From NCBI RefSeq assembly GCF_900102085.1, contig NZ_FMVM01000016.1:1-64000 (forward strand): 64,000 bases of DNA. The letters are read 5' to 3'. This stretch comes from Paenibacillus polysaccharolyticus (GTDB lineage Bacteria; Bacillota; Bacilli; Paenibacillales; Paenibacillaceae). Positions within the stretch are counted from its first letter, which is position 1. Every line of letters starts with the position of its first letter. Below the pieces are notes generated by a model. That model was not told where the DNA came from. It did no database searches and saw only the letters and a list, made by a program, of their open reading frames with translations. Positions 1 to 64,000 of the stretch are shown one piece after another. Made by a program: the position numbers and the translations under genes.

Positions 1-267
1 GAAGAAGCAGGTTTAGAGCATGAGCGGACACCCGTTCGAACACCGAATAAAAATGCTTTTATTGAATCGTTTCATAGTGTTCTGGAACGTGAGTGTTACC
101 AACGACATTGTTTCGAAAGCTACGAAGAAGCCTTTTCCGAGGTAGATCGATACATCCGTTATTACAACAAAGACCGTATTCACGGCAGTCTACACGACTG
201 GTCGCCGACAGATTACCTGCGCCTGGTCAACGAAGGAACCATAGAACCCAAATCCATTACGTTATGA
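1..267 (+). CDS. IS3-family transposase (OrfB), C-terminal 88 residues, cut by window edge
   Basis: An open frame runs from base 1 to TGA at 265-267. It encodes the C-terminal part of a DDE (rve-type) integrase. The segment NAFIESFHSVLERE carries the last catalytic Glu of the DDE triad. It is followed by the usual IS3 C-terminus, with YYNKDRIHGSL and then a Ser-Pro near the end. The protein would cut and join DNA ends to move the element. The N-terminal DD residues and the upstream OrfA lie outside the window, so intactness cannot be judged. The flank is the end of the recG-spoVIF operon, so insertion probably did not break a gene. Confidence 0.9.
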   Translation, partial: EEAGLEHERTPVRTPNKNAFIESFHSVLERECYQRHCFESYEEAFSEVDRYIRYYNKDRIHGSLHDWSPTDYLRLVNEGTIEPKSITL

Positions 268-322
268 TGCGTCAATCTGAGAAAAAGCTAGCTAGTGTCC
301 AATATTAAGGGGTTGAACCGTG
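1..322 (+). mobile_element. Right end of an IS3-family insertion sequence
   Basis: The transposase frame is followed by about 55 bases ending in a GGGGTTGAACC-like segment near 309-319. That resembles the terminal inverted repeats of IS3 elements, whose ends commonly read like TTAGGGGTTCAGACC. The outer boundary is an estimate, because the left end and any target duplication lie outside the window. Confidence 0.55.
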
Positions 323-532
323 GTGATCGTTAGAAAACCAAGCTCTCCGGTGCGCTCTCAGCATCTTAAACATTTCCAATCTAACTTCCTCCACATCTAT
401 CAAAAAAATAACAGAGCCCGATAACCGTCACACATCTCGCATCTCGTACTGTGACGTCACGTCTACACTACTTGTATGTTGCAGTCTTCCCTTCCTATCG
501 GAGGAAAGCAAAAGTGATCCTCTGTCAAAATT

Positions 533-573
533 CAAAAAAGGCATTTCATCAAGTCACGTATGACTGATGAAAC
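533..573 (-). terminator. Rho-independent terminator downstream of recG-spoVIF
   Basis: Read on the minus strand, the arms TTTCATCA/TGATGAAA enclose a second stem (GTCA/TGAC, separated from one arm by a bulged base) around a four-base loop. A run of six T follows. It is the first good terminator after the spoVIF stop codon, about 245 bases away. Confidence 0.75.
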
Positions 574-609
574 ACCCTTCTTTACATTAACATCTCTCTT
601 GAATGTAAT

Positions 610-780
610 GTGGTCTTTCAAAAATTAAGTTTACACTATAACGGAGAGAGCAGAACCAATCTGAAGAAGCGCAAGCGGGCGCCTTTATCAACGAATTTTA
701 CCCTCATAAAGGGTAATTCCAAAAATTTGGGGATAACAGCGCTCGGAAGATGGTACTGCACTCGGAGTGTCCCGTGTAGA
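610..780. other. Structured intergenic element, possibly a dispersed repeat or small RNA
   Basis: This compact region has several hairpins: TTACCCT/AGGGTAA with a 5-base loop (about 699-717), CCAAA/TTTGG (719-730) and CACT/AGTG (759-768). A long-range pairing TACAC (632-636) with GTGTA (774-778) would close the whole element. No protein family is recognisable. I have the impression, from memory only, that nearly identical sequence occurs between genes in other Paenibacillus genomes. The strand of any transcript is unknown. If read from the minus strand it would lie in the 3' untranslated region of spoVIF. Confidence 0.35.
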
Positions 781-818
781 CCCCTATATGTTTTGAAGTA
801 ACCCCCTCACATTCAACT

Positions 819-1106
819 TTACCTGAACATGCCCCACAATTTGATCAAATGAAACGTATTGTTTGGATCGATCTTCTGCCCGATGACAAAAGCAACAAAT
901 TGCTCTTCCTGTGCAGGCGAGAAGTTCTCATTCATAATGACTGCCGACGATTTAATCAACCTGCGGACCTTTGCCTTATCCTGCAAATCTGCCTTGGTTA
1001 CGCCATCAATCAGCTTTTTAATCCGCTCTTTGACCGCAGGATTTTTCATCTTTAGTTTGATCCGCTCCACCAGCTGCGGACTGATTCCATATTGTTGGTA
1101 ACCCAA
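819..1106 (-). CDS. spoVIF: Stage VI sporulation protein F (SpoVIF/YjcC-type)
   Basis: A protein of 95 residues with a basic, helical N-terminal half (LVERIKLKMKNPAVKERIKKL) and a conserved C-terminus ending NTFHLIKLWGMFR. It resembles the Paenibacillus proteins annotated as stage VI sporulation protein F. In Bacillus, SpoVIF/YjcC works late in sporulation in coat assembly with GerE. I chose the TTG at 1104-1106 because a GGGAGGTG Shine-Dalgarno lies 11 bases upstream. The GTG at 1116-1118 overlaps that Shine-Dalgarno and is unlikely to be the start. It lies about 105 bases after recG on the same strand and is probably the last gene of that operon. Family assignment is from recognition of sequence and length, without a domain search. 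Confidence 0.75.
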   Translation of the reverse strand: MGYQQYGISPQLVERIKLKMKNPAVKERIKKLIDGVTKADLQDKAKVRRLIKSSAVIMNENFSPAQEEQFVAFVIGQKIDPNNTFHLIKLWGMFR

Positions 1107-1212
1107 AACGTACAGCACCTCCCAAAAAATGAACTCACTTCTTATTCATATGTCGGAAGGGCTTGTTCACTTGTCACTTTTTACAAAACATGCCTTAAAA
1201 CACATCCAGCGT

Positions 1213-3258
1213 TTAATCGATCAGATCGCCCTTGAATACCTGCTGTTGCTGAAGAAAATCACGCAGTGGTGTATAGTCAACAGACGTCCAGAACGTAGCT
1301 TCCGCAATCAGTGCAGATACATCATCCCGGGCCTGCTCCAGTATAGCGAAATCCGCCACCATATCGGCCAGACGGAATTCAGGTAACCCGCTCTGTTTCG
1401 TGCCAAAGAAATCCCCAGGCCCCCGCAGATCCAAATCACGCCGCGACACCTCGAATCCATCCTCGGTTTCGGTCATGACCTTCATGCGTTCCTGCCCGAC
1501 CTCTGTCTTCGGATCAGCGATCAGCACACAATAAGATGCATGAGAACCACGTCCAACACGACCTCGAAGCTGATGCAGCTGGGACAACCCAAACCGGTCT
1601 GCGTCCATAATGACCATCAGTGTTGCATTGGGTACATCGACCCCGACTTCTACCACCGTGGTAGACACGAGCAGCTGAATGTCATTGCTGTAGAATTCAC
1701 GCATCATTTCTTCTTTTTCCGCAGCGGTCATACGGCCGTGGAGCAGGCCCACTTTGTATTTGGGGAAGTTCTGCTGCATCTGCACATGCAGGTCAATCGC
1801 ATTCTGCACATCAAGCTTTTCCGATTCCTCGATCAGTGGGCAGATCAGATACGCCTGACGCCCTTGATCTACCTCCCTCGATATAAAACCAAGCACCCGC
1901 TCCATCATGTCATGCTTCACCCAATACGTGGATATCGGAATCCGTCCCTTCGGCCGCTCCGATATCGTCGATACCTCAATATCACCAAAAGCCGTAATCG
2001 CAAGTGTCCGGGGAATCGGCGTAGCAGTCATCGTTAATACGTCAGGATTATAGCCTTTACGTCTCAAAACGCTGCGCTGATTCACCCCGAAGCGATGCTG
2101 CTCGTCCGTCACCACAAGGCCCAGCTCCCGGAAAAAGACATCTTCCTGAATCAGGGCGTGTGTGCCCACAACAATATCCAGCATCCCCATCTGCAATGAG
2201 GCGATCAAGTCCTTGCGTTTGCGCCCGTTAACACTGCCCGTTAACAGACCCACCGTCACACCAAAAGGCTCAAACAGCTTCTGCAAGGAACGCATATGCT
2301 GTTCCGCCAGAATCTCAGTTGGCACCATAAGTGCCCCCTGAAAGCCGGAGCGCACCGTCGTATAAAGTGCAATGGCTGCGATCACCGTTTTACCAGAACC
2401 TACATCGCCTTGCAGCAACCGATTCATCGCATAGGGTGAACGCATATCATGCAATATTTCAAGTTCCACCTTCTTCTGCGCATCTGTCAACTCAAACGGC
2501 AAACTACGTACAAACTCTCGAATCGTCGTATTGTCCGTTGTATGTACCATGCCATCCATTCGGTTTCGATTTAACGCACGAAACGCCTGCATTTTAAGTT
2601 GGAACAAAAATAACTCCTCATAGACCATGCGCTGTCTGGCTCGCTGACCTTCCTGATTATCCTGCGGACGATGAATACCTGCGATGGCCTGCTTGCGTGG
2701 CATCAGATTATATTTTTTAATCAATCCCTGCGGTAAAATCTCCGGAATCATCTCACCGTACTGAGTCAGCCCCTGGTTAATCGTCTTGCGCATCCATTGC
2801 TGCGTGACCTTGCCCGTGACGGAATATACCGGTTGCAGTGTGCCTGAACGTCCATCGCCTTTATCCGGGAATTCCGAGTCAGATACGGTAAGCTGCATAC
2901 GCTTTTGTTCCCATTTTCCGGTAAGCACAATTTCCCGGTTGGGTGTAAGCTGGTCTTTGAGAAAATGGCGGTTAAACCACGTTGCCGTAATCATCCACTC
3001 TTCCGTCATAATCTTGCAAGTCAGACGGGACTTTTTACCGTAACGTTGCAACACCGGAACACCCATAACCTGACCTTGTACCGTAATTTTGTCTCCGTCT
3101 TTTACCTCACTAAGCGAACGCAGACGATAATCTTCATAACGAAACGGATAATACTCCAGCAAGTCTTTCACACTAGAGATGCCAAAGGCGTGAAGCTCTC
3201 CCTCTTTGAGAGCACTCACGCCGTTAATTTGCTTGACTGATATTTCTTCCAAGTTCAT
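1213..3258 (-). CDS. recG: ATP-dependent DNA helicase RecG
   Basis: Branch-migration helicase of 681 residues that remodels stalled replication forks and Holliday junctions. The N-terminal wedge/OB region (about 1-250) is followed by the two motor domains. Motifs visible are Walker A QGDVGSGKT, DEQHRFGV (DEQH box), TATPIPRTLA and the RGRVGRG arginine finger region, with the RecG signature DLDLRGPGDFFGTKQSG near the C-terminus. The start is the ATG at 3256-3258, with GAGGG 8 bases upstream. An in-frame extension to 3327 overlaps the preceding gene and is rejected. It is 10 bases downstream of the degV-like gene, so it is co-transcribed with it. Confidence 0.97.
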   Translation of the reverse strand: MNLEEISVKQINGVSALKEGELHAFGISSVKDLLEYYPFRYEDYRLRSLSEVKDGDKITVQGQVMGVPVLQRYGKKSRLTCKIMTEEWMITATWFNRHFLKDQLTPNREIVLTGKWEQKRMQLTVSDSEFPDKGDGRSGTLQPVYSVTGKVTQQWMRKTINQGLTQYGEMIPEILPQGLIKKYNLMPRKQAIAGIHRPQDNQEGQRARQRMVYEELFLFQLKMQAFRALNRNRMDGMVHTTDNTTIREFVRSLPFELTDAQKKVELEILHDMRSPYAMNRLLQGDVGSGKTVIAAIALYTTVRSGFQGALMVPTEILAEQHMRSLQKLFEPFGVTVGLLTGSVNGRKRKDLIASLQMGMLDIVVGTHALIQEDVFFRELGLVVTDEQHRFGVNQRSVLRRKGYNPDVLTMTATPIPRTLAITAFGDIEVSTISERPKGRIPISTYWVKHDMMERVLGFISREVDQGRQAYLICPLIEESEKLDVQNAIDLHVQMQQNFPKYKVGLLHGRMTAAEKEEMMREFYSNDIQLLVSTTVVEVGVDVPNATLMVIMDADRFGLSQLHQLRGRVGRGSHASYCVLIADPKTEVGQERMKVMTETEDGFEVSRRDLDLRGPGDFFGTKQSGLPEFRLADMVADFAILEQARDDVSALIAEATFWTSVDYTPLRDFLQQQQVFKGDLID

Positions 3259-3268
3259 ATCTAATCCC

Positions 3269-4132
3269 TCATTCCGGAACAGGCCACATAAAGATAGCAA
3301 TAACACCGGGCCCCACATGACTGCCAATAACCGCCCCGATATTCGTATAGATCACTTCATTCAATGTAAAATGACCTCGTAACTGTTCCGCACAAGCCTC
3401 TGCTGACGCGGGGTCGGCCGTATGACCTACCGCCAGGTTGACCCGTTTTCCAGCCAGATCCTTCTGGAACAGTTCAATAATACGTGCCATAGCCTTTTTA
3501 TGACCTCTGACTTTCTCTACGGCGTAGATTACGCCTTCTTCATCGATAGACAGGATCGGTTTGATATTTAACAGCGTTCCCAAGATCGCTGAGGCTTTGC
3601 CAATCCGTCCGCCTTTCTGCAGATACTCCAGCGTATCCACCAGAAAAAACAGTTTACGGGATTGTTGCATTGCCTCCACAGCAACTGCAATCTCAGTAAC
3701 AGACTTGCCTTGTTCAGCAAGCTCGGCAGCATGTACAACCATTAGACCATACCCGTAGGAAGCCGATTTTGAATCAATGATTGTTAGATCCGCTTCCCGT
3801 TCCAGTAGAGACTTGCCGAGCATCGCCGATTGATACGTACCACTCATGCCCGAAGACAAGTGTATAGATACGATAGGTCGGTCCGGGTTTTCGTCCAGCA
3901 AACGCTGGTACACATCCATAAAATCGGTAGGAGAAGGCTGTGAAGTCGTAGGCAGGACTGCGCTCTGCCTTAACTTATCGTAAAACTGCTCCGAAGTCAG
4001 TTCCACTCCATCCGCATAGTTTTCTTCCCCAAACAACACACGCAAGGGAACCACATGTATACCGTATTTACGAACCAGTTCCTCAGGAATATCCGCCGTA
4101 CTGTCCGTTACAATCGCAACCTTGTGGCTCAC
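3269..4132 (-). CDS. DegV family fatty-acid-binding protein (FakB-like)
   Basis: Protein of 287 residues with the DegV signature: an N-terminal VAIVTDSTADIP, a TTSQPSPTDF segment and IHLSSGMSGTYQSA, residues that contact the fatty acid carboxylate. DegV/FakB proteins hold a fatty acid in a deep pocket and present it to the kinase FakA for phosphorylation. The product acyl-phosphate feeds phospholipid synthesis. The start codon is GTG (4130-4132) behind GAGGAGGAG. A FakA-like gene lies directly upstream on the same strand, 101 bases away. The pair looks like a complete fatty acid kinase, which B. subtilis encodes at separate sites. The ligand preference cannot be read from sequence. Confidence 0.92.
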   Translation of the reverse strand: MSHKVAIVTDSTADIPEELVRKYGIHVVPLRVLFGEENYADGVELTSEQFYDKLRQSAVLPTTSQPSPTDFMDVYQRLLDENPDRPIVSIHLSSGMSGTYQSAMLGKSLLEREADLTIIDSKSASYGYGLMVVHAAELAEQGKSVTEIAVAVEAMQQSRKLFFLVDTLEYLQKGGRIGKASAILGTLLNIKPILSIDEEGVIYAVEKVRGHKKAMARIIELFQKDLAGKRVNLAVGHTADPASAEACAEQLRGHFTLNEVIYTNIGAVIGSHVGPGVIAIFMWPVPE

Positions 4133-4233
4133 AGGCTCTCCTCCTCTTCACATCAAGTGCTATCATGCATGTTTAACAAGTCATTCGTCCAGCGTCTAAA
4201 ATCGATAGTGATTGGCTTGTGAAACAACCGCAA

Positions 4234-6033
4234 TTAGGACTCTACAGAGAACAGATAATAGTACACGGGCTGTCCTCCCTGATGTACCTCGACTTCCGCG
4301 TCAGGATACTGCTCTTCCAGCCATGCAACAAGAGAAGAAGTAATCTCAGCGTCAGCCTCTTCCCCCTCAAGAACCGTAACCACTTCATCTCCGCTCTCCA
4401 TCATCTGCCCAAGCAGACCTTCACAAGCATGAAGCATGCTCTCATCTGTCGCAACAATTTTGGAGTTATAGATCCCGATATAATTTCCGGCTTTGATATC
4501 CAGTTCATCATATTGTGTATCCCGAACGGCATGTGTCACTTGTCCGGACTGCACGCGGCTAATGGCCTCCAGCATCTGTTCACGATTCGTTTCTGCAGAC
4601 TCATCCTCTTGGAAAGCAAATGCCGCTGCCATCCCTTGTGGAATCGTCTTGCTCGGGATAACGGTAATCCGACGCTCATCCTCCAGCAATTCACGAGCTT
4701 GTTCAGCTGCAAGAACGATGTTGGAGTTGTTCGGTAAAATAAAAATTTGATCCGCCGCAATCGAACGAACGGCTTTTACAAAGTCTTCTGTGCTTGGGTT
4801 CATCGTCTGACCACCAGACATCACCACATCTACACCCAGACTTTTGAAAATTTCCGCAATACCGTCACCGGAAGAAACCGCAATAAAGCCATATGGTGCC
4901 ATTTCATCAGCCGGAAGCACCGCTTCTTCCAATGTGCTTGTCTTCTCATGCGGAATGTCAGCAAAGAGATCAGGTGAAGCTGCAATATCCATGCCTGCGC
5001 TCAGCAGGTCCCGGTGCTGTTCACGCATATTGAGAATATGAATCTGTGTAATCTCTCCATACTTCAAAGCCAGATTTAATACATCACCAGGTGTCTTGGA
5101 ATGCACATGCACCTTAATCACTTCATCGTCTGCAATGATGATGATCGAATCTCCATTTATTGACAACGATTTACGGAACGACTCTTCATCAAATGTTGCT
5201 CCTGCATTCTCACCAAGCTCACGATTGATGAAAAACTCCATGTCGTACAGGAATTCAATATCTTCTGTTTCCAATCTTGCCTGAGCTGACAAAGGCATCT
5301 CGGGCGTAATTACTTGTGCCGCCTTCGTTGCAACTGGCTCGATTGCAGGCGTTTTCACCGGTGTTGCTACTGAAGAAGCAGTTTCTTTTTGCAGTGAGGC
5401 ACGTGAACTACCGTCTGTTTTCAATAGCACGTCCATAAAACCTTCATAAATATATACAAGACCCTGACCACCCGAATCCACCACACCGACCTGCTTTAAA
5501 ACAGGCAGCAACTCTGGAGTCATCGCCAGCGCTTCTTTTGCTTTTAATAGAACTTCATTCATTAATTCAGTGATATCATTCGTCCGTCTTGCATAGTAGC
5601 TGGCATGTTTAGCCGCTTCTTTAGCTACGGTAAGAATGGTTCCCTCCACAGGTTTAACTACAGCTTTGTATGCTGCGTCAACACCATTTTGCAGGGCGGC
5701 TGCGAATTGAATCGTATTCAATTCTTCATAAGGAGCTGCTGAACGGCTGAATCCACGGAACAATTGGGATAAAATAACCCCTGAATTTCCGCGCGCGCCC
5801 ATAAGCAAACCCTTCGACAGTATTGCGGCAGCTTCTCCGATGGAAGCAGAGCTCTTTCTTTTGATCTCTGCAACACCAGCAGTCATTGTCAAATTCATAT
5901 TTGTTCCCGTGTCACCATCCGGCACAGGGAAAACATTCAGGGAATTGACATGTTCTGCGTGCTGCCCTAGTTGTTCCGCTCCGGCGAGAACCATTGCGGT
6001 GAAATCTGTTCCATTTAAAGAACGTATACTCAA
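4234..6033 (-). CDS. fakA: FakA/YloV-type fatty acid kinase, DhaL (DAK2) domain protein
   Basis: Protein of 599 residues. An N-terminal DhaL/DAK2 nucleotide-binding domain (about 1-205) carries the Mg-ATP motif PDGDTGTNMNLTM. A linker of about 60 residues rich in Ala, Thr and Val follows, then the C-terminal DegV-like half typical of YloV. The family phosphorylates fatty acids bound to FakB/DegV partners so that they enter phosphatidate synthesis through PlsX/PlsY. I chose the TTG at 6031-6033, giving the usual start LSIRSLNG, because AGGAAGGGG lies 9 bases upstream. The ATG at 6069 has no ribosome-binding site. The asp23-like gene that precedes yloV in B. subtilis is missing here; an Asp23 gene occurs near 42 kb. 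Confidence 0.9.
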   Translation of the reverse strand: MSIRSLNGTDFTAMVLAGAEQLGQHAEHVNSLNVFPVPDGDTGTNMNLTMTAGVAEIKRKSSASIGEAAAILSKGLLMGARGNSGVILSQLFRGFSRSAAPYEELNTIQFAAALQNGVDAAYKAVVKPVEGTILTVAKEAAKHASYYARRTNDITELMNEVLLKAKEALAMTPELLPVLKQVGVVDSGGQGLVYIYEGFMDVLLKTDGSSRASLQKETASSVATPVKTPAIEPVATKAAQVITPEMPLSAQARLETEDIEFLYDMEFFINRELGENAGATFDEESFRKSLSINGDSIIIIADDEVIKVHVHSKTPGDVLNLALKYGEITQIHILNMREQHRDLLSAGMDIAASPDLFADIPHEKTSTLEEAVLPADEMAPYGFIAVSSGDGIAEIFKSLGVDVVMSGGQTMNPSTEDFVKAVRSIAADQIFILPNNSNIVLAAEQARELLEDERRITVIPSKTIPQGMAAAFAFQEDESAETNREQMLEAISRVQSGQVTHAVRDTQYDELDIKAGNYIGIYNSKIVATDESMLHACEGLLGQMMESGDEVVTVLEGEEADAEITSSLVAWLEEQYPDAEVEVHQGGQPVYYYLFSVES

Positions 6034-6461
6034 GTGAGAATTCCCCTTCCTAGCTTGATACACGAACAACTTGCACCAAGAATCAATTTGGTCTGTTCAT
6101 GCGCTAACGCGGCTGCGTTATTCTTCGTCCATACCTTGTCCGGCACAGGCATATAATACAACATGTCAGCCGGATAAACGGTCTGGGCGGCCGGGCTACC
6201 AATATCCTGCATTCTCTGCAACCCGTTATGCGGGCATAGGGATATGCACCGGTATCAGAAGCCGACATGAATGCCGCATGGAGACTGGTGCCAATGATGG
6301 AATGCCGCATCTCACAGCGTTGCCAAAAAAGCAAACCTCCAACCTCTACGTACGGTTTTTTCTCCGGCTTCCCGCGGCAACAGCCTATTCATGGCTGTAT
6401 TATGGACTATTCAACATTGTACTATATTAGACAAGAGAAATAAATAAAGTTTTTGGATCAG

Positions 6462-6491
6462 TTGACGAAGCTTTTTTGATTATGATATTAT
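6462..6491 (+). promoter_or_regulatory. Sigma-A type promoter of rpmB
   Basis: TTGACG (6462-6467) and TATTAT (6486-6491) are separated by 18 bases in an A/T-rich setting. The predicted transcript starts near 6498 and gives rpmB a leader of about 170 bases. Confidence 0.7.
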
Positions 6492-6532
6492 ATTTAAGTA
6501 TTGTTTTATGCAGGTTAAGTAATGGAAATGAT

Positions 6533-6591
6533 CCGGCCACGCCGGCTTGAACAACCCATTAGCTACTGAAGCCTGATCTTTAGGATCAGGT
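6533..6591 (+). promoter_or_regulatory. Two hairpins in the rpmB leader, possible regulatory leader
   Basis: The first hairpin is CCGGC/GCCGG with a 3-base loop (6533-6545). The second is CCTGATC/GATCAGG with a 5-base loop (6572-6590). No T-run follows either, so they are not terminators. Ribosomal protein leaders often bind their own product, but I cannot match this one to a known family. Confidence 0.4.
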
Positions 6592-6669
6592 AAGAACAAT
6601 TAAGTCCTTATGGAATGACGTTTGTCTCTCCCAAAGGCACTGGTTATTTTAGGATAGGAGGTGTAATCT

Positions 6670-6858
6670 ATGTCTCGCAAATGTTATGTGACAGGTAAGA
6701 AACCGGGCACCGGTAACCACGTATCCCACGCTAACAACCGTAACCGTCGTTCTTGGGGCGTAAACGTTCAGAAGGTTCGTATTCTCGTGAACGGCAAACC
6801 AAAACGTGTATACGTAAGCACCCGTGCACTGAAAGCCGGTAAAGTGACTCGCGTATAA
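6670..6858 (+). CDS. rpmB: 50S ribosomal protein L28
   Basis: A basic protein of 62 residues starting [16 protein letters not shown], with the L28 core [16 protein letters not shown] and ending KAGKVTRV. Length and sequence are those of bacterial L28, which binds 23S rRNA at the base of the L1 stalk region. It carries a single Cys near the N-terminus, not the four-Cys zinc form. A strong GGAGGTG ribosome-binding site precedes the ATG. It is a single-gene transcription unit with its own promoter and terminator, on the opposite strand from its neighbours. In B. subtilis rpmB likewise sits between spoVM and yloU-yloV. Confidence 0.98.
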
Positions 6859-6888
6859 TCACGCAAAGCTACTATAAATCGGGTAAGC

Positions 6889-6921
6889 AAAAAGCACCTT
6901 GTTCCTTGCAGGTGCTTTTTT
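6889..6921 (+). terminator. Terminator of rpmB
   Basis: The stem AAAAAGCACCT / AGGTGCTTTTTT encloses a 10-base loop. It is near-symmetrical and could also stop minus-strand transcripts from spoVM. Confidence 0.85.
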
Positions 6922-7048
6922 GGTGTTCCAAAAAGCACATGTCCAACACACAGGAATGGCCGCCGCATGGCACATCATACAGATCTGGTTCTCCAGATGA
7001 GCGTGGAGCCACAACGGCGGTATTCGACTAACTGTGCTGTTAATCAGA

Positions 7049-7129
7049 TCAGTTCTTTTGAAACGTATTCAGGATCGCCTTTACAAACCCTCCCAAAAAC
7101 TTCGGCAGTTTGAATGTGTAAAATTTCAT
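7049..7129 (-). CDS. spoVM: Stage V sporulation protein M, 26-residue amphipathic peptide
   Basis: A very short gene of 26 codons and a TGA stop. The peptide begins MKFYTFKLPKFLGG and ends in ILNTFQKN, matching the family almost residue for residue, including the Pro at position 9 that kinks the helix. SpoVM recognises the curved outer forespore membrane and anchors SpoIVA to start coat assembly; it is essential for coat and cortex formation. A strong GGGAGGGTG ribosome-binding site lies before the ATG at 7127-7129. Position between the rpe cluster and rpmB equals that in B. subtilis. It lies after the terminator of the rpe operon, so it should have its own sporulation promoter; I could not assign one. 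Confidence 0.96.
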   Translation of the reverse strand: MKFYTFKLPKFLGGFVKAILNTFQKN

Positions 7130-7200
7130 ACTTCACCCTCCCCATCATGCTCATGCATCCGCCGTATCCTATGCTTCAGGCCTTTTTCACCCAAACACGA

Positions 7201-7233
7201 CAAAAAAGGCTACATGAGAAACCTGCTCATGTA
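7201..7233 (-). terminator. Terminator of the prpC-rpe operon
   Basis: On the minus strand the stem TACATGAG/CTCATGTA with a 7-base loop is followed by GCCTTTTTTG. It separates the small membrane protein gene from spoVM. Confidence 0.7.
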
Positions 7234-7294
7234 ACCATATTTATGCGGAACCTGCTGTCCCTATTCCACAATGACAAGCCTGAGATCAGCCCAT

Positions 7295-7546
7295 TTACGT
7301 TTGAGTAGGGATGTACTGATAAACAGCGATCATAAAAACACTCATGAGATAATACAGTATGCTGAAAATGACAAAAGTAATCCGATGTCCCTTCCGATCA
7401 AACTTTCGGAAATACATGATAACTACGGCAACCCCAATTAATGACGTGAGCGCATTAAATGGAGCCTGGAGAACTGAAAACAGTGCAAGCACCAAGCCCG
7501 TAATCATGCTTCCCGCCATTGTCAGCAATGTCTCTTTAAAAGTCAT
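7295..7546 (-). CDS. Small membrane protein of unknown function
   Basis: Protein of 83 residues with two or three hydrophobic segments, about 9-28, 31-46 and 57-77. They are separated by a short basic loop (YFRKFDRKGHR) that should face the cytoplasm. I do not recognise a family. The start codon lies 3 bases after the rpe stop. Its ribosome-binding site (GAGGG) is inside the end of rpe, so it is translated from the same operon. In B. subtilis the gene at this place is thiN, which is absent here. A role linked to the kinase/GTPase operon is only a guess from position. Confidence 0.75.
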   Translation of the reverse strand: MTFKETLLTMAGSMITGLVLALFSVLQAPFNALTSLIGVAVVIMYFRKFDRKGHRITFVIFSILYYLMSVFMIAVYQYIPTQT

Positions 7547-7549
7547 GAA

Positions 7550-8209
7550 TTAACCCTCGTAACTGCTACGAATCTCGGCAATGGCAGCAGCGCGGTCTTC
7601 ACGTCCGAATACGGCACTACCAGCGACCAGAACATCAGCACCAGCTTCCACAACGAGTGGAGCTGTATCTGCAGCAATACCGCCGTCTACCTCGATATGT
7701 ACGTCATGACGTCCTCTTTCGTTCAGCCATGTACGAATCTGCTTGATTTTGTTCATCGTACCGGAAATAAATGCTTGTCCGCCAAAACCAGGATTCACCG
7801 TCATGACAAGAACCATATCTACATCGTCCAGTACTTCCTGAATTGCACTTGCTGGAGTACCAGGATTAAGAGCAACGCCTGCCATAATTCCCTGCTCTTT
7901 AATGAGATGAATGACACGGTGCAGATGCACGCACGCCTCAGCATGAACTGTAATCACCGCTGCGCCGGCTTTAGCGAACTCTTCCACGTACCGTTCCGGA
8001 TTCTCAATCATTAGATGAACGTCAAGCGGCAATGTTGTATGAGGTGCAATGGCCTTAACAATAGCAGGACCGAGTGTAATATTAGGAACGAAGTGCCCGT
8101 CCATAACGTCAACATGAATCCAATCTCCGCCTGCTGCTTGTGCTTCGGCAACCTCTGCACCTAATTTGGCGAAGTCAGCCGATAATATTGATGGGGCAAT
8201 TTTAATCAT
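7550..8209 (-). CDS. rpe: Ribulose-phosphate 3-epimerase
   Basis: A TIM-barrel enzyme of 219 residues that interconverts ribulose 5-phosphate and xylulose 5-phosphate in the pentose phosphate pathway. Family motifs are [10 protein letters not shown] at the N-terminus (SILSADF), [12 protein letters not shown] with the metal-binding His and catalytic Asp, [20 protein letters not shown] and VDGGI (second catalytic Asp), then VAGSAVFG for phosphate binding. It starts 1 base after the rsgA stop; the ribosome-binding site CGGAGG is formed by the last codons of rsgA. This gives translational coupling within the prpC-prkC-rsgA-rpe operon. Confidence 0.97.
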
Positions 8210-8210
8210 A

Positions 8211-9128
8211 TTAATACCTCCGCTTCTTATCTTTCATTTCTGTCAGGAACTGAACATAATGCTGGTATCGACTTTCAGAGACCAGACCTTCCTCCTTGGC
8301 TGTCAGCACTTTACAGCCTGGTTCATGCGTATGTGTACAACCACGGAACTTACACTGATCAGCAAACTGGGCAAACTCTCGGAAACATGTGGATAATTCC
8401 TCCACACCAATCTCCAGAAAGTCCAACTGGCTGAATCCCGGTGTATCCGCAACAAATCCGCCATTATCGAGTGGAATGAGTTCCACATGTCTGGTCGTAT
8501 GTTTCCCGCGCCCAAGACGCATGCTGATTGCACTCGTCTCTAGGGTGAGTCCTGGCATCAATGCGTTCAGCATCGATGATTTGCCAACACCAGACTGACC
8601 GGAAAACACGCTGATCTTGCCCGCAAGGCGTTCTCTAAGCAGCTCACTGCCTTCTCCAGTCCTTGAACTGGTCGAAATAACCTCATACCCTATCTGCTCG
8701 TACATTGTCTTCACTTCAGCCACGATATTCCGATCCTCAGCTTCTGGATCAATAAGATCCTGTTTCGTCAGTACGATAAGGGCATCGAGTCCGGCTTGCT
8801 CAATATGCACGAGAAACTTGTCCAGGAGATTCAGATTCATATCAGGCTCTTTGACCGAAAATAGCAGAACAGCCAAACTGACGTTTGCCACCGGCGGACG
8901 AATTAACTCGGTCTCTCGCTTGTGGATCTCATCAACGGTTCCTTCCCCATTCTCCGTGAGCATATAGCTTACTCGGTCGCCAACAAGCGGAGAAGTGCCT
9001 CTTTTGCGAAAAATCCCTCTGGCTCTGCATTGCACGGCGGAACCTTCAACCGAAGGAACCCCGTTGTCTTCTACCGGCATGACATAGTAGTAACCACTTA
9101 ACGCTTTAACGATGATACCTTCTGGCAC
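8211..9128 (-). CDS. rsgA: Small ribosomal subunit biogenesis GTPase RsgA
   Basis: Circularly permuted GTPase of 305 residues acting in late 30S assembly. An N-terminal OB domain (about 1-70) is followed by the GTPase domain in permuted order: LTKQDLID (G4), then [16 protein letters not shown] (G1), then [10 protein letters not shown] (G3). The C-terminal zinc knuckle has the [16 protein letters not shown] pattern with Cys and His ligands. The start codon is GTG (9126-9128) with AAGGAGG upstream. It sits between prkC and rpe as in B. subtilis, where RsgA (YloQ/CpgA) is also phosphorylated by PrkC; that link is knowledge of the family. Confidence 0.97.
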
Positions 9129-9181
9129 AGCTCCGTCGCCCTCCTTCAGATGAGTAATATTCTTTCCTTATGTCAGCATAA

Positions 9182-9199
9182 GCCGTCCTTATGGACGGC
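9182..9199 (-). other. Hairpin enclosing the prkC stop codon
   Basis: The perfect 7-base-pair stem GCCGTCC/GGACGGC has loop ATAA on the minus strand. The last prkC codons form the left arm and the TAA stop lies in the loop. No T-run follows, so it is not a classical terminator. It may act as a processing, stability or attenuation site between prkC and rsgA. Confidence 0.55.
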
Positions 9200-11399
9200 C
9201 TGATGCGTTGATAACTCCTTTTTTCTTATCCTCTTTATGCTTGCCTGGACCTTTATCCGTCTTCATTGCTGCAGTGTCGCCTTCCTGATTATCCCCTTCT
9301 CCATCAGCCGGGGTGGAGTCAGGTTCTTTTTCCTGACCATTATCTACGCCGCCTTCATTGTCGCCATTCCCTGGATCAGGGGTATTGGCTGGCGGTGCTT
9401 GCGTGTTCTGTTCAGGGTCGATGGAAGGTACATTCACTGTACCGTTCTTCGCGTCAGTGTAGGATACAACATACGTATCCAGGAATTTACCATCACGATA
9501 AACGGACACTGCGCCATTTTCATTCGGTGCGAGTACAAGCGGTATGGTCAGGACTTGAGCGGAATTGATTGTACGTGTGCCCCACTCCTGATTTTTGCCG
9601 CGTGCATCCTCATAGGTAATACGAATTTTACTATTTTTACCCACTTCTTTTGGTGATACGTTGATGTTAAATGGATACTGCAGTGCTTCAGGAGGGTACC
9701 CTGTGCTGATAAAGATCGTAATTTTGTCACCAGGGCTTACATCTGTTCCCGCTTCTACTGGCCATTGTTGGGTTACTTTACCCTGTTCTACCGTATAACT
9801 GGACTCTTCCTGTACCTGTCCGAGCACTAGTCCCTTTTCTTTCAACATTTGTTCCGCTTCACTGCGCGTATGATTTTTCAGATCAGGCATTTTGACCGTT
9901 TCAGTTCCCTTGCTTACGGTTAACTCAATCTCAACAGCTTCAGGATCAAATTCTTCATTTACACCAGGCGTCTGGGCAATGACGGAACCTGAAGGCACTT
10001 CATTGGAGAAATCGTCCTTACGCTTGATTTGGTCTTCCTTAAGACCAAGCGCAGTCAACTTTTTGACCGCTTCAGCATAAGGCTCCAGCTTAACATCAAT
10101 CATTTTCACCAATTCTTTTTCCGCGCCAACACTTAGCTGAACCTCAGTACCTTTTTTGACCACATCGCCTTCATTCCTGCTCTGGTCAAAGACAATGCCT
10201 GGGTCTACATTTTCTTTGTACTGTCGAATGACTTCATTGCTCACCACCAAGCCCTGTTCCTCAAGCAGTTGGCGGGCTTTTTCTTCTGTCTGATTGACTA
10301 CGTTAGGCACCGTTACCTCAGGTACGACAAGCATACCTTTGACATACCATACCACTCCGACCATGGCGATCAGAATAAGAACCGTCAAGGATATAATAAG
10401 CGTTGGTTTTTTCCAGTTTTTCTGCTTCGGTTTACCTGCGTTCTGTTCCTGATCTGTTTCCATCACAGGTACCGCTCCAGTAGACTTCATTCCACGCGGT
10501 TCCGGTTTGATGGCTGGCATTACACGTGTCTGATCAATGTCATCCTCATCCGGAAAATCAACCTTGGACTCATTGCGGCGCTCTGGCATGAGACATGTTT
10601 CCAGATCATGCTGCATTTCTTTCGCAGATTGATATCGCTCCTGCGGATTTTTACGCATGGATTTCAGAATGACATTTTCCACACTTTGCGGAATGAGCGG
10701 ATTGAATTTGCGTGGTTCATCAAACTCTTCCTGCAAATGCTTCAAAGCTACACTAATCGGACTTTCCCCGAGAAATGGAAGCTGTCCTGTAAGCATTTGA
10801 TAAAGTACAATTCCAAGAGAATATAAGTCCGACTTCTCCCCCGTCACAATACCCTTGGCATGCTCTGGTGAGAAATAATGCACTGAGCCCACGACAGAGC
10901 CAGTCTGTGTGATCGTTGTAGAGGTAACAGCACGCGCGATCCCGAAATCTGTTACTTTTACCCGGCCATTCCGGCCAATTAATATGTTATGCGGTTTAAT
11001 GTCCCGGTGAATAATCTGATTATGATGGGCGTGATCCAGTGCATCCGCGATCTGGGAAGCAATGTGTACCGCTTCGTCGACCTGCAAAGGCGCACGTTCC
11101 TTAATAATTTCATTTAGATTTTTGCCTTCAACGTACTCCATAACAATATAATGAACGTCATCTTCCTGACCCACATCATAGATGCTGACGACATTAGGAT
11201 GTGAGAGCGATGCAGCTGATTGTGCCTCTCTCCGGAAACGGCGAATAAACTCTTCATCATGAACAAACTGTTGTCTGAGCACTTTAATTGCCACATTTCG
11301 GTTTAAGAGCAAATCCTGGGCTTTGTAAACCAGAGCCATGCCGCCACCACCGACACGCTCAATGACTTCATAGCGTCCGCCTAGCTGATGCCCAATCAT
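9189..11399 (-). CDS. prkC: Membrane Ser/Thr protein kinase with PASTA domains
   Basis: Protein of 736 residues. The cytoplasmic kinase domain spans about 10-270, with glycine loop GGGGMALVYKA, VAIK Lys39, HRDIKPHN (catalytic Asp133), DFG 151-153 and a Thr-rich activation loop. A single transmembrane helix lies around 331-352, followed by three PASTA repeats (about 357-560) that bind muropeptides. After them come an Ig-like stretch and a roughly 75-residue acidic, then lysine-rich, low-complexity tail. PrkC senses cell-wall fragments and controls germination, cell-wall metabolism and translation. The start overlaps the prpC stop by four bases (ATGA), so kinase and phosphatase are made together. 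The long charged tail is longer than in B. subtilis PrkC. Confidence 0.97.
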   Translation of the reverse strand: MIGHQLGGRYEVIERVGGGGMALVYKAQDLLLNRNVAIKVLRQQFVHDEEFIRRFRREAQSAASLSHPNVVSIYDVGQEDDVHYIVMEYVEGKNLNEIIKERAPLQVDEAVHIASQIADALDHAHHNQIIHRDIKPHNILIGRNGRVKVTDFGIARAVTSTTITQTGSVVGSVHYFSPEHAKGIVTGEKSDLYSLGIVLYQMLTGQLPFLGESPISVALKHLQEEFDEPRKFNPLIPQSVENVILKSMRKNPQERYQSAKEMQHDLETCLMPERRNESKVDFPDEDDIDQTRVMPAIKPEPRGMKSTGAVPVMETDQEQNAGKPKQKNWKKPTLIISLTVLILIAMVGVVWYVKGMLVVPEVTVPNVVNQTEEKARQLLEEQGLVVSNEVIRQYKENVDPGIVFDQSRNEGDVVKKGTEVQLSVGAEKELVKMIDVKLEPYAEAVKKLTALGLKEDQIKRKDDFSNEVPSGSVIAQTPGVNEEFDPEAVEIELTVSKGTETVKMPDLKNHTRSEAEQMLKEKGLVLGQVQEESSYTVEQGKVTQQWPVEAGTDVSPGDKITIFISTGYPPEALQYPFNINVSPKEVGKNSKIRITYEDARGKNQEWGTRTINSAQVLTIPLVLAPNENGAVSVYRDGKFLDTYVVSYTDAKNGTVNVPSIDPEQNTQAPPANTPDPGNGDNEGGVDNGQEKEPDSTPADGEGDNQEGDTAAMKTDKGPGKHKEDKKKGVINASGRP

Positions 11400-12172
11400 G
11401 ACTCACACCCCGTTTCCACTTGTGGGGCGTCTTGCTGCTGAGGCTCAAATAAAGCGACAGTGATATTATCGTCTCCTCCAGCAAGCAATGCCAGCTGTAG
11501 CAGTCGATCTGCACGATCTTCCAGTGGAAGGTCAAGATTGCCTGCAACCTGAATAATCTGCTCATTGCTGACCAGGTTACTGAGTCCGTCACTGCAGAGA
11601 AGCAGTACTTCCCCCTCTTCCAATCGAACAGCGTCCATATCCACCTTCACTTCAGCATCTGTGCCAAGTGCACGGGTAAGCACATTGCGACGTGGATGGT
11701 GAGATACGTCCTCCTTGCTAATCTGACCATTTTTGAACAATTCATTCACCAGTGTGTGGTCTTCGGTCAGCTGGAATACTTCCTTACCTGCAATTTTGTA
11801 TGCACGGCTGTCCCCGATATGTCCAATCACACCTTCCGCATCATTCAACAGAGCGGCGACAACTGTCGTCCCCATATTATGATACTTATCGTCCGTGGAT
11901 GCTGTGCGGAATATGACTTCATTCGCATGAAGAATCGCATCGCTAAGCGCAGCTGACAGGGAAGCATGGGACAAACCTGGCTCAAGTGTTGCCAGATCCT
12001 GTACCAACGTCTCCACTGCAAGGCGGCTTGCCGTATCACCAGCAAGATGTCCACCCATGCCGTCTGCAACGATTCCCAGAATATATCCTGTATCCAGATT
12101 CCGAATCCAGGCTGAATCTTCATTCACCGAACGTACTCGTCCGATATGGCTCACATGAACTGTTTTGATCAA
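11396..12172 (-). CDS. prpC: PP2C-type Ser/Thr phosphatase (Stp1/PrpC)
   Basis: Metal-dependent phosphatase of 258 residues that reverses PrkC phosphorylation. PP2C motifs are visible: GRVRSVNEDS (metal Asp) at 12-21, VADGMGGHLAGD, GDSRAYKI, LTEDHTLVNEL, and the C-terminal LCSDGLSNLV and GGDDNITVAL. The start codon is TTG (12170-12172) behind GAGGTGAGAG. It is 7 bases downstream of rlmN and overlaps prkC by four bases. Confidence 0.97.
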   Translation of the reverse strand: MIKTVHVSHIGRVRSVNEDSAWIRNLDTGYILGIVADGMGGHLAGDTASRLAVETLVQDLATLEPGLSHASLSAALSDAILHANEVIFRTASTDDKYHNMGTTVVAALLNDAEGVIGHIGDSRAYKIAGKEVFQLTEDHTLVNELFKNGQISKEDVSHHPRRNVLTRALGTDAEVKVDMDAVRLEEGEVLLLCSDGLSNLVSNEQIIQVAGNLDLPLEDRADRLLQLALLAGGDDNITVALFEPQQQDAPQVETGCES

Positions 12173-12179
12173 AACGCTC

Positions 12180-13220
12180 TCACCTCAACTCCATATGCTT
12201 TGCACGAAGCTGGCCGCAAGCGGCAGCAATATCATGTCCCTGTTCACGGCGAATCGTTACATTAACTCCCTGTTCCGAGAGGATTCTCTGGAAGTTAAAA
12301 ATATCACTTCTTGATGTTCTTACATATTTGCGCTCAGGCACATGGTTAACCGGGATCAGATTGACATGGCATAACATGTTTTTGAGCACACTTGCCAGTT
12401 CTGCCGCATGCTCTGGCTGGTCATTTACACCGCCGATCAATGCGTACTCAAACGTAATTCTTCGGCCTGTCTTAGCCAGATAATAGCGAAGAGACTCCAT
12501 CACATCATCAAATGGGAAACGACGGTTCACCGGCATCAGTTTCGAACGCAAGGCATCATTTGGTGCGTGAATCGAAATAGCCAGATTGATTTGCGTGTCT
12601 TCATCTGCAAACTTGTAGATGTTCGGCACGATTCCACTTGTAGAGACAGTGATATGACGCTGACCAATATTCAGACCTTTTTCGTGAATCATAATCCGTA
12701 AAAACGTCATCGTTGCTTCATAGTTTTCAAATGGTTCACCCGAACCCATGATCACGATGCTGCTGACACGTTCACCGCGCTCATCCAGAATTTTCTGAGC
12801 CTGTACAACCTGAGCAACGATCTCCCCGGCTGTCAGGTTACGTTTCAGTCCCCCGAGCGTGGATGCACAGAACGTACAACCAATCCGACAACCAACCTGT
12901 GTTGTTACACAGATGCTGTTCCCGTAGTTATGTTTCATAATAACCGTTTCAATCGCATGATCATCATGCAGACCAAATAGGAATTTCACCGTGCCATCCT
13001 TGGACTCGAACTTCGTAATTTCCTTAAGAGTTACGAATTCAAACTGCTCTGCGAGCTTCTCGCGTAGCGTCTTGGAGAGATTGGTCATTTCACTAAAATC
13101 ATTTACACGTTTCACATAAATCCAGTCAAAGATCTGACCGCCGCGAAACGCTGGTTCCCCGTTCTCCACAGCCCATTGCTGCAGTTGCTCCAGGGAAAAA
13201 TCGTATATAAAAGGTTTCAT
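12180..13220 (-). CDS. rlmN: 23S rRNA/tRNA adenine C2-methyltransferase RlmN (radical SAM)
   Basis: Radical-SAM methyltransferase of 346 residues that methylates C2 of A2503 in 23S rRNA and A37 in some tRNAs. The cluster motif [10 protein letters not shown] supplies the three Fe-S cysteines. The SAM-binding [10 protein letters not shown] motif, the N-terminal [14 protein letters not shown] segment and the C-terminal [15 protein letters not shown] with the methyl-carrying Cys are all present. I chose the ATG at 13218-13220, matching the family N-terminus MKPFIYDF; an in-frame ATG 57 bases upstream would add an unusual basic extension. It is probably the first gene of the rlmN-prpC-prkC-rsgA-rpe operon, after a terminator following rsmB. 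Confidence 0.95.
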
Positions 13221-13433
13221 TTTGTTTTCAACACCTATTCCTTTTTTCTTTTCATTTGCACTTCTTTTGCTTTGCATCGTTTTACTGCATTCGTCCTATT
13301 CTATCATAAACGGCACTTTACATCCATGTATACCCTGGAGACCCGTTCTTCATGCATTATAACATCTCGCTATTGCCATCGCATCCTGACATCGTTTTAT
13401 AAACGAGTTAGTAATCACCAAGTCGCCTCTCAC

Positions 13434-13464
13434 AAAGAAATCCGCCGAGGGTTTTCCTCGGCGG
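13434..13464 (-). terminator. Terminator after rsmB
   Basis: The 9-base-pair stem CCGCCGAGG/CCTCGGCGG with a 5-base loop is followed on the minus strand by ATTTCTTT. It lies 26 bases after the rsmB stop and closes the priA-def-fmt-rsmB operon. Confidence 0.7.
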
Positions 13465-13490
13465 CCTTCCTTTAGTGCTCTATTAAACGT

Positions 13491-14987
13491 TTAATTGGCC
13501 GTTCTTGTCAACCTTGCGATGTAGAAACCGTCACTGTGAGCGTATTGTGGCAAAATCTGCACACCACCATTCACAGCCTTCCATTCCCTGCTTCCTGGCT
13601 GTGACCATGCGGATGTTTCGATAGCCTTATACTCTGGATGACGATCCAAAAAGTCCGCTACCATATACTCGTTCTCTGCCGATTCAATGGTACACGTGCT
13701 GTATACCAGAATGCCACCCGGTTTGAGCAATGGCGCAACGCAATCCAGAAGTTCTCGTTGCAAACTGGAGATGTCTTCGATGTCGGATGAGGATTTAGTC
13801 CACTTCACATCCGGCTTGCGACGAATGACTCCTAGACCTGAGCAAGGTGCGTCCAGCAAAATCCGGTCAAACGAAGACTCGGCATATCGCTTGTCTAGAT
13901 CAAGCGCATCCCCGGTTACCGCATCAATGCAGCTTAATCCAAGACGTTCAGCCTGATCCAAAATAAGCTCGCGTTTATGTGCATGAACATCGTTAGCTAT
14001 GATGCGTCCACGGTCCCGCATTTTCTCTGCTATATGAGCTGTCTTGCCGCCAGGCGCTGCGCAACAATCCAGCACGTTTTGTCCCTCTTCCGGCGCTACG
14101 GCTTCAGCGACCAGCATAGAACTTTCGTCCTGAACCGAGAAAAGCCCATCCCGGTACCAGGACGTTAGAGCCATATTGCCGCCGCTTCGAACCAGAATGC
14201 CATCTGGGCTAAGATGCGAAGCTTCAACCACAGCCCCAGAGCTTACCATCTCCTCCATTAGCTTGTCCCGTGTTGTCATCGTCGTATTCACACGTATACT
14301 CACTGCTGGAGGTTCATTATTCGCACGACAGATGGCCTCAGTTGTCTCTTCCCCATATTGAGCAATCCACCGCTCCACCATCCACAGCGGGTGAGAATGC
14401 TCCAGTGAGATCCGTTCAGCTACCGGCAGATGTGAGGGAACATGCAACTGCTCCTTGTTTCGAATCATATTCCGCAGCACACCGTTAACCATACCTGAGA
14501 TTCCCTGATGACCAAGTTTCTTAGCCAGGTTCACTGCTTCGCTGACGACGGCATGTTCCGGAATTCGATCCAGGTAGATCAATTGATACGCACTGATCCG
14601 AAGCAAACTACGCACCCAAGGCTGTAACTTTGCTGTTCCTTTGGCAACAAAACGCTCCAGATAATAATCCAGCGTGTTTCGCCTTGCAATCGTTCCATAC
14701 ACCAGTTCCGTAGCGAGTCCTGCATCTGCAGAACTAAGATCTGCTTCTTTGAGGCGGCGGTTCAGTTCCAGATTGCTGTATGCTCCGTCCTGCTCCACCG
14801 CACTCAGTACCTTGACAGCGAGTGCACGAGCAGATGTCTTCGGTTTCTGCGAACGATCATGAGTCTGGCTTCCCTTAGCAGAAGAACCTTTGCTAGTCTG
14901 ACGAAGATTCGCGGGGCCTCCTGCGTTTCCGTTGCCTGCCCCTTTGCGTTCTTTTCCTGAAGAATGTCCTGATCTTGAAGTACTCAT
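13491..14987 (-). CDS. rsmB: 16S rRNA (cytosine-967 C5)-methyltransferase RsmB
   Basis: Protein of 498 residues. A NusB-like RNA-binding domain (about 50-185) is followed by a Rossmann methyltransferase domain. SAM motif I reads LDCCAAPGGKTAHIAEKM; the two catalytic cysteines are in APCSGLG and STCTIE. It makes m5C967 in 16S rRNA using SAM. The first 50 residues are an unusual Ser/Gly/Lys-rich disordered extension before the NusB domain. The start overlaps the fmt stop by four bases (ATGA), so translation is coupled. It is the last gene of the priA-def-fmt-rsmB cluster, a classical order in Firmicutes. Confidence 0.96.
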   Translation of the reverse strand: MSTSRSGHSSGKERKGAGNGNAGGPANLRQTSKGSSAKGSQTHDRSQKPKTSARALAVKVLSAVEQDGAYSNLELNRRLKEADLSSADAGLATELVYGTIARRNTLDYYLERFVAKGTAKLQPWVRSLLRISAYQLIYLDRIPEHAVVSEAVNLAKKLGHQGISGMVNGVLRNMIRNKEQLHVPSHLPVAERISLEHSHPLWMVERWIAQYGEETTEAICRANNEPPAVSIRVNTTMTTRDKLMEEMVSSGAVVEASHLSPDGILVRSGGNMALTSWYRDGLFSVQDESSMLVAEAVAPEEGQNVLDCCAAPGGKTAHIAEKMRDRGRIIANDVHAHKRELILDQAERLGLSCIDAVTGDALDLDKRYAESSFDRILLDAPCSGLGVIRRKPDVKWTKSSSDIEDISSLQRELLDCVAPLLKPGGILVYSTCTIESAENEYMVADFLDRHPEYKAIETSAWSQPGSREWKAVNGGVQILPQYAHSDGFYIARLTRTAN

Positions 14988-15943
14988 CGCAGCACCATAC
15001 CAGGTTTCAATGTTCCACCGCGAGCAAAGTCAGCGGCTTGCATTACTTTTTTGCCAGCGGGTTGTACTTCTGTCAGCCACAAAGAACCATTGCCTGTCTT
15101 GATTTCTATGCCTGATTTGTTCAATTGCAACACGGTTCCAGGCTCGGCTTGTCCAGCACTGGAAACAGATGAAGCTTCATTCGCCACCTGATCTGGATTG
15201 CACGCTGCCCAAACTTTAAATACCTGTTCATCCCACATCGTGAATGCACCCGAAAAAGGAACAAGACCACGAATCTGATTGAACAATTCACGGGATGTAC
15301 GATTCCAGTCCATCTTCTCGTCTTCCCGTGTCAGATTACGAGCATAGGAAGCTTCCTCATCATTCTGTGGAACAGCTGTCGTTTCGCCTGCGATGAGACG
15401 TGGCATCTCCGCTTGGAGCAACTTGGAGCCGGCCTCACTTAATTTGGCAAACATCGTGCCGGATGTATCTTCATCCGTGATTGGTACTTCCACACGAGAG
15501 ATCATATCCCCGGTATCCAGACCTTCTGCCATATACATTAACGTGACCCCTGTGACGGATTCTCCGTTAATGATAGAACGTTGTATCGGAGCTCCTCCGC
15601 GATATTTAGGCAGAAGAGATCCATGCACGTTCACACAGCCGCGAACCGGCATATCCAACACCGCTTTGGGAAGAATCTGTCCAAATGCGGCAGTGACGAT
15701 CAAATCCGGTTTCCATTCCGCAAGGCGGGCTACCGCTTCCGGATCACGAAGTTTGACAGGCTGAAACACCGGCAGACCGTGGCTTTCAGCTGCGGCCTTA
15801 ACCGGTGTAGGTGTAAGCACTTTTTTTCTTCCCTGCGGTTTATCCGGCTGTGTTACCACGCCTACCACATGGTATCCTTCCGCCATCAACATATCCAGAG
15901 AAGGAACGGCAAATTCAGGTGTTCCCATAAAGACAATATTCAA
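14984..15943 (-). CDS. fmt: Methionyl-tRNA formyltransferase
   Basis: Enzyme of 319 residues that formylates initiator Met-tRNA with 10-formyl-THF. It starts MNIVFMGTPEFAVPSL, the family N-terminus. The catalytic Asn/His/Asp set lies in NVHGSLLPKYRGGAPI and EGLDTGDMI. A C-terminal OB-like domain follows from about residue 210. I preferred the TTG at 15941-15943 (AAGGAG 8 bases upstream) over the GTG at 15950-15952, which lies on top of that Shine-Dalgarno. The def gene ends 12 bases upstream; the two enzymes add and remove the same formyl group. Confidence 0.96.
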   Translation of the reverse strand: MNIVFMGTPEFAVPSLDMLMAEGYHVVGVVTQPDKPQGRKKVLTPTPVKAAAESHGLPVFQPVKLRDPEAVARLAEWKPDLIVTAAFGQILPKAVLDMPVRGCVNVHGSLLPKYRGGAPIQRSIINGESVTGVTLMYMAEGLDTGDMISRVEVPITDEDTSGTMFAKLSEAGSKLLQAEMPRLIAGETTAVPQNDEEASYARNLTREDEKMDWNRTSRELFNQIRGLVPFSGAFTMWDEQVFKVWAACNPDQVANEASSVSSAGQAEPGTVLQLNKSGIEIKTGNGSLWLTEVQPAGKKVMQAADFARGGTLKPGMVLR

Positions 15944-15955
15944 ATCGATCACTCC

Positions 15956-16444
15956 TTAATTGCGACGCGGTCCAGTTTGCTCTGGGGTAATTTCATATAC
16001 TTTTTCAGCGATATCTGTGAAGAGCACACCGTCCAAATGGTCAATTTCGTGCTGAAACGCACGGGATAACAAACCGCTTCCTGTAATAATCAACTCTTTA
16101 CCTTCACGATCGAGGCCTTTAACGGTCACTGTCTCAAAACGACGAACATCACCGTTAATTCCAGGAATACTCAGACATCCTTCGGGTCCGAACTGTTCTC
16201 CTTCACTGGAAATGATCTCCGGGTTAATCATTTTGATCAGCCCTTGCTCATCTCCTGCATCAATCACAATCAAACGTTTCAAAATACCGACTTGCGGAGC
16301 TGCAAGACCTACCCCTTCTGCGTCGTACATCGTGTCTGCCATATCATCAAGCAACTTTTGCACATTAGGTGTAACTTTGGTAACTTCCTTGGCTCTTTTG
16401 TGAAGCACCTCATCTGGTTCTTTAACGATAATACGAATCGACAT
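15956..16444 (-). CDS. def: Peptide deformylase
   Basis: Metalloenzyme of 162 residues that removes the N-formyl group from nascent proteins. All three motifs are present: GVGLAAPQVG (motif 1), EGCLSIPG with metal ligand Cys90 (motif 2) and QHEIDHLDGVLF with His132, Glu133 and His136 (motif 3). The start is the ATG at 16442-16444 with GAAGGTG upstream; an in-frame start at 16486 would add 14 residues with no family match. It lies between priA and fmt in the conserved priA-def-fmt-rsmB order. Confidence 0.97.
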   Translation of the reverse strand: MSIRIIVKEPDEVLHKRAKEVTKVTPNVQKLLDDMADTMYDAEGVGLAAPQVGILKRLIVIDAGDEQGLIKMINPEIISSEGEQFGPEGCLSIPGINGDVRRFETVTVKGLDREGKELIITGSGLLSRAFQHEIDHLDGVLFTDIAEKVYEITPEQTGPRRN

Positions 16445-16570
16445 GTTGTAAGCACCTTCCCAATTCTCATCATAGTTTCTAGGCAATAATCTCTATTTCG
16501 TTGTTCATTTAATCTATGTTTATACCGCTTGTTCACATCCACATTTTCGCATCAAAATGCTATAAAATGT

Positions 16571-19120
16571 CTACATTAACATCTGCGGATCTACATCAAG
16601 GCTAATGAGCAGCTTCTGGGCCTGAACATCATCGTCCATGTGCCGGGCCGTTGCCAGAGCCAGACCGATGGCATCCACATCCCCACGCCATTTTATCATA
16701 CATTGGAATCGGTATCTATTCTTGATCCTTGGAATTGGAGAAGCTACAGGCCCAAGCACATCAAAGGCTTCGTTACTGAAACGGTCCAGACTGCCCAGCC
16801 ATCCAGCAGCATTCGCCTTTTCTTTCAGCAATCGGGTATAGTTTTCAGCCAATCGAATCAGTACAGGAAGTTGTTCATGGGAGAAGGTTACCAGAATCAG
16901 ACGACAGTATGGCGGATACTGTAAATTTCTCCGATGTAGCAATTCCTCCTTCACAAAGGATACATAGTCATGCTGGCTTGCATGTCCAATGGAGTAGTGT
17001 TCTGGCGTGTAAGACTGTACAAATACTTCACCCGGCAATTGATGACGACCCGCTCGGCCTGCCACTTGTGTCAGCAGTTGGAAGGTTTTCTCGGCAGCAC
17101 GGAAATCAGGCAAGTTAAGAGCTGAATCCGCGGTGATGACTCCAACGAGCGTCACATCAGGGAAATCGAGCCCCTTGGCAACCATCTGGGTTCCAAGTAA
17201 CACATCGGCTTTTTTCTCCCGAAACTGTTTTAACAGCTTCTCATGCGCGCCTTTCTCCGTTGTTGTATCCACATCCATACGGATCACCCGTATCCCTGGA
17301 AACAGCTTGGCCAGTTCCTCTTCAACCCGTTGCGTTCCTGTACCAAAGTAGCGAATATGCTCACTTCCACAATCCGGGCACGTTTCGGGCGCCGCTTCAG
17401 CATACCCGCAATAGTGGCAGCGTAAATTGTTGGAACGTTGATGATATGTCAAAGAGATGTCACATTCAGGACAGCCCGCCACATATCCACAGCTTCGGCA
17501 CATCACAAAGGTTGAATATCCGCGCCGATTCAGTAGCAGCACCGTCTGTTCTCCGCGCTCCAAGCGCTCTTCCAACCCTTTGTGTAACGCTCTGCTGAAC
17601 ATGGAACGATTGCCATCCTTCAGTTCTTCACGCATATCGATGATTCGTACAGCTGGCAGATTGTTGCCAAGCGCCCTTGTAGGCATTTCAAGCAAGAGAG
17701 GAGCAAAATCATCATTGCTTTGCGAACGCGCAGCATAATAACTTTCCAACGAAGGGGTAGCCGAACCCAGAACCACCACGGCCTGATGTTGTTGTGCTCT
17801 TTTGACAGCTACATCACGCGCATGGTATTTCGGCGTTTCTTCCTGTTTATAGGAAGTCTCATGTTCTTCATCCATAATAATCAGTCCCAGACGGCTGAAT
17901 GGAGCAAATACCGCAGAGCGGGCACCAATCGCAACTTTCACCTGACCTTCCCTGATTTTACGCCATTCATCATAACGTTCACCGCCGGAAAGACGACTGT
18001 GCATGACCGCAACCTGATCACCAAAACGTCCTTTGAAGCGCTCCACCATCTGTGGAGTAAGAGCAATCTCCGGCACCAGCACGATGGCCTGTCTGTCCTG
18101 ATTGATGCACTGTTGAATCGTCTGCAGATATACTTCCGTTTTACCGCTTCCGGTAACGCCATGCAAAAGAAATACACCATGACGCTGTTCCTGCAACCGG
18201 CCGTTGATGCTGCTGTATACGCCTTGTTGCTCGTCTGTCAATTTCAGTGGTTCTGTCGGTTTAAAACGTCTGCCCTGATACGGATCACGGAACACTTCTA
18301 CATCCTCTGTTACAACCAAGCCTTTTTCCTCTAGGCCTTTGATCGTTGCTGCCGAAACTTGAAGCGTAGACAATACTTCCTTCAAAGGCATGGGCAGCAA
18401 ATCCTTCATCTCCAGCAAAAAAGAAAGAATTTCCTTCTGCCGTTGTGCTTTTGACGGGAACGAAGACAACGCTTCTTCCGCGACAGCGATATCCACAGCC
18501 AGATTCACGGACTTCATCGTTTTTTTATTCAGCTTATCCTTAATCGCCTGACTTTCCAAAAGCACACCGCCGAGCAACAGCTTTTTGATCAAGGCTGCAT
18601 GGTTGGGGTATTTTCGGCTTAATTGTTGCAGCGGAACCTGCCCCCGGCTTTTGACAAAACGGATAATATCCTGCTGCACCTTCTCGGTTGTCGATTCCTC
18701 TCCCCACATAAACAGAACGTCCTCGTTAGAAGATTCACCTCCAACATGTCCATCTAGTGCATCTCCTAGTGAAATGTAGCGCTCCGCTTTTCCTTTCAAA
18801 GCCGTCGGCACCATCACTTGCAAGGACAAAATCCGATTGCTCGCATATCGCTCGCTCATCCATTCCGCCAGCTCCACCAGATCCTTCGATAGCGGTGGCA
18901 CAATGTCCAGCAGCTCCTGAATATGTTTTAATTTAAACGATTCCTCTCCCGTACGGGGAACCAGATCAACGACGAATCCTTGCACGGTGCGATGTCCAAA
19001 AGGTACACCTACCCTGCTTCCCACCTCAATCCATTCCTTCATGGAGTCGGGTACCAGATAATCAAAAGGCCGGTCGGTCTGCTTCACAGGCACATCGACA
19101 ATGACCTTGGCAATCTCCAT
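16571..19120 (-). CDS. priA: Primosomal replication-restart helicase PriA
   Basis: Protein of 849 residues. The N-terminal 3'-DNA-binding domain (about 1-110) is followed by a winged-helix region. The helicase core has Walker A GVTGSGKTEVYL and the DEEH box. The zinc-binding insert is rich in CxxC pairs (CRSCG, CPECD, CHYCG, CPDCG), and the C-terminal helicase lobe carries QVAGRAGR. PriA recognises forked DNA and reloads the replicative helicase through DnaB/DnaD/DnaI in Firmicutes. It begins 3 bases after coaBC, and its ribosome-binding site GGAGGAATT overlaps the end of that gene. Confidence 0.97.
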   Translation of the reverse strand: MEIAKVIVDVPVKQTDRPFDYLVPDSMKEWIEVGSRVGVPFGHRTVQGFVVDLVPRTGEESFKLKHIQELLDIVPPLSKDLVELAEWMSERYASNRILSLQVMVPTALKGKAERYISLGDALDGHVGGESSNEDVLFMWGEESTTEKVQQDIIRFVKSRGQVPLQQLSRKYPNHAALIKKLLLGGVLLESQAIKDKLNKKTMKSVNLAVDIAVAEEALSSFPSKAQRQKEILSFLLEMKDLLPMPLKEVLSTLQVSAATIKGLEEKGLVVTEDVEVFRDPYQGRRFKPTEPLKLTDEQQGVYSSINGRLQEQRHGVFLLHGVTGSGKTEVYLQTIQQCINQDRQAIVLVPEIALTPQMVERFKGRFGDQVAVMHSRLSGGERYDEWRKIREGQVKVAIGARSAVFAPFSRLGLIIMDEEHETSYKQEETPKYHARDVAVKRAQQHQAVVVLGSATPSLESYYAARSQSNDDFAPLLLEMPTRALGNNLPAVRIIDMREELKDGNRSMFSRALHKGLEERLERGEQTVLLLNRRGYSTFVMCRSCGYVAGCPECDISLTYHQRSNNLRCHYCGYAEAAPETCPDCGSEHIRYFGTGTQRVEEELAKLFPGIRVIRMDVDTTTEKGAHEKLLKQFREKKADVLLGTQMVAKGLDFPDVTLVGVITADSALNLPDFRAAEKTFQLLTQVAGRAGRHQLPGEVFVQSYTPEHYSIGHASQHDYVSFVKEELLHRRNLQYPPYCRLILVTFSHEQLPVLIRLAENYTRLLKEKANAAGWLGSLDRFSNEAFDVLGPVASPIPRIKNRYRFQCMIKWRGDVDAIGLALATARHMDDDVQAQKLLISLDVDPQMLM

Positions 19121-19123
19121 CTT

Positions 19124-20437
19124 CTAATTCCTCCCGGCAATGCGCTCCGCCGCAATTCGGAGCAAACGATGTGCCACTTCTTCCTTGGACATCAGCTCAA
19201 GCTCCTCTACCAACCCATCACGGTCATAAATATGCACCGCATTGGTGTCTGTTCCAAATCCTGCTCCCGAACGGGTGACATCATTGGCTACGATCAGATC
19301 ACAATTTTTCCGTTCCAGTTTCTCACGTGCATACATCTCGAGCGACTGGGTCTCGGCAGCAAAACCAATCAAATACTGATGGGTTTTCCTTTTACCCAGC
19401 GTCTCCAAAATATCTATATTTTTCACAAGTTCGAGCGACAACGTGTCGCCTTTTTTCTTGATTTTTTCCATGTAAACTTCTTTCGGGCGATAATCCGCGA
19501 CAGCGGCTGCCTTAATGACGATATCCGCACCATCCCACTCACGGGATACTGACTCATACATGTCCTGTGCAGACTGTACAGGTATGATCTCTACATTTTC
19601 TGGCGGCTGTGCCTGTGTATTACCCATAACAAGCTTCACATCAGCCCCAAGATCACGCGCTGCAGCGGCGATCGCAAATCCCATTTTCCCGGATGAATCA
19701 TTTGTAATATAACGCACCGGATCAATGCGCTCGATCGTACCACCAGCGGTAACCACGACCTTTTTACCATTTAAGAGCGAATCGTGTCCTAACATCACGC
19801 TGTGCAACGACTCTTGAGTTCCCGGCTGCGCACCACCTTGTGCAACAGTTGTAAACCAGGTCTGTTCTGAAGGTTTTACCGATACCGCATCACGCTGTGC
19901 AAAAAAACGCTCCACCACATCCACAATGGTCTCCGGTTCTTCCAGGCGCCCCTTGCCGACATATCCGCAAGCCAGAAGTCCTTCACCCGGTTCAATCATT
20001 AATGTGCCCCGTTCAGCCAGCAGATTCATATTGTGTTGCACCGCCGGATGATCATACATGTGCACATTCATGGCAGGAGCAATCATCACTGGTGCAGTAG
20101 TAGCAAGCAGGGTCGTAGTTAGCATATCGTCAGCCATCCCGTGTGCCATCTTGGCAATGACATTCGCTGTTGCCGGAGCGACCAGCACCAAATCAGCCAT
20201 GTCTGCGAGATTAATATGAGAGACCACCGCTGGCTCACGTTCATCGAATGTATCTGTATATACTGCGTTTCGGGTCAACGTTTGCAGCGTTAATTCGGTA
20301 ATAAACTGTGTCGCCGAAGCGGTCATGATGACGTGAACATCCGCTCCCTTTTGCACCAGTTTGCTGCATAATGTTGCTGCTTTATAAGCTGCAATGCCCC
20401 CTGTTACGCCAAGCACGATTTTTTTACCGTTCAACAT
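19124..20437 (-). CDS. coaBC: Bifunctional phosphopantothenoylcysteine decarboxylase/synthetase CoaBC
   Basis: Protein of 437 residues for coenzyme A synthesis. The N-terminal flavin-dependent decarboxylase (CoaC, about 1-190) has GVTGGIAAYKA, the PAMNVHMYDHPAVQ motif and the active-site Cys in LLACGYVGKGRL. The C-terminal synthetase (CoaB, about 220-437) has VVTAGGTIERIDPVRYI, NDSSGKMG and KAAAVADYRP. The start ATG (20435-20437) has GGGGG 9 bases upstream; an in-frame TTG two codons earlier is less well placed. It follows the rpoZ terminator and likely starts the coaBC-priA-def-fmt-rsmB operon. Confidence 0.96.
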   Translation of the reverse strand: MLNGKKIVLGVTGGIAAYKAATLCSKLVQKGADVHVIMTASATQFITELTLQTLTRNAVYTDTFDEREPAVVSHINLADMADLVLVAPATANVIAKMAHGMADDMLTTTLLATTAPVMIAPAMNVHMYDHPAVQHNMNLLAERGTLMIEPGEGLLACGYVGKGRLEEPETIVDVVERFFAQRDAVSVKPSEQTWFTTVAQGGAQPGTQESLHSVMLGHDSLLNGKKVVVTAGGTIERIDPVRYITNDSSGKMGFAIAAAARDLGADVKLVMGNTQAQPPENVEIIPVQSAQDMYESVSREWDGADIVIKAAAVADYRPKEVYMEKIKKKGDTLSLELVKNIDILETLGKRKTHQYLIGFAAETQSLEMYAREKLERKNCDLIVANDVTRSGAGFGTDTNAVHIYDRDGLVEELELMSKEEVAHRLLRIAAERIAGRN

Positions 20438-20512
20438 GTTCAATATCCCCCGATAATGTTAAGACATCAATACAAGTTCAATACTAGTTCATCTATATGA
20501 TCAAGGCTTATT

Positions 20513-20540
20513 CGTAAAAAAATAACAACCTTTCGGTTGT
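20513..20540 (-). terminator. Terminator after rpoZ
   Basis: On the minus strand the stem ACAACC/GGTTGT with loop GAAA is followed by TATTTTTTT. It separates rpoZ from coaBC. Confidence 0.75.
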
Positions 20541-20590
20541 CAAAATGATTTCGGCTATCGCCGTATGCAGTTAAAGAGCAGCCCTGGGGC

Positions 20591-20803
20591 TTACTCTTCT
20601 TCTTCGTCCTGCCCTTTAATCACAACAAGGTGATCACCATAAATCTCTTCCAAAGCAACGCCAACCTGTTTATGGGACTTTGCGTTTCTCAGCTCTGTTT
20701 TTTCGCCTTCACGAAGCTGTCTCGCACGGCGGGAAGCAGCAACAACCAGGGAATACTTGCTGTCAACTTTGTTCATCATTTCATCAATTGAAGGATACAG
20801 CAT
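20591..20803 (-). CDS. rpoZ: DNA-directed RNA polymerase omega subunit
   Basis: Protein of 70 residues starting MLYPSIDEMMNKVDSKYSLV, with the omega core VVAASRRARQLREG and an acidic tail ending DEEEE. Omega helps assemble and stabilise RNA polymerase by clamping the beta' C-terminus. An AGAGGTG ribosome-binding site lies 10 bases before the ATG at 20801-20803; the longer in-frame extension to 20917 is rejected as unlike the family. It belongs to the remA-gmk-rpoZ group conserved across Firmicutes. Confidence 0.96.
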   Translation of the reverse strand: MLYPSIDEMMNKVDSKYSLVVAASRRARQLREGEKTELRNAKSHKQVGVALEEIYGDHLVVIKGQDEEEE

Positions 20804-20834
20804 ATTAACAAAACACCTCTTTGCTTTAGTATAA

Positions 20835-20936
20835 TCACAAGTTGCCGCCGGACAGAACCTGATGTTGCGTGTCCTCACGTAGAAGCAGCAGTCCAGAATG
20901 AACCTCAACCTTAACATGATATGACAACTGCCCCAT
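20835..20936 (-). CDS. Possible 33-residue small protein between gmk and rpoZ
   Basis: An open frame of 33 codons on the operon strand fills most of the gap between gmk and rpoZ. It encodes a peptide starting MGQLSYHVKVEV and containing a GLLLLRED segment. Codon choice looks like that of neighbouring genes, and the frame stays open to within four codons of the gmk stop. There is no clear ribosome-binding site before the ATG. I do not recognise it; it may be a real small gene or only a spacer. Confidence 0.25.
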   Translation of the reverse strand: MGQLSYHVKVEVHSGLLLLREDTQHQVLSGGNL

Positions 20937-20966
20937 GAATATCGCTGTACGCGGCGGCAAAAGGGA

Positions 20967-21539
20967 TTATTTATTGATCTTACAATGTTCGGCGATAATG
21001 ATGCTTTCTATTCGTTTGCAAGCCGAATCAATCTCATCATTAACCACGGCATAGTCATAATGCTCGAGCAGATTGATCTCATCGACTGCTACAGACATCC
21101 GGTGATCAATCGTCGCTTGACTTTCCGTGCCCCGTCCTTGAATACGATCCTTCAACTCATCCAAAGAAGGAGGAAGCAGGAAGACAAAAATTCCCTCAGG
21201 GAATTTCTCCTTCACTTTAAGTGCACCCTGAACCTCAATCTCCAGAATAATATCTCGGCCTTCGTTGATCGTTTTCTCCACAAAATTACGCGGAGTACCG
21301 TAATAATTGCCCACATACTCTGCATGTTCCAGCAGTTGATCCTCGGCAATCATTCTCAAAAAATCATCATGAGAGTGGAAAAAATAGTTCACTCCATGCT
21401 CTTCACCCAAACGTGGCTGACGAGTGGTTGCTGAAACCGAATAAGTCAGATTCGGCACCCGTTGGCGCAACGCACTGCATACTGTACCCTTCCCGACCCC
21501 AGAGGGGCCGGACAACACTATCAGTAATCCCTTAGACAT
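20967..21539 (-). CDS. gmk: Guanylate kinase
   Basis: Enzyme of 190 residues that phosphorylates GMP to GDP with ATP. The P-loop reads [12 protein letters not shown] near residue 10. GMP-binding residues lie in [16 protein letters not shown], and [15 protein letters not shown] belongs to the family core. The start ATG at 21537-21539 has GGAGTG upstream; the longer in-frame form to 21635 runs into remA and is rejected. It sits between remA and rpoZ. Confidence 0.97.
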
Positions 21540-21552
21540 ATTACACTCCATT

Positions 21553-21813
21553 TTATTCGTCGTTATCATCATCTTTCGAGGAAAGACGATGGGCGACCGT
21601 TTCAGGCTGAACTGCAGACAGAATAACATGATCACTATCCGTAATAATTACGGCACGTGTACGTCTTCCATACGTTGCATCAATCAGCATGTGACGATCT
21701 CTAGCCTCTTGTATAATTCTCTTGATCGGCGCCGATTCCGGACTCACGATGGATATAATCCGGTTCGCCGATACGATGTTACCGAATCCAATGTTAATGA
21801 GTTTGATTGCCAT
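21553..21813 (-). CDS. remA: Extracellular matrix regulator RemA (DUF370)
   Basis: DNA-binding protein of 86 residues starting [20 protein letters not shown], with [11 protein letters not shown] and [14 protein letters not shown], which identify the family. In B. subtilis RemA activates matrix operons (eps, tapA) and osmoprotection genes, forming ring-like oligomers. Start ATG at 21811-21813. An acidic tail (KDDDNDE) ends the protein. It lies between yloC-like and gmk as in Bacillus. Confidence 0.95.
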
Positions 21814-21864
21814 AATCAGGTTCTTCCCCCTATACATGCGACTCTTTTGCCGAAATTTAGCCGT

Positions 21865-22764
21865 TCATTCGATGTTCGCCGCTTGCTCACGAATCTTCTC
21901 CAGCTCCGCTTTCATCTCGACAACACGGTTCACCAGAGCCAAGTGGTTGGCTTTTGATCCAATCGTATTAACCTCGCGATTCATCTCCTGAATCAGGAAG
22001 TCCAACTTGCGGCCTACCGATTCCTCGCTCTTCAACAATTCTCTACATTGTCCAAAGTGGCTGAGTAAACGCGTAAGCTCCTCTTCAATGTTGGAACGAT
22101 CAGCAAAGACTGCGATTTCCATACCCAATTTATGCTCATCAAAAGGGAAAGAGCCGTCCTCCTGCAACTCCGTAAGACGCTGTCTCAACTTGTTGCGGTA
22201 ATCGCTCACCACAGTGGGTGCAAGTGCAAGCATCTCGGTGTGTAGTGACTCCAGACGGGTAATCCGCCGCTCCAGATCATTGGCCAGATGAAGACCTTCA
22301 CGAGCGCGCATCTGCTCCAAACTGGACAGAGCTTCGTTCAACCCAGCCTGCAGAACCTGCTCCCACTCGTCTTTTTGTTCCTCTTGGATGGGGCTTGTCC
22401 CATCCGGTTGAACCATGACATCCGGCAAACCTAGCATATCCACAATACTTGGCTTGCCCTGCATTCCAAATTGAGACTCAAGCCGCTCTGCAGCCTGCAG
22501 ATAGGCCCTGACCGCCTGCTCATTCAGAACAGCGGGGAGAGCCTGGTCTTCCTCTTTTTCTTTCATTACATAAACATCAATCCGCCCACGCTTCAAGCGG
22601 CCCTGTACGATCTTTCTCAAACCATCTTCATAATACGTCCACTCTCTAGGCAGACGCATCATCACTTCGCAATAACGATGATTGACTGATTTGATCTCCA
22701 ATTGTACCTTGTAGCCGCCAAAATGAAAGGCGGATTGACCGTATCCGGTCATACTGAATGACAT
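21865..22764 (-). CDS. yloC: YicC/YloC family endoribonuclease
   Basis: Protein of 299 residues with the N-terminal signature MSFSMTGYGQSAF, then SVNHRYCEVMMRLP and RIDVYV. The C-terminal DUF1732 half has ELTRLLSHFGQC and GRKLDFLIQEMNREVNTIGSKA. The family is known as an oligomeric endoribonuclease (YicC in E. coli degrades RyhB; YloC in B. subtilis). There are alternative starts GTG (22771-22773) and ATG (22768-22770); I prefer the ATG at 22762-22764, which has GGATGTG just upstream and gives the usual N-terminus. It lies 20 bases after the methionine enzyme gene. Confidence 0.92.
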   Translation of the reverse strand: MSFSMTGYGQSAFHFGGYKVQLEIKSVNHRYCEVMMRLPREWTYYEDGLRKIVQGRLKRGRIDVYVMKEKEEDQALPAVLNEQAVRAYLQAAERLESQFGMQGKPSIVDMLGLPDVMVQPDGTSPIQEEQKDEWEQVLQAGLNEALSSLEQMRAREGLHLANDLERRITRLESLHTEMLALAPTVVSDYRNKLRQRLTELQEDGSFPFDEHKLGMEIAVFADRSNIEEELTRLLSHFGQCRELLKSEESVGRKLDFLIQEMNREVNTIGSKANHLALVNRVVEMKAELEKIREQAANIE

Positions 22765-22783
22765 CGGCATCACATCCGTTTTA

Positions 22784-24673
22784 CTATTGTAATTGATTAT
22801 TAGGGTTGAAACAAGTAGGACATTGATGCTCCGATTTCTCCCAGACGTATTGAGTCAGTTCTGCCGTCATGCCATAGAACATAAACGGAGTCATCAGATA
22901 GATGCCCTTGAAGTGCTCTGTAGCTACATCCAGTAGCTCTTTTGCAATCGTCACTCCCATGGCACGCCCCTCTTCACCTTCCAGTCCTGCCATCCGTGAA
23001 CGCACTTCATCGGAAAGCTGGATACCTGGAACCTCATTGTGCAGATACTCTGCGTTTCGGCCGCTTGCGAGTGGCATAATACCGATGAAAATAGGAATGT
23101 CCAGATGTTTGGTTGCCTCACGCATCGCCACGATCAATTCCGGATCATACACCGGCTGAGTCATAATATAGTCTGCCCCGGAGGCAATTTTCTTCTCAAG
23201 CCTTTGTACCGCTTTGTCCAGATGTTTCACGTTCGGGTTGAAGGCCGCTCCAATAACAAAGCCGGCTTTCTGTTTCAACGGTTTACCCGAAAAGGCTACA
23301 CCATCATTCAGTTGTTTAATCATTCTTATGATTTCAAACGATGTCAAATCGTACACGGAGCTTGAACCAGGCAAGTCACCAAACCTTGCAGGGTCGCCCG
23401 TAACGGCAAGCACATGGTTAATGCCGAGTGCATCGAATCCCATCATATGGGATTGAGTTCCGATCAAGTTACGGTCACGGCAGGCGATATGCACAAGTGC
23501 ACGAAGTCCTGTGCGATCCTGCACCAGATGTCCGAGTGCCATATTACTCATACGTGTTACAGCAAGGGAGTTGTCAGCAAGCGTAAGGGCATCCGCTCCT
23601 GCCGCTTTCAGTGTTTCGGCACCCTTCATAAACTTGGCAATATCCAGATCACGCGGGGGATCGAGCTCTACAATGACCGTGTGGCGTTGTTTGACCAGAT
23701 CAACAATGGTTGGCTGGCCCCCTCGTCCTGCGCGTTCATCCACATTCTCATGAAGTACAATGCGTGACGTAATCTCGGCAGGATAAGGTTCAGCAATCGG
23801 CTGAGGTACGTAATCCGCAAGCGCTTCTTTAATCGCAGTGATGTGATCCGGCGTTGTACCGCAGCAACCGCCGATAATACGTGCACCAAGATCAGCAAAC
23901 TGTATTGCAGTCTGACCAAAGTACTCTGGTGTTGCACCGTAACGGAACTGACCATCCACATAGTCCGCCGCACCCGCATTCGGATATACGGACATCGGAA
24001 CACCGATACGTCCAGAAACGGTTTCCATCGCACGCATGATCCCGTTCGGACCAGACCTGCAATTGAAACCGATGACGTCAGCCCCCTGTTCGCGCATGAT
24101 ACGAAATGCTTCAGGCATCGTGTAACCGTCCAGCGTATGGCCTACATCCTCTACCGCGAATTGTCCAATCACAGGCAGGTCGCTCAGCTTGCGGGCCTGC
24201 AAAAGAGCGATATCCATCTCTTCGATATCATAGAACGTTTCAAGCAAGATGCCATCTACGCCTTCGTCTAGTAACGCAAAAATCTGCTGTTGATAGAAGC
24301 GTTTCAATTCACTAGTAGACACATTTGTCCGTTTGCCGCCGCGAATCGAACCTACTGCACCCAGAACGTAGCCCTCTGCCCCTGCCACTTCTTTCGCGAT
24401 GCGTACGCCCGCACGGTTCACATCCTCCACTTTGGACTCTAGCCCAAATTTAGACAACTTGTCAAAGTTAGCCGAGTACGTATTGGTCTCGAATATATCC
24501 GTGCCTGCATCACGATAGCGACGATGCACATCAGCCACAACTTCAGGTGAAATCAAGTTCAACTCTTCATAAGATATCCCTACCGGAAATCCCATTTGAT
24601 ATAGAAATGTCCCCATGGCCCCATCCCCAACAAGAACACGTTGCTTCATCGCTGTACGTAAATCTGCCTTCAT
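22784..24673 (-). CDS. yitJ: Bifunctional homocysteine S-methyltransferase / methylenetetrahydrofolate reductase
   Basis: Protein of 629 residues that fuses two steps of methionine synthesis. The N-terminal half (about 1-290) is a zinc-dependent homocysteine methyltransferase barrel with DGAMGTFL, GFNCRSGP (Zn Cys) and GGCCGTTPDH (two Zn Cys). The C-terminal half (about 325-615) is a MetF-like flavin barrel with VELDPPRD, LAVTGDPARFGD and ITQPVYDP-like segment MTQPVYDPEL. It resembles YitJ of B. subtilis. I looked for an S-box riboswitch upstream, since yitJ in Bacillus has one, and found none in the 236-base gap to dapF. Which methyl donor the N-terminal domain uses is not certain. Confidence 0.93.
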   Translation of the reverse strand: MKADLRTAMKQRVLVGDGAMGTFLYQMGFPVGISYEELNLISPEVVADVHRRYRDAGTDIFETNTYSANFDKLSKFGLESKVEDVNRAGVRIAKEVAGAEGYVLGAVGSIRGGKRTNVSTSELKRFYQQQIFALLDEGVDGILLETFYDIEEMDIALLQARKLSDLPVIGQFAVEDVGHTLDGYTMPEAFRIMREQGADVIGFNCRSGPNGIMRAMETVSGRIGVPMSVYPNAGAADYVDGQFRYGATPEYFGQTAIQFADLGARIIGGCCGTTPDHITAIKEALADYVPQPIAEPYPAEITSRIVLHENVDERAGRGGQPTIVDLVKQRHTVIVELDPPRDLDIAKFMKGAETLKAAGADALTLADNSLAVTRMSNMALGHLVQDRTGLRALVHIACRDRNLIGTQSHMMGFDALGINHVLAVTGDPARFGDLPGSSSVYDLTSFEIIRMIKQLNDGVAFSGKPLKQKAGFVIGAAFNPNVKHLDKAVQRLEKKIASGADYIMTQPVYDPELIVAMREATKHLDIPIFIGIMPLASGRNAEYLHNEVPGIQLSDEVRSRMAGLEGEEGRAMGVTIAKELLDVATEHFKGIYLMTPFMFYGMTAELTQYVWEKSEHQCPTCFNPNNQLQ

Positions 24674-24853
24674 CCCGTTTCCCCCCGCCTGACTGTGATC
24701 GTTTTCATACTAATGTAACACAAAAAATGCTTAAAAACGAAGAAAAACACAGGTATTTACTGTATGTCCGACTCCAGTGGACATTCCTGCGAAATATCTG
24801 CTGAATTCGTCCTTGATGACCGGACAGCATGTAACTTCTTGTCTAATTTGGAT

Positions 24854-24878
24854 AAAAAAAGAGGCCCTGCAGGCCTCT
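24854..24878 (-). terminator. Terminator of dapF
   Basis: The 7-base-pair stem AGAGGCC/GGCCTCT with a short loop is followed on the minus strand by TTTTTTT, about 30 bases after the dapF stop codon. Confidence 0.85.
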
Positions 24879-24909
24879 TCCGTGTAACCCTCTACTTTTT
24901 TTCAAGAAA

Positions 24910-25743
24910 CTATGAAGTAAATCCTTTGAAAACAACTTCGGCTGGTCCCGTCATATAGACGTGGTTATCCGCCTCGTTCCACTCAATGTTCAGATCCCCG
25001 CCTTTAAGGCTAATTACAGCAGTACGATCTGTATGACCATTCAGTACAGAGGATACCAGCGTTGCACAAGCGCCTGTTCCGCAAGCCAGTGTCGGACCAG
25101 CGCCACGCTCCCATACACGCATGTCTACATATCCGCGGTCGCGTACCGTTGCGAATTCAACATTAATTTTTTTCGGGAACATCGGGTGAACCTCAAGCAA
25201 TGGCCCCCATGTTGTCAGATCAAAATTCACCGCATCATCGACATAGATGACCGCGTGAGGGTTGCCCATAGACACCGCTGTGAATTTGAATGCATGTCCA
25301 TTCGCTTCAATGTTGTGATTGACCACCGGATTCGCATCCACTGTGGTAGGTACTTGAAGACCATCCAGAATCGGCTCGCCCATGTCTACCCGTACGGTCT
25401 CTACCTTGCCATCCCGGATATTAAGAGTTACAGGTTGAACCCCTGCACCAATCGTTTCAATCGTAATTTGCTCGCGATCAACATGCCCATGGTCATATAC
25501 ATACTTGGACACACAACGGATCGCGTTGCCGCATTGCTCCGCTTCAGAACCGTCCGAGTTCATGATGCGCATCTGAAAATCCGCCTTCTCCGAAGGCAGT
25601 ATATAAACCAGACCATCTGCTCCGATACCGAAGAACCGATTGCACCATTTTACCGCAAGTTCAGCCGCATCTGCTGGAAGCTGTTTTTCACCAAATACAA
25701 CGATAAAGTCGTTGCCTAGTCCGTGCATTTTCGTAAATTCCAT
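24910..25743 (-). CDS. dapF: Diaminopimelate epimerase
   Basis: Enzyme of 277 residues that converts LL- to meso-diaminopimelate for lysine and peptidoglycan. The two catalytic cysteines are visible: Cys71 in EQCGNAIRC and Cys221 in LACGTGACATLV. The N-terminus MEFTKMHGLGNDF is the family signature, and the pseudo-twofold halves are complete. It forms a single-gene unit between terminators, with the Ca2+ ATPase terminator upstream. Confidence 0.97.
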   Translation of the reverse strand: MEFTKMHGLGNDFIVVFGEKQLPADAAELAVKWCNRFFGIGADGLVYILPSEKADFQMRIMNSDGSEAEQCGNAIRCVSKYVYDHGHVDREQITIETIGAGVQPVTLNIRDGKVETVRVDMGEPILDGLQVPTTVDANPVVNHNIEANGHAFKFTAVSMGNPHAVIYVDDAVNFDLTTWGPLLEVHPMFPKKINVEFATVRDRGYVDMRVWERGAGPTLACGTGACATLVSSVLNGHTDRTAVISLKGGDLNIEWNEADNHVYMTGPAEVVFKGFTS

Positions 25744-25830
25744 ATCTTGCCCACTCCTTTTGGCAGTCTTCCGCCAAAGCTTTATAGTTTATTTATAGCT
25801 AATCTTCATATCATGCGCACAAAGCATACA

Positions 25831-25887
25831 AAAAAAGCTATCCTGCAAAATATCAAAGCTTTCGCTTTGAATCATTTTGAGGATAGC
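25831..25887 (-). terminator. Long terminator hairpin after the Ca2+ ATPase gene
   Basis: An imperfect hairpin of about 50 bases has GCTATCCT/AGGATAGC outer arms, CAAAAT/ATTTTG and CAAAGC/GCTTTG inner stems and a TTTC-type loop. It ends in TTTTTTTG on the minus strand. It is unusually long for a terminator. Confidence 0.8.
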
Positions 25888-25919
25888 ATATCGAAACGAG
25901 ATATTAAAAGCTATTGATT

Positions 25920-28778
25920 TTATGCTGAAAACTTTGTACTTTTCGGTACGAAGCGTCCAGGACCGCCCATGCGGCGACGATTCCGGCGACCACCCCAGAC
26001 ACTGCCAGCCCCCATAAGGAATGTTGGAATGCCTGCGGCTACGATACAGATAGCCCATTCTCGCAGACCGAGAGGTACCGTTTTGAAGATGGGTTGCAAC
26101 GGCTCCACATACATTACCACCAGCATCAGCACAACCGATGAGATAACAGCCAGAACGAGATATTTATTCTGCAACGGATTGCGGTGGAAGATCGAACGGG
26201 AACTTCGGCAGTCAAACACATGAATCAACTGGGCGAGCACCAATGTAGCAAAAGCGACGGACTGAGCTTTGAGTAGCTGACCAGGATGATCCGGTGCGGC
26301 CTGAAGTGTCAACCAGAAGGCACCGAGCGTACATAGTCCGATCAATACACCGCGACTAATGATTTTCCAGCCCAGCCTGCGTGCAAAAATATTTTCCTTT
26401 GCGCCGCGAGGTTTGTGCTCCATCAAATCTTTTTCCGCCTGATCCACCCCGAGCGCCATCGCTGGCAAACCATCGGTCACCAGGTTTACCCATAGAATCT
26501 GGATTGGCACGAGTGGCAACGGCAAGCCCATCATCATGGCAAAGAACATCGTTAAAATCTCGCCGACATTCGAAGCCAGCAAATAACGGATAAACTTGCG
26601 AATGTTCTCATAGATGTTACGCCCTTCTTCAATAGCCGCCACAATGGTGGAGAAATTATCATCACTCAAAATGAGAGATGAAGCTTCCTTCGTCACATCC
26701 GTTCCCGTGATGCCCATGGCAATCCCGATATCCGCAGCCTTGATCGCAGGCGCATCGTTGACGCCGTCCCCAGTCATCGCGACAACGTGTCCTTTGCGCT
26801 GCAACGATTTGACGATACGCAATTTGTGCTCAGGCGAGACTCTGGAGAACACATAGATATCATTGACCGTTTTATCCAATTGTTCATCCGTCATGCCTGC
26901 CAGTTGCTGCCCGCTTAACGATGCTCCTCCGCGCGGGAGAATACCCAGCTGATGAGCGATCGCTTCCGCTGTTGTTCCATGATCTCCCGTGATCATCACT
27001 GTCCGGATGCCCGCTTTGCGGCATGTCGCAATGGCATCACGAACTTCACGGCGAGGTGGATCGATCATGCCAGCAAGCCCAACAAATACAAGCTGGCTTT
27101 CAGCTGCATGCTCGTCAGCCACATGTTCCTTCGGCTTGACTTCACGATAGGCCATACCAAGAACTCGCAGAGCGTTACCAGCCATACTTTCGTTGGCAGC
27201 CATCACTTTCTGGCGCAGTGTGCCGGTGAACGGAACCACCTTGCCTTCCCACAAAATGTAACTGCAATGCTCAATCAGTACATCAGGCGCTCCTTTGGTA
27301 TACACCATACGCCCACCTTGATGTTTGATCATAACAGACATCCGTTTTCGCTCGGAGTCGAACGGGAATTCCTGCTCTCGATCGTATAATTCCTTGAGTC
27401 CTGCAGGAGTAAGACCCATTTTAGAAGCCATGGCTACCAGTGCACCCTCTGTCGGGTCCCCTTTTAACTCCCAGAGCACTTGGTTAGCACTAACTTGCTC
27501 CTCCTCCTGCTGGCCGTTCTTCCGGCCTTTCTTGCTCTCTTTTTTGGACTCTTTACTCTTTTTCTTGCTGGCTGGATCGTTTACAATCGTCTCGACAATA
27601 CTGGCATTGTTACAAAGTGCACTGATCTGTAGCATTCTTCGTAAGGACTGGTCATTTTTCAGGTCGAGTATTCGATCATTTTCCAACATATGACCTTCTG
27701 GTGCATAACCGTCTCCAGTCACCTTAATGCTGCGCCCTTCAAGCCACACGTTCGTTACCGTCATTTTGTTCTGTGTCAGTGTACCTGTCTTATCCGAGCA
27801 GATCACCGACGCGCAACCTAACGTTTCTACAGATGGCAGCTTACGTACGATGGCCTTACGTTTGATCATCCGCTGTACACCTAACGCCAGCGCAATCGTA
27901 ACGATAGCCGGCAATCCTTCCGGTATGGCTGCCACGGCGAGACTGACACCTGCCAGGAACATGCCTACTGCGGGTTGTCCATGAAGGATACCTGCGACTA
28001 CGACCATCACCGTTAATCCAAGTGCAACAAAGATCAGAATTTTGCCTAACTGCTCGAGTCTGTGCTGTAGCGGAGTCTCCTGCTCCTCCGTATTTTGGAT
28101 CAGATCAGCGATTTTCCCCATCTCGGTGTCCATCCCCGTCCGAATGACAACCCCCTTGGCTGTACCGCGTGTGACCATAGTGCCCATAAAACCGATGTTT
28201 TTTTGATCCCCTAAAGGAACATCGTCACTAGCTATAGGTCTGCAATGTTTGCTGACAGGCACGGATTCTCCGGTGAGTGCCGACTCCTCTACATCGAGGC
28301 TGTTGGTTTCCAGCCAGCGCACATCCGCAGGAATGCGGTCACCACTTTCCACCATGATAACATCTCCCGGTACCAATTGTTTGGCCGCAAGATGTACCTC
28401 CTGTCCCGACCTGAGTACTTTGGCGGCAGGAGCCGACAACTGCTTCAGTGCCCGAAGAGAACGTTCTGCCCGGAACTCCTGTACAAATCCCAAAATAGCA
28501 TTCAATACAATAATTGCCACAATCGTTACTGCATCCAGATACTCTCCAAGTAAACCGGATACCAGCGTCGCTCCCATGAGAACTAACACCATGAAGTCCT
28601 TAAACTGATTCAGCAACAGGGTGATCGGGGATATTCGCTGTCCTTCACTCAGTTCATTTGAACCAGCAATCTTCCGTTTCTCTGCTGCCGCTTCGTCCGT
28701 CAACCCTTCCTGCGGGCTCACGCCGAGAGTTTCACGAAGCTCTTCGTCGTTTAGTTGGTGCCACTTGGTATGTTCCAT
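25920..28778 (-). CDS. SERCA-type calcium-translocating P-type ATPase
   Basis: Membrane pump of 952 residues (P2A type). Visible features are the actuator motif LTGESVPVS (169-177), transmembrane helix IPEGLP (285-290), phosphorylation site [15 protein letters not shown] with Asp329, [11 protein letters not shown] in the nucleotide domain and hinge [18 protein letters not shown]. Ten hydrophobic segments fit the family. It resembles B. subtilis YloB, which is made in sporulating cells and takes up Ca2+. A lysine- and glutamate-rich insertion at about 402-428, [16 protein letters not shown] and following, lies in the nucleotide-binding domain and is not usual for the family. Transported ion is inferred from family. 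Confidence 0.93.
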
Positions 28779-29126
28779 GCTCCAAAATTCCCTCCCAATC
28801 CTATTTCATCTGCAATGCAAGCTCACATGTTTCACCGGCATGCTGCTAGGGCAGGCTGTACACTATGCCGGACAAACTACCTGCTCTATATGTATTCGGA
28901 CAGGTCCGTGAATAGCACCCGGAAGCTGAATCCTTTCCCTCATGGGCAGAATAAGCTAAAATAAAGGTCTGCGTAGATTACTGCTCAACTCCGTTATTTG
29001 GAACAATGCAGTCAGCCATCGTTATAACAAATGTTATTACATATGCTGCGGTTGCCTGTGAGCCGTTATAGATGAGGCATTCTGTATGAATTCATTCGGA
29101 TGCCAGATAGAGAGGAAGTGGACAAT
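28779..29126. other. Divergent intergenic region between Ca2+ ATPase and rqcH
   Basis: These 348 bases contain no convincing gene. They should hold both divergent promoters. I see no clear consensus pair, only a weak TTGGAA ... TATAAC candidate upstream of rqcH with 19-base spacing. Several short frames on both strands lack ribosome-binding sites. Confidence 0.6.
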
Positions 29127-30932
29127 ATGGCACTTGACGGTATTGTAACCCGAGCCATCGTACATGAGCTGCAAGGCTGTATCGGAGGACGTATTAGCAA
29201 AATTCATCAGCCTAACGGCCATGATGTGGTGCTTACCCTGCGCGCTCAGCGCGGTAACAGCAAACTGCTTGTGTCGGCAAGCCCGACATATCCGCGTGTA
29301 CATTTTACAGAGAAAACATTTTTGAATCCGACAGAGGCACCGATGTTTTGCATGCTGATGCGGAAACACTGCGAAGGGGCTATCATTGAGAATATCCGTC
29401 AGATTGGAATGGAACGGATCATTCATATCGATGTACGTCAGCGGGACGAGCTTGGCGATGTTTCGGCCAAACGTATCATCATTGAACTGATGGGACGTCA
29501 CAGTAACATCATTTTGCTTGATCCTGCGACGGATGCGATATTGGACGGGATTCACCATGTCACACCATCCATCAGTAGTTATCGTGTGGTTATGCCTGGT
29601 TTTTCCTATACTGCACCGCCAGAGCAACATAAAAGCAATCCGTTAGAGGTATCCCAAAACGAGTTTGAGCAGAAGATTGCTACTGCAGCAAATGTAGATG
29701 CAGACGAAAATGAAGCTGGATCACAAACGGACACAACTAAAACGGTTATAGAAACAAAAGCAGACGCCTCACGCTGGCTCGTCAATGCTTTTAGTGGGAT
29801 GAGTCCGCTGATTGCAGGTGAGATTGCAACGCGAACAGGTTCCGATTCAGATCGCATGGAGGCAGGAGCTCTTTGGACTGCTTTTGAATCAGTCATCGAA
29901 TCTGTCAAAGAACACCAGTACACCCCTGTAACAGGGCTGAACGCCAAAGGCAAAATGATCTTTTCCGCTATTCGACTAGAGAGCATTCAGGATCAGGAAA
30001 AAACGTACAATACGATGAGCAAATGTATGGAGGATTACTACGGGGACAAGGCCGAGCGAGATACCGTTAAACAAAGAGTAAGCGATCTGCTCCGGTTCCT
30101 GCAGAATGAGCGTAGCAAAAACATTAAAAAGCTCGATAATCTTAACAAAGACTTGCTTGAAGCCGACGATGCGGACAAGTACAGACTATGGGGCGAGTTG
30201 TTATTCGCATCCCTGCACTTGGTCAACAAGGGTGATAAGAGTGTAGAGCTGATTAACTTCTACGATGAAGATCAGGGCAACATTACGATTCAGCTTGATC
30301 CACTGCTCACACCTTCTGATAATGCTCAGCGTTACTTCAAACGTTATAACAAATATAAAAACAGTCTGGCTGTCATTCACGAGCAACTTGGTAAAACCAA
30401 GGATGAAATCGCCTATCTGGATAATCTGCTTCAGCAGCTCTCCATCGCCTCCATGAACGATATCGAAGAAATTCGAGACGAACTTGTACAGCAAGGTTAT
30501 CTGCGTGATCGGAACAAAAAAGGCAAGAAAAAGAAGAAAAATGATCGTCCAACTGTGCATCAGTTCACTTCATCAGAGGGAATTGACATTCTGGTCGGCA
30601 AAAACAATCTACAGAACGAGTATGTGACCAATCGTCTGGCATCAGCTAATGATACTTGGCTGCATACGAAGGACATTCCGGGTTCCCATGTCGTTATTCG
30701 CAGCACTGATTTTGGTGAAGCTACGCTGGAGGAAGCCGCTCAACTCGCCGCTTATTTCAGCCAAGCGAAGGAATCAAGCAGTGTGCCTGTGGATTACACG
30801 TATATCCGTCACGTTCGCAAACCAAGTGGTGCAAAACCCGGATTTGTCATATACGACCATCAGAAAACTCTGTTTGTAACACCAAACGATGAATTAATTA
30901 AAAGCTTACCATCCACGATAAAAAATGGATAA
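29127..30932 (+). CDS. rqcH: Ribosome-associated quality control factor RqcH (NFACT family)
   Basis: Protein of 601 residues, homologous to Rqc2/NEMF. It starts MALDGIVTRAIVHELQ (NFACT-N), has a long coiled-coil middle (about 290-450), a basic patch KKGKKKKKNDRP and a C-terminal NFACT-R domain with NDTWLHTKDIPGSHVVI. In B. subtilis RqcH recruits Ala-tRNA to stalled 50S subunits and adds alanine tails that mark nascent chains for ClpXP. Older annotation calls it fibronectin-binding protein. Start ATG at 29127 with GAGGAAGTGG upstream; an in-frame ATG at 29100 lacks a binding site. A central acidic stretch (about 185-210, DADENEAGSQTDTTK) looks like a flexible insert. Confidence 0.94.
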   Translation: MALDGIVTRAIVHELQGCIGGRISKIHQPNGHDVVLTLRAQRGNSKLLVSASPTYPRVHFTEKTFLNPTEAPMFCMLMRKHCEGAIIENIRQIGMERIIHIDVRQRDELGDVSAKRIIIELMGRHSNIILLDPATDAILDGIHHVTPSISSYRVVMPGFSYTAPPEQHKSNPLEVSQNEFEQKIATAANVDADENEAGSQTDTTKTVIETKADASRWLVNAFSGMSPLIAGEIATRTGSDSDRMEAGALWTAFESVIESVKEHQYTPVTGLNAKGKMIFSAIRLESIQDQEKTYNTMSKCMEDYYGDKAERDTVKQRVSDLLRFLQNERSKNIKKLDNLNKDLLEADDADKYRLWGELLFASLHLVNKGDKSVELINFYDEDQGNITIQLDPLLTPSDNAQRYFKRYNKYKNSLAVIHEQLGKTKDEIAYLDNLLQQLSIASMNDIEEIRDELVQQGYLRDRNKKGKKKKKNDRPTVHQFTSSEGIDILVGKNNLQNEYVTNRLASANDTWLHTKDIPGSHVVIRSTDFGEATLEEAAQLAAYFSQAKESSSVPVDYTYIRHVRKPSGAKPGFVIYDHQKTLFVTPNDELIKSLPSTIKNG

Positions 30933-30964
30933 GCTACCACTTATCTTATAGGATAAGATGTAAC

Positions 30965-31018
30965 GATAACCAAAAAATCTCCTGCCAGCTAAGGCCGAGG
31001 GGATTTTTTTTGGTTATC
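30965..31018 (+). terminator. Terminator of rqcH
   Basis: A long stem GATAACCAAAAAATC / GATTTTTTTTGGTTATC encloses an inner GCC/GGC-containing loop. A smaller hairpin (CTTATC/GATAAG) lies just upstream at about 30939-30957. Confidence 0.8.
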
Positions 31019-31140
31019 ATATATGTTTAGAAGAGTAACACATGTCACTCCATTTCTTAATTCCAATTGCATATTTATTCACTATTACGTATAATAACGC
31101 CGTATTAACTCAATGAATACATAAAAGAAGGATGTGTACT

Positions 31141-31584
31141 ATGCCGATTCATATCAGAGAAACTCGCTCGGAAGATCTGAAACAACTGACAGCATTGATG
31201 CATGACTACGTCGTAGGTTTCTACAATAATCCGTGGCCAGGTGACCAAGCAATCGAACTTTTGATTAACAACCTGCTGGAGCAGCAGATCGGCACTCAAT
31301 TTGTAGCAGAAGAGGACGGAAAGTTGATTGGATTCGCTACATTGTTTTTCACGTACAGTACGATGAAAGCGGAGCGTGTAACGATTATGAATGACCTTTT
31401 TGTCACGGAAGCATTCAGAGAAGGAGAAACCGAAGCCAATTTATTCGCATGCTGTCAGCAATATACGCATGAACATGGATGTGCATATATGTCCTGGATT
31501 ACAGCCGTGACTAACGAGCGTGCGCAACAATTATTCGATCGGCTTGGAGCTAAACGTGGCGATTGGGTTAACTATTCAATTTAA
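31141..31584 (+). CDS. GNAT family N-acetyltransferase, substrate unknown
   Basis: Protein of 147 residues with the GNAT fold: IRETRSEDLKQLTALM (beta1-alpha1), FVAEEDGKLIGFATLFF (beta2-4), then MNDLFVTEAFREGETEANLF. The usual R/Q-x-x-G-x-G/A acetyl-CoA loop is replaced by FREGETEANL, a variant seen in some GNATs. The C-terminal half contains QQLFDRLGAKRGDWVNYSI. Start ATG at 31141 with AAGGATG upstream. It follows the rqcH terminator and stands alone. Substrate cannot be inferred. Confidence 0.85.
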   Translation: MPIHIRETRSEDLKQLTALMHDYVVGFYNNPWPGDQAIELLINNLLEQQIGTQFVAEEDGKLIGFATLFFTYSTMKAERVTIMNDLFVTEAFREGETEANLFACCQQYTHEHGCAYMSWITAVTNERAQQLFDRLGAKRGDWVNYSI

Positions 31585-31606
31585 AGATAAAGACATCCTA
31601 ATGATG

Positions 31607-32470
31607 TTACCTCTTGCTGTGTGCAGCCGCCTGCAGTCTTTCGAGCACATCAAAAGGTACCGTCTTGCTACCCAGATCTCCATGAAAAACAACGCCTTGT
31701 CGTTCGCCATGGTAATCTGATCCGCCGGTCACTATAAGATTATATGCTTTAGCCATCTCTGCATATCTACGTTCCTCTTCCGGGCCATGGTCTGAATGAA
31801 AGACTTCAATGCCATCCGGAAGGGATTCTGTGATAATACGGCGTACTAATTCATCATCATTATAAAGACCTGGATGTGCGATTACCGCAGCACCTCCCGC
31901 TGCTCTAATCCACTCACAAGCATCCTTAGGCGTAACTCGCGGTACAGATACGAAGCCAGGCTTGCCTTCAGCAAGATATCGATTAAATGCATCTCGCATG
32001 TCGGTAGCGTATCCCTTTTTCACCAATACATCAGCCATATGAGGTCTACCAATACTCTCATCTGGCGCTAACGGTCGTCCGAGTCCATCCAGTACTTCCT
32101 GCCAGCTTATATCCAATCCTAGTTGCTGGAGCTTGCCAATAATCAGATGATTCCGTTCCTCCCGCGCTTCTCTCAATCCGCGCAACCGTTGCAGAAATAA
32201 CTCATCCTCCGTATTCACGTAATAACCGAGCACATGAATATCTTTACCACCAGCCCGCGTGCTGATTTCGACTCCAGCTATAACATCGATACCGTACTCT
32301 TTTCCCGCTTGCTTCGCTTCGGCTACACCTGCTACCGTATCATGATCCGTTAAGGCTACCGCAGCCAGTCCTCTCTGTTTTGCAAGCTTCACATTATCAG
32401 CCGGTGGTTGCATCCCATCTGAAGCCTGACTATGCGTATGAAGATCACAGCGTCCTTGATGCTGATCCAT
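31607..32470 (-). CDS. PHP-domain phosphoesterase (RNase AM / YciV type)
   Basis: Protein of 287 residues. The PHP metal motifs are CDLHTHSQASDG (HxH), ALTDHDTVAG, GVEIST, VIAHPGLYND and TGGSDYHGER, which together supply the trinuclear metal site. The family includes E. coli YciV/TrpH, a 5'-3' exoribonuclease and 3',5'-nucleoside bisphosphate phosphatase. Start ATG at 32468-32470 with GGAATGGGAG upstream; a 71-codon in-frame extension overlaps the LysR gene and is rejected. It runs 49 bases after the LysR regulator and converges with the GNAT gene. Confidence 0.88.
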   Translation of the reverse strand: MDQHQGRCDLHTHSQASDGMQPPADNVKLAKQRGLAAVALTDHDTVAGVAEAKQAGKEYGIDVIAGVEISTRAGGKDIHVLGYYVNTEDELFLQRLRGLREAREERNHLIIGKLQQLGLDISWQEVLDGLGRPLAPDESIGRPHMADVLVKKGYATDMRDAFNRYLAEGKPGFVSVPRVTPKDACEWIRAAGGAAVIAHPGLYNDDELVRRIITESLPDGIEVFHSDHGPEEERRYAEMAKAYNLIVTGGSDYHGERQGVVFHGDLGSKTVPFDVLERLQAAAHSKR

Positions 32471-32519
32471 TGGCTCCCATTCCTTTCTGATTGAAATTAA
32501 TTTTACAGCCCTTTCATCC

Positions 32520-33431
32520 TTAAACCCGTTCTCCCTGCTCGTGCTCCTGTTGACGCAAATACCCCAAAAAGGCAACAGCCGACAAGGGCAACAAAGACGA
32601 CTTAAGATGAATGGCATAAAACTGCCGTTTGAATTCAAGACCGCGAATATCCACAATATGTACAAGCCCCAGTGCCAGCTCATGCTGCACGGACGAAGGA
32701 GACAACATCGTAATGCCCACGCCAGCCTCTACAGCCGATTTGACCGCACCTGTACTCCCAAGCTCCATAACCACATTCATGTCACTCGGATCTATTTTTT
32801 TCTTTTGCAGTTGACCTTCCATCACTTGGCGAGTACCTGAACCTTCCTCACGTAGCACAAAAGGGTAGTTCATTACCTCTTCCAAGTTTACTTTTCCCCG
32901 TCCTGCCAGATCATGCCCTGCTGGTACAATCAGTTTCAGTTCGTCCTGCATCACAGGTTCGACGATCATATCCGGATGATTTACCGGTGCTTCAATTAAT
33001 CCAAAATTCAACTGGTGCTTCAAAATCTCATCCATGATCTGGGTGGTATTCATCACTTTCATCACAATCGAGATATCGGGATACTGCTTTGCAAAAGGCC
33101 CAAGCATACGTGGCAAAACATATTCACCAATGGTCAGGCTTGCTCCAAGCTGTAATCTTCCCTGCAATTTCTGTGTAAAAGCAGACATGGCTTCATCTGT
33201 CTGACGAACCAGTTCCACACTTCGCTTGGCGTGAGGCAGTAACGTCCTTCCTGCCTCCGACAATTCTATTTTTTTGGTGGAACGATGCAACAGTTTAGTC
33301 CCAAAATAATCCTCCAGCGATTGAATCTGCATCGTCACGGCCGGTTGAGTCATATGTAACGCCTGCGCAGCTGCGGAAAAACTCCCCTTTTCCGCTACCG
33401 TATAAAAAATGTGCAACTGATGAAAATTCAT
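32520..33431 (-). CDS. LysR family transcriptional regulator
   Basis: Protein of 303 residues. The N-terminal winged helix-turn-helix (about 1-60, MNFHQLHIFYTVAEKGSFSA, TQPAVTMQIQSLE) is followed by a substrate-binding domain with ASLTIGEYVLPRMLG and VLREEGSGTRQVMEG. Similar Paenibacillus proteins resemble the CysL/YwfK and selenium-metabolism branches, but the ligand is not known. LysR regulators often control a neighbouring gene; the PHP phosphoesterase 49 bases downstream is on the same strand. Good GAGGGG ribosome-binding site. Confidence 0.9.
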   Translation of the reverse strand: MNFHQLHIFYTVAEKGSFSAAAQALHMTQPAVTMQIQSLEDYFGTKLLHRSTKKIELSEAGRTLLPHAKRSVELVRQTDEAMSAFTQKLQGRLQLGASLTIGEYVLPRMLGPFAKQYPDISIVMKVMNTTQIMDEILKHQLNFGLIEAPVNHPDMIVEPVMQDELKLIVPAGHDLAGRGKVNLEEVMNYPFVLREEGSGTRQVMEGQLQKKKIDPSDMNVVMELGSTGAVKSAVEAGVGITMLSPSSVQHELALGLVHIVDIRGLEFKRQFYAIHLKSSLLPLSAVAFLGYLRQQEHEQGERV

Positions 33432-33489
33432 ATCTTCGCCCCTCTTCTATTACACTTACTATATTGTATCCGATTTCCAGTCTGGCAAC

Positions 33490-33519
33490 AAAAAAAAGCA
33501 TGCAGCTTGTCTGCATGCG
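33490..33519 (-). terminator. Terminator after the 145-residue unknown gene
   Basis: The stem GCATGCAG/CTGCATGC with a 5-base loop is followed by TTTTTTTT on the minus strand. Confidence 0.85.
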
Positions 33520-33585
33520 TTGGTACAAATGATTCTTCACTTCTCATCCATAAATTTTTATGATTGCAATCTCAAATCTGTTTCA

Positions 33586-34023
33586 TCATCTATGCTTCCG
33601 GCTATTTTTGACCAGCGTCATTCTTCTGGAATGCCTCAGCCAAGAATAATATGACTTCAGATCTCTCAGTTCAATCGTCTCCGACATACGTCCCAAAAAC
33701 GTCACTACAATCATTTTGTGCAGCGGATTGCCTGTAATGTCATATTCTCCTTCAAGCTCGGAAAACTCAGCAACCACCACCAGATCATCGTCAATCAGAT
33801 AAACATCCTGCTCATTGCGGTAATATGGCGTTACCCTGTCCTGCTTCAGACACTCCCATAACCAAGCCGCAATATGGTCATCATCACTACGTGCAGGCTC
33901 AATACGGTCTGCATACCGCATCTTTGCATGATGGGTAATGACGATGTCAGCCACTTTCTTGTCTCCGAGAGCCACAAAAAACGGCTCGTAGGTGCTCCAA
34001 CGTTGCATCACCTTATCACGCAT
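33586..34023 (-). CDS. Unknown protein, 145 residues, possible RelE/DUF4258-like fold
   Basis: I do not recognise this protein with certainty. It starts MRDKVMQRWSTYEPF (ATG 34021-34023, GGAGAG 8 bases upstream; an earlier GTG at 34032 overlaps that site). It contains IVITHHAKMRYADRI, then an acidic DVYLIDDDLVVVAEFSELEGEYD and KMIVVTFLGRM, and ends in a basic SRRMTLVKNSRKHR. The order His-Ala-x-x-Arg-Tyr-x-x-Arg, then beta strands with VVTFLG, recalls DUF4258/RelE-like small nuclease folds. No antitoxin-like partner is adjacent. It stands alone between terminators. Confidence 0.7.
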   Translation of the reverse strand: MRDKVMQRWSTYEPFFVALGDKKVADIVITHHAKMRYADRIEPARSDDDHIAAWLWECLKQDRVTPYYRNEQDVYLIDDDLVVVAEFSELEGEYDITGNPLHKMIVVTFLGRMSETIELRDLKSYYSWLRHSRRMTLVKNSRKHR

Positions 34024-34187
34024 GGGAATCACTCTCCACCAGATAGGACTTTCTATCTATTTATTACCCAATATATTACAACATTAGTCCCGTAACAACA
34101 AGGCGTAAGTGTAACTTTTTTTCGCAAAAATCTATTTATGCTTATTTTAGAAAAGAGCGACCCAGTGGGTCCCTCCTATGTTTCCTG

Positions 34188-34454
34188 CTATACTCCGTAA
34201 AAACTTGTTTTGTCCGCCGTTTTGCTAGCATACTCGGTTTTAATCTCGTTTCGATAGGAGCGCTCGATTTTGCGCACATAGGAAAGCCGCTTTACGTTTT
34301 TCATCGTATCGTCAGCCCGTTCTGCATTAACATACATGACAACATAATGCATACGGCGGGAGATATAATGCACGGTACCATATTTTTCGAGATTGCGGGC
34401 CGCTTTCAAATCACTGACCCAAATAATAAATCCTGTTCTTTCCGCAAACACCAT
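34188..34454 (-). CDS. ylbG: YlbG family protein (DUF2129)
   Basis: Protein of 88 residues that fits YlbG in length and sequence: an N-terminal ERTGFIIWVSDLKAARNLEKYG, then HYISRRMHYVVMYVN and YVRKIERSYRNEIKTEY. The function is not established; in Bacillus it neighbours ylbF. Here it follows ylbF by 90 bases, with a hairpin between. A weak hairpin downstream (about 34155-34170) may end the transcript. Confidence 0.9.
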   Translation of the reverse strand: MVFAERTGFIIWVSDLKAARNLEKYGTVHYISRRMHYVVMYVNAERADDTMKNVKRLSYVRKIERSYRNEIKTEYASKTADKTSFYGV

Positions 34455-34478
34455 CGTTCCCCGCCCTTCTATAAATGG

Positions 34479-34504
34479 AGACCGGCCCTCGAAAGGCCCG
34501 GTCT
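34479..34504 (-). other. Intercistronic hairpin between ylbF and ylbG
   Basis: The 7-base-pair stem AGACCGG/CCGGTCT with a partly paired loop lies between the two genes. No T-run follows, so it may be a leaky terminator, an RNA-processing site or a stabiliser of the ylbF message. Confidence 0.5.
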
Positions 34505-34544
34505 GTTCAAATTCTAAAAAACTATAATGTAACGGTCTTCAAGT

Positions 34545-34982
34545 TTAACTGCATCCACATTTGCCGCCGCTACCACAGCCGCCTTTAGGATTAGGATCGT
34601 TGCTTGGCACTTTAATCGTGCTCGATACAGCAAAAGCAATGGTTTCGGACATCTGAAACAGCATCTCATCCAAAGCTTGCTCAGCCTGTTTGAAACGAGC
34701 TACAGCTTCAAAAGATTCCAGTTCCTTCTCGATCGCTTTCACCTGATCCTTCGCTGCATGAAAGTCAGGATGAAAATGGCCAAAACGCTGTGTTTCTTCA
34801 AAAAGCTCTTTCTTGGCATTTAATCTGCGGATGCCCTCTTGAATCTCAGAACTTGTTTCGACTTGCTGCTTCCAATATAAATAATCCGATACTTCGGCAG
34901 ATTGGTTAATCATGTCGCCCAGTTCATATGCGCCCGTTAACACTTGGGCCATATCGACCGTGTTTATTTCCGCTACGCTCAT
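34545..34982 (-). CDS. ylbF: YlbF family RNase Y specificity factor
   Basis: Helical protein of 145 residues of the YlbF/YmcA family, with YLYWKQQVETSSEIQ and AVARFKQAEQALDEML helices. Its C-terminus GGCGSGGKCGCS holds four cysteines counting CG pairs closely spaced. In B. subtilis YlbF, YmcA and YaaT form the Y-complex, which binds 4Fe-4S clusters and directs RNase Y to mature operon mRNAs; it is needed for competence, sporulation and biofilm. The Cys-rich tail fits the cluster-binding role. It is followed by ylbG, as in Bacillus. Confidence 0.9.
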   Translation of the reverse strand: MSVAEINTVDMAQVLTGAYELGDMINQSAEVSDYLYWKQQVETSSEIQEGIRRLNAKKELFEETQRFGHFHPDFHAAKDQVKAIEKELESFEAVARFKQAEQALDEMLFQMSETIAFAVSSTIKVPSNDPNPKGGCGSGGKCGCS

Positions 34983-35078
34983 GAATTATTCATCCTATCT
35001 ATATATAAAGTTCTACTTAACGTAGACTTCTTCATCATAGCATATCCATGAAAGGTTAAGAAGAGTTTTTCCACTAAA

Positions 35079-36863
35079 CTAGACATCATCCGGTAGAATA
35101 AGACGCATTGCATCCCAGTCTTCCGGGGTAAATGTTCGCCATTCCGTACGCGATGCAGTTTCGTGCGGATCAAGGATGCACCATCCTTCCAGTATCCATC
35201 GCTCTTGCTCTTTCACCTGATGCGGAATAAGAACAAACGCATCCTTCCCCTTTTGAATTCCTAGTTTCACTTGCCATTCGATGGCTTGCATTGCAATTTG
35301 GCGCTCCGTCGACAGGTGATACTTTCTCCATTCCCTGTGCCAAGTCTCAGGTACATCAGCCTTCCTCTCGTTCCATGCCGATTTTTCAATCGCATCATAG
35401 TCAGACCCATCCTCATCGTAGTCTACCGTCATATCAGGCGTAAATGGTAATTGCAATAAGCCTTGATTCTCATCGTTGTAAAAGAAAGGGGAATTCCGCG
35501 TCGGTCCTTTGTTTCTCTCCCTTTTGCGCTGTTCAGGCTGATCCGTATTCTCAGCAACCACCAGATTATCTTGCTTATCTTGAATATTCTCCCCGACTGT
35601 TGTCCAGTCCTTTAACGTAACAATTACTTGGTGGGGCAACTCCCCTTGTCCATGTCTCTGTAAAAAATCAGCGATGTCTTCCCACTTCACTCCACTCGCA
35701 GCAGCGATTTTCATTCGCTCTTTGGTCAAACGATAGATTGACATCTGGTCACGTGTGATCCGTTCACAGTATTGTTCGAGTCTCCAGCAGACTTCAGCTG
35801 GCACATCCGGCGGCACCATAACTTCAAAGTCGGGTTGCACATAAAATTTGCCGTATTGTATCACTTCCTGCTCGTGTAGCCTATCTAAATGATGAACATC
35901 CCCATTTGCTCCCACTCTCCTATTCAAGAAATCGGCTGGATCGATCAACCAGCGAAATGCAGCCTCCCCATTCTCATTCTCACCGACTTCACCAAACCCC
36001 CAGCCAGCTAAAGCATGCAACCAGCCTTGAAACCCTGAATTACCTCCTCCGCACAGTACACGGAACCATTGATTCACTCCAGGCGTAAGTACCGCGAGCT
36101 GATAGCGAGAATGTTGCATCTCTGATCCGGACGCCCCATATCGCTCAATGCATATTCTAAACACTTCACCATGCATCTCGAACCAGGACAACTTGATCCA
36201 CTGTTGCAATTTATCTTGCCTGATTTCGAAACCTCTATCTGTTTGTTGCACCAAGTTTAAGCAGAGCAGTAAATCCAGCAAAATAACTACATGCACCGGG
36301 TATAATGCCTTATGATCATACGCAATCTCCAACGGTTCGAAATCCTCTGGAGACATGATCGTTAATGTGCTTAACTTTTGTACCGTTCTCTTATGTATTG
36401 TACCTTTTCCAGTGACAGGCAGACCTTCTCTATCAATCCAAGCAAGAAGATGAAGTAATTCTCCTGCGATATGCGGTTTTCCTTCCTTAATGACACGCCT
36501 GACAGAACCGACCATCGGTTCAACAATGCGGTCCACGCGACTTATATACGATAAGGTCAATGTTGCCAGATGACATTCGGGGATATGAAAAGAGCATTCT
36601 CCCCAGCTTTTATGTACGGATTTAATCCATTGTTTACGGCGCAACATGGCAAAAGCAAGCTTCGCTTCAGCTCCACTTAATCCTTCCTTAGCCCAAACCT
36701 CCGAAGGCAGAAGAGAAGAGAACGTTTGACCCGCATATTTGTGAAAAAGAGCACCAAGCACCCGTTGCTCCGCTGACGTAAGTGCAGACCAAAGTGCCAG
36801 ACCAGCCAACTTTTTCGATTTCATCGATTTCTCCACTTCAAACTCCAGACCAGACATCAGCAT
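35079..36863 (-). CDS. XPB-helicase partner protein (helicase-associated domain protein)
   Basis: Protein of 594 residues with no catalytic motif that I recognise. It has winged-helix-like segments near the N-terminus (ALTSAEQRVLGALFHKY). A C-terminal part resembles the helicase-associated N-terminal domain of XPB/Ssl2 proteins (FYVQPDFEVMVPPDVP, then YRLTKERMKIAAASGVKWEDI). An acidic/basic linker (about 440-510) and a short C-terminal domain follow. Start ATG at 36861-36863 with AAGGG upstream, 22 bases after the helicase stop; other in-frame starts overlap the helicase gene. Actinobacteria have a similar pair (ERCC3/XPB beside a long helicase-associated protein, Rv0861c-Rv0862c), which I recall rather than have checked. 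It is likely a structural or DNA-binding partner of the helicase. Confidence 0.8.
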   Translation of the reverse strand: MLMSGLEFEVEKSMKSKKLAGLALWSALTSAEQRVLGALFHKYAGQTFSSLLPSEVWAKEGLSGAEAKLAFAMLRRKQWIKSVHKSWGECSFHIPECHLATLTLSYISRVDRIVEPMVGSVRRVIKEGKPHIAGELLHLLAWIDREGLPVTGKGTIHKRTVQKLSTLTIMSPEDFEPLEIAYDHKALYPVHVVILLDLLLCLNLVQQTDRGFEIRQDKLQQWIKLSWFEMHGEVFRICIERYGASGSEMQHSRYQLAVLTPGVNQWFRVLCGGGNSGFQGWLHALAGWGFGEVGENENGEAAFRWLIDPADFLNRRVGANGDVHHLDRLHEQEVIQYGKFYVQPDFEVMVPPDVPAEVCWRLEQYCERITRDQMSIYRLTKERMKIAAASGVKWEDIADFLQRHGQGELPHQVIVTLKDWTTVGENIQDKQDNLVVAENTDQPEQRKRERNKGPTRNSPFFYNDENQGLLQLPFTPDMTVDYDEDGSDYDAIEKSAWNERKADVPETWHREWRKYHLSTERQIAMQAIEWQVKLGIQKGKDAFVLIPHQVKEQERWILEGWCILDPHETASRTEWRTFTPEDWDAMRLILPDDV

Positions 36864-36885
36864 TTCACTTCCCTTCTGCAACATG

Positions 36886-38628
36886 TTAATGAACCTTGTC
36901 CTGCTCATGCACAATCGCATATTCGTAACCCTGCTCTACCAAAAACATTTGGCGATTTAACGCAAATTCCTGTTCCTTGCTATTTTCGGAAACCAGTGCA
37001 TAGAAATAAGCTTTGTTCTCACCTGCTTTGGGGCGCAGAATCCGTCCAAGTCGCTGGGCTTCTTCTTGCCTTGAACCAAAACTACCAGAGATTTCGAGGG
37101 CCACCGCAGCATCCGGCAAGTCAACGGCAAAATTGGCAACCTTTGATACAACAATCGTACGAATTTCGCCCTTTCTAAAAGCAGAAAACCAGTGAATACG
37201 TTCCTGTTGTGGCATCGATCCAGAGATTAGAGGTGCATCAATTTCCCGGGCAATCATCTCAAGCTGATCAAGGTACTGCCCAATGACAAGTGTCGGTAGA
37301 TTTTGATGTCGTTCCAGTAAACGCTTTACAACCTTTAATTTTGCCGGATTTTCAGCTGCCAGGCGAAATTGATGTTTACCCTCGGCCTGCACATAAGTTG
37401 ATCTTAATTCAGGAGACAAGGGCACCCTCACTTCCTGACACTTCACTTCTGCAATCCAGCCTTGCTGCTCCAGCTCTTTCCATGGCATATCATATAATTT
37501 GGGGCCGATCAACGAGAACACATCCTGTTCACATCCATCTTCACGAACAAGCGTGGCGGTCAAACCTAGACGACGAGTAGCCTGAATGTCTGCCGTAGCC
37601 CGAAACACCGGAGCAGGCAACAAATGCACTTCATCATAGATGATCAGCCCCCACTTTCTCTCTTGTAAAAGATGAATGTGAGTGAAATCGGCAGCTTTAG
37701 ATTTTCGATGTGTCAAAATTTGATACGTTGCCACCGTCACCGGTTTGACCTGCTTTTTCTGCCCCGAATACTCTCCGATCTGTTCCGCATTTATCGTTGT
37801 TTTATCCTGAATTTCCTGTATCCACTGCCGGACAGACGTTGTATTGGACGTTAGAATAAGACATTCACATTGCAACCGTTCCAGCACAGCCATGCCAATA
37901 ATCGTTTTGCCTGCTCCGCAGGGAAGTACCAGTAGTCCGCTACCGCCGACGCCTTCACCATCTTGAAAAGCGTCCACTGCCTTCTGCTGATAAGGTCGCA
38001 GCGCAAATGTAGCTCTTTTTCCCTCACCGCATCTACTAGACATACTAGTCGTTGATTCAGTAATATTAGGCCGCCAGCCAAATGAAAGTTCGCTCCCTTT
38101 CCGATAACCGGCATAATCCAATACAGGGTAACCAAGACGTGTCAGTTCCCTCTTCAATAAACCACGCTTTTCTCCCGATAACACAAGCTCGTTCACGCTC
38201 GTTCGTTCCATACGGAAAGCAGATATCGATTTGATGTCGCTCAAATCATCTAACAATTGCTCGTCTTCACAAGTCAGGCGCATTTTAGAATGATCCGGCT
38301 CAGCATGTAACTTTAATTTGCCGTATTGCTCCATTATTCTGCACACATCCTGAGTGAGAGCCGCAGGCACATTCCAGCGTGACACCTTCTCAAGACACTT
38401 GATCACCCATTCTGAATTCCAGCCTAGTGCTGCCGCATTCCACAGCGACAACGGGGTGATTCGGTAGGTATGAAACGTTGCAGGTGTCTTTACGAGTTCC
38501 GCGTACATACTGAGCTCCGCTCTGGCTGTTTCAAACTCGGGATGCCCCACTTCGAGCAATACTGTGAAATCACGCTGTACAATGCAAGCTCCCTGCGGAT
38601 TGAACATCTCCATCTTTCCCACATCCAT
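36886..38628 (-). CDS. XPB/ERCC3-type DNA helicase
   Basis: SF2 helicase of 580 residues. An N-terminal damage-recognition-like region (about 1-200) precedes the motor. Motifs are Walker A PCGAGKT (236-242), DEVH box (332-335) and, directly after TATLV, the RED motif (Arg-Glu-Asp 362-364) that marks XPB proteins. Motif VI is QEEAQRLGRILRP. XPB opens DNA in eukaryotic TFIIH and archaeal repair; bacterial XPB unwinds DNA in vitro, but its cell role is not settled. The start may instead be the ATG at residue 6 (38611-38613). It is followed at 22 bases by a dedicated partner gene. Confidence 0.92.
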   Translation of the reverse strand: MDVGKMEMFNPQGACIVQRDFTVLLEVGHPEFETARAELSMYAELVKTPATFHTYRITPLSLWNAAALGWNSEWVIKCLEKVSRWNVPAALTQDVCRIMEQYGKLKLHAEPDHSKMRLTCEDEQLLDDLSDIKSISAFRMERTSVNELVLSGEKRGLLKRELTRLGYPVLDYAGYRKGSELSFGWRPNITESTTSMSSRCGEGKRATFALRPYQQKAVDAFQDGEGVGGSGLLVLPCGAGKTIIGMAVLERLQCECLILTSNTTSVRQWIQEIQDKTTINAEQIGEYSGQKKQVKPVTVATYQILTHRKSKAADFTHIHLLQERKWGLIIYDEVHLLPAPVFRATADIQATRRLGLTATLVREDGCEQDVFSLIGPKLYDMPWKELEQQGWIAEVKCQEVRVPLSPELRSTYVQAEGKHQFRLAAENPAKLKVVKRLLERHQNLPTLVIGQYLDQLEMIAREIDAPLISGSMPQQERIHWFSAFRKGEIRTIVVSKVANFAVDLPDAAVALEISGSFGSRQEEAQRLGRILRPKAGENKAYFYALVSENSKEQEFALNRQMFLVEQGYEYAIVHEQDKVH

Positions 38629-38700
38629 TCCTAATCTATATCATTCAAACAAAGATCTGACTCGTACACTCCGATCGCAAACTTCATTTCTCTCACAACA

Positions 38701-38740
38701 AAAAAAGCATCCTGTCCATACCTTGGTATGTTCAGGATGC
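38701..38740 (-). terminator. Terminator of the M20 amidohydrolase gene
   Basis: The stem GCATCCTG/CAGGATGC has an inner ATACC/GGTAT pairing and is followed on the minus strand by TTTTTTT. Confidence 0.85.
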
Positions 38741-38753
38741 CCAACTACAGTTC

Positions 38754-39926
38754 TCAGCATTCAGCTGCGTAACCCTTCGCCATGGCCACAAACAGTTTCA
38801 CACCCGTCTGCATGGCGTCCTCGTCAAAATCAAACATCGGATGGTGATGTGGGTACACCGCATTTTTCTCCGGATTACCCGCACCGACAAACATGAAGCA
38901 CCCCGGCAACTTTTGCAAATAATACGCAAAGTCCTCTGCAGGCATCAGCATCGGAGAGTTCTGCACCCGGTCTGGGCCAAATATCGCCGTTGCTTCATTA
39001 AAGAAACGTTCAGTCTCCTGCGCATCATTAACCACCGGCGGATACCCCATGATGTATTTCACCTGTGTCTCCGCACCATAGGCAGCCCCAGTTTGTGCCA
39101 CCATAGATAGCACACGCTCTTTCATATTCGTCCGTGTCTCTTCATCAAATGTTCGTACCGTGCCGCTGAGCTTGCACTGCTCCGCAATCACATTCTGCGC
39201 AGAACCCGCCTGCATCGTGCCAATCGTTAGTACTGCCGGGCGCAACGGATCAACGGACCGGCTAACGATAGTCTGAAGTTGCATCACAAGCGCAGAGCCC
39301 GCAACGACACTATCAACGGTAGCTTGCGGCATGCCGCCGTGACCGCCTTTTCCTTTGATATCAATGTAAAAGTCATCTGCCGCAGCCATCATCGGTCCTG
39401 CTGTGCTTGCAACAATGCCAACGGGAAGCGGTGTCCATAGATGAATGCCATAGATAACGTCTACGCCTTCAAGTGCTCCGTCTGCTATGACCTGAACTGC
39501 ACCACCCGGCAACAACTCTTCCGCTGGCTGGAACAGAAACCGAATCTCGCCCTGCACTTCCTGCTTATGACGACTGAAATAAAGCGCGGTTCCCAGAAGC
39601 ATTGAAATATGACCATCGTGGCCGCAAGCATGCATCGCTCCAGGTTGCTGTGAAGCGTATTCCACATCCTTCTCGTCCTGCATCGGCAATGCATCCATGT
39701 CAGCGCGAAGCATGACTACAGGCCCTGACCTGTCCCCGCGTAGTATTCCAATCACCCCATGGCCACCTATATGACGTTTCACCTCAATGCCAAAGCTCTC
39801 CAGCATATCTGCCACAAAAGAGGATGTTTTCTCCTCATGAAAGGAAACTTCAGGATTGCGATGAAGGTGACGCCGCCATTCCACCATATGGATCTGCAGA
39901 TCTTCCCACCATATTTGATTTGTCAT
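38754..39926 (-). CDS. M20 family metallo-amidohydrolase
   Basis: Enzyme of 390 residues of the M20D group (hippurate hydrolase, N-acetyl-diaminopimelate deacetylase, IAA-amino acid hydrolase). Motifs are RRHLHRNPEVSF, LRADMDALPMQD, HACGHDGHISMLLG (metal ligands Cys, His, His), FQPAEELLPGGAVQVI (catalytic Glu) and the lid domain KGKGGHGGMPQATVDSV. It removes an acyl group from an amide substrate, but the substrate is not evident. It is a single-gene unit. The position 1.5 kb from the XPB pair looks incidental. Confidence 0.9.
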   Translation of the reverse strand: MTNQIWWEDLQIHMVEWRRHLHRNPEVSFHEEKTSSFVADMLESFGIEVKRHIGGHGVIGILRGDRSGPVVMLRADMDALPMQDEKDVEYASQQPGAMHACGHDGHISMLLGTALYFSRHKQEVQGEIRFLFQPAEELLPGGAVQVIADGALEGVDVIYGIHLWTPLPVGIVASTAGPMMAAADDFYIDIKGKGGHGGMPQATVDSVVAGSALVMQLQTIVSRSVDPLRPAVLTIGTMQAGSAQNVIAEQCKLSGTVRTFDEETRTNMKERVLSMVAQTGAAYGAETQVKYIMGYPPVVNDAQETERFFNEATAIFGPDRVQNSPMLMPAEDFAYYLQKLPGCFMFVGAGNPEKNAVYPHHHPMFDFDEDAMQTGVKLFVAMAKGYAAEC

Positions 39927-40136
39927 GTAACCCCATCCTTTCGATCATCAGCAGGGCTTGTTCATAGCCCCAAACCTTCCTCTTCAAACCTATTGCAGTA
40001 TATTGTAGCAGAATTGAACGAAAACCGATACGAAAGGCCTTTGGAAAGCTTGCACGGGAAGGGGAAACATACTATCATGAACTAGAGAAACACACGAGAA
40101 TTATACTCGGAAGCTTATGAGGAGGATCAAACGCTT

Positions 40137-40484
40137 ATGATTTTTGAGAATACAGGCTTGGATGGCTTGAAAAGCGACTTGGCATACCTGGATGAGAGCG
40201 CCGAGAAAGTCGGATTCGTCCGGTGGCAATGGGAATATTACCGTGCTACATATGACTACAAAATCGAAGATGAACAAACCAACTCAGAATACTTTGTACG
40301 CATTAATACGCGCGCGGTAGAAGGCAAACTGGAGAAACCCGATACGGTTCTGGCCGTTGAAGCCGTTTATCTGGGCAAAGCTACTTTCCCGCATGGACTT
40401 GATTACGACTCTTCCGTTCCTCAGCCAGTCGTGAAGCTGGCCACCCAAAAATTGCAGCAGCTCAAAGAACTGCTCGAAGCTTAG
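40137..40484 (+). CDS. YugN-like family protein
   Basis: Protein of 115 residues with GLDGLKSDLAYLDESAEKVGFVRWQWEYYRATYDYKIED, then EYFVRINTRAVEGKLE and an EAVYLGKATFPHGLDY segment. This resembles Bacillus YugN-like proteins, whose function is unknown. A strong GAGGAGG lies before the ATG. The ftsW gene starts 12 bases after its stop, so both are in one transcript. Confidence 0.8.
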   Translation: MIFENTGLDGLKSDLAYLDESAEKVGFVRWQWEYYRATYDYKIEDEQTNSEYFVRINTRAVEGKLEKPDTVLAVEAVYLGKATFPHGLDYDSSVPQPVVKLATQKLQQLKELLEA

Positions 40485-40496
40485 GCGGGCCAGATT

Positions 40497-41783
40497 ATGA
40501 AACAACAAACGGCCCAGACGAGAACGAAGAGAGGCACGCCGGATTTTCAACTGCTAATCCTCACTTTATTGTTGGTGGGCTTTGGACTGGTGATGGTATT
40601 CAGCTCCAGTTCCAGCATCGCAATCGCAAGCGAAAGTTTTAACAACGATGCCCTTTACTTCACGAAAAAACAACTTATGTGGGCGATGATCGGTCTGGTT
40701 GGCATGTTTTTTGCCATGAATATCCGCTTTAACAAGTACAAAAAGCTCTATGCACCGTTTTTCCTGTTCACCACCGCACTACTCTTAGTTGTCTTGGTAT
40801 CCGGTGCCGTGTTAAATGGTGCAAGAAGCTGGATTCGCGTGTTTGGATTCAGTTTGCAGCCTGCAGAGTTCGCCAAAATTGCAATTATTTTATATTTGTC
40901 AGCACTCATCACCAAAAAAGGTGAACGTTTCCGTGATTTCAAGACCGGATATTTTCCTGTCCTGTTCATCGTCGGATTTATTGCAGGATTGATCATGTTG
41001 CAACCTGACTTTGGTACCTGTTTCATTCTGGTATCTACCTGCGGTCTTGTCATTTACGCTGGTGGAGCTAACATGAAGCACATCCTGGGTTCTATTTTAT
41101 TGGTTGCGCTTGGTGGTGCACTTGCCTTTGGAGCCAGTGCCCTCTTTTCCTCCATGTCTCCGGACACTCCAGCGCTGGACAGCACAACAACAGTGACAGC
41201 AGAGCAAAACTACAAAATTGGACGTATTCAAGCCTTCCTTAATCCAGAGTCTGATATCAATGGCGGAAGTCTCAACCTCTACCGTTCTCTGGTTGCCATC
41301 GGGGACGGCGGTATTACAGGTTCGGGTATTGGACAAGGCACCATGAAGTTGCATTATTTGCCAAATGCCTATAATGACTTTATTTTTTCCGTCATCGGAG
41401 AAGAGCTCGGTTTCATCGGGAGTGCATTGTTCCTGCTCATTTATCTGTACTTTATCTGGAGAGGCATTATCGTCTCCCTACGTTGTCCTGATCCTTTCGG
41501 AACGCTGGTGGGTATAGGTATCATGGGGCTTATCGCGATCCAGGCCTTCATCAACATTGGCGGGGTAACTCAAACGATACCTGTAACGGGGGTTACACTT
41601 CCGTTTATCAGTTATGGGGGGACCTCACTCTTTGTCATGATGGTGGCGATGGGGATTGTGCTAAGTATTTCACGGACCAATAACCTAGAAGCAATTAAGG
41701 AACAAAAAACGAAATCGGTAACGGTGCAGACACGCACCTCCCCGGCACTTCGTTCACGGGATTCGATTCGCCGAGTTCGCTAA
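40497..41783 (+). CDS. ftsW: SEDS-family peptidoglycan glycosyltransferase FtsW
   Basis: Integral membrane protein of 428 residues with about ten membrane helices. SEDS motifs include NGARSWIRVFGFSLQPAEFAKI, where the cluster around Trp-Ile and the catalytic Asp region follow, YKIGRIQAFLNPESD, and VTLPFISYGGTSLFVMM. FtsW polymerises glycan strands with its class B PBP at the division septum. Preceded by the YugN-like gene. FtsW rather than RodA is inferred from the C-terminal SYGGTSL context and the basic tail; SpoVE-type specialisation cannot be excluded. Confidence 0.9.
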   Translation: MKQQTAQTRTKRGTPDFQLLILTLLLVGFGLVMVFSSSSSIAIASESFNNDALYFTKKQLMWAMIGLVGMFFAMNIRFNKYKKLYAPFFLFTTALLLVVLVSGAVLNGARSWIRVFGFSLQPAEFAKIAIILYLSALITKKGERFRDFKTGYFPVLFIVGFIAGLIMLQPDFGTCFILVSTCGLVIYAGGANMKHILGSILLVALGGALAFGASALFSSMSPDTPALDSTTTVTAEQNYKIGRIQAFLNPESDINGGSLNLYRSLVAIGDGGITGSGIGQGTMKLHYLPNAYNDFIFSVIGEELGFIGSALFLLIYLYFIWRGIIVSLRCPDPFGTLVGIGIMGLIAIQAFINIGGVTQTIPVTGVTLPFISYGGTSLFVMMVAMGIVLSISRTNNLEAIKEQKTKSVTVQTRTSPALRSRDSIRRVR

Positions 41784-41790
41784 TGGAATG

Positions 41791-41829
41791 AAAAAAGACT
41801 TTGCATCTGATGGATGCAAAGTCTTTTTT
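41791..41829 (+). terminator. Terminator of ftsW, also facing the asp23-like gene
   Basis: The stem AAAAGACTTTGCATC/GATGCAAAGTCTTTT with a short loop is flanked by A-rich and T-rich tracts, so it can stop both converging transcripts. Confidence 0.9.
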
Positions 41830-41898
41830 GTGTTTTTTTTGTATAAAGATAAGGAACAAAACATAGATTTGTTCATACCTTACGTGGAGTCTAAAGAT

Positions 41899-42261
41899 TT
41901 ACAGGTCGTCGCCTTTGAAAGAGACACCTTCAACCTTCACATTCACTTCGACTACACGTAGTCCGGTCATCGTTTCTACCGCTTCTCTTACATTCTGCTG
42001 GAGCATACGGGAAACTTCATGAATCGGAGTTTCATACAGGACGATGATACGCAGATCAATGGCTGCTTCCAGCTGACCGACTTCCACGCCTACGCCTTTC
42101 TGTACGTTTTTACCACTGAGACGCTTCGCCCAGCCCTCTGACAAACCTCCAGACATTGCGGCGATTCCAGGCGTTTCCATTGCAGCCATTCCAGCAATTT
42201 TCGCAACCACGTCATCGGCAATCCGGATGTTTCCGCTCTCCATTTGAAGTTGTTCTGCCAT
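41899..42261 (-). CDS. Asp23/Gls24 family envelope stress response protein
   Basis: Protein of 120 residues with the Asp23 core GNIRIADDVVAKIAGMAAMETPGI, then LRIIVLYETPIHEVSRMLQQNVREAVETMTG and VEVNVKVEGV. Asp23 in Staphylococcus sits at the membrane via AmaP and supports envelope homeostasis; B. subtilis homologues are YqhY and YloU. A yloU-like gene would be expected next to fakA/yloV, but that site is empty here, so this copy may be the YqhY or YloU equivalent. GGAGG ribosome-binding site. Confidence 0.92.
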   Translation of the reverse strand: MAEQLQMESGNIRIADDVVAKIAGMAAMETPGIAAMSGGLSEGWAKRLSGKNVQKGVGVEVGQLEAAIDLRIIVLYETPIHEVSRMLQQNVREAVETMTGLRVVEVNVKVEGVSFKGDDL

Positions 42262-42444
42262 GCCACATCCTCCTTCACTTCGTTACTCGTATTTTAAATC
42301 CTTTCCACCCTAAAAAGCAAATTTAACTGTAAAAGATGCGTTTACAACCTGCCCCCCTTTGGTTATATTGAAATATGAAATTAATCGCATAGGTACATAA
42401 CGTGAATTTCAAAACAAAATATGTATATAACCGAGGTGTTTTTT

Positions 42445-43515
42445 GTGAGAAACCGGATTTCATCCTTTTTGCTGATTGCATTTTTTGCGCTCAGTGCCAT
42501 CGCCCACTTCTTGAAATGGGATTCGATTCTGCAGTTCGTGATATCTGCCATTTCGGTTATTTTTGTGGCCGGTTTTTTAGGTAAAGCGACCGAAAGTGTA
42601 GCTCACTATGCCGGTCAACGACTAGGTGGATTCCTAAATGCAACCTTTGGCAATGCAGCCGAACTCATTATTGCGATTTTCCTCGTAAAAGAGGGCTTGT
42701 TCGACATGGTCAAAGCCAGTCTGACCGGGTCCATTATCGGTAATCTGCTACTCGTACTGGGACTCAGCATTTTTGCCGGCGGACTAAAGTATAAAACACA
42801 GAATTACAACGTTTCGCTTGCGGGGCTCAACGGCTCCCTGATGATCGTTGCCATCATTGCCCTGTTCGTCCCGGCCGTATTCCTGAACACCCACTCTATC
42901 ACACAGCGGGATACGAATACACTCAGTCTCATTGTGGCTGGCTTGCTTATCCTGGCTTATATTGCGTGGCTTATCTTCTCTATGGTCACGCATAAAAGCT
43001 ATCTTGCCGATGTAACGGATGACCAGGACGAAGAATTGCCTCATGAGCATGCTCCTGCATGGTCGAAGAAAAAGTCGATCCTCTATCTCGTGATCGCTAC
43101 CGTTATGGTCGCCTTTGTCAGTGAATGGCTGGTTGGCACACTTGAGGTATTTACTTCAGAGTTTGGACTAAGTGAGCTGTTCGTTGGTGCTTTCCTCGTG
43201 GCCATTATCGGTAATGCAGCCGAACACAGTGCGGCCATCATGCTTGCGATGAAAAATAAAATTGGTGCCGCTGTTGAAATTGCCGTAGGCAGCAGTTTGC
43301 AAATCGCACTATTCGTAGCACCAGTGCTAATATTTGTAAGCTATTTTACGGGTCGTACGATGGATATCGTGTTTACCACCATTGAACTGGTCGCCATCGG
43401 TGTGTCTGTTTTTATTGCCAAATCGATCACACAGGATGGCTCCACCAACTGGTATGAAGGTCTGCTTCTACTTGTTGTGTATGTCATTCTAGGTGTCTCA
43501 TTCTTCCTGGTATAA
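42445..43515 (+). CDS. cax: Calcium/proton antiporter (CaCA family, ChaA/YfkE type)
   Basis: Protein of 356 residues with ten or eleven hydrophobic helices. Two inverted-repeat ion motifs are seen: GGFLNATFGNAAELIIAIF and VAIIGNAAEHSAAIMLAMKN, each with the Glu that binds Ca2+. An acidic loop DDQDEELPHEH between the halves is typical. It exports or sequesters Ca2+ against H+. I use the GTG at 42445 because GAGGTG lies 6 bases before it; the ATG at 42421 has none. Confidence 0.92.
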   Translation: MRNRISSFLLIAFFALSAIAHFLKWDSILQFVISAISVIFVAGFLGKATESVAHYAGQRLGGFLNATFGNAAELIIAIFLVKEGLFDMVKASLTGSIIGNLLLVLGLSIFAGGLKYKTQNYNVSLAGLNGSLMIVAIIALFVPAVFLNTHSITQRDTNTLSLIVAGLLILAYIAWLIFSMVTHKSYLADVTDDQDEELPHEHAPAWSKKKSILYLVIATVMVAFVSEWLVGTLEVFTSEFGLSELFVGAFLVAIIGNAAEHSAAIMLAMKNKIGAAVEIAVGSSLQIALFVAPVLIFVSYFTGRTMDIVFTTIELVAIGVSVFIAKSITQDGSTNWYEGLLLLVVYVILGVSFFLV

Positions 43516-43558
43516 CAGAACTGTTGATTAACGTTATACCACTCCTGCGTACATCAAG

Positions 43559-43595
43559 AGACAGCCGAGGGACTACTTCCCCGGCTGTCTTTTTA
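43559..43595 (+). terminator. Terminator of the Ca2+/H+ antiporter gene
   Basis: The stem GACAGCCG/CGGCTGTC, with GG/CC inside, is followed by TTTTT. Confidence 0.85.
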
Positions 43596-43633
43596 CGCCT
43601 ACTGCAACACTAGACATATACATCAACACATAC

Positions 43634-43662
43634 AAAAAAAGCATGCAACGGAATGTGCATGC
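43634..43662 (-). terminator. Terminator of ylaN
   Basis: The stem GCATGCA/TGCATGC with an 8-base loop is followed on the minus strand by TTTTTTT. Confidence 0.8.
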
Positions 43663-43690
43663 CTTCTATTCTGACCCGCGCGATTGCAGG

Positions 43691-43984
43691 CTATTGCTCA
43701 TTCTTTTTGTTCAAAGCTTCATATAAAATCGCCAAGTTCCGCTCAAGCGCGCTAACCATCTGCTTACCTGTACCTTCTGGAAGGAGTCCTGCACGGACAG
43801 CAAAATCAACTTCCTTGGAGAACCCATACATCTGTGTATCCAATACTTCCTCATAGAGAGGGCAGTAGCGGGTAGCCAGATTCTCCATCTGTACTTCAAT
43901 AAGCTTCTGTATTTTATCTGCATCTTCTTGAAGAAGATTGATTGCTTTCAGGTTCAGCTGGTCCTGCAGATCAGATGAAGTCAT
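43691..43984 (-). CDS. ylaN: YlaN family protein (DUF1507), Fur-linked iron regulator
   Basis: Helical protein of 97 residues with LNLKAINLLQEDADKIQKLIEVQMENL and CPLYEEVLDTQMYGFSKEVDFAVRAGLL, characteristic of YlaN. In B. subtilis and Staphylococcus aureus YlaN interacts with Fur and relieves repression, helping adaptation to iron limitation; that is family knowledge. GGGGGG ribosome-binding site upstream. Single-gene unit. Confidence 0.92.
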   Translation of the reverse strand: MTSSDLQDQLNLKAINLLQEDADKIQKLIEVQMENLATRYCPLYEEVLDTQMYGFSKEVDFAVRAGLLPEGTGKQMVSALERNLAILYEALNKKNEQ

Positions 43985-44161
43985 GCATCATTTCCCCCCT
44001 ATGTCCCAAAATCGCGTAAAGACGTTCTACCTCTAATATTAGACGAAATGAAGAGCTAATACAAGAACCTGACCAAAATAACCGCACGAGTTGTGAGCTC
44101 TGTTACAGCCTTCTCTCGCTTTGTCTAATTCACTCTAACGGACATTGTGTTCTGCTATGAT

Positions 44162-44194
44162 TAAAAACACCCCTGCCCGAAGGCAGAGGTGTTC
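44162..44194 (-). terminator. Terminator of the HPr-like gene
   Basis: The 12-base-pair stem AACACCYCTGCC/GGCAGAGGTGTT with a four-base loop is followed by TTTTTAA on the minus strand. Confidence 0.85.
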
Positions 44195-44204
44195 TTAAAT
44201 GATG

Positions 44205-44450
44205 TTATTCAGATGCGATGTTTACATTCAGGCCATGCTTTGCAAATACTTCAGACATTGCTGCCTTCGCTTCATCTGCATCCGGGCCATGAACGTGCAG
44301 TTCATAACTGTGCGTGCTAATCAGCGTTGTAAACAACCCAAGAATACTTTTTACGTCAATATACTTGTTCTCTGAATGAAGCACGATTGAAGAAGTAAAC
44401 TTGCCTGCTGTTTGAGCAATTTCCACTACAGCCGCGTTATTACTCGACAT
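44205..44450 (-). CDS. HPr-family protein lacking the PTS phosphohistidine
   Basis: Protein of 81 residues that aligns with HPr from about HPr residue 16 on: AQTAGKF matches the VQTASKY helix, DVKSILGL matches NLKSIMGV with the regulatory serine (Ser35 here, Ser46 in HPr), and GPDADEAKAAM matches the last helix. The N-terminal strand and the GIHARPA loop with His15 are missing; Asn/Ala lie there. So it cannot take phosphate from Enzyme I, but it could be a substrate of HPr kinase, as Crh is. GGAGGG ribosome-binding site. Function not known. Confidence 0.85.
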   Translation of the reverse strand: MSSNNAAVVEIAQTAGKFTSSIVLHSENKYIDVKSILGLFTTLISTHSYELHVHGPDADEAKAAMSEVFAKHGLNVNIASE

Positions 44451-44546
44451 AGGAATCCCTCCGTCTTTTCACTTTTGGTATCATCTATTAATTACCACTA
44501 CATGATACCGTGAATCCGCTTTCCTAGCAACTGCAAAATGCAGTTC

Positions 44547-45662
44547 CTATTTCAACTGGTCCGGATTCAAACATTCCAGCTCAGGAATGACAAAGATGCC
44601 ATCTTTACGAATCAGCACATCATCGAAATAGATTTCGCCACCGCCGTAGTCTGGACGCTGAATCAATACGAGATCCCAGTGAATGGATGAGCGGTTTCCG
44701 TTATCTGTTTCTTCATATGCCTGACCTGGCGTAAAGTGCAGGCTACCTGCAATTTTTTCATCAAACAAAATATCTTTCATCGGGTGCAGAATGTGCGGGT
44801 TGAAACCAATCGCAAACTCACCGATATGACGCGCACCTTCATCTGAGTCCAGAATTTCATTCAGGCGTTTCGTATCATTGCTGGATGCTTCTACGATTTT
44901 ACCGTCTTTGAATGTAAACTTGATATTCTCAAACGTAATTCCGTTATACAGCGTCGGTGTATTATAACTAATTGTTCCATTAACGGAGTTGCGTACGGGT
45001 GCGCTGTATACTTCACCATCCGGAATATTTTTTTGTCCGGAACACTTCTCTGCACCGATATCTTTGATGGAGAAGCTCAGATCCGTGCCTGGCCCCGTAA
45101 TCCGCACTTTATCTGTACGTTTCATGAGGCTTGCAAGTGAGTCTTGGGCTTTGTCCATTTTTGCATAATCCAGGTTACATACGTCAAAATAGAAGTCTTC
45201 AAATGCTTCCGTGCTGGTGTTCGCGAGTTGCGCCATGCTTGCGTTAGGGTAACGAAGCACCACCCATTTTGTATGTTTGACACGCTGTTCGCTATGTACC
45301 GGATGGGAATACAGGGAGTTGTACAGTTTCATTTTTTCTTCCGGCACATCGGACAGATCATTCACGTTCTCTCCCGCACGGATGCCGATATAACAATCCA
45401 TTTGTTTCATACGGTTCAAATCAATCTCTGCCCACGTTTTCATCATCTCTTCCGTAGCATTTTGCAACATCACACGCTGAACGGTTCGATCTGTCAACTG
45501 TACAAAAACGTTACCGCCTTTTTTGCCCACTTCTTCAATAATGGCATTGATCAAATCACGTTCTGATCCAATCATCTCAACCAATACATTTTCGCCAGGC
45601 TGTACATCAACAGAATAACCTACGAGGTTCGCTGCAAGCTTCTGAATTCTAGGGTCCTTCAT
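44547..45662 (-). CDS. M29 family aminopeptidase (AmpS/AmpT type)
   Basis: Metallo-aminopeptidase of 371 residues. Family features are YSVDVQPGENVLVEM at the N-terminus, MDCYIGIRAGENVNDL, the metal-binding SGQKNIPDGEVYSAPV (Glu), and the C-terminal IGEFAIGFNP and IHWDLVLIQRPDYGGGEIYFDD with His and Asp. It releases N-terminal residues from peptides using two metal ions. Start ATG at 45660-45662 with AGGAGG upstream; the ATG at 45687-45689 would have no binding site. Confidence 0.93.
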   Translation of the reverse strand: MKDPRIQKLAANLVGYSVDVQPGENVLVEMIGSERDLINAIIEEVGKKGGNVFVQLTDRTVQRVMLQNATEEMMKTWAEIDLNRMKQMDCYIGIRAGENVNDLSDVPEEKMKLYNSLYSHPVHSEQRVKHTKWVVLRYPNASMAQLANTSTEAFEDFYFDVCNLDYAKMDKAQDSLASLMKRTDKVRITGPGTDLSFSIKDIGAEKCSGQKNIPDGEVYSAPVRNSVNGTISYNTPTLYNGITFENIKFTFKDGKIVEASSNDTKRLNEILDSDEGARHIGEFAIGFNPHILHPMKDILFDEKIAGSLHFTPGQAYEETDNGNRSSIHWDLVLIQRPDYGGGEIYFDDVLIRKDGIFVIPELECLNPDQLK

Positions 45663-45771
45663 TCGATAAATCCTCCTGTCATCTGCCATTCAATGAATTG
45701 AACAACGGTAAATTACGTTACTATTGTAGCACGCACCAGACATCCCGTCAGCAGGCAGTCACAGGTTTTAT

Positions 45772-46629
45772 TTATTGATATGATTTAAAGTTCACATCGG
45801 TTACCAGTGCTTCTACATTGCTTCGGCTACTGTTATCCGTGTATTTCACCTGACTCTCAGAGGAAAGGCGCATCGGTAAGCTGGTTTTGCGATCAACCGT
45901 CAGATGATAGACCGTATGCACCTCAGCCTTTTGAATCAACTTCTGCATCGTGTCCTCACCCTGCTGCCATACCTTTTGCAATTCCTGCTCAAGTTTCTGC
46001 TTACTCGCACCTTTCACTTGACTCGCCTTGTGCATGTACTCTGCCCGAATGGAATTCATCTCATCTGTCAGTTGGTCTGTAGCCCAGGTTTTGGCGTCCT
46101 CTGGCGCAAGCTCTATCCGCAATATACGTGTTTGGCGGCCTGAGCCATATTCGGATTGAATTGTTTTTTTCATACTATCGATCTTTTCTAATTGCGCAAT
46201 GGGGTTAAAACGAGATAAGGAGCCACGTAATGGTTCATGCTGAGCCGTTAAAGAATTCCATTGTCCTTTTTTACGTTGAAAAGAGGCACTGAATCCGCTA
46301 GGTTGACCATTATTTTTCACCGCATTCAAACTTATTCCTGAATCCGCCGCAGTCACTGCGCCTGGTAATCGGGTCTGCAACGTCAGCCGGTCATGGTCTT
46401 CCAGCTTGCCTTCAAATTTAAATTGATTTTCAAACATTCCACTGTTTTCTCGTCTCAATCCAGCCTGTCCTTCAAACGTCAACGACTCTTTCCCCGCTAT
46501 GCCGGATAATGCCAGAGAAAATATTTCTTCAGGCGTCCGATCATGCTGGAGCATCCCGCACCCCGGAACAATGGCTAGCACAAGGCAAAGGATTAGCGAT
46601 AAAGAAAACGTAGACTGGCGGTTCAACAT
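45772..46629 (-). CDS. Putative lipoprotein
   Basis: Protein of 285 residues with a signal peptide and lipobox ending at Cys24 (AIVPGCGM), so it should be lipid-anchored outside the membrane. The mature part starts with EEIFSLALSGIAGKESLTFEGQ and contains a central charged helix (about 196-232) and beta-rich flanks. It resembles the LolA-like or LppX-like fold of Gram-positive lipoproteins only in general layout. I do not know its function. Its neighbours give no clue. Confidence 0.8.
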   Translation of the reverse strand: MLNRQSTFSLSLILCLVLAIVPGCGMLQHDRTPEEIFSLALSGIAGKESLTFEGQAGLRRENSGMFENQFKFEGKLEDHDRLTLQTRLPGAVTAADSGISLNAVKNNGQPSGFSASFQRKKGQWNSLTAQHEPLRGSLSRFNPIAQLEKIDSMKKTIQSEYGSGRQTRILRIELAPEDAKTWATDQLTDEMNSIRAEYMHKASQVKGASKQKLEQELQKVWQQGEDTMQKLIQKAEVHTVYHLTVDRKTSLPMRLSSESQVKYTDNSSRSNVEALVTDVNFKSYQ

Positions 46630-46742
46630 GTCTATTCCACCTTTCAGTCATTTTCTCCATAGATTGCCCTCACAATATGTGCTTATACTTCCTTACTATG
46701 CGACCAGACAAACCACACGGACTTTCATCCACATACCCGTTC

Positions 46743-46785
46743 AAAAAAAGAGAGAAACGACTCCGCAACCGGAATGTCTCTCTCA
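46743..46785 (-). terminator. Terminator of the diguanylate cyclase gene
   Basis: The stem GAGAGAC/TTTCTCTC with an inner CCG/CGG stem begins directly after the TGA stop codon and ends in TTTTTTT. Confidence 0.75.
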
Positions 46786-48774
46786 TCGTATACCTTCCTG
46801 TTCCTCTATGACAATTCGATTCCGGCCCCCGTTCTTTGCACTGTACAGCGCCATATCTGCACGGTAAAACAGGGACTCTACACTTACTTTCTCATCCATC
46901 CAGTTCCATTCAGCAATGCCACTTGACACCGTAACAGACGGCCTCGTCTCGGCCTCAACTCGGGTACGGATTCGTTCCGCATACACAAGCGCTTGTTGAA
47001 TGCCGATCTGAGGCATGTAGATAGCCAGTTCTTCACCGCCCCACCTTGCGCAAATATCCTCGGGTCGAACCGAACTTGTAACAATGTCACTGACTTGTTT
47101 TAATACTTGATCCCCGGTTTGATGCCCAAAGGTATCATTCACCTGTTTGAACTGATCGATATCCACGACAACCAATGAGCCGCAGTAATCATGAGCCTGA
47201 CGTTCGTGAATAATATTGTCCAGGTAATGCCTTACGTACAGTCCGGTCAACATGTCCAGATTGGCCAACCGGCGCACCTCAGCATGCAGGGTGGCATTGG
47301 TTAGAGCAAGACCCAGATGAATCGATAACATTTGTAGCAACCTGTAGTTCTCATAGGAGAAAAAATGTTCCCGCACATGGGCAAGCAGAATAGCACTCTT
47401 CACCTGTCCATCCACGCGAATTGGTGCTGCAATCAGAGACATCGCGCCTGTTAATTCCATGAAACTGGAAGTTACCTTATCAAACTGCGTATAGTCAGAT
47501 ATAATTAATGGCTCTTCAGTCTGATACATGTAACCCGCAATGCCAGAATCCATAGGATACGTTCTCTGCCGAATCTCTTTTACATTGGTCGCCATCACCT
47601 CAAACCTGTTCGTACTGTCATTTAATTGCAAAATGCAGCAAAAGTCGGCCTGAAAGATGTTTTTAAATTCTTGCTCAGAAAACTGATAGATTTCCATCAA
47701 TTGCAAGCTTTTGTTAAGGCGCTGCGTCAGATCATTGATTACACGAAGTTCCTGAATCAACATATGGGATTGCTCATGAAGTTTTGCATTTTCGAAAGCT
47801 GTCCCTGCTGTATCCGCCATCATGGCAATCAGTTGTAAATCGGAGTCTTCCATCAATTCCTCGTTCATTTCGATATGAAATACTCCGTATATGCCCTGTT
47901 TGCCTTTGAGCGGCAACCCCACCTCAATGATTCGTTTGTCCAACTCATCAGACCGGGAGACGATCAGTCTACCCTCCATGAATGAGCGCACACAGATATC
48001 TTCTCCACGCTCTTGAATAAGTAGTGGTTTAATACGAGGATTAAAACTTCTCTGGTCCTGAGACATATAGAGCATAATGTGTGTGGAAGGATAGAGGTAG
48101 TCCATACTGACAAATACTTCGTCCAATATCGCCCCGACATCCATTTTGTCATGCATACGCTGTACGATCTGAAAAAGAATGGATCTTCGGTGTTCCTCCC
48201 GAGCGGTTTGTTCATGTGAGTGCAACAAGTCCGTCATAAATATGTATTCAAATCTTCGGTAAAAGCAGGTGTGGTAATGCAATGCCTCAGATCGAACCAC
48301 AGCTTCTGACGTTTCGGATCGGTGGGATTCAAAGACCAGCGCAACAAACACAGCAAATATATCTTTATTGATTCTTGAAAACAGAGGCTCGGCAATCAGC
48401 AGATACTCCCCATGTTTACTAATTCCGCGTCTAGATAACGTCTGTTCCTTTTCAGCACACTCCAAAACCATCGAACGTACATTGATATCCGAATCGGTAA
48501 TCTGGCCGGAGTCCTCTCCTATGCACTCTCCTTCCGTATTCCAAACACTGTATGCAGCAATTGGCCCACTTGGCACAGAATCTTTCTGGTTTGTCCAATC
48601 CGTGAAGGCTTGTCCTAATAAACTGCTTAAATATGAGAAGTCAAAAGGTGTGATATCCATTTTTTGCATCCACAACGCATGGTCATCATGAGATGGAAGC
48701 ACTGTAAACGATGTGGAATCGCCCGCGCTTCGCAACTTCAGACTGGTAGGTAAACTTCTTAGATGTTCCAACAT
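46783..48774 (-). CDS. GAF-domain diguanylate cyclase
   Basis: Protein of 663 residues, without predicted membrane segments. An N-terminal region of unknown type is followed by two GAF-like sensory regions (about 195-330 and 350-490) and a C-terminal GGDEF domain (about 500-658). The active site reads GGEEL (579-583), a functional variant. An RxxD inhibitory site (RPED, 570-573) lies exactly five residues before it. It should make cyclic di-GMP and be product-inhibited. Start ATG at 48772-48774 with AAGGAG upstream. No partner gene is adjacent, so its signal is unknown. Confidence 0.92.
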   Translation of the reverse strand: MLEHLRSLPTSLKLRSAGDSTSFTVLPSHDDHALWMQKMDITPFDFSYLSSLLGQAFTDWTNQKDSVPSGPIAAYSVWNTEGECIGEDSGQITDSDINVRSMVLECAEKEQTLSRRGISKHGEYLLIAEPLFSRINKDIFAVFVALVFESHRSETSEAVVRSEALHYHTCFYRRFEYIFMTDLLHSHEQTAREEHRRSILFQIVQRMHDKMDVGAILDEVFVSMDYLYPSTHIMLYMSQDQRSFNPRIKPLLIQERGEDICVRSFMEGRLIVSRSDELDKRIIEVGLPLKGKQGIYGVFHIEMNEELMEDSDLQLIAMMADTAGTAFENAKLHEQSHMLIQELRVINDLTQRLNKSLQLMEIYQFSEQEFKNIFQADFCCILQLNDSTNRFEVMATNVKEIRQRTYPMDSGIAGYMYQTEEPLIISDYTQFDKVTSSFMELTGAMSLIAAPIRVDGQVKSAILLAHVREHFFSYENYRLLQMLSIHLGLALTNATLHAEVRRLANLDMLTGLYVRHYLDNIIHERQAHDYCGSLVVVDIDQFKQVNDTFGHQTGDQVLKQVSDIVTSSVRPEDICARWGGEELAIYMPQIGIQQALVYAERIRTRVEAETRPSVTVSSGIAEWNWMDEKVSVESLFYRADMALYSAKNGGRNRIVIEEQEGIR

Positions 48775-49013
48775 GTCAGGCGCTCCTTTGCACCGTTTTT
48801 GCATCCTGGGGGATGCATTAATCTGCATCAATTATCGCAAATCTGCAAAATATTAGCGAAAACCTTGATACATAAGATTGTTTAAAGTTAAGATACCATC
48901 TATTTTACTCTGTTTGAAGCTTTTTTGCACTCATATTTCAGAAAATTGTCCCATTATTTTAGGCCTAATGACCTATCGACAAATTTAGACGTTTTTCTGG
49001 CTTTATGTATTGC

Positions 49014-49042
49014 TTGACTTTACTCCTTTCAGAATGTAGAAT
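49014..49042 (+). promoter_or_regulatory. Sigma-A promoter of rpsD
   Basis: TTGACT (49014-49019) and TAGAAT (49037-49042) are exactly 17 bases apart. The transcript should start near 49049. The preceding 48775-49013 shows no gene. Confidence 0.8.
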
Positions 49043-49048
49043 AAATTG

Positions 49049-49226
49049 TTGATGAAGACTACTAATACGGTCTTTAAATTTGGGCATTACCGGTTGTGTC
49101 ACCCTCATTCTTTTTGTTGCTTTCAGGACAGCGGCTGAACTTTCCTGATCGTTCTATGCGAGGCCAAGCCCGCATCAACAAATTGGAGCGCAAACAGAGC
49201 CCTATATGAACTTTAACTAAAAAGGA
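49049..49226 (+). ncRNA. S4-type ribosomal protein leader of rpsD
   Basis: The leader contains GGGCATTACCGGT and CACCCTC elements, a stem TCAGGA/TCCTGA around 49121-49148 and the segment GAGGCCAAGCCC. I recognise these as parts of the Firmicute S4 leader, in which S4 protein binds a double pseudoknot and represses its own gene. The boundaries are estimates. Confidence 0.75.
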
Positions 49227-49238
49227 GCTACTTTAAAC

Positions 49239-49838
49239 ATGGCACGTTACACTGGTCCTAAATTTAAATTAAGCCGTCGCCTCGGCATTTCCCTGAGCGG
49301 AACAGGCAAAGAATTGAAACGCCCTTTCCCTCCAGGTCAGCACGGAGCTAACCAACGCAGAAAAATGAGCAACTACGGTATGCAGTTGCAAGAAAAACAA
49401 AAATTGCGCCACATGTACGGTTTGGGTGAAAAACAATTCCGCACATTGTTCTCCAAAGCGCAAAAAATGCAAGGTATTGCCGGTGAGAACTTCATGTTCT
49501 TGCTTGAGTGCCGCCTTGACAACCTCGTTTACCGTCTTGGCTTTGCTAACTCCCGCGCTGGAGCGCGTCAATTGGTAGCACACGGTCACGTAACTGTAAA
49601 CGGCAAAAAAGTCGATATCGCTTCTTACCAAGTAAGCACTGGCGATGTAATCGGCTTGCGTGAAAGAAGCCGCGGTCTGACTTCCGTTAAGGAAGCTTTG
49701 GAAAACCGTTCGCATCTTCCAGCATACGTTGAATACAACGATGCAGCTGTAGAAGGTAAATTCATCCGCTTGCCTGAGCGTGCTGAATTGTCCCAAGACA
49801 TCGATGAAAAACAAATCGTCGAGTTCTACAACCGTTAA
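49239..49838 (+). CDS. rpsD: 30S ribosomal protein S4
   Basis: Protein of 199 residues starting [16 protein letters not shown], with the S4 RNA-binding domain ([30 protein letters not shown]) at about 90-150. S4 binds 16S rRNA early in 30S assembly and represses its own translation. AAGGAG ribosome-binding site. The form without zinc cysteines. A single-gene unit as in B. subtilis. Confidence 0.98.
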
Positions 49839-49853
49839 TCGTTGCATCACAAC

Positions 49854-49896
49854 AAAAAAGCAACTGTTCGAGATTTCCTCGGCAGTTGCTTTTTTG
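49854..49896 (+). terminator. Terminator of rpsD
   Basis: The stem AAAAAGCAACTG/CAGTTGCTTTTT with an inner CGAG/CTCG hairpin is followed by TTGTTGTTTTTT. Confidence 0.9.
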
Positions 49897-50005
49897 TTGT
49901 TTTTTTCACTCTTCCCCCAGCCCCTCTTCATTACAAGCCTCTACATAAAGATAATATGTTTATCGAAACACGCACAAAATAGAAAGATAACTTAGGGGGC
50001 TACAC

Positions 50006-52111
50006 ATGTCATTTTTTCGAAATACCAAGCTTGCGGTAAAGCTAGGATTACTGCTCGGATTAGTGCTCCTCTGCTCGATCGGCGCATTAATTGCCTTTAA
50101 CACCAAAGCCATATACGACAAAAGCCTACAATATGGTGAAGCTGTAGCGGAACACTCAGCAAGTGCAGCTACTAGCGAATTCATGACTGACGTCAACCAG
50201 GTAAAAAATACGCTCGACAGTTTGAGTACAACCCTGCTGGACGCTTCAAAAAATGGGACGCTAAGCCGTCAAGATATCGTAAGGCTTTTGGAAGAATACT
50301 TGAAAAAGGACGAAAAGGTTTTTGGTTTTTATACTGGATGGGAGCCCAATGCCTTTGACGGCAAAGATGCAGAACATGTGAATAAGGATAAATACGATGA
50401 TGAAACAGGCCGTTTTATCCCTTACGTTATCCGGGATGGAAGCTCCTTGCATTTTGAACCGCTCACTACTTATGAGGGAAACAGTGAAACCAGTAAATAC
50501 TATCAACAGCCGAAGGCGACCAAAACCATCTATTGGTCCGAGCCCACTACGTACAAAGTTGCTGGTAAAGAGACCTTGCTCGTATCCATCGTTCTGCCTT
50601 TACTTGATGAGAACAATACCTTTCTTGGCATCGTTGGGGCCGATTTTACGATTGAAGGTTTCCAGCAAAATATTGGATCTCTGAATCCAGACCAAGGCTA
50701 TGCCATGCTGATTACAAGTGAAGGGCACGTTGCTGCGCACGGCTCAAGACCGGAACTGACCAAAGAGAATGCCGAGCTCTCTTCCAGTACCCAAGCACTT
50801 ATTCAGCGGATCCAGTCGAATGATACAGGGTTCTACACTGCGGTTGACAATGGCAAAACAGAATTATTTATTGCCGAACCCGCCAAGCTTCAAGGCTCCG
50901 ATTCTAGCTGGCATCTAGTATCTGCATTACCCAAAAGCGTGATACTCCAGCCTTTTTACGATAGCTTGAAATGGTCTGTACTCATCGCTATATTGGCGGT
51001 ACTTCTACTGGCAAGCGTGGTCGCGTACACCATCATATCCATAGTAAAGCAATTGAACCGTGTAAATGTTGTCGCAGGACAACTCGCGCATGGTGATCTG
51101 ACACAAAAGTTGCCTGTTAAATCGAAGGATGAATTTGGAGTCATGGCCATTCACATGAATGACATGATGAATACATTACGCCATACGATCTCTGTTATAT
51201 CTGAACATGCCTTATCGGTCGGTTCAACTTCGCAACAATTAACTGCCGGGGCAGAGGATACAAGCAAAGCCGCCGAACAGATGGCACTTATCGGAATGGA
51301 AGTTGCAAACAAAGCGGAGAAGCAAGTTCAGGAGTTACTTCATTCCTCCCGCTCGATGAACGAAATATCCACGGGCATCGGAAGAATAGCTGAGGCTGCT
51401 GCCGAAGTAAGTAGTACATCAAAATCAGTGACGGAACGAACTTCATACGGAACAGACAAAATGCAGGCAGCTATCCATATGGTGGAGAGTGCAAACACTT
51501 CTGTCCAATCCTCCATGACTGCACTGGAGCAATTTAAAAAGCGCTCGGAAGAGATTGGTCATATAACGGGTATGATTACCGAAGTAAGCCGACAAACGAA
51601 TCTTCTCGCCCTCAACGCTTCTATTGAAGCTTCGCGAGCGGGGGAACACGGACGCGGCTTTGGCGTTGTAGCTGCAGAGATTCGCAATTTAGCTGAGCAA
51701 TCCAGACAATCGGCTGCTGACATTGCCGCGTTGATCCAATCCGTTCAACAAGAGATTTCAGCTATCGTTGAAAATATGCAAAAAGGAAGCACCGAGGTGA
51801 CTCACATTGCCGATGTAATGAACGAGAGTGGTGAGCTATTCTCATCCATCTCATCACAGATCGCCGACGTGAATCAACAAATTGCACAAGTCTCCACCAT
51901 TGCCAAACAGATGTCAGGTGAGTCCCGACAGGTCGATTCATCACTTGAGCAACTTAAAACGATTGGTCTTGAAACAGCAGCGCACGCAAGCCAGGTTGCC
52001 TCAGCTTCGGAGAAACAGCTTGCATCTATGGAGGAAATCACTGCTGCATCCGCTTCTTTGGCACACCTCACACAAGAACTGTTGGAACTTATCCAGCGTT
52101 TCAGAACCTAA
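50006..52111 (+). CDS. Methyl-accepting chemotaxis protein with dCache domain
   Basis: Receptor of 701 residues. A transmembrane helix (about 11-31), an extracellular double-Cache sensor (about 40-310), a second helix (about 323-343), HAMP linker (about 344-397) and a cytoplasmic signalling domain to the end. The hairpin tip EVSRQTNLLALNASIEASRAGEHGRGF (CheA/CheW contact) is typical. The sensor contains GADFTIEGFQ, suggesting a small-molecule ligand, possibly amino acids; not provable from sequence. GGGGG ribosome-binding site. Single-gene unit. Confidence 0.95.
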   Translation: MSFFRNTKLAVKLGLLLGLVLLCSIGALIAFNTKAIYDKSLQYGEAVAEHSASAATSEFMTDVNQVKNTLDSLSTTLLDASKNGTLSRQDIVRLLEEYLKKDEKVFGFYTGWEPNAFDGKDAEHVNKDKYDDETGRFIPYVIRDGSSLHFEPLTTYEGNSETSKYYQQPKATKTIYWSEPTTYKVAGKETLLVSIVLPLLDENNTFLGIVGADFTIEGFQQNIGSLNPDQGYAMLITSEGHVAAHGSRPELTKENAELSSSTQALIQRIQSNDTGFYTAVDNGKTELFIAEPAKLQGSDSSWHLVSALPKSVILQPFYDSLKWSVLIAILAVLLLASVVAYTIISIVKQLNRVNVVAGQLAHGDLTQKLPVKSKDEFGVMAIHMNDMMNTLRHTISVISEHALSVGSTSQQLTAGAEDTSKAAEQMALIGMEVANKAEKQVQELLHSSRSMNEISTGIGRIAEAAAEVSSTSKSVTERTSYGTDKMQAAIHMVESANTSVQSSMTALEQFKKRSEEIGHITGMITEVSRQTNLLALNASIEASRAGEHGRGFGVVAAEIRNLAEQSRQSAADIAALIQSVQQEISAIVENMQKGSTEVTHIADVMNESGELFSSISSQIADVNQQIAQVSTIAKQMSGESRQVDSSLEQLKTIGLETAAHASQVASASEKQLASMEEITAASASLAHLTQELLELIQRFRT

Positions 52112-52163
52112 TGAGCATAAGATATTATATTTTTCTTCAAACACTCTTTTCTATATAGACTTC

Positions 52164-52200
52164 AAGGCTGGCCTGCTTACATGCAGTTCCAGCCTTTTTC
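52164..52200 (+). terminator. Terminator of the chemoreceptor gene
   Basis: The 8-base-pair stem AAGGCTGG/CCAGCCTT with an inner CTGC/GCAG pairing is followed by TTTCCTT. Confidence 0.8.
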
Positions 52201-52320
52201 CTTACTTTTGCAACTCATGAAATGCTGTTCGATATCACATGCTATATATCATAATCCATTCCAGATTGGCAAATTTCGACCATTACTTGTATTTCTCAGG
52301 CATGCAAACGGGTCTTTTTA

Positions 52321-52329
52321 TGCTATAAT
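52321..52329 (+). promoter_or_regulatory. Extended -10 promoter of the PBP gene
   Basis: TGCTATAAT is an extended -10 element. No good -35 hexamer lies 16-18 bases upstream. It is 30 bases before the start codon, next to an AAAGGAGG ribosome-binding site. Confidence 0.6.
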
Positions 52330-52358
52330 TAGTGCTGTTAAAAGGAGGAAGACACTGA

Positions 52359-55300
52359 ATGGTTGATGTTACTAAGAAAAAGCCTGAAGATCCGCCTGTA
52401 CGCAAGCGTAGCTTTGCACGCAAACTAGGTAGCTTCGTTATGTGGATGGTTGTCCTTGGATTTATGGGCATACTATTCGTTGGCGGTGCTTTAATGGGTT
52501 ACGTCAGTTCGATCGTCAAAGACGAACCTGTCCGGTCAAGGGCCCTGATTGAACAAAAAGTCAGCGAAAACTCCATCACAGGCTTTGCTTACTTTTCTGA
52601 CGGCAGTCCGATTGGTCAACTTCGCACGGAAGAAGACAGACGTCCGGTCACCTTTGACCAGATCCCCAAAAAAGTTATTGATGCCGTGATCTCGATTGAA
52701 GACAATCATTTTTACGAACATAAAGGTGTAGACATGAGCGGAACACTGCGTGCCGTGAAACAAAAAGTGCTGAAAGAATCAGTACAAACGGGTGGCAGTA
52801 CGCTTACGCAGCAATTGGCTAGACGTGTATTTCTGAATTTGGACCGTACGGAAGATCGTAAAGTAAAGGAAATTTTGCTTTCCCTTCGACTGGAACGTTT
52901 TCTGACCAAAGATGAGATTATGACCGCCTACCTGAACAAGGTACCTTTCGGCAACGGTTCCAGCGGATACAACGTTTACGGAATCAAAGCAGCCGCCAAG
53001 GGATTGTTTAATATCAATGATCTCGAAAAAATAAATATAGCTCAGGCCGCTTATTTGGTTGGATTACCTCAGTCTCCCTCTTCCTACTCCGCCTTTAACG
53101 GTAAAGGCGATTTTGTAGAGGATAAATTTGATCGCGCCATCAATCGTCAAAAACTGGTTCTGCGCCGCATGCTGGAACTTGGCAAAATCACGCAATCGGA
53201 ATACAACAATGCACTTGCCTTTGATATCAAAAGCTCGCTTGCTCCGAAAACCATTAAAGCCTATAACACTTATCCATACCTTATGATGGAAACGGAACGT
53301 CAAGCAGCACAGATTATCATGCAGCAGCTGAATGCCGACAAAACTAAGGCAACAGGCAAAAGTACAGACGCCGAGGCATCGCAAAAGGAAAACAGCGCCC
53401 TGCTGGAAGAGGCTCAGTCACAGCTTCGCACAGGGGGATATCGCATCTATACAACAATTAACAAGAACATCTACAAAACGATGCGTACGATTGCCGAAGA
53501 TAACAGCAACTTCTCAGCAGATGATCCTGTTAAGGGAAAAGAGCAGACTGCAGCGATGCTGATCAATCATAAAACAGGAGCAATCCTCGGTATGATTGAA
53601 GGCCGAAGCTTCCAGGATGAACAGATGAACTATGCGACTCAAATGATTCGTCAGCCCGGTTCTACGATGAAACCTATTGCGGCTTATCTGCCAGCTCTGG
53701 AGGAAGGTCTTATTCAACCGGCCTCCGTCATCGACGATGCGCCAATTATTTTGAAAGACGGCCCTAGCGGATACCATATCGCCAAGAATGCGAACAACCG
53801 TTATCAAGGTTTGGTAACCGCTCGTAGAGCATTGAATTACTCATTGAACATTCCGGCTCTGAAGCTTTTCAATGAGGAAGTTGGCATCGATAAAGCTTGG
53901 ACTTTTGCGAAAAAGCTTGGCATTACAACGATCCAGAAGCAGGATTACCAGGCCCAGACCGGTGTTCTCGGCGGACTTCAATATGGTGTAACTGTGGAAG
54001 AATTAACAAATGCCTACGGTGCAATTGCTAACAAAGGGGTCTACAACGATTCTTATATGATCAGCAAAATTGTGGATTCCAAAGGCAATATTGTATACAA
54101 ACATGAAAGCGAGCCTGTACAGGCATTCTCGGAACAGACGGCCTATCTTATGACGGACATGTTACGTACCGTTATAACAGAAGGTACAGCCGATAAAGTA
54201 CGGGAAAACTACAAGTACAGATCAAGTGTGCCTATTGTCGGTAAAACAGGTTCAACCCAGAACTACGCCGATGTCTGGTTTGAGGGGTATACACCAGATG
54301 TTACGCTCGGTGTGTGGGTTGGTTATAAACAGCCGATTAATACACTCGAAAACAAATCACAACGCAAACGTGCTCAGCAGCTTTGGGCCAAAATTATGAA
54401 TGAAGTCGTCGAAACACAGAAGGATCTGTTTGTTACTAATTCATTCAAAAAACCTTCTGGTATTGAAACCAGAACGGTCTCAGCATACAGTGGCAAGCTA
54501 CCAACATCCCTGACCGATAAATTTGTTACTGACATTTTCAATAGTAAATTTATTCCGAAGGACCGTGATGATGCTGTCGCTAAAGCGAAATATATTACCT
54601 ACAACGGTGTAAATTACATTCCACGTGATGAAACACCTGCGGATATGTTGAAGGAAAAAACAGTCGTCAAGCGTAAGAAACCGATCTCCGATCTCATCAA
54701 AGAATTGCAAAATGCATTTAAACGGATGAGTCGTCACGAGTCGCTTGCATACTATCTGCCTGAGGATGCCGGTGCTGATCTACCAACTGAGGTTGATCCA
54801 CGCACGGATAACGGCAAAGCTCCAGATGCACCTGGCAATGTTCGCATCTCCATCTCGGGAGAACGGGCATCCATCACATTCAATGCTACACCTGAAAGTG
54901 ATGTTGTTGGGTATCGTCTCTATCGTTCAGTCGGTGGTGCCGGATTCCAGAATCAAGGCCAGGTTGTACTGACAGGTGAGTCCAGATCGTTCTCAGCTTA
55001 CGCAACAGCTAGTGGCAACTTTGCATTCTATGTTACTGCCGTAGACGTTGCTGGCAAAGAATCTGCTCCAAGTGCGACGGTGAGCAGTGCAGGCGCTGGT
55101 GCGCCTGATACAGAAGTCAAAGAGCCTATTGAGGTACCTGGTACGGTGGTAACCCCTGGAGAAACAGTCAGTAACAACAATGCACCAACGGCGGCTCCAA
55201 GCACACCAGGCCAAGTAAGCGTATCAGCGCTCTCCCAAGGGCTTCGTATTCAGTGGGCACCAAACTCGGAAGCGGACGGCGTGCAGAGCTACGCTGTATT

Positions 55301-55463
55301 CTATAGCGAGACAGGTTCGGAACCCTTCACCAAGATTGGCACCACTTCGGGTACCAGTATGGTTTATGGTGTACCGTCATCAACGGGGGGTTGGTTCAAA
55401 GTTTCTGCCAGCAACAGTGTCGGTGAGTCCGCATCCTCGGAAGCGATACACTATCAGCCTTAA
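52359..55463 (+). CDS. Class A penicillin-binding protein (PBP1A) with fibronectin type III domains
   Basis: Bifunctional peptidoglycan synthase of 1034 residues. A short basic cytoplasmic tail and membrane helix (about 25-50) are followed by the glycosyltransferase GT51 domain (about 75-250; EDNHFYEHKGVD, GGSTLTQQLARRVFLN). The transpeptidase domain has its catalytic Ser435 in PGSTMKP, SLN at 495-497 and KTGS at 629-632. The tail carries two fibronectin type III domains (about 820-905 and 943-1030) joined by a Pro/Thr-rich linker. The gene is the size of PonA/PBP1 of Bacillus; the FN3 pair is common in Paenibacillus and may bind cell-wall polymers or proteins. Confidence 0.95.
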   Translation: MVDVTKKKPEDPPVRKRSFARKLGSFVMWMVVLGFMGILFVGGALMGYVSSIVKDEPVRSRALIEQKVSENSITGFAYFSDGSPIGQLRTEEDRRPVTFDQIPKKVIDAVISIEDNHFYEHKGVDMSGTLRAVKQKVLKESVQTGGSTLTQQLARRVFLNLDRTEDRKVKEILLSLRLERFLTKDEIMTAYLNKVPFGNGSSGYNVYGIKAAAKGLFNINDLEKINIAQAAYLVGLPQSPSSYSAFNGKGDFVEDKFDRAINRQKLVLRRMLELGKITQSEYNNALAFDIKSSLAPKTIKAYNTYPYLMMETERQAAQIIMQQLNADKTKATGKSTDAEASQKENSALLEEAQSQLRTGGYRIYTTINKNIYKTMRTIAEDNSNFSADDPVKGKEQTAAMLINHKTGAILGMIEGRSFQDEQMNYATQMIRQPGSTMKPIAAYLPALEEGLIQPASVIDDAPIILKDGPSGYHIAKNANNRYQGLVTARRALNYSLNIPALKLFNEEVGIDKAWTFAKKLGITTIQKQDYQAQTGVLGGLQYGVTVEELTNAYGAIANKGVYNDSYMISKIVDSKGNIVYKHESEPVQAFSEQTAYLMTDMLRTVITEGTADKVRENYKYRSSVPIVGKTGSTQNYADVWFEGYTPDVTLGVWVGYKQPINTLENKSQRKRAQQLWAKIMNEVVETQKDLFVTNSFKKPSGIETRTVSAYSGKLPTSLTDKFVTDIFNSKFIPKDRDDAVAKAKYITYNGVNYIPRDETPADMLKEKTVVKRKKPISDLIKELQNAFKRMSRHESLAYYLPEDAGADLPTEVDPRTDNGKAPDAPGNVRISISGERASITFNATPESDVVGYRLYRSVGGAGFQNQGQVVLTGESRSFSAYATASGNFAFYVTAVDVAGKESAPSATVSSAGAGAPDTEVKEPIEVPGTVVTPGETVSNNNAPTAAPSTPGQVSVSALSQGLRIQWAPNSEADGVQSYAVFYSETGSEPFTKIGTTSGTSMVYGVPSSTGGWFKVSASNSVGESASSEAIHYQP

Positions 55464-55507
55464 TACGGGTGACAAACCCGTTGACAAGCCAATCTCGTAA
55501 ACGAATG

Positions 55508-55550
55508 AAAAAGCCGCATGTCCAGTGTGAATACACTGACATGCGGCTTT
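55508..55550. terminator. Bidirectional terminator between PBP and acsA
   Basis: A nearly perfect 19-base-pair hairpin: AAAGCCGCATGT/ACATGCGGCTTT plus CAGTGT/ACACTG, loop GAAT. A-rich and T-rich flanks suit both converging genes. Confidence 0.9.
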
Positions 55551-55586
55551 GTTTATGTTCATGTCCTTTTTAACTCTACATGATAC

Positions 55587-57311
55587 TCAATCCTCAATGG
55601 TAGATAAGTCACCTGTTGGCAGATCAAGTTCCCATGCCTTCAACACACGGCGCATAATCTTGCCTGAACGCGTCTTCGGCAGTCTTTCTTTGAATTCGAT
55701 CTCACGCGGTGCAGCGTGAGCGGACAGGCCCTCTTTTACAAACCGATAGATTTCTTCCTTCAGTTCCGGCGTCGCCTCATACCCCTCACGAAGCGCGACA
55801 AACGCTTTAATGATCTCTCCGCGTGTCACATCCGGTTTACCGATCACGCCAGCCTCAGCAACCGCTGGGTGCTCTACCAGTTTACTTTCCACTTCAAACG
55901 GTCCAATGCGCTCACCTGAAGAGTTGATGACATCGTCGATGCGTCCCTGGAACCAGAAGTATCCGTCTTCGTCCATGTACGCTGAATCCCCGGATACATA
56001 CCAGCCTGTCAGTCTGAAGTACTCCTCATACTTCGCTGGATTATTCCAGATTTTTGCCATCATCGACGGCCAAGGTGTACGTATCGCCAAGTTCCCCATG
56101 CTGTATGGCGGGAGCTCTTGTCCACGATCATCGATTATCGCTGCTTCAACACCCGGTAAAGGACGTCCCATGGAACCCGGTTTAATCGGCATACCCGGGT
56201 AGTTACAGATTAACTGTGCTCCCGTCTCGGTCATCCACCACGTATCATGGATTCGTTGACCGTACGCTTTCCAGCCCCAACGTACGACCTCCGGATTCAG
56301 CGGTTCCCCTACCGACATGACATGACGCAAGCTACTTAAATCATGTTGGGCAATCGTCTCGTCCCCTGCGCCCATAAGCATACGGAACGCCGTAGGGGCA
56401 CTGTACCATACACTTACTTTGTTTTTCTCGATTGTACTATACCAGTCTTGCGGACTAAAACGTCCCCCGCGAATCACATTCGTTACCCCGTTAAGCCAAG
56501 GGGCGAAAATGCCATACGACGTGCCTGTTACCCAACCTGGATCGGCAGTGCACCAATATATGTCGTCTTCTCGCAGGTCAAGTACAACTTTACCCGTATA
56601 ATAATGCTGAATCATCGCATTCTGAACATGGTACACACCCTTCGGTTTCCCTGTTGAACCCGAGGTGTAATGAATCAACAGTCCATCCTCACGCGTCAAC
56701 CATTCCACTTCCATATCATCCGAAGCCGCAGACATCTCTGCATCAAAATCAATCAATCCATCCTCAGACTGCGGGCCACCGCCGACAACAAAAATATGTT
56801 TCAGCTCTGGTAATTCGGATCGTTTAATCCGTCCAAGAAGCTCAGGCGTGGTCACAAGCGCAACAGCACCACTGTCCTCCAGCCGATCCTTCACCGCCGT
56901 TTCCATAAAGGCCTCGAATAAAGGACCCGCTACAGCGCCCACTTTCAAAATTCCCAGCAAACTGAAATACAGCTCAGGACTTCGTGGCATAAAAATAAAA
57001 ACACGTTCTCCCTTAGCTACGCCATATTTATGCAATACATTACCAAAACGACTCGACTGCTCGCTCAGATCTGCGAAGGTGTAAGCTTCCTCACGGGAAG
57101 CATCGCTGTAGAGCAAAGCCGTCTTCCCACCTCTGCCTTCCAGGACATGGCGATCAATCGCCTCATGTGCCATATTCACTTTGCCGCTGGCGTGCCACGT
57201 AAAGTGCCTTTCTACCGTTTCCCAATCGAACCGGCTTCTTGCTTCCGTATAATCGCCCAGATTCGATTCAGACACCACCGTTTGCAGCATCTCATTATGT
57301 GCTTGACTCAT
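55587..57311 (-). CDS. acsA: Acetyl-coenzyme A synthetase
   Basis: Enzyme of 574 residues that activates acetate to acetyl-CoA through acetyl-AMP. Motifs are the phosphate loop IHYTSGSTGKPKGVYH, WWMTETGAQLICNYPG, YVSGDSAYMDEDGYFWFQGR and the C-terminal PKTRSGKIMRR with the catalytic Lys551. In B. subtilis the equivalent Lys is acetylated by AcuA, which switches the enzyme off. The acuA gene lies divergently upstream, and a near-perfect cre box precedes acsA. AAGGAGG ribosome-binding site. Length matches AcsA of Bacillus (572). Confidence 0.96.
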   Translation of the reverse strand: MSQAHNEMLQTVVSESNLGDYTEARSRFDWETVERHFTWHASGKVNMAHEAIDRHVLEGRGGKTALLYSDASREEAYTFADLSEQSSRFGNVLHKYGVAKGERVFIFMPRSPELYFSLLGILKVGAVAGPLFEAFMETAVKDRLEDSGAVALVTTPELLGRIKRSELPELKHIFVVGGGPQSEDGLIDFDAEMSAASDDMEVEWLTREDGLLIHYTSGSTGKPKGVYHVQNAMIQHYYTGKVVLDLREDDIYWCTADPGWVTGTSYGIFAPWLNGVTNVIRGGRFSPQDWYSTIEKNKVSVWYSAPTAFRMLMGAGDETIAQHDLSSLRHVMSVGEPLNPEVVRWGWKAYGQRIHDTWWMTETGAQLICNYPGMPIKPGSMGRPLPGVEAAIIDDRGQELPPYSMGNLAIRTPWPSMMAKIWNNPAKYEEYFRLTGWYVSGDSAYMDEDGYFWFQGRIDDVINSSGERIGPFEVESKLVEHPAVAEAGVIGKPDVTRGEIIKAFVALREGYEATPELKEEIYRFVKEGLSAHAAPREIEFKERLPKTRSGKIMRRVLKAWELDLPTGDLSTIED

Positions 57312-57390
57312 GCTTGCCAGCCTCCTTCAACTCGACATTTCGATTCCCTTCAGGGTTCATTCGTATTGCCTTTGTGTTGACTGAACTTCC

Positions 57391-57404
57391 AGTTAGCGCT
57401 TACA
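57391..57404 (-). promoter_or_regulatory. Catabolite response element (cre) upstream of acsA
   Basis: On the minus strand the site reads TGTAAGCGCTAACT, 13 of 14 positions of the TGWAANCGNTNWCA consensus bound by CcpA. It lies about 80 bases before the acsA start and 177 before acuA. AcsA is CcpA-repressed in B. subtilis, and ccpA is itself in this window. Confidence 0.75.
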
Positions 57405-57580
57405 TTAGTAGAGAGAACTTCTCGTCATGTACTTGCCTGACCCAACCGATGCACTCAAACGGTGTTGAATTGTGAACATTTTTTGTCAACGCAATTATAG
57501 CAAATTGGATCAAACATCGTCTACGGCTTTTCATTTTTTTGGTTTTTTGCTATAAGTAGGGGGAGAGAGGGGTATGAACC

Positions 57581-58213
57581 ATGGAGCATATCAAGAAGCA
57601 TCATATACGTTCCATTTTCAAGTCCGACCACCGAATTACGGTTGAGGGGCCTGTGCCCGCAGAACAGATTATGGAATTGACGTTTCACTCCGATCTGGAT
57701 GCCTTTCGGCGCCCAACAGAGCAACAAGAAGCCATTGCCGAAATTGCCGCCTTACCCGAAGGGCGAATTATAATTGCCCATGAGAATAATACCATCATCG
57801 GATACGTTACTTTTCACTACGCAGATGAGTGTGAACGCTGGTCCGAGGGCAACATGACAGACCTAATCGAGCTTGGAGCCATCGAAGTCGCAGACGAGTA
57901 TCGCTCTCTTGGTGTTGGCCGTGAAATGCTCCTTACTGCGATGCAAGATACGTATATGGAGAACTATATTATTTTCACGACAGAGTATTACTGGCACTGG
58001 GACTTGAAAGGCAGCGGACTATCGGTATGGGATTATCGCAAAATGATGGAGCGGCTTATGCAAAACATTGATATGACCTGGTACGCGACAGATGATCCTG
58101 AAATCTGCTCCCATCCTGCGAATTGTCTTATGGTTCGGATCGGCAGTCAAGTACCTATGACCTCGGAGGAACAGTTTGACCGTGTCCGCTTTCGTCATCG
58201 GTTTATGTATTAA
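57581..58213 (+). CDS. acuA: GNAT protein acetyltransferase AcuA
   Basis: Protein of 210 residues. It resembles AcuA, which acetylates and inactivates AcsA. The GNAT core is ITVEGPVPAEQIMELTFH, then AHENNTIIGYVTFHYADE and the acetyl-CoA loop VADEYRSLGVGREML. The tail KGSGLSVWDYRKMMERLM is AcuA-like. It is divergent from acsA as in B. subtilis, but acuB and acuC (the deacetylase) do not follow; a convergent mtnN gene is next. GGGG-type ribosome-binding site about 10 bases upstream. Confidence 0.9.
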   Translation: MEHIKKHHIRSIFKSDHRITVEGPVPAEQIMELTFHSDLDAFRRPTEQQEAIAEIAALPEGRIIIAHENNTIIGYVTFHYADECERWSEGNMTDLIELGAIEVADEYRSLGVGREMLLTAMQDTYMENYIIFTTEYYWHWDLKGSGLSVWDYRKMMERLMQNIDMTWYATDDPEICSHPANCLMVRIGSQVPMTSEEQFDRVRFRHRFMY

Positions 58214-58257
58214 AGAAAAAGATAAAAGGTACGAATCGCGAATTGAATACATAAAAG

Positions 58258-58313
58258 AACCGCCTTACAGATCATTCTCCATCGTAAACGGAAAATGCAT
58301 CTGTGAGGCGGTT
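58258..58313. terminator. Long bidirectional hairpin between acuA and mtnN
   Basis: Stem AACCGCC/GGCGGTT, then ACAGAT/ATCTGT and CATT/AATG pairings, loop of about 15 bases. On the minus strand it is followed by CTTTTAT, on the plus strand by TATTGG. Confidence 0.7.
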
Positions 58314-58372
58314 TATTGGTGTCTCATTTCGATTTATTCGTGTCTCATTGCGGGTAAGTCACGTGTTTCGAA

Positions 58373-59068
58373 TCACATATGTTCAAGCATGTGCTCAACA
58401 ATACGATGGGAACGCTGAGAAGACTGCACCGTGAACTCGGCAAAATTCACATGTGCAGAACCGTCTGCCTTGTCAGACATGCTACGTAGCACAACGAAGG
58501 GTACACGGTTCATGTGACATACTTGAGCCACCGCAGCCCCTTCCATCTCTGCACAAGCCCCGTCCATCTCTCTATAGAGCATGTTTACGGTTTCCTTGCT
58601 GGCAATAAACTGATCACCCGACAACACCTTGCCAATCCGATATTGAGCGCCCTGCGCCTTGCACGCTTCTTCAGCAAGCGAGATTAACGCAGGCTCTGCC
58701 GGGAATGCCGATGTCTCCTGGTACGGTATCACTCCACGCTCGAATCCTAGTGGCGTTACGTCCATGTCGTGCTGCACACACACTGAAGAAATAACCATGT
58801 CGCCAATGTTCAATTCGGGATGAACTGCTCCTGCTACACCTGTAAAAATCACTCGATTCACCTGAAAACGATCAATCAGAATCTGCGTAGTTACCGCCGC
58901 ATTTACTTTCCCTACGCCTGACTTGCATACCACAATCTGCTTGCCAAGCCACTCACCGGCGACATACGTAATCCCTGTCTGCTTCACCGTTTCAAGTTGT
59001 TTCATGCCCTGAAGCAGAAGTTCCACTTCCTCATCCATAGCACCCATAATTCCTATCGTTTCACGCAC
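58373..59068 (-). CDS. mtnN: 5'-methylthioadenosine/S-adenosylhomocysteine nucleosidase
   Basis: Enzyme of 231 residues that hydrolyses MTA and SAH to adenine and a thioribose compound, feeding methionine salvage. Motifs are IGIMGAMDEEVELL, FTGVAGAVHPEL, ISSVCVQHDMDVTPLGF and the active-site MEGAAVAQVCHMNRVPF with ligand Glu, and RSMSDKADG with catalytic Asp. The start is GTG (59066-59068) with GGGAGG upstream. Ends in a bidirectional hairpin before acuA. Confidence 0.95.
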   Translation of the reverse strand: MRETIGIMGAMDEEVELLLQGMKQLETVKQTGITYVAGEWLGKQIVVCKSGVGKVNAAVTTQILIDRFQVNRVIFTGVAGAVHPELNIGDMVISSVCVQHDMDVTPLGFERGVIPYQETSAFPAEPALISLAEEACKAQGAQYRIGKVLSGDQFIASKETVNMLYREMDGACAEMEGAAVAQVCHMNRVPFVVLRSMSDKADGSAHVNFAEFTVQSSQRSHRIVEHMLEHM

Positions 59069-59133
59069 TGTTGTATCCTCCCTGTTCCCGTTCTGTATGT
59101 GAGATCATGTCATTACCCAAGCCGTTTTAAGCA

Positions 59134-59155
59134 CAAAAGCTCCGTTTCCGGAGCT
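59134..59155 (-). terminator. Terminator of ccpA
   Basis: The stem GCTCCG/CGGAGC with loop GAAA is followed by TTTTGTGC on the minus strand. Confidence 0.75.
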
Positions 59156-59222
59156 CCTGCACAATCAAAATCTATGTAGAGAGAATTGAATCTCCCTTTC
59201 GCTTACTTAATAAAATAGTCAA

Positions 59223-60230
59223 TTAACCCGCGTGACTTACAGACAGACGAAGAATGGTTTCATGCGGCAAAATCACTCTTGGATTTTCCACATTTTCTTT
59301 CTTCATCAGTTTGGTCAGCAAACGCATCGCTACCGCGCCCAGATCATACATCGGCTGTGCAACAGTTGTTAACTGTGGACGCACCATGGAAGCCATACGA
59401 ATGTTATCCACACTAATAATGGAGAAGTCATCCGGTACTTTCAATCCATCGTCCTGAATGCTGTGAATTGCACCAATTGCCATTTCATCTGTTGCAGCAA
59501 AGATCGCAGTCGGTTTTTTCTTGAGTCCAAGGAAGTATTTCATCGCTTCCACACCGGATTCATAACGATAGTTACCGATGCGTACCAGATCCTCTTGATA
59601 TTCAATACCCGCTGCTTCCAGTGCCTTCTTGTACCCTTGGAAACGTGCAAACCCGTTAGCCGGATCCTGCAACGTTCCACTGATCATCGCGATCTCTTTG
59701 TGACCGTGGCGAATGAGTGTGTTGACAGCATCAAACGCAGCTGCTTCATGATCAATATCAACAGAAGGGAATGTGCCCTTCTCATCACTTGTTGCGCACA
59801 ATACGATTGGAACTGCTGCAGACTGGAACGCTTGAATGTGTTCATCCGTTACCGTACCGCCCATGAAGAGCAGTCCATCCACTTGTTTCTCCAGCAGGGT
59901 GTTGATAACACGAATTTCTTTTTCTTTCTTTTTGTCCGCATTACAGAGAATGATATTGTAGTGGTACATATTCGCAATATCTTCAATTCCGCGGGCAATC
60001 TCCGCAAAGGTGGAGTTCGAAATGTCCGGAATAACGACTCCAACTGTCGTTGTCTTTTTGCTCGCCAGACCACGTGCTACCGCATTCGGACGATATCCGA
60101 GTCGTTCAATTGCTTCGTATACTTTTTTCCGCGTTTGCGGTTTGACATTAGGGTTATTGTTGACTACCCGTGATACCGTTGCCATAGACACTCCAGCTTC
60201 ACGTGCCACATCATAAATGGTTACCGTCAC
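59223..60230 (-). CDS. ccpA: Catabolite control protein A (LacI family)
   Basis: Regulator of 335 residues. The LacI-type HTH reads [21 protein letters not shown], followed by the hinge helix [14 protein letters not shown] and the periplasmic-binding-like core (RPTAILSATDEMA-type segment [16 protein letters not shown]). Sequence follows B. subtilis CcpA almost throughout. With HPr-Ser46-P it binds cre sites and represses or activates carbon genes. I chose GTG at 60228-60230 with GGAGCG 7 bases upstream; an ATG at 60245 lacks a binding site. Neighbours brxC, acuA and acsA match the Bacillus locus. Confidence 0.96.
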
Positions 60231-60281
60231 AGTACTTCGCTCCATTACCAGTAAATTTTCATTCCATTTTCATTAAGATTT

Positions 60282-60310
60282 ATATTACGACAAATTATTG
60301 CATTAATCAA
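60282..60310 (-). promoter_or_regulatory. Sigma-A promoter of ccpA
   Basis: On the minus strand TTGATT (60305-60310) and TAATAT (60282-60287) are 17 bases apart. The transcript should start near 60275. Confidence 0.65.
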
Positions 60311-60322
60311 TTAAAATAGGCT

Positions 60323-60670
60323 CTAGGACTCACTTAAAGTGTTAGCAAGCATCTTACTGGTAATCTCTGAATGGGAAGTATGCCATACTGGATTTCCCTT
60401 TTTGACCAGAATAACTTGGGGAGATTCGTGCTTAACACCCAGTCTCTCAGCTGCTTCGTTAGATACCGGACGATCTTCCACCACATAGATGATGCCATAT
60501 TTCACGCTTTCATTCGGAGAGTTATGCAGATAATCATTCATCTCCTGATAAGCATGTGCGCTGATTGGACAGCGGGTACTATGCTTGAACAGAAGCAAGG
60601 GTTGATCCTCCGTCGCCTGCACAGCGGAGTTTAGCTGTTCAATACTTGTCATTTTAGTCATGTCAGCCAT
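60323..60670 (-). CDS. brxC: Monothiol bacilliredoxin BrxC (YtxJ)
   Basis: Thioredoxin-like protein of 115 residues. LLLFKHSTRCPISAHAYQEM holds the single active-site Cys (RCPIS), with no second Cys, as in YtxJ/BrxC. VEDRPVSNEAAERLGVKHESPQVILVKKG is the family core. It reduces or glutathionyl-like de-bacillithiolates proteins using bacillithiol. Upstream of ccpA as ytxJ in B. subtilis. GGGGG ribosome-binding site. Confidence 0.93.
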   Translation of the reverse strand: MADMTKMTSIEQLNSAVQATEDQPLLLFKHSTRCPISAHAYQEMNDYLHNSPNESVKYGIIYVVEDRPVSNEAAERLGVKHESPQVILVKKGNPVWHTSHSEITSKMLANTLSES

Positions 60671-60792
60671 TCGTTATACATCCCCCTTAATCAGCAATAA
60701 CGCCTTGTTGAGCGTTTTCACTCTTCGATATCTTAACAAAAAGTGAGCAAAAAATCCAATTTTCATGAAAACAAGCATTCTACACGTCAAAA

Positions 60793-61236
60793 CTAGACGG
60801 CATTTGAGAAATGCGCCTGCCATACAAAACCCGACAACTGTGCCAGTCTGCGCTCCGTATCCTCAATCCACGCCTTGTCTTCCGCTTTGTGTGCGTAGCT
60901 CATAATATCTAGCAATAGATTGATTCGTCCCTCTACCGCCTCTTTCATTCGGTATTCCATCTCTTGATCCGTGGCCTCCGGCCAGGCCAGAAGCTGTTCG
61001 TGGAGCAGGTCAGCCAGTTCATTCTGTTCCCCAAAAGAGACATCCTGCTTCACGGGCTGTTCACCCAGTTTGCTAATACATTCTGTCAAATCCGGTTTCA
61101 CCGGCTGCAACACCTCGTATGATACACAGTCTGCACACGCAAAAACAGGTACATTACGAATTTCTACCTTCTTGGCGTATACGACCGTTCTTAATTCCAA
61201 TTCCATTACATGTCCACATCTGCACGACTTGCGCAC
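60793..61236 (-). CDS. Zinc-ribbon-like protein of unknown function (YgiT/MqsA-like N-terminus)
   Basis: Protein of about 147 residues. An N-terminal CRCGH and, about 27 residues later, VPVFACADC give the spacing of a YgiT/MqsA-type zinc ribbon. The rest is helical, acidic and without the MqsA helix-turn-helix. The start is uncertain: GTG at 61234-61236 with GAGGTG upstream fits best; ATG at 61240-61242 overlaps it. I do not recognise a full-length family. It stands between brxC and the pfpI-like gene. Confidence 0.7.
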   Translation of the reverse strand: MRKSCRCGHVMELELRTVVYAKKVEIRNVPVFACADCVSYEVLQPVKPDLTECISKLGEQPVKQDVSFGEQNELADLLHEQLLAWPEATDQEMEYRMKEAVEGRINLLLDIMSYAHKAEDKAWIEDTERRLAQLSGFVWQAHFSNAV

Positions 61237-61499
61237 AACCATCACCTCATTCGTTCTTTACTCTCTATGTATGTACCATTCGACCTATTTCCGCCTAAAT
61301 CCTGCTGTAAACTAAAGGTTGCACAAATTACCACTGTCACCAGATGAAGGTTGTCGAATGAAGGCTCGGGTTGGTTTGAAATCGTTCTATCCAGATGAGA
61401 ACTTGTACTTAAACATACTTAAATTAGGAAGCCTATTAGCAAATCTGGTACAATATAAGACGCGATCTGCCAAATTCATTATCGAAGGAGAGTTCATAT

Positions 61500-62033
61500 A
61501 TGAGATTATCAGGTCAAAAAGTCATCGCACTGGTTGATGAAGAATTTGAAGATCTGGAGCTGTGGTACCCGGTATACCGCGTCCGTGAAGAAGGTGCCGA
61601 AGTGCATCTGGCTGGTGAGCAAAAAGGAAAAACATACGTCGGCAAATATGGTGTTCCTGCTACCGCTGAATACAGTTTCGATGAGCTCAGCAGTTCCGAT
61701 TATGATGGAATTCTGGTGCCGGGAGGATGGGCTCCAGATAAACTACGGCGCTACCCCAAAGTGCTGGAGCTTGTAAAAGAGATGCATGCAGACCACAAGC
61801 CGATCGGGCAAATCTGCCATGCAGGCTGGGTACTCATCTCTGCCAAAATTTTGAACGGAGTCACCGTAACCTCAACGCCAGGCATTCGGGACGACATGGA
61901 GAATGCAGGTGCGATATGGAAAGATGAAGCCGTTGTCGTGGATGGGCATATCATCTCCGCTCGTCGTCCACCGGATCTCCCTCCTTATGGAAAAGCTTTC
62001 TGTGATGCACTTGCTGCAAAAGCTGCCAAATAA
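61500..62033 (+). CDS. DJ-1/PfpI family glutamine amidotransferase-like protein
   Basis: Protein of 177 residues. The nucleophile elbow GQICHAGW carries the active Cys, with Glu in DEEFEDLELWYP and a His in the elbow. ILVPGGWAPDKLRR and STPGIRDDMENAGA complete the family. PfpI-type proteins are stress-linked hydrolases or glyoxalase/deglycase enzymes; the substrate is debated. GAAGGAG ribosome-binding site. Single-gene unit. Confidence 0.9.
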   Translation: MRLSGQKVIALVDEEFEDLELWYPVYRVREEGAEVHLAGEQKGKTYVGKYGVPATAEYSFDELSSSDYDGILVPGGWAPDKLRRYPKVLELVKEMHADHKPIGQICHAGWVLISAKILNGVTVTSTPGIRDDMENAGAIWKDEAVVVDGHIISARRPPDLPPYGKAFCDALAAKAAK

Positions 62034-62060
62034 AAACGAGCTAAAACGAAAATAAAGTAA

Positions 62061-62094
62061 AAACCGCTATGCAATCCTATGCATGGCGGTTTTT
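62061..62094 (+). terminator. Terminator of the PfpI-like gene
   Basis: The stem AAACCGC/GCGGTTT with inner ATGCA/TGCAT is followed by TTTT. Confidence 0.85.
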
Positions 62095-62178
62095 ATATCT
62101 TTTGGAAAAAGTGGTACAAAAGTGAATATATTAATTTAAAGGTATTGCTCGTCTGCTAATGCGTGCAGTCAGTTTACT

Positions 62179-63939
62179 TTAAGATGCGTTTGATCCGCTC
62201 TGGTCGTCAGGACTGCCGCTCGCATCATTAAATATCTGCAAACGCTGTTCAATTTCACTGCTCGTTCTGAGGGTAAAACACTTGCGTGCCTCCTCCTTCG
62301 CATCAGCAGCCGTAGTATTCAAAACTCTATGCTTCACGCGCAGCAAGGATTGAGGAGACATGCTGAGATGACGAATCCCGAGTTCCAGCCATAACGGAAT
62401 GGAGCGCTCGTCCCCTGCCATCTCACCACACACACTAACGTCAATCCCAGCCGTATGTGCTGCGTCTACGGTCGCTCGTAGCATACGCAGAACAGCCGGA
62501 TGATACGGATGATACATATGAGCAATCTGTTCATTCATTCGGTCTACCGCTAGAACATACTGTACCAGATCGTTCGTTCCGATACTGAAGAAATCTGCTT
62601 CTTCCGCAAGAAGATCTGCAATCATCACGGCAGCAGGGACTTCAATCATAATGCCTACCTGAATATTTGCATCGTAGGCCAAGCCCCGTTCATCCAGATC
62701 AGCCATCGCTTCCCGAAGGATTTCGTTAGCTTGTTGTAACTCCTCAACCGATGAGATCATGGGATACATAATTTTCACATTGCCCGCTGCGCTTGCACGT
62801 AGAATGGCCGTTAATTGTGTTTTGAACAGATCCTTACGATCCAAACTGATTCGAATGGCTCGATAGCCCAGAAACGGATTATCTTCTTCCGGTAATTCAA
62901 AATAATCGAGCTCTTTGTCGCCCCCAATGTCGAGTGTGCGAATCACAACCGCCTGTCCAGCTGTTTTCTCGGCAACAAGCCGGTACACCTCATACTGTTC
63001 CTGCTCTCCAGGGAAGGTCGAACGATCCATATACAGGAATTCAGTTCGGAACAAACCTACACCTTTGGCTCCGTGTTTCAAAGCCAGATCAAGCTCCTTC
63101 ACGGAGCTGATGTTGGAAGCAAGCTTCAGCACAGATCCATCCTTGGTCACCGCATCTACGGTGGCAAGCACCTGCAACTGTTCTTTTTTCTGCATCTCCT
63201 TGTTGCGAAGCATCGTGTAACGTTCAATGGTTTTGCGATCCGGGTCTGTGAACACCAACCCATTATCACCGTCAACGACAAGCATGTCCCCTGTTTCGAC
63301 CGGCATGCCAAGACTCGCTTCCAATCCGGAAACGAGAGGAATCCCGAGTGCACGTGCCATAATGGCCGAGTGAGACGTTTTACCTCCAATAAGCGTAACG
63401 ATACCCAAAACATAGCTTGGATTTAAATGCGCCAATTGAGACGGTGACAGCTCTTTAGCAACGAGAATGTAAGGTTGTGTATCTGAAGGTAACGTAATCT
63501 CAGGTGCACCCAGAAGATGTTTAAGCAGGCGGTTACCGACATCCTTGATATCGATCGCCCGCTCCTTCATATATTCATCTTCCAGAAGGTCAAACATGGT
63601 GACAAAGTGGTCTATCGCCTCTTTTACCGCCACCTCTGCCGCCTTATACTGACGCTCAATAATCCCGCGGATCTCATTCATGAAAACCGGATCTTCCAGA
63701 ATCGCCAGATGCGCATCAAAGATGCTGGATTCCTCAGGTCCTACAACTTCTTTGAACTCATTTTTGATATATTCGATCTCATCCTTCGATGTCCGTATCC
63801 CCTCGTACAGCCGTTCGAATTCCTGGGCAAGATCCACCGAATCCATCTTCTGGTCGGGTAGATCCCATTCCCAGCTGGGCAGGACAAATGCTTTGCCGAT
63901 GGCGATGCCTGCAGCTCCATTGATGCCTTGTATCTTCAT
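62179..63939 (-). CDS. ptsI: Phosphoenolpyruvate-protein phosphotransferase (PTS Enzyme I)
   Basis: Enzyme of 586 residues that transfers phosphate from PEP to HPr, first step of PTS sugar uptake. The active His190 lies in GGKTSHSAIMARA. PEP-binding and catalytic parts are LFRTEFLYMDR, IGTNDLVQYVLAVDRMNE and VSVCGEMAGD with the catalytic Cys. GGAGGGG ribosome-binding site. HPr and EII genes that commonly precede it would lie beyond the right edge. It ends with a hydrophilic tail (SGSPDDQSGSNAS) longer than in B. subtilis. Confidence 0.97.
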   Translation of the reverse strand: MKIQGINGAAGIAIGKAFVLPSWEWDLPDQKMDSVDLAQEFERLYEGIRTSKDEIEYIKNEFKEVVGPEESSIFDAHLAILEDPVFMNEIRGIIERQYKAAEVAVKEAIDHFVTMFDLLEDEYMKERAIDIKDVGNRLLKHLLGAPEITLPSDTQPYILVAKELSPSQLAHLNPSYVLGIVTLIGGKTSHSAIMARALGIPLVSGLEASLGMPVETGDMLVVDGDNGLVFTDPDRKTIERYTMLRNKEMQKKEQLQVLATVDAVTKDGSVLKLASNISSVKELDLALKHGAKGVGLFRTEFLYMDRSTFPGEQEQYEVYRLVAEKTAGQAVVIRTLDIGGDKELDYFELPEEDNPFLGYRAIRISLDRKDLFKTQLTAILRASAAGNVKIMYPMISSVEELQQANEILREAMADLDERGLAYDANIQVGIMIEVPAAVMIADLLAEEADFFSIGTNDLVQYVLAVDRMNEQIAHMYHPYHPAVLRMLRATVDAAHTAGIDVSVCGEMAGDERSIPLWLELGIRHLSMSPQSLLRVKHRVLNTTAADAKEEARKCFTLRTSSEIEQRLQIFNDASGSPDDQSGSNAS

Positions 63940-64000
63940 TCTACCCCTCCAACGTTCCTGTCATAGAGCACCACGGACATGACGGATGCCTGACCTTTCT

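Follow-up and report, generated by a model that had tools for sequence, protein, structure and literature searches.

What is the large protein encoded directly beside a bacterial XPB helicase, and which of the known XPB partners, if any, does it resemble? A passage of a March 2026 review calls the function of XPB more elusive in archaea and bacteria, and states that a TFIIH-like assembly is absent from archaea (PMC13024598). In the human transcription-repair complex TFIIH, XPB is held by the subunit p52: its clutch and the XPB N-terminal domain (NTD) are described in one section of a published account as pairing in a pseudo-symmetric dimer, through which XPB is recruited (PMC6422496). The locus analysed here lies in a 64,000-nucleotide stretch of Paenibacillus polysaccharolyticus DNA (contig NZ_FMVM01000016.1), called the window below, and has the following features.

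36886..38628, minus strand: XPB/ERCC3-type SF2 helicase, 580 aa (NF045503, TIGR00603, invariant DEVH and RED)
38200..38583, minus strand: XPB N-terminal domain, residues 16-143 (PF13625, E 3.2e-30)
35079..36863, minus strand: p52-like partner, 594 aa, ATG at 36863
35874..36815, minus strand: partner N-terminal winged-helix array, about residues 17-330 (predicted structure)
35583..35864, minus strand: partner clutch domain, residues 334-427 (PF13625, fold match, HMM comparison)
35406..35546, minus strand: partner linker, about residues 440-486, probably disordered (low pLDDT)
35082..35405, minus strand: partner C-terminal WYL-like domain, residues 487-594, core 516-591 (fold match)
34545..34982, minus strand: Com_YlbF (RicF-like) gene, 145 aa (PF06133, 70 bits), the conserved next gene

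The XPB gene and the reading frame of its partner

Both genes lie on the minus strand, 22 bases apart, as a sequence-only reading of the window had already described them. The mechanically called open reading frame of the partner starts at 36920, encodes 613 aa and overlaps XPB; we prefer the 594-aa start because AAGGGA lies just upstream of it and near homologues start close by. The helicase had been named XPB from its Walker A, DEVH and RED motifs, and profile scores bear this out: NF045503, an NCBIfam equivalog, gives it 832.6 bits (cut-off 610), and TIGR00603 gives it 362.9 bits (cut-off 328.7). DEVH (332-335) and RED (362-364) are invariant across an alignment of 45 XPB sequences, and six of the seven positions of Walker A (PCGAGKT, 236-242) are invariant in the same alignment. 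Judged by profile comparison, in which an HMM of bacterial XPB N-termini gave human XPB 67.9 bits, the XPB NTD here is homologous to that of human XPB, which contacts the p52 clutch. Judged by eye, an NTD-like start is retained in three short XPBs (487-495 aa) that lack the segment after it. Among PADLOC profiles the window XPB matches eight helicase-containing models, the best being PbeA (4.3e-27, covering part of that profile). A defence-system reading was rejected, since the partner matches none of the PADLOC families at E ≤0.1.

Family membership and predicted fold of the partner

At E ≤1 the partner has a single Pfam match, to PF13625 (residues 341-421, 40.1 bits), the domain that also forms the XPB N-terminus; this is the helicase-associated segment that the partner had been said to share with XPB. 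The accompanying remark that it carries no motor or nuclease motif also holds at the family level, as Pfam, NCBIfam and PADLOC profile scans found neither kind of family in it. DUF790 (PF05626), which we take to be the Bax1 family, has no match in the partner; none of 200 genomes of the class has a DUF790 match above the cut-off, and one weak partial match lies below it. The partner might otherwise have been read as a diverged Bax1-type nuclease, making the pair a helicase-nuclease, since archaeal XPB is described in part of one report as working with Bax1 (PMC7672443), a nuclease whose binding site on XPB, according to a passage of the 2026 review, is formed by the ThM and HD2 regions (PMC13024598). 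The archaeal couple does share with ours the combination of XPB and a dedicated partner protein, but the present partner has a clutch and no nuclease family, its XPB has an NTD, and the leading structural matches of the partner are p52 and the XPB NTD. We rejected the nuclease reading on the absence of a nuclease family and of a DUF790 match, and regard it as scarcely credible.

The AF2 model of the partner (pLDDT 85, pTM 0.82) points instead to TFIIH. All 19 Foldseek matches at E ≤0.001 are chains from entries whose titles name TFIIH, p52, excision-repair or Pol II pre-initiation complexes. VIA aligned 324 partner residues (model 17..431; Z 13.6) to 8ebu chain D, and 152 residues to the N-terminal half of p52 (6tru_B) with Z 8.3. 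The fit of the whole chain to p52 is loose, with rmsd of 11.5-19.7 Å and query TM-scores of 0.17-0.23 in Foldseek and an rmsd of about 14 Å in the best VIA alignment. The modelled clutch is closer to its relatives, matching the XPB NTD in VIA with Z 14.5 and rmsd 2.6 over 91 residues. The predicted fold thus shows a p52-like layout, a winged-helix array followed by a clutch, which is the order found in p52/Tfb2 (GTF2H4), where the clutch is likewise homologous to the XPB NTD.

The two proteins differ beyond the clutch. In the window partner the sequence similarity to p52 is confined to the clutch, and the chain ends in a WYL-like domain with no recognised p8-binding C-terminal domain of the p52 kind; past the clutch the model becomes unreliable (residues 441-490 have pLDDT 33-54 per 10-residue block). 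TFB5 appeared in the partner profile searches at E 0.11 (class profile) and 0.68 (wider profile), and p8/Tfb5 found no match in the partner's own genome at E ≤10. The likeness to TFIIH seen here lies in XPB and a p52-like partner.

As predicted by the model, the partner C-terminus is WYL-like in fold: VIA gave Z 8.9 with DriD, 8.9 with PafBC and 8.6 with BrxR, with core superpositions of rmsd 1.9-2.3 over 69-70 residues, and CapW, another WYL-domain protein, is also among the Foldseek matches. About 70 C-terminal residues thus appear to share the fold of these WYL proteins; the domain here differs in ending a p52-like chain and in lacking a WYL sequence match. PF13280, the WYL family, has no match in the window partner, and no WYL domain was found by sequence in 22 close relatives; a further sequence search returned designed proteins, which we took as spurious. 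In other homologues PF13280 scores 27.9 bits in one from Micromonospora (cut-off 21.8) and 13.4 bits in another.

Profile searches with homologues of the partner lead to p52 as well. A profile of 45 homologues from the class, searched against the PDB, placed human p52 at the top (E 1.5e-7), as did a profile of 41 wider homologues (E 7.6e-11), followed in the latter case by Chaetomium p52 (2e-10), yeast TFB2 (5.4e-7) and XPB (1.5e-5). A bacteria-only HMM of the partner clutch scored human p52 at 41.4 bits, Chaetomium p52 at 36.5, a yeast fragment at 34.0 and human XPB at 31.2, whereas the bacterial XPB-NTD HMM gave p52 sequences only 11-15 bits (human p52 14). By these scores the partner clutch is p52-type and not XPB-type, the difference for human p52 being about 27 bits. 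Pfam Tfb2 (PF03849) has no match in the window partner or its genome; among 40 singly scanned homologues and relatives it exceeds its cut-off in one (35.0 bits against 34.5) and falls below it in 11 others, including homologue L108, with 31.9 bits over residues 44-429 and Tfb2 positions 17-354 of 358. For this reason the window partner is termed p52-like here and is not counted among the Tfb2 proteins.

Could the resemblance be convergent, an XPB-NTD-type domain having been gained by a generic winged-helix/WYL scaffold that binds XPB but is unrelated to p52? Winged helices are common, the window partner has no Tfb2 match, and a profile restricted to the winged helices (about residues 1-330, 35 homologues) found no p52 among its eight chains at E ≤10, the best of which was CodY (E 0.02). 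In a tree of 76 rows and only 107 columns, partners and p52 lie on the same side of one branch (support 100/99.6), with one long-branch partner row meeting the p52 rows; the alternative tree with p52 moved to the XPB N-termini is not rejected (AU p 0.315). Against convergence stand the specifically p52-type character of the clutch, the nearly end-to-end match of L108 to the Tfb2 profile, the match of the partner profile to Chaetomium p52, which begins at profile position 211 and so well upstream of the clutch, and the TFIIH-type complex chains that head the Foldseek list. We consider convergence unlikely. As the partner resembles TFIIH p52, the closest parallel of the pair is the XPB-p52 couple of TFIIH and not XPB-Bax1, and the earlier suggestion that the pair may form a distinct complex of its own is not supported.

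Linkage of the partner to XPB across genomes

The partner is a near-obligate companion of XPB. It occurs in 94 of the 94 XPB genomes among 200 genomes of the class, a count that takes in six genomes whose XPB scores of 435.6 to 584.1 bits fall short of the NF045503 cut-off, and that is 88 when they are left aside; among the named genomes it accompanies XPB in 77 of 80. Of the 95 strong XPB places, 80 were fetched, the other 15 being the window and 14 that were not used, 12 of which came from genera that the set already covered. One fetched locus had no closed XPB ORF; the window took its place, which again gives 80 loci. The partner adjoins XPB in 61 of these 80 loci of the class, always on the same strand (61/61), with an overlap of exactly 4 bases in 16 pairs if genes are read from the first start codon, and the other 19 genomes carry it elsewhere; the view of the pair as conserved and dedicated thus stands up. 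The similar pair that the sequence-only reading had mentioned for actinobacteria does exist, with a partner homologue in 7 of the 7 actinobacterial loci (of 80 named), where it lies upstream of XPB and not downstream as here. Linkage extends to Planctomycetes, Spirochaetes, Actinobacteria and archaea, and in its association with an NTD-bearing XPB, as in its top PDB match, the partner again agrees with p52/Tfb2.

The partner might instead be mainly a WYL-type regulator of transcription or RNA processing that acts with the adjacent RicF-like protein, its link to XPB being secondary. Its WYL-like C-terminal fold, with a WYL sequence match in one actinobacterial homologue, would suit such a role, as would the gene order in Bacilli, where ylbF follows long partners even when XPB is elsewhere (22 of 22 fetched long partners unlinked to XPB). 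A match reaching the clutch was found in at least 101 genomes, and eight further genomes had matches, among them G030 (positions 1-350). A relative of the partner's N-terminal part that has no clutch match also speaks for this reading; it occurs in the genome of the window itself and in one or more XPB-free genomes, G030 among them. But short partners beside XPB (382-541 aa) have no ylbF match downstream in 22 of 22 cases, the scanned partners of 461-484 aa end soon after the clutch, and the seven XPB-free genomes with a partner-like match hold the gene at another kind of locus. The presence of the partner in every XPB genome of the class, and the breadth of the XPB linkage across phyla, likewise argue against a mainly regulatory protein, which we think quite improbable.

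A candidate docking unit and its possible origin

We consider it probable, mechanism included, that the partner is a bacterial counterpart of p52/Tfb2 onto which XPB is docked by clutch-NTD pairing. The partner clutch would pair with the homologous XPB NTD in a physical complex, docking the XPB motor onto the winged-helix scaffold; this would probably stimulate XPB, an effect reported for p52 within TFIIH, and position its DNA translocase. In the long form, the C-terminal WYL-like domain would probably be a regulatory sensor whose ligand could be single-stranded DNA, and the pair would open or remodel DNA in a cellular role in repair or transcription-linked work. A fused XPB-partner model, built from an alignment in which only 6 of 22 rows cover XPB, reached pTM 0.52 and did not show an interface; much of its helicase core is of low confidence, and residues of about 160-240 and 290-370 mostly have pLDDT <50. 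In a covariation analysis of 111 pairs (effective number 88.7), mutual information was no higher for NTD-clutch than for other domain pairs and gave no preference to the predicted contact.

No report of a bacterial p52 was found in the open-licence literature, among the matches listed. Mycobacterium tuberculosis XPB, which we take to be Rv0861c, is, like ours, a bacterial XPB. It was studied in vitro, and its authors, in a portion of their report, left open whether other proteins act with XPB; that portion differs from the present case in identifying no partner (PMC3353954). Should the partner indeed be p52-like, past work on bacterial XPB may have left out the protein's natural partner. A system of two bacterial proteins could then serve for XPB-p52 biochemistry, and prokaryotic genomes would offer a way to approach the sequence of steps by which TFIIH was assembled in evolution.

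The couple of XPB and a p52-like protein may be older than complex cells. It is possible, though we hold this tentatively and as somewhat doubtful, that the XPB-p52 docking unit is an ancient prokaryotic module around which eukaryotes later built TFIIH. On this view a p52-like clutch subunit would accompany nearly all XPBs that have an NTD, both in bacteria and in some archaea. In many bacteria a WYL sensor, whose ligand may be single-stranded DNA, would have been added to the subunit and would activate the motor where DNA is damaged or opened; in the Bacilli the p52-like subunit would have become linked to the RNA-processing protein RicF.

The XPB-partner locus

The sequence-only reading had claimed an XPB helicase with a 594-residue partner encoded 22 bases on, and that gene order was indeed found on the minus strand, where the helicase reaches 832.6 bits with NF045503 (cut-off 610):

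36886..38628, minus strand, XPB helicase, 580 aa
35079..36863, minus strand, partner, 594 aa, starting 22 bases after XPB
34545..34982, minus strand, RicF-like Com_YlbF gene, next after the partner

The host genome is Paenibacillus-like (6.5 Mb), and the nearest named XPB among the matches listed is that of Paenibacillus barcinonensis (85% identity). The XPB N-terminus is a PF13625 domain (residues 16-143, 105.2 bits); the partner carries a single PF13625 domain (341-421, 40.1 bits, cut-off 34.2) and matches no further Pfam family at E up to 1. The Com_YlbF protein, one of four in the host genome, has a C-terminal CGSGGKCGC tail, whose cysteine spacing fits three of the four cysteines in the RicF tail, as described for Bacillus Ric proteins in an excerpt of PMC6751060. 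After ylbF lies a 148-aa gene (33586..34032) with homologues in 29 other fetched loci; neither Pfam nor NCBIfam gives it a family at E up to 1.

Resemblance of the partner to p52

Human p52 recruits XPB in TFIIH; since its clutch (306-399) has the fold of the XPB N-terminal domain (NTD) and forms a pseudo-symmetric dimer with it (excerpts of PMC6422496), p52 was the obvious candidate for the partner's counterpart. A PDB search with a profile of 45 partner homologues from the class Bacilli ranked human p52 first (E 1.5e-7, chain 214-458) with XPB behind it (1.3e-6), and a wider one, built from 41 homologues of the window and named sets with archaea included, placed human p52 (7.6e-11) and Chaetomium p52 (2e-10) before yeast TFB2 (5.4e-7) and XPB (1.5e-5). 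The winged-helix part of the partner, used as the sole profile, did not find p52.

An AF2 model of the partner (mean pLDDT 85, pTM 0.82) was searched against the PDB with Foldseek, and at E up to 0.001 all 19 chains came, by title, from TFIIH, p52, excision-repair or Pol II pre-initiation entries; those with molecule names available (8ebt_D, 6trs_A and 7o4i_2) are p52/TFB2. Lower ranks held N-terminal domains of XPB (rmsd near 1.5 over about 87 residues), the RNA polymerase III protein RPC62 at low probability, and WYL proteins. VIA aligned the XPB NTD to model residues 333-427 (Z 14.5), 8ebu_D to 17..431 (Z 13.6, 324 residues, rmsd 14.1), the N-terminal half of p52 over 152 residues (Z 8.3), WYL domains to about 516-591 (Z 8.6-8.9) and other winged-helix proteins to about 20-110 (Z 8-9). 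The rmsd to whole p52 is large, so the domain orientations are either different or unreliable. As modelled, the order in the partner is winged helices, clutch, a low-confidence linker and a WYL-like domain. The WYL assignment in the window protein rests on predicted fold; a Micromonospora homologue matches PF13280 (27.9 bits, cut-off 21.8).

Is the clutch of the p52 or of the XPB type? A partner-clutch HMM built from bacteria only scored human p52 at 41.4 bits, Chaetomium p52 at 36.5 and a yeast TFB2 fragment at 34.0, against 31.2 for human XPB, and a bacterial XPB-NTD HMM gave human XPB 67.9 bits and p52 sequences 11-15. In a tree of 76 rows and 107 columns, a branch supported at 100/99.6 separates partners plus p52 from all XPB N-termini; placing p52 with the XPB N-termini instead is not rejected by the AU test (p 0.315), and the software flagged long branches that meet, one of them adjacent to p52. 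Thus, the sequence evidence for a p52-type clutch in the partner is good at the domain level, and the deep branching is unsettled.

Pfam Tfb2 matches neither the window protein nor anything else in its genome; it matches 11 of the 45 class homologues (E up to 1) and 4 of the 41 wider ones (E up to 0.01). In single scans of 40 homologues and relatives it was above cut-off in one, a 484-aa protein (L080, 35.0 versus 34.5 bits), and below it in 11. One of these 11, a 463-aa homologue (L108), aligns over residues 44-429, winged helices and clutch included, to Tfb2 positions 17-354 of 358 (31.9 bits, E 8.7e-8). Some bacterial homologues thus lie on the border of the Tfb2 family, and p52-like is the most fitting name for the window protein.

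Most likely, the partner would dock XPB through the NTD-clutch pair and would tune the XPB translocase; its WYL-like end may be a sensor. Structures of the WYL proteins DriD and CapW, according to the titles of their entries, were solved with single-stranded DNA bound. Mutual information over 111 XPB-partner pairs did not favour the NTD-clutch pair, and Paenibacillus xylanilyticus XPB plus partner, predicted as one read-through chain, gave pTM 0.52 with much of the helicase core at low confidence, a model from which no interface can be read. By eye, three short XPBs (L107, L110 and L112; 487-495 aa) lack the segment between the NTD-like start and the helicase core and keep that start, the pattern one would expect were the NTD there for the partner.

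We found no report of a bacterial p52 in the open-licence literature; since the search covered open-licence papers only, an earlier report elsewhere is possible. A bacterial p52 goes unmentioned in the keyword-located text of a 2026 review (PMC13024598) and of a p52/Tfb2 mutagenesis paper (PMC9557730); in the latter, "bacteria", "archaea" and "prokaryot" have zero occurrences.

Co-occurrence and gene order in the class

Of 200 class genomes, 94 have XPB (88 above the NF045503 cut-off plus six shorter or diverged) and at least 101 have a partner match reaching the clutch, among them all 94 with XPB (Fisher p 2.7e-49, kinship ignored). In all seven genomes with such a match and no XPB, the relative sits upstream of a 189-192 aa gene, which we take to be ypiB-like; the one relative scanned has PF13625 at 32.5 bits, slightly below cut-off. 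Eight XPB-less genomes have a partner-profile match outside the listed clutch-reaching set (positions 1-350 in genome G030). DUF790, presumably the Bax1 family, was above cut-off in none of the 200; among 14 control genomes PF13625 occurred in Corynebacterium glutamicum only and DUF790 in four others only.

The partner adjoins XPB in 61 of 80 class loci, always downstream on the same strand. Gaps run from -454 to +54 in 60 pairs (16 being 4-base overlaps); the remaining pair has a gap of 688 and an apparently split gene. In Caldalkalibacillus mannanilyticus (L145:7710..9658) the partner is a split or frameshifted gene of two ORFs (212 + 421 aa) about 50 bases apart. At L111:5989..8804, genome G179 encodes a further, diverged XPB (29% identity to the window XPB), which has a 382-aa partner-like neighbour of its own. 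A 372-aa homologue of the partner's N-terminal part, without Pfam match, lies on contig C22 of the window's own genome (L193:4546..5664), near genes that we take to be qcr-like.

Linked class partners span 382 to 725 aa, and the ones scanned in the 461-484 aa range stop shortly past the clutch. A ylbF-like gene follows in 38 of the 61 linked loci, where the partner has 542-725 aa (plus the split 421-aa piece); in the other 23 it has 382-541 aa, plus a 630-aa frame heavily overlapping XPB (L104), and four of these loci had only about 0.9-1.2 kb of sequence remaining. Every one of the 22 long unlinked partners fetched is accompanied by ylbF; the association is confounded by kinship. In Bacilli, ylbF adjoins long partners also where XPB is elsewhere.

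Spread beyond the class

The survey of named XPB loci covered the best 80 of 589 stretches that were confirmed; 57 of these loci have a partner homologue within the fetched stretch (E under 0.001). It follows XPB in members of Paenibacillaceae, Planctomycetes, Spirochaetes and Chloroflexi and also, at a distance of 1.7-3.6 kb, in three Thorarchaeota; in all 7 Actinobacteria it lies upstream, as it does, with an overlap, in two Methanosarcinales. The other 23 genomes have it elsewhere in 20 cases (read from the match list minus XPB self-matches); three, all metagenome assemblies, have no homologue, one of them showing merely a 90-aa fragment match.

Two of three Spirochaete 390-409 aa proteins, whose genes overlap the XPB end by 1-4 bases (L130:2041..3270, L139:7737..8909, L142:7749..8966), were scanned and gave no convincing Pfam family; all three genomes have a p52-like partner match elsewhere. 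In two Hydrogenedentota (L144:3337..6513, L152:7665..10808) the gene starting 2 bases after XPB encodes an AddB-like protein that carries a PD-(D/E)XK nuclease domain, and in a third (L146) that place is taken by a long ORF. Two Anaerolineae (L141:4911..9554, L164:4763..9494) carry a tandem pair of partner homologues after XPB.
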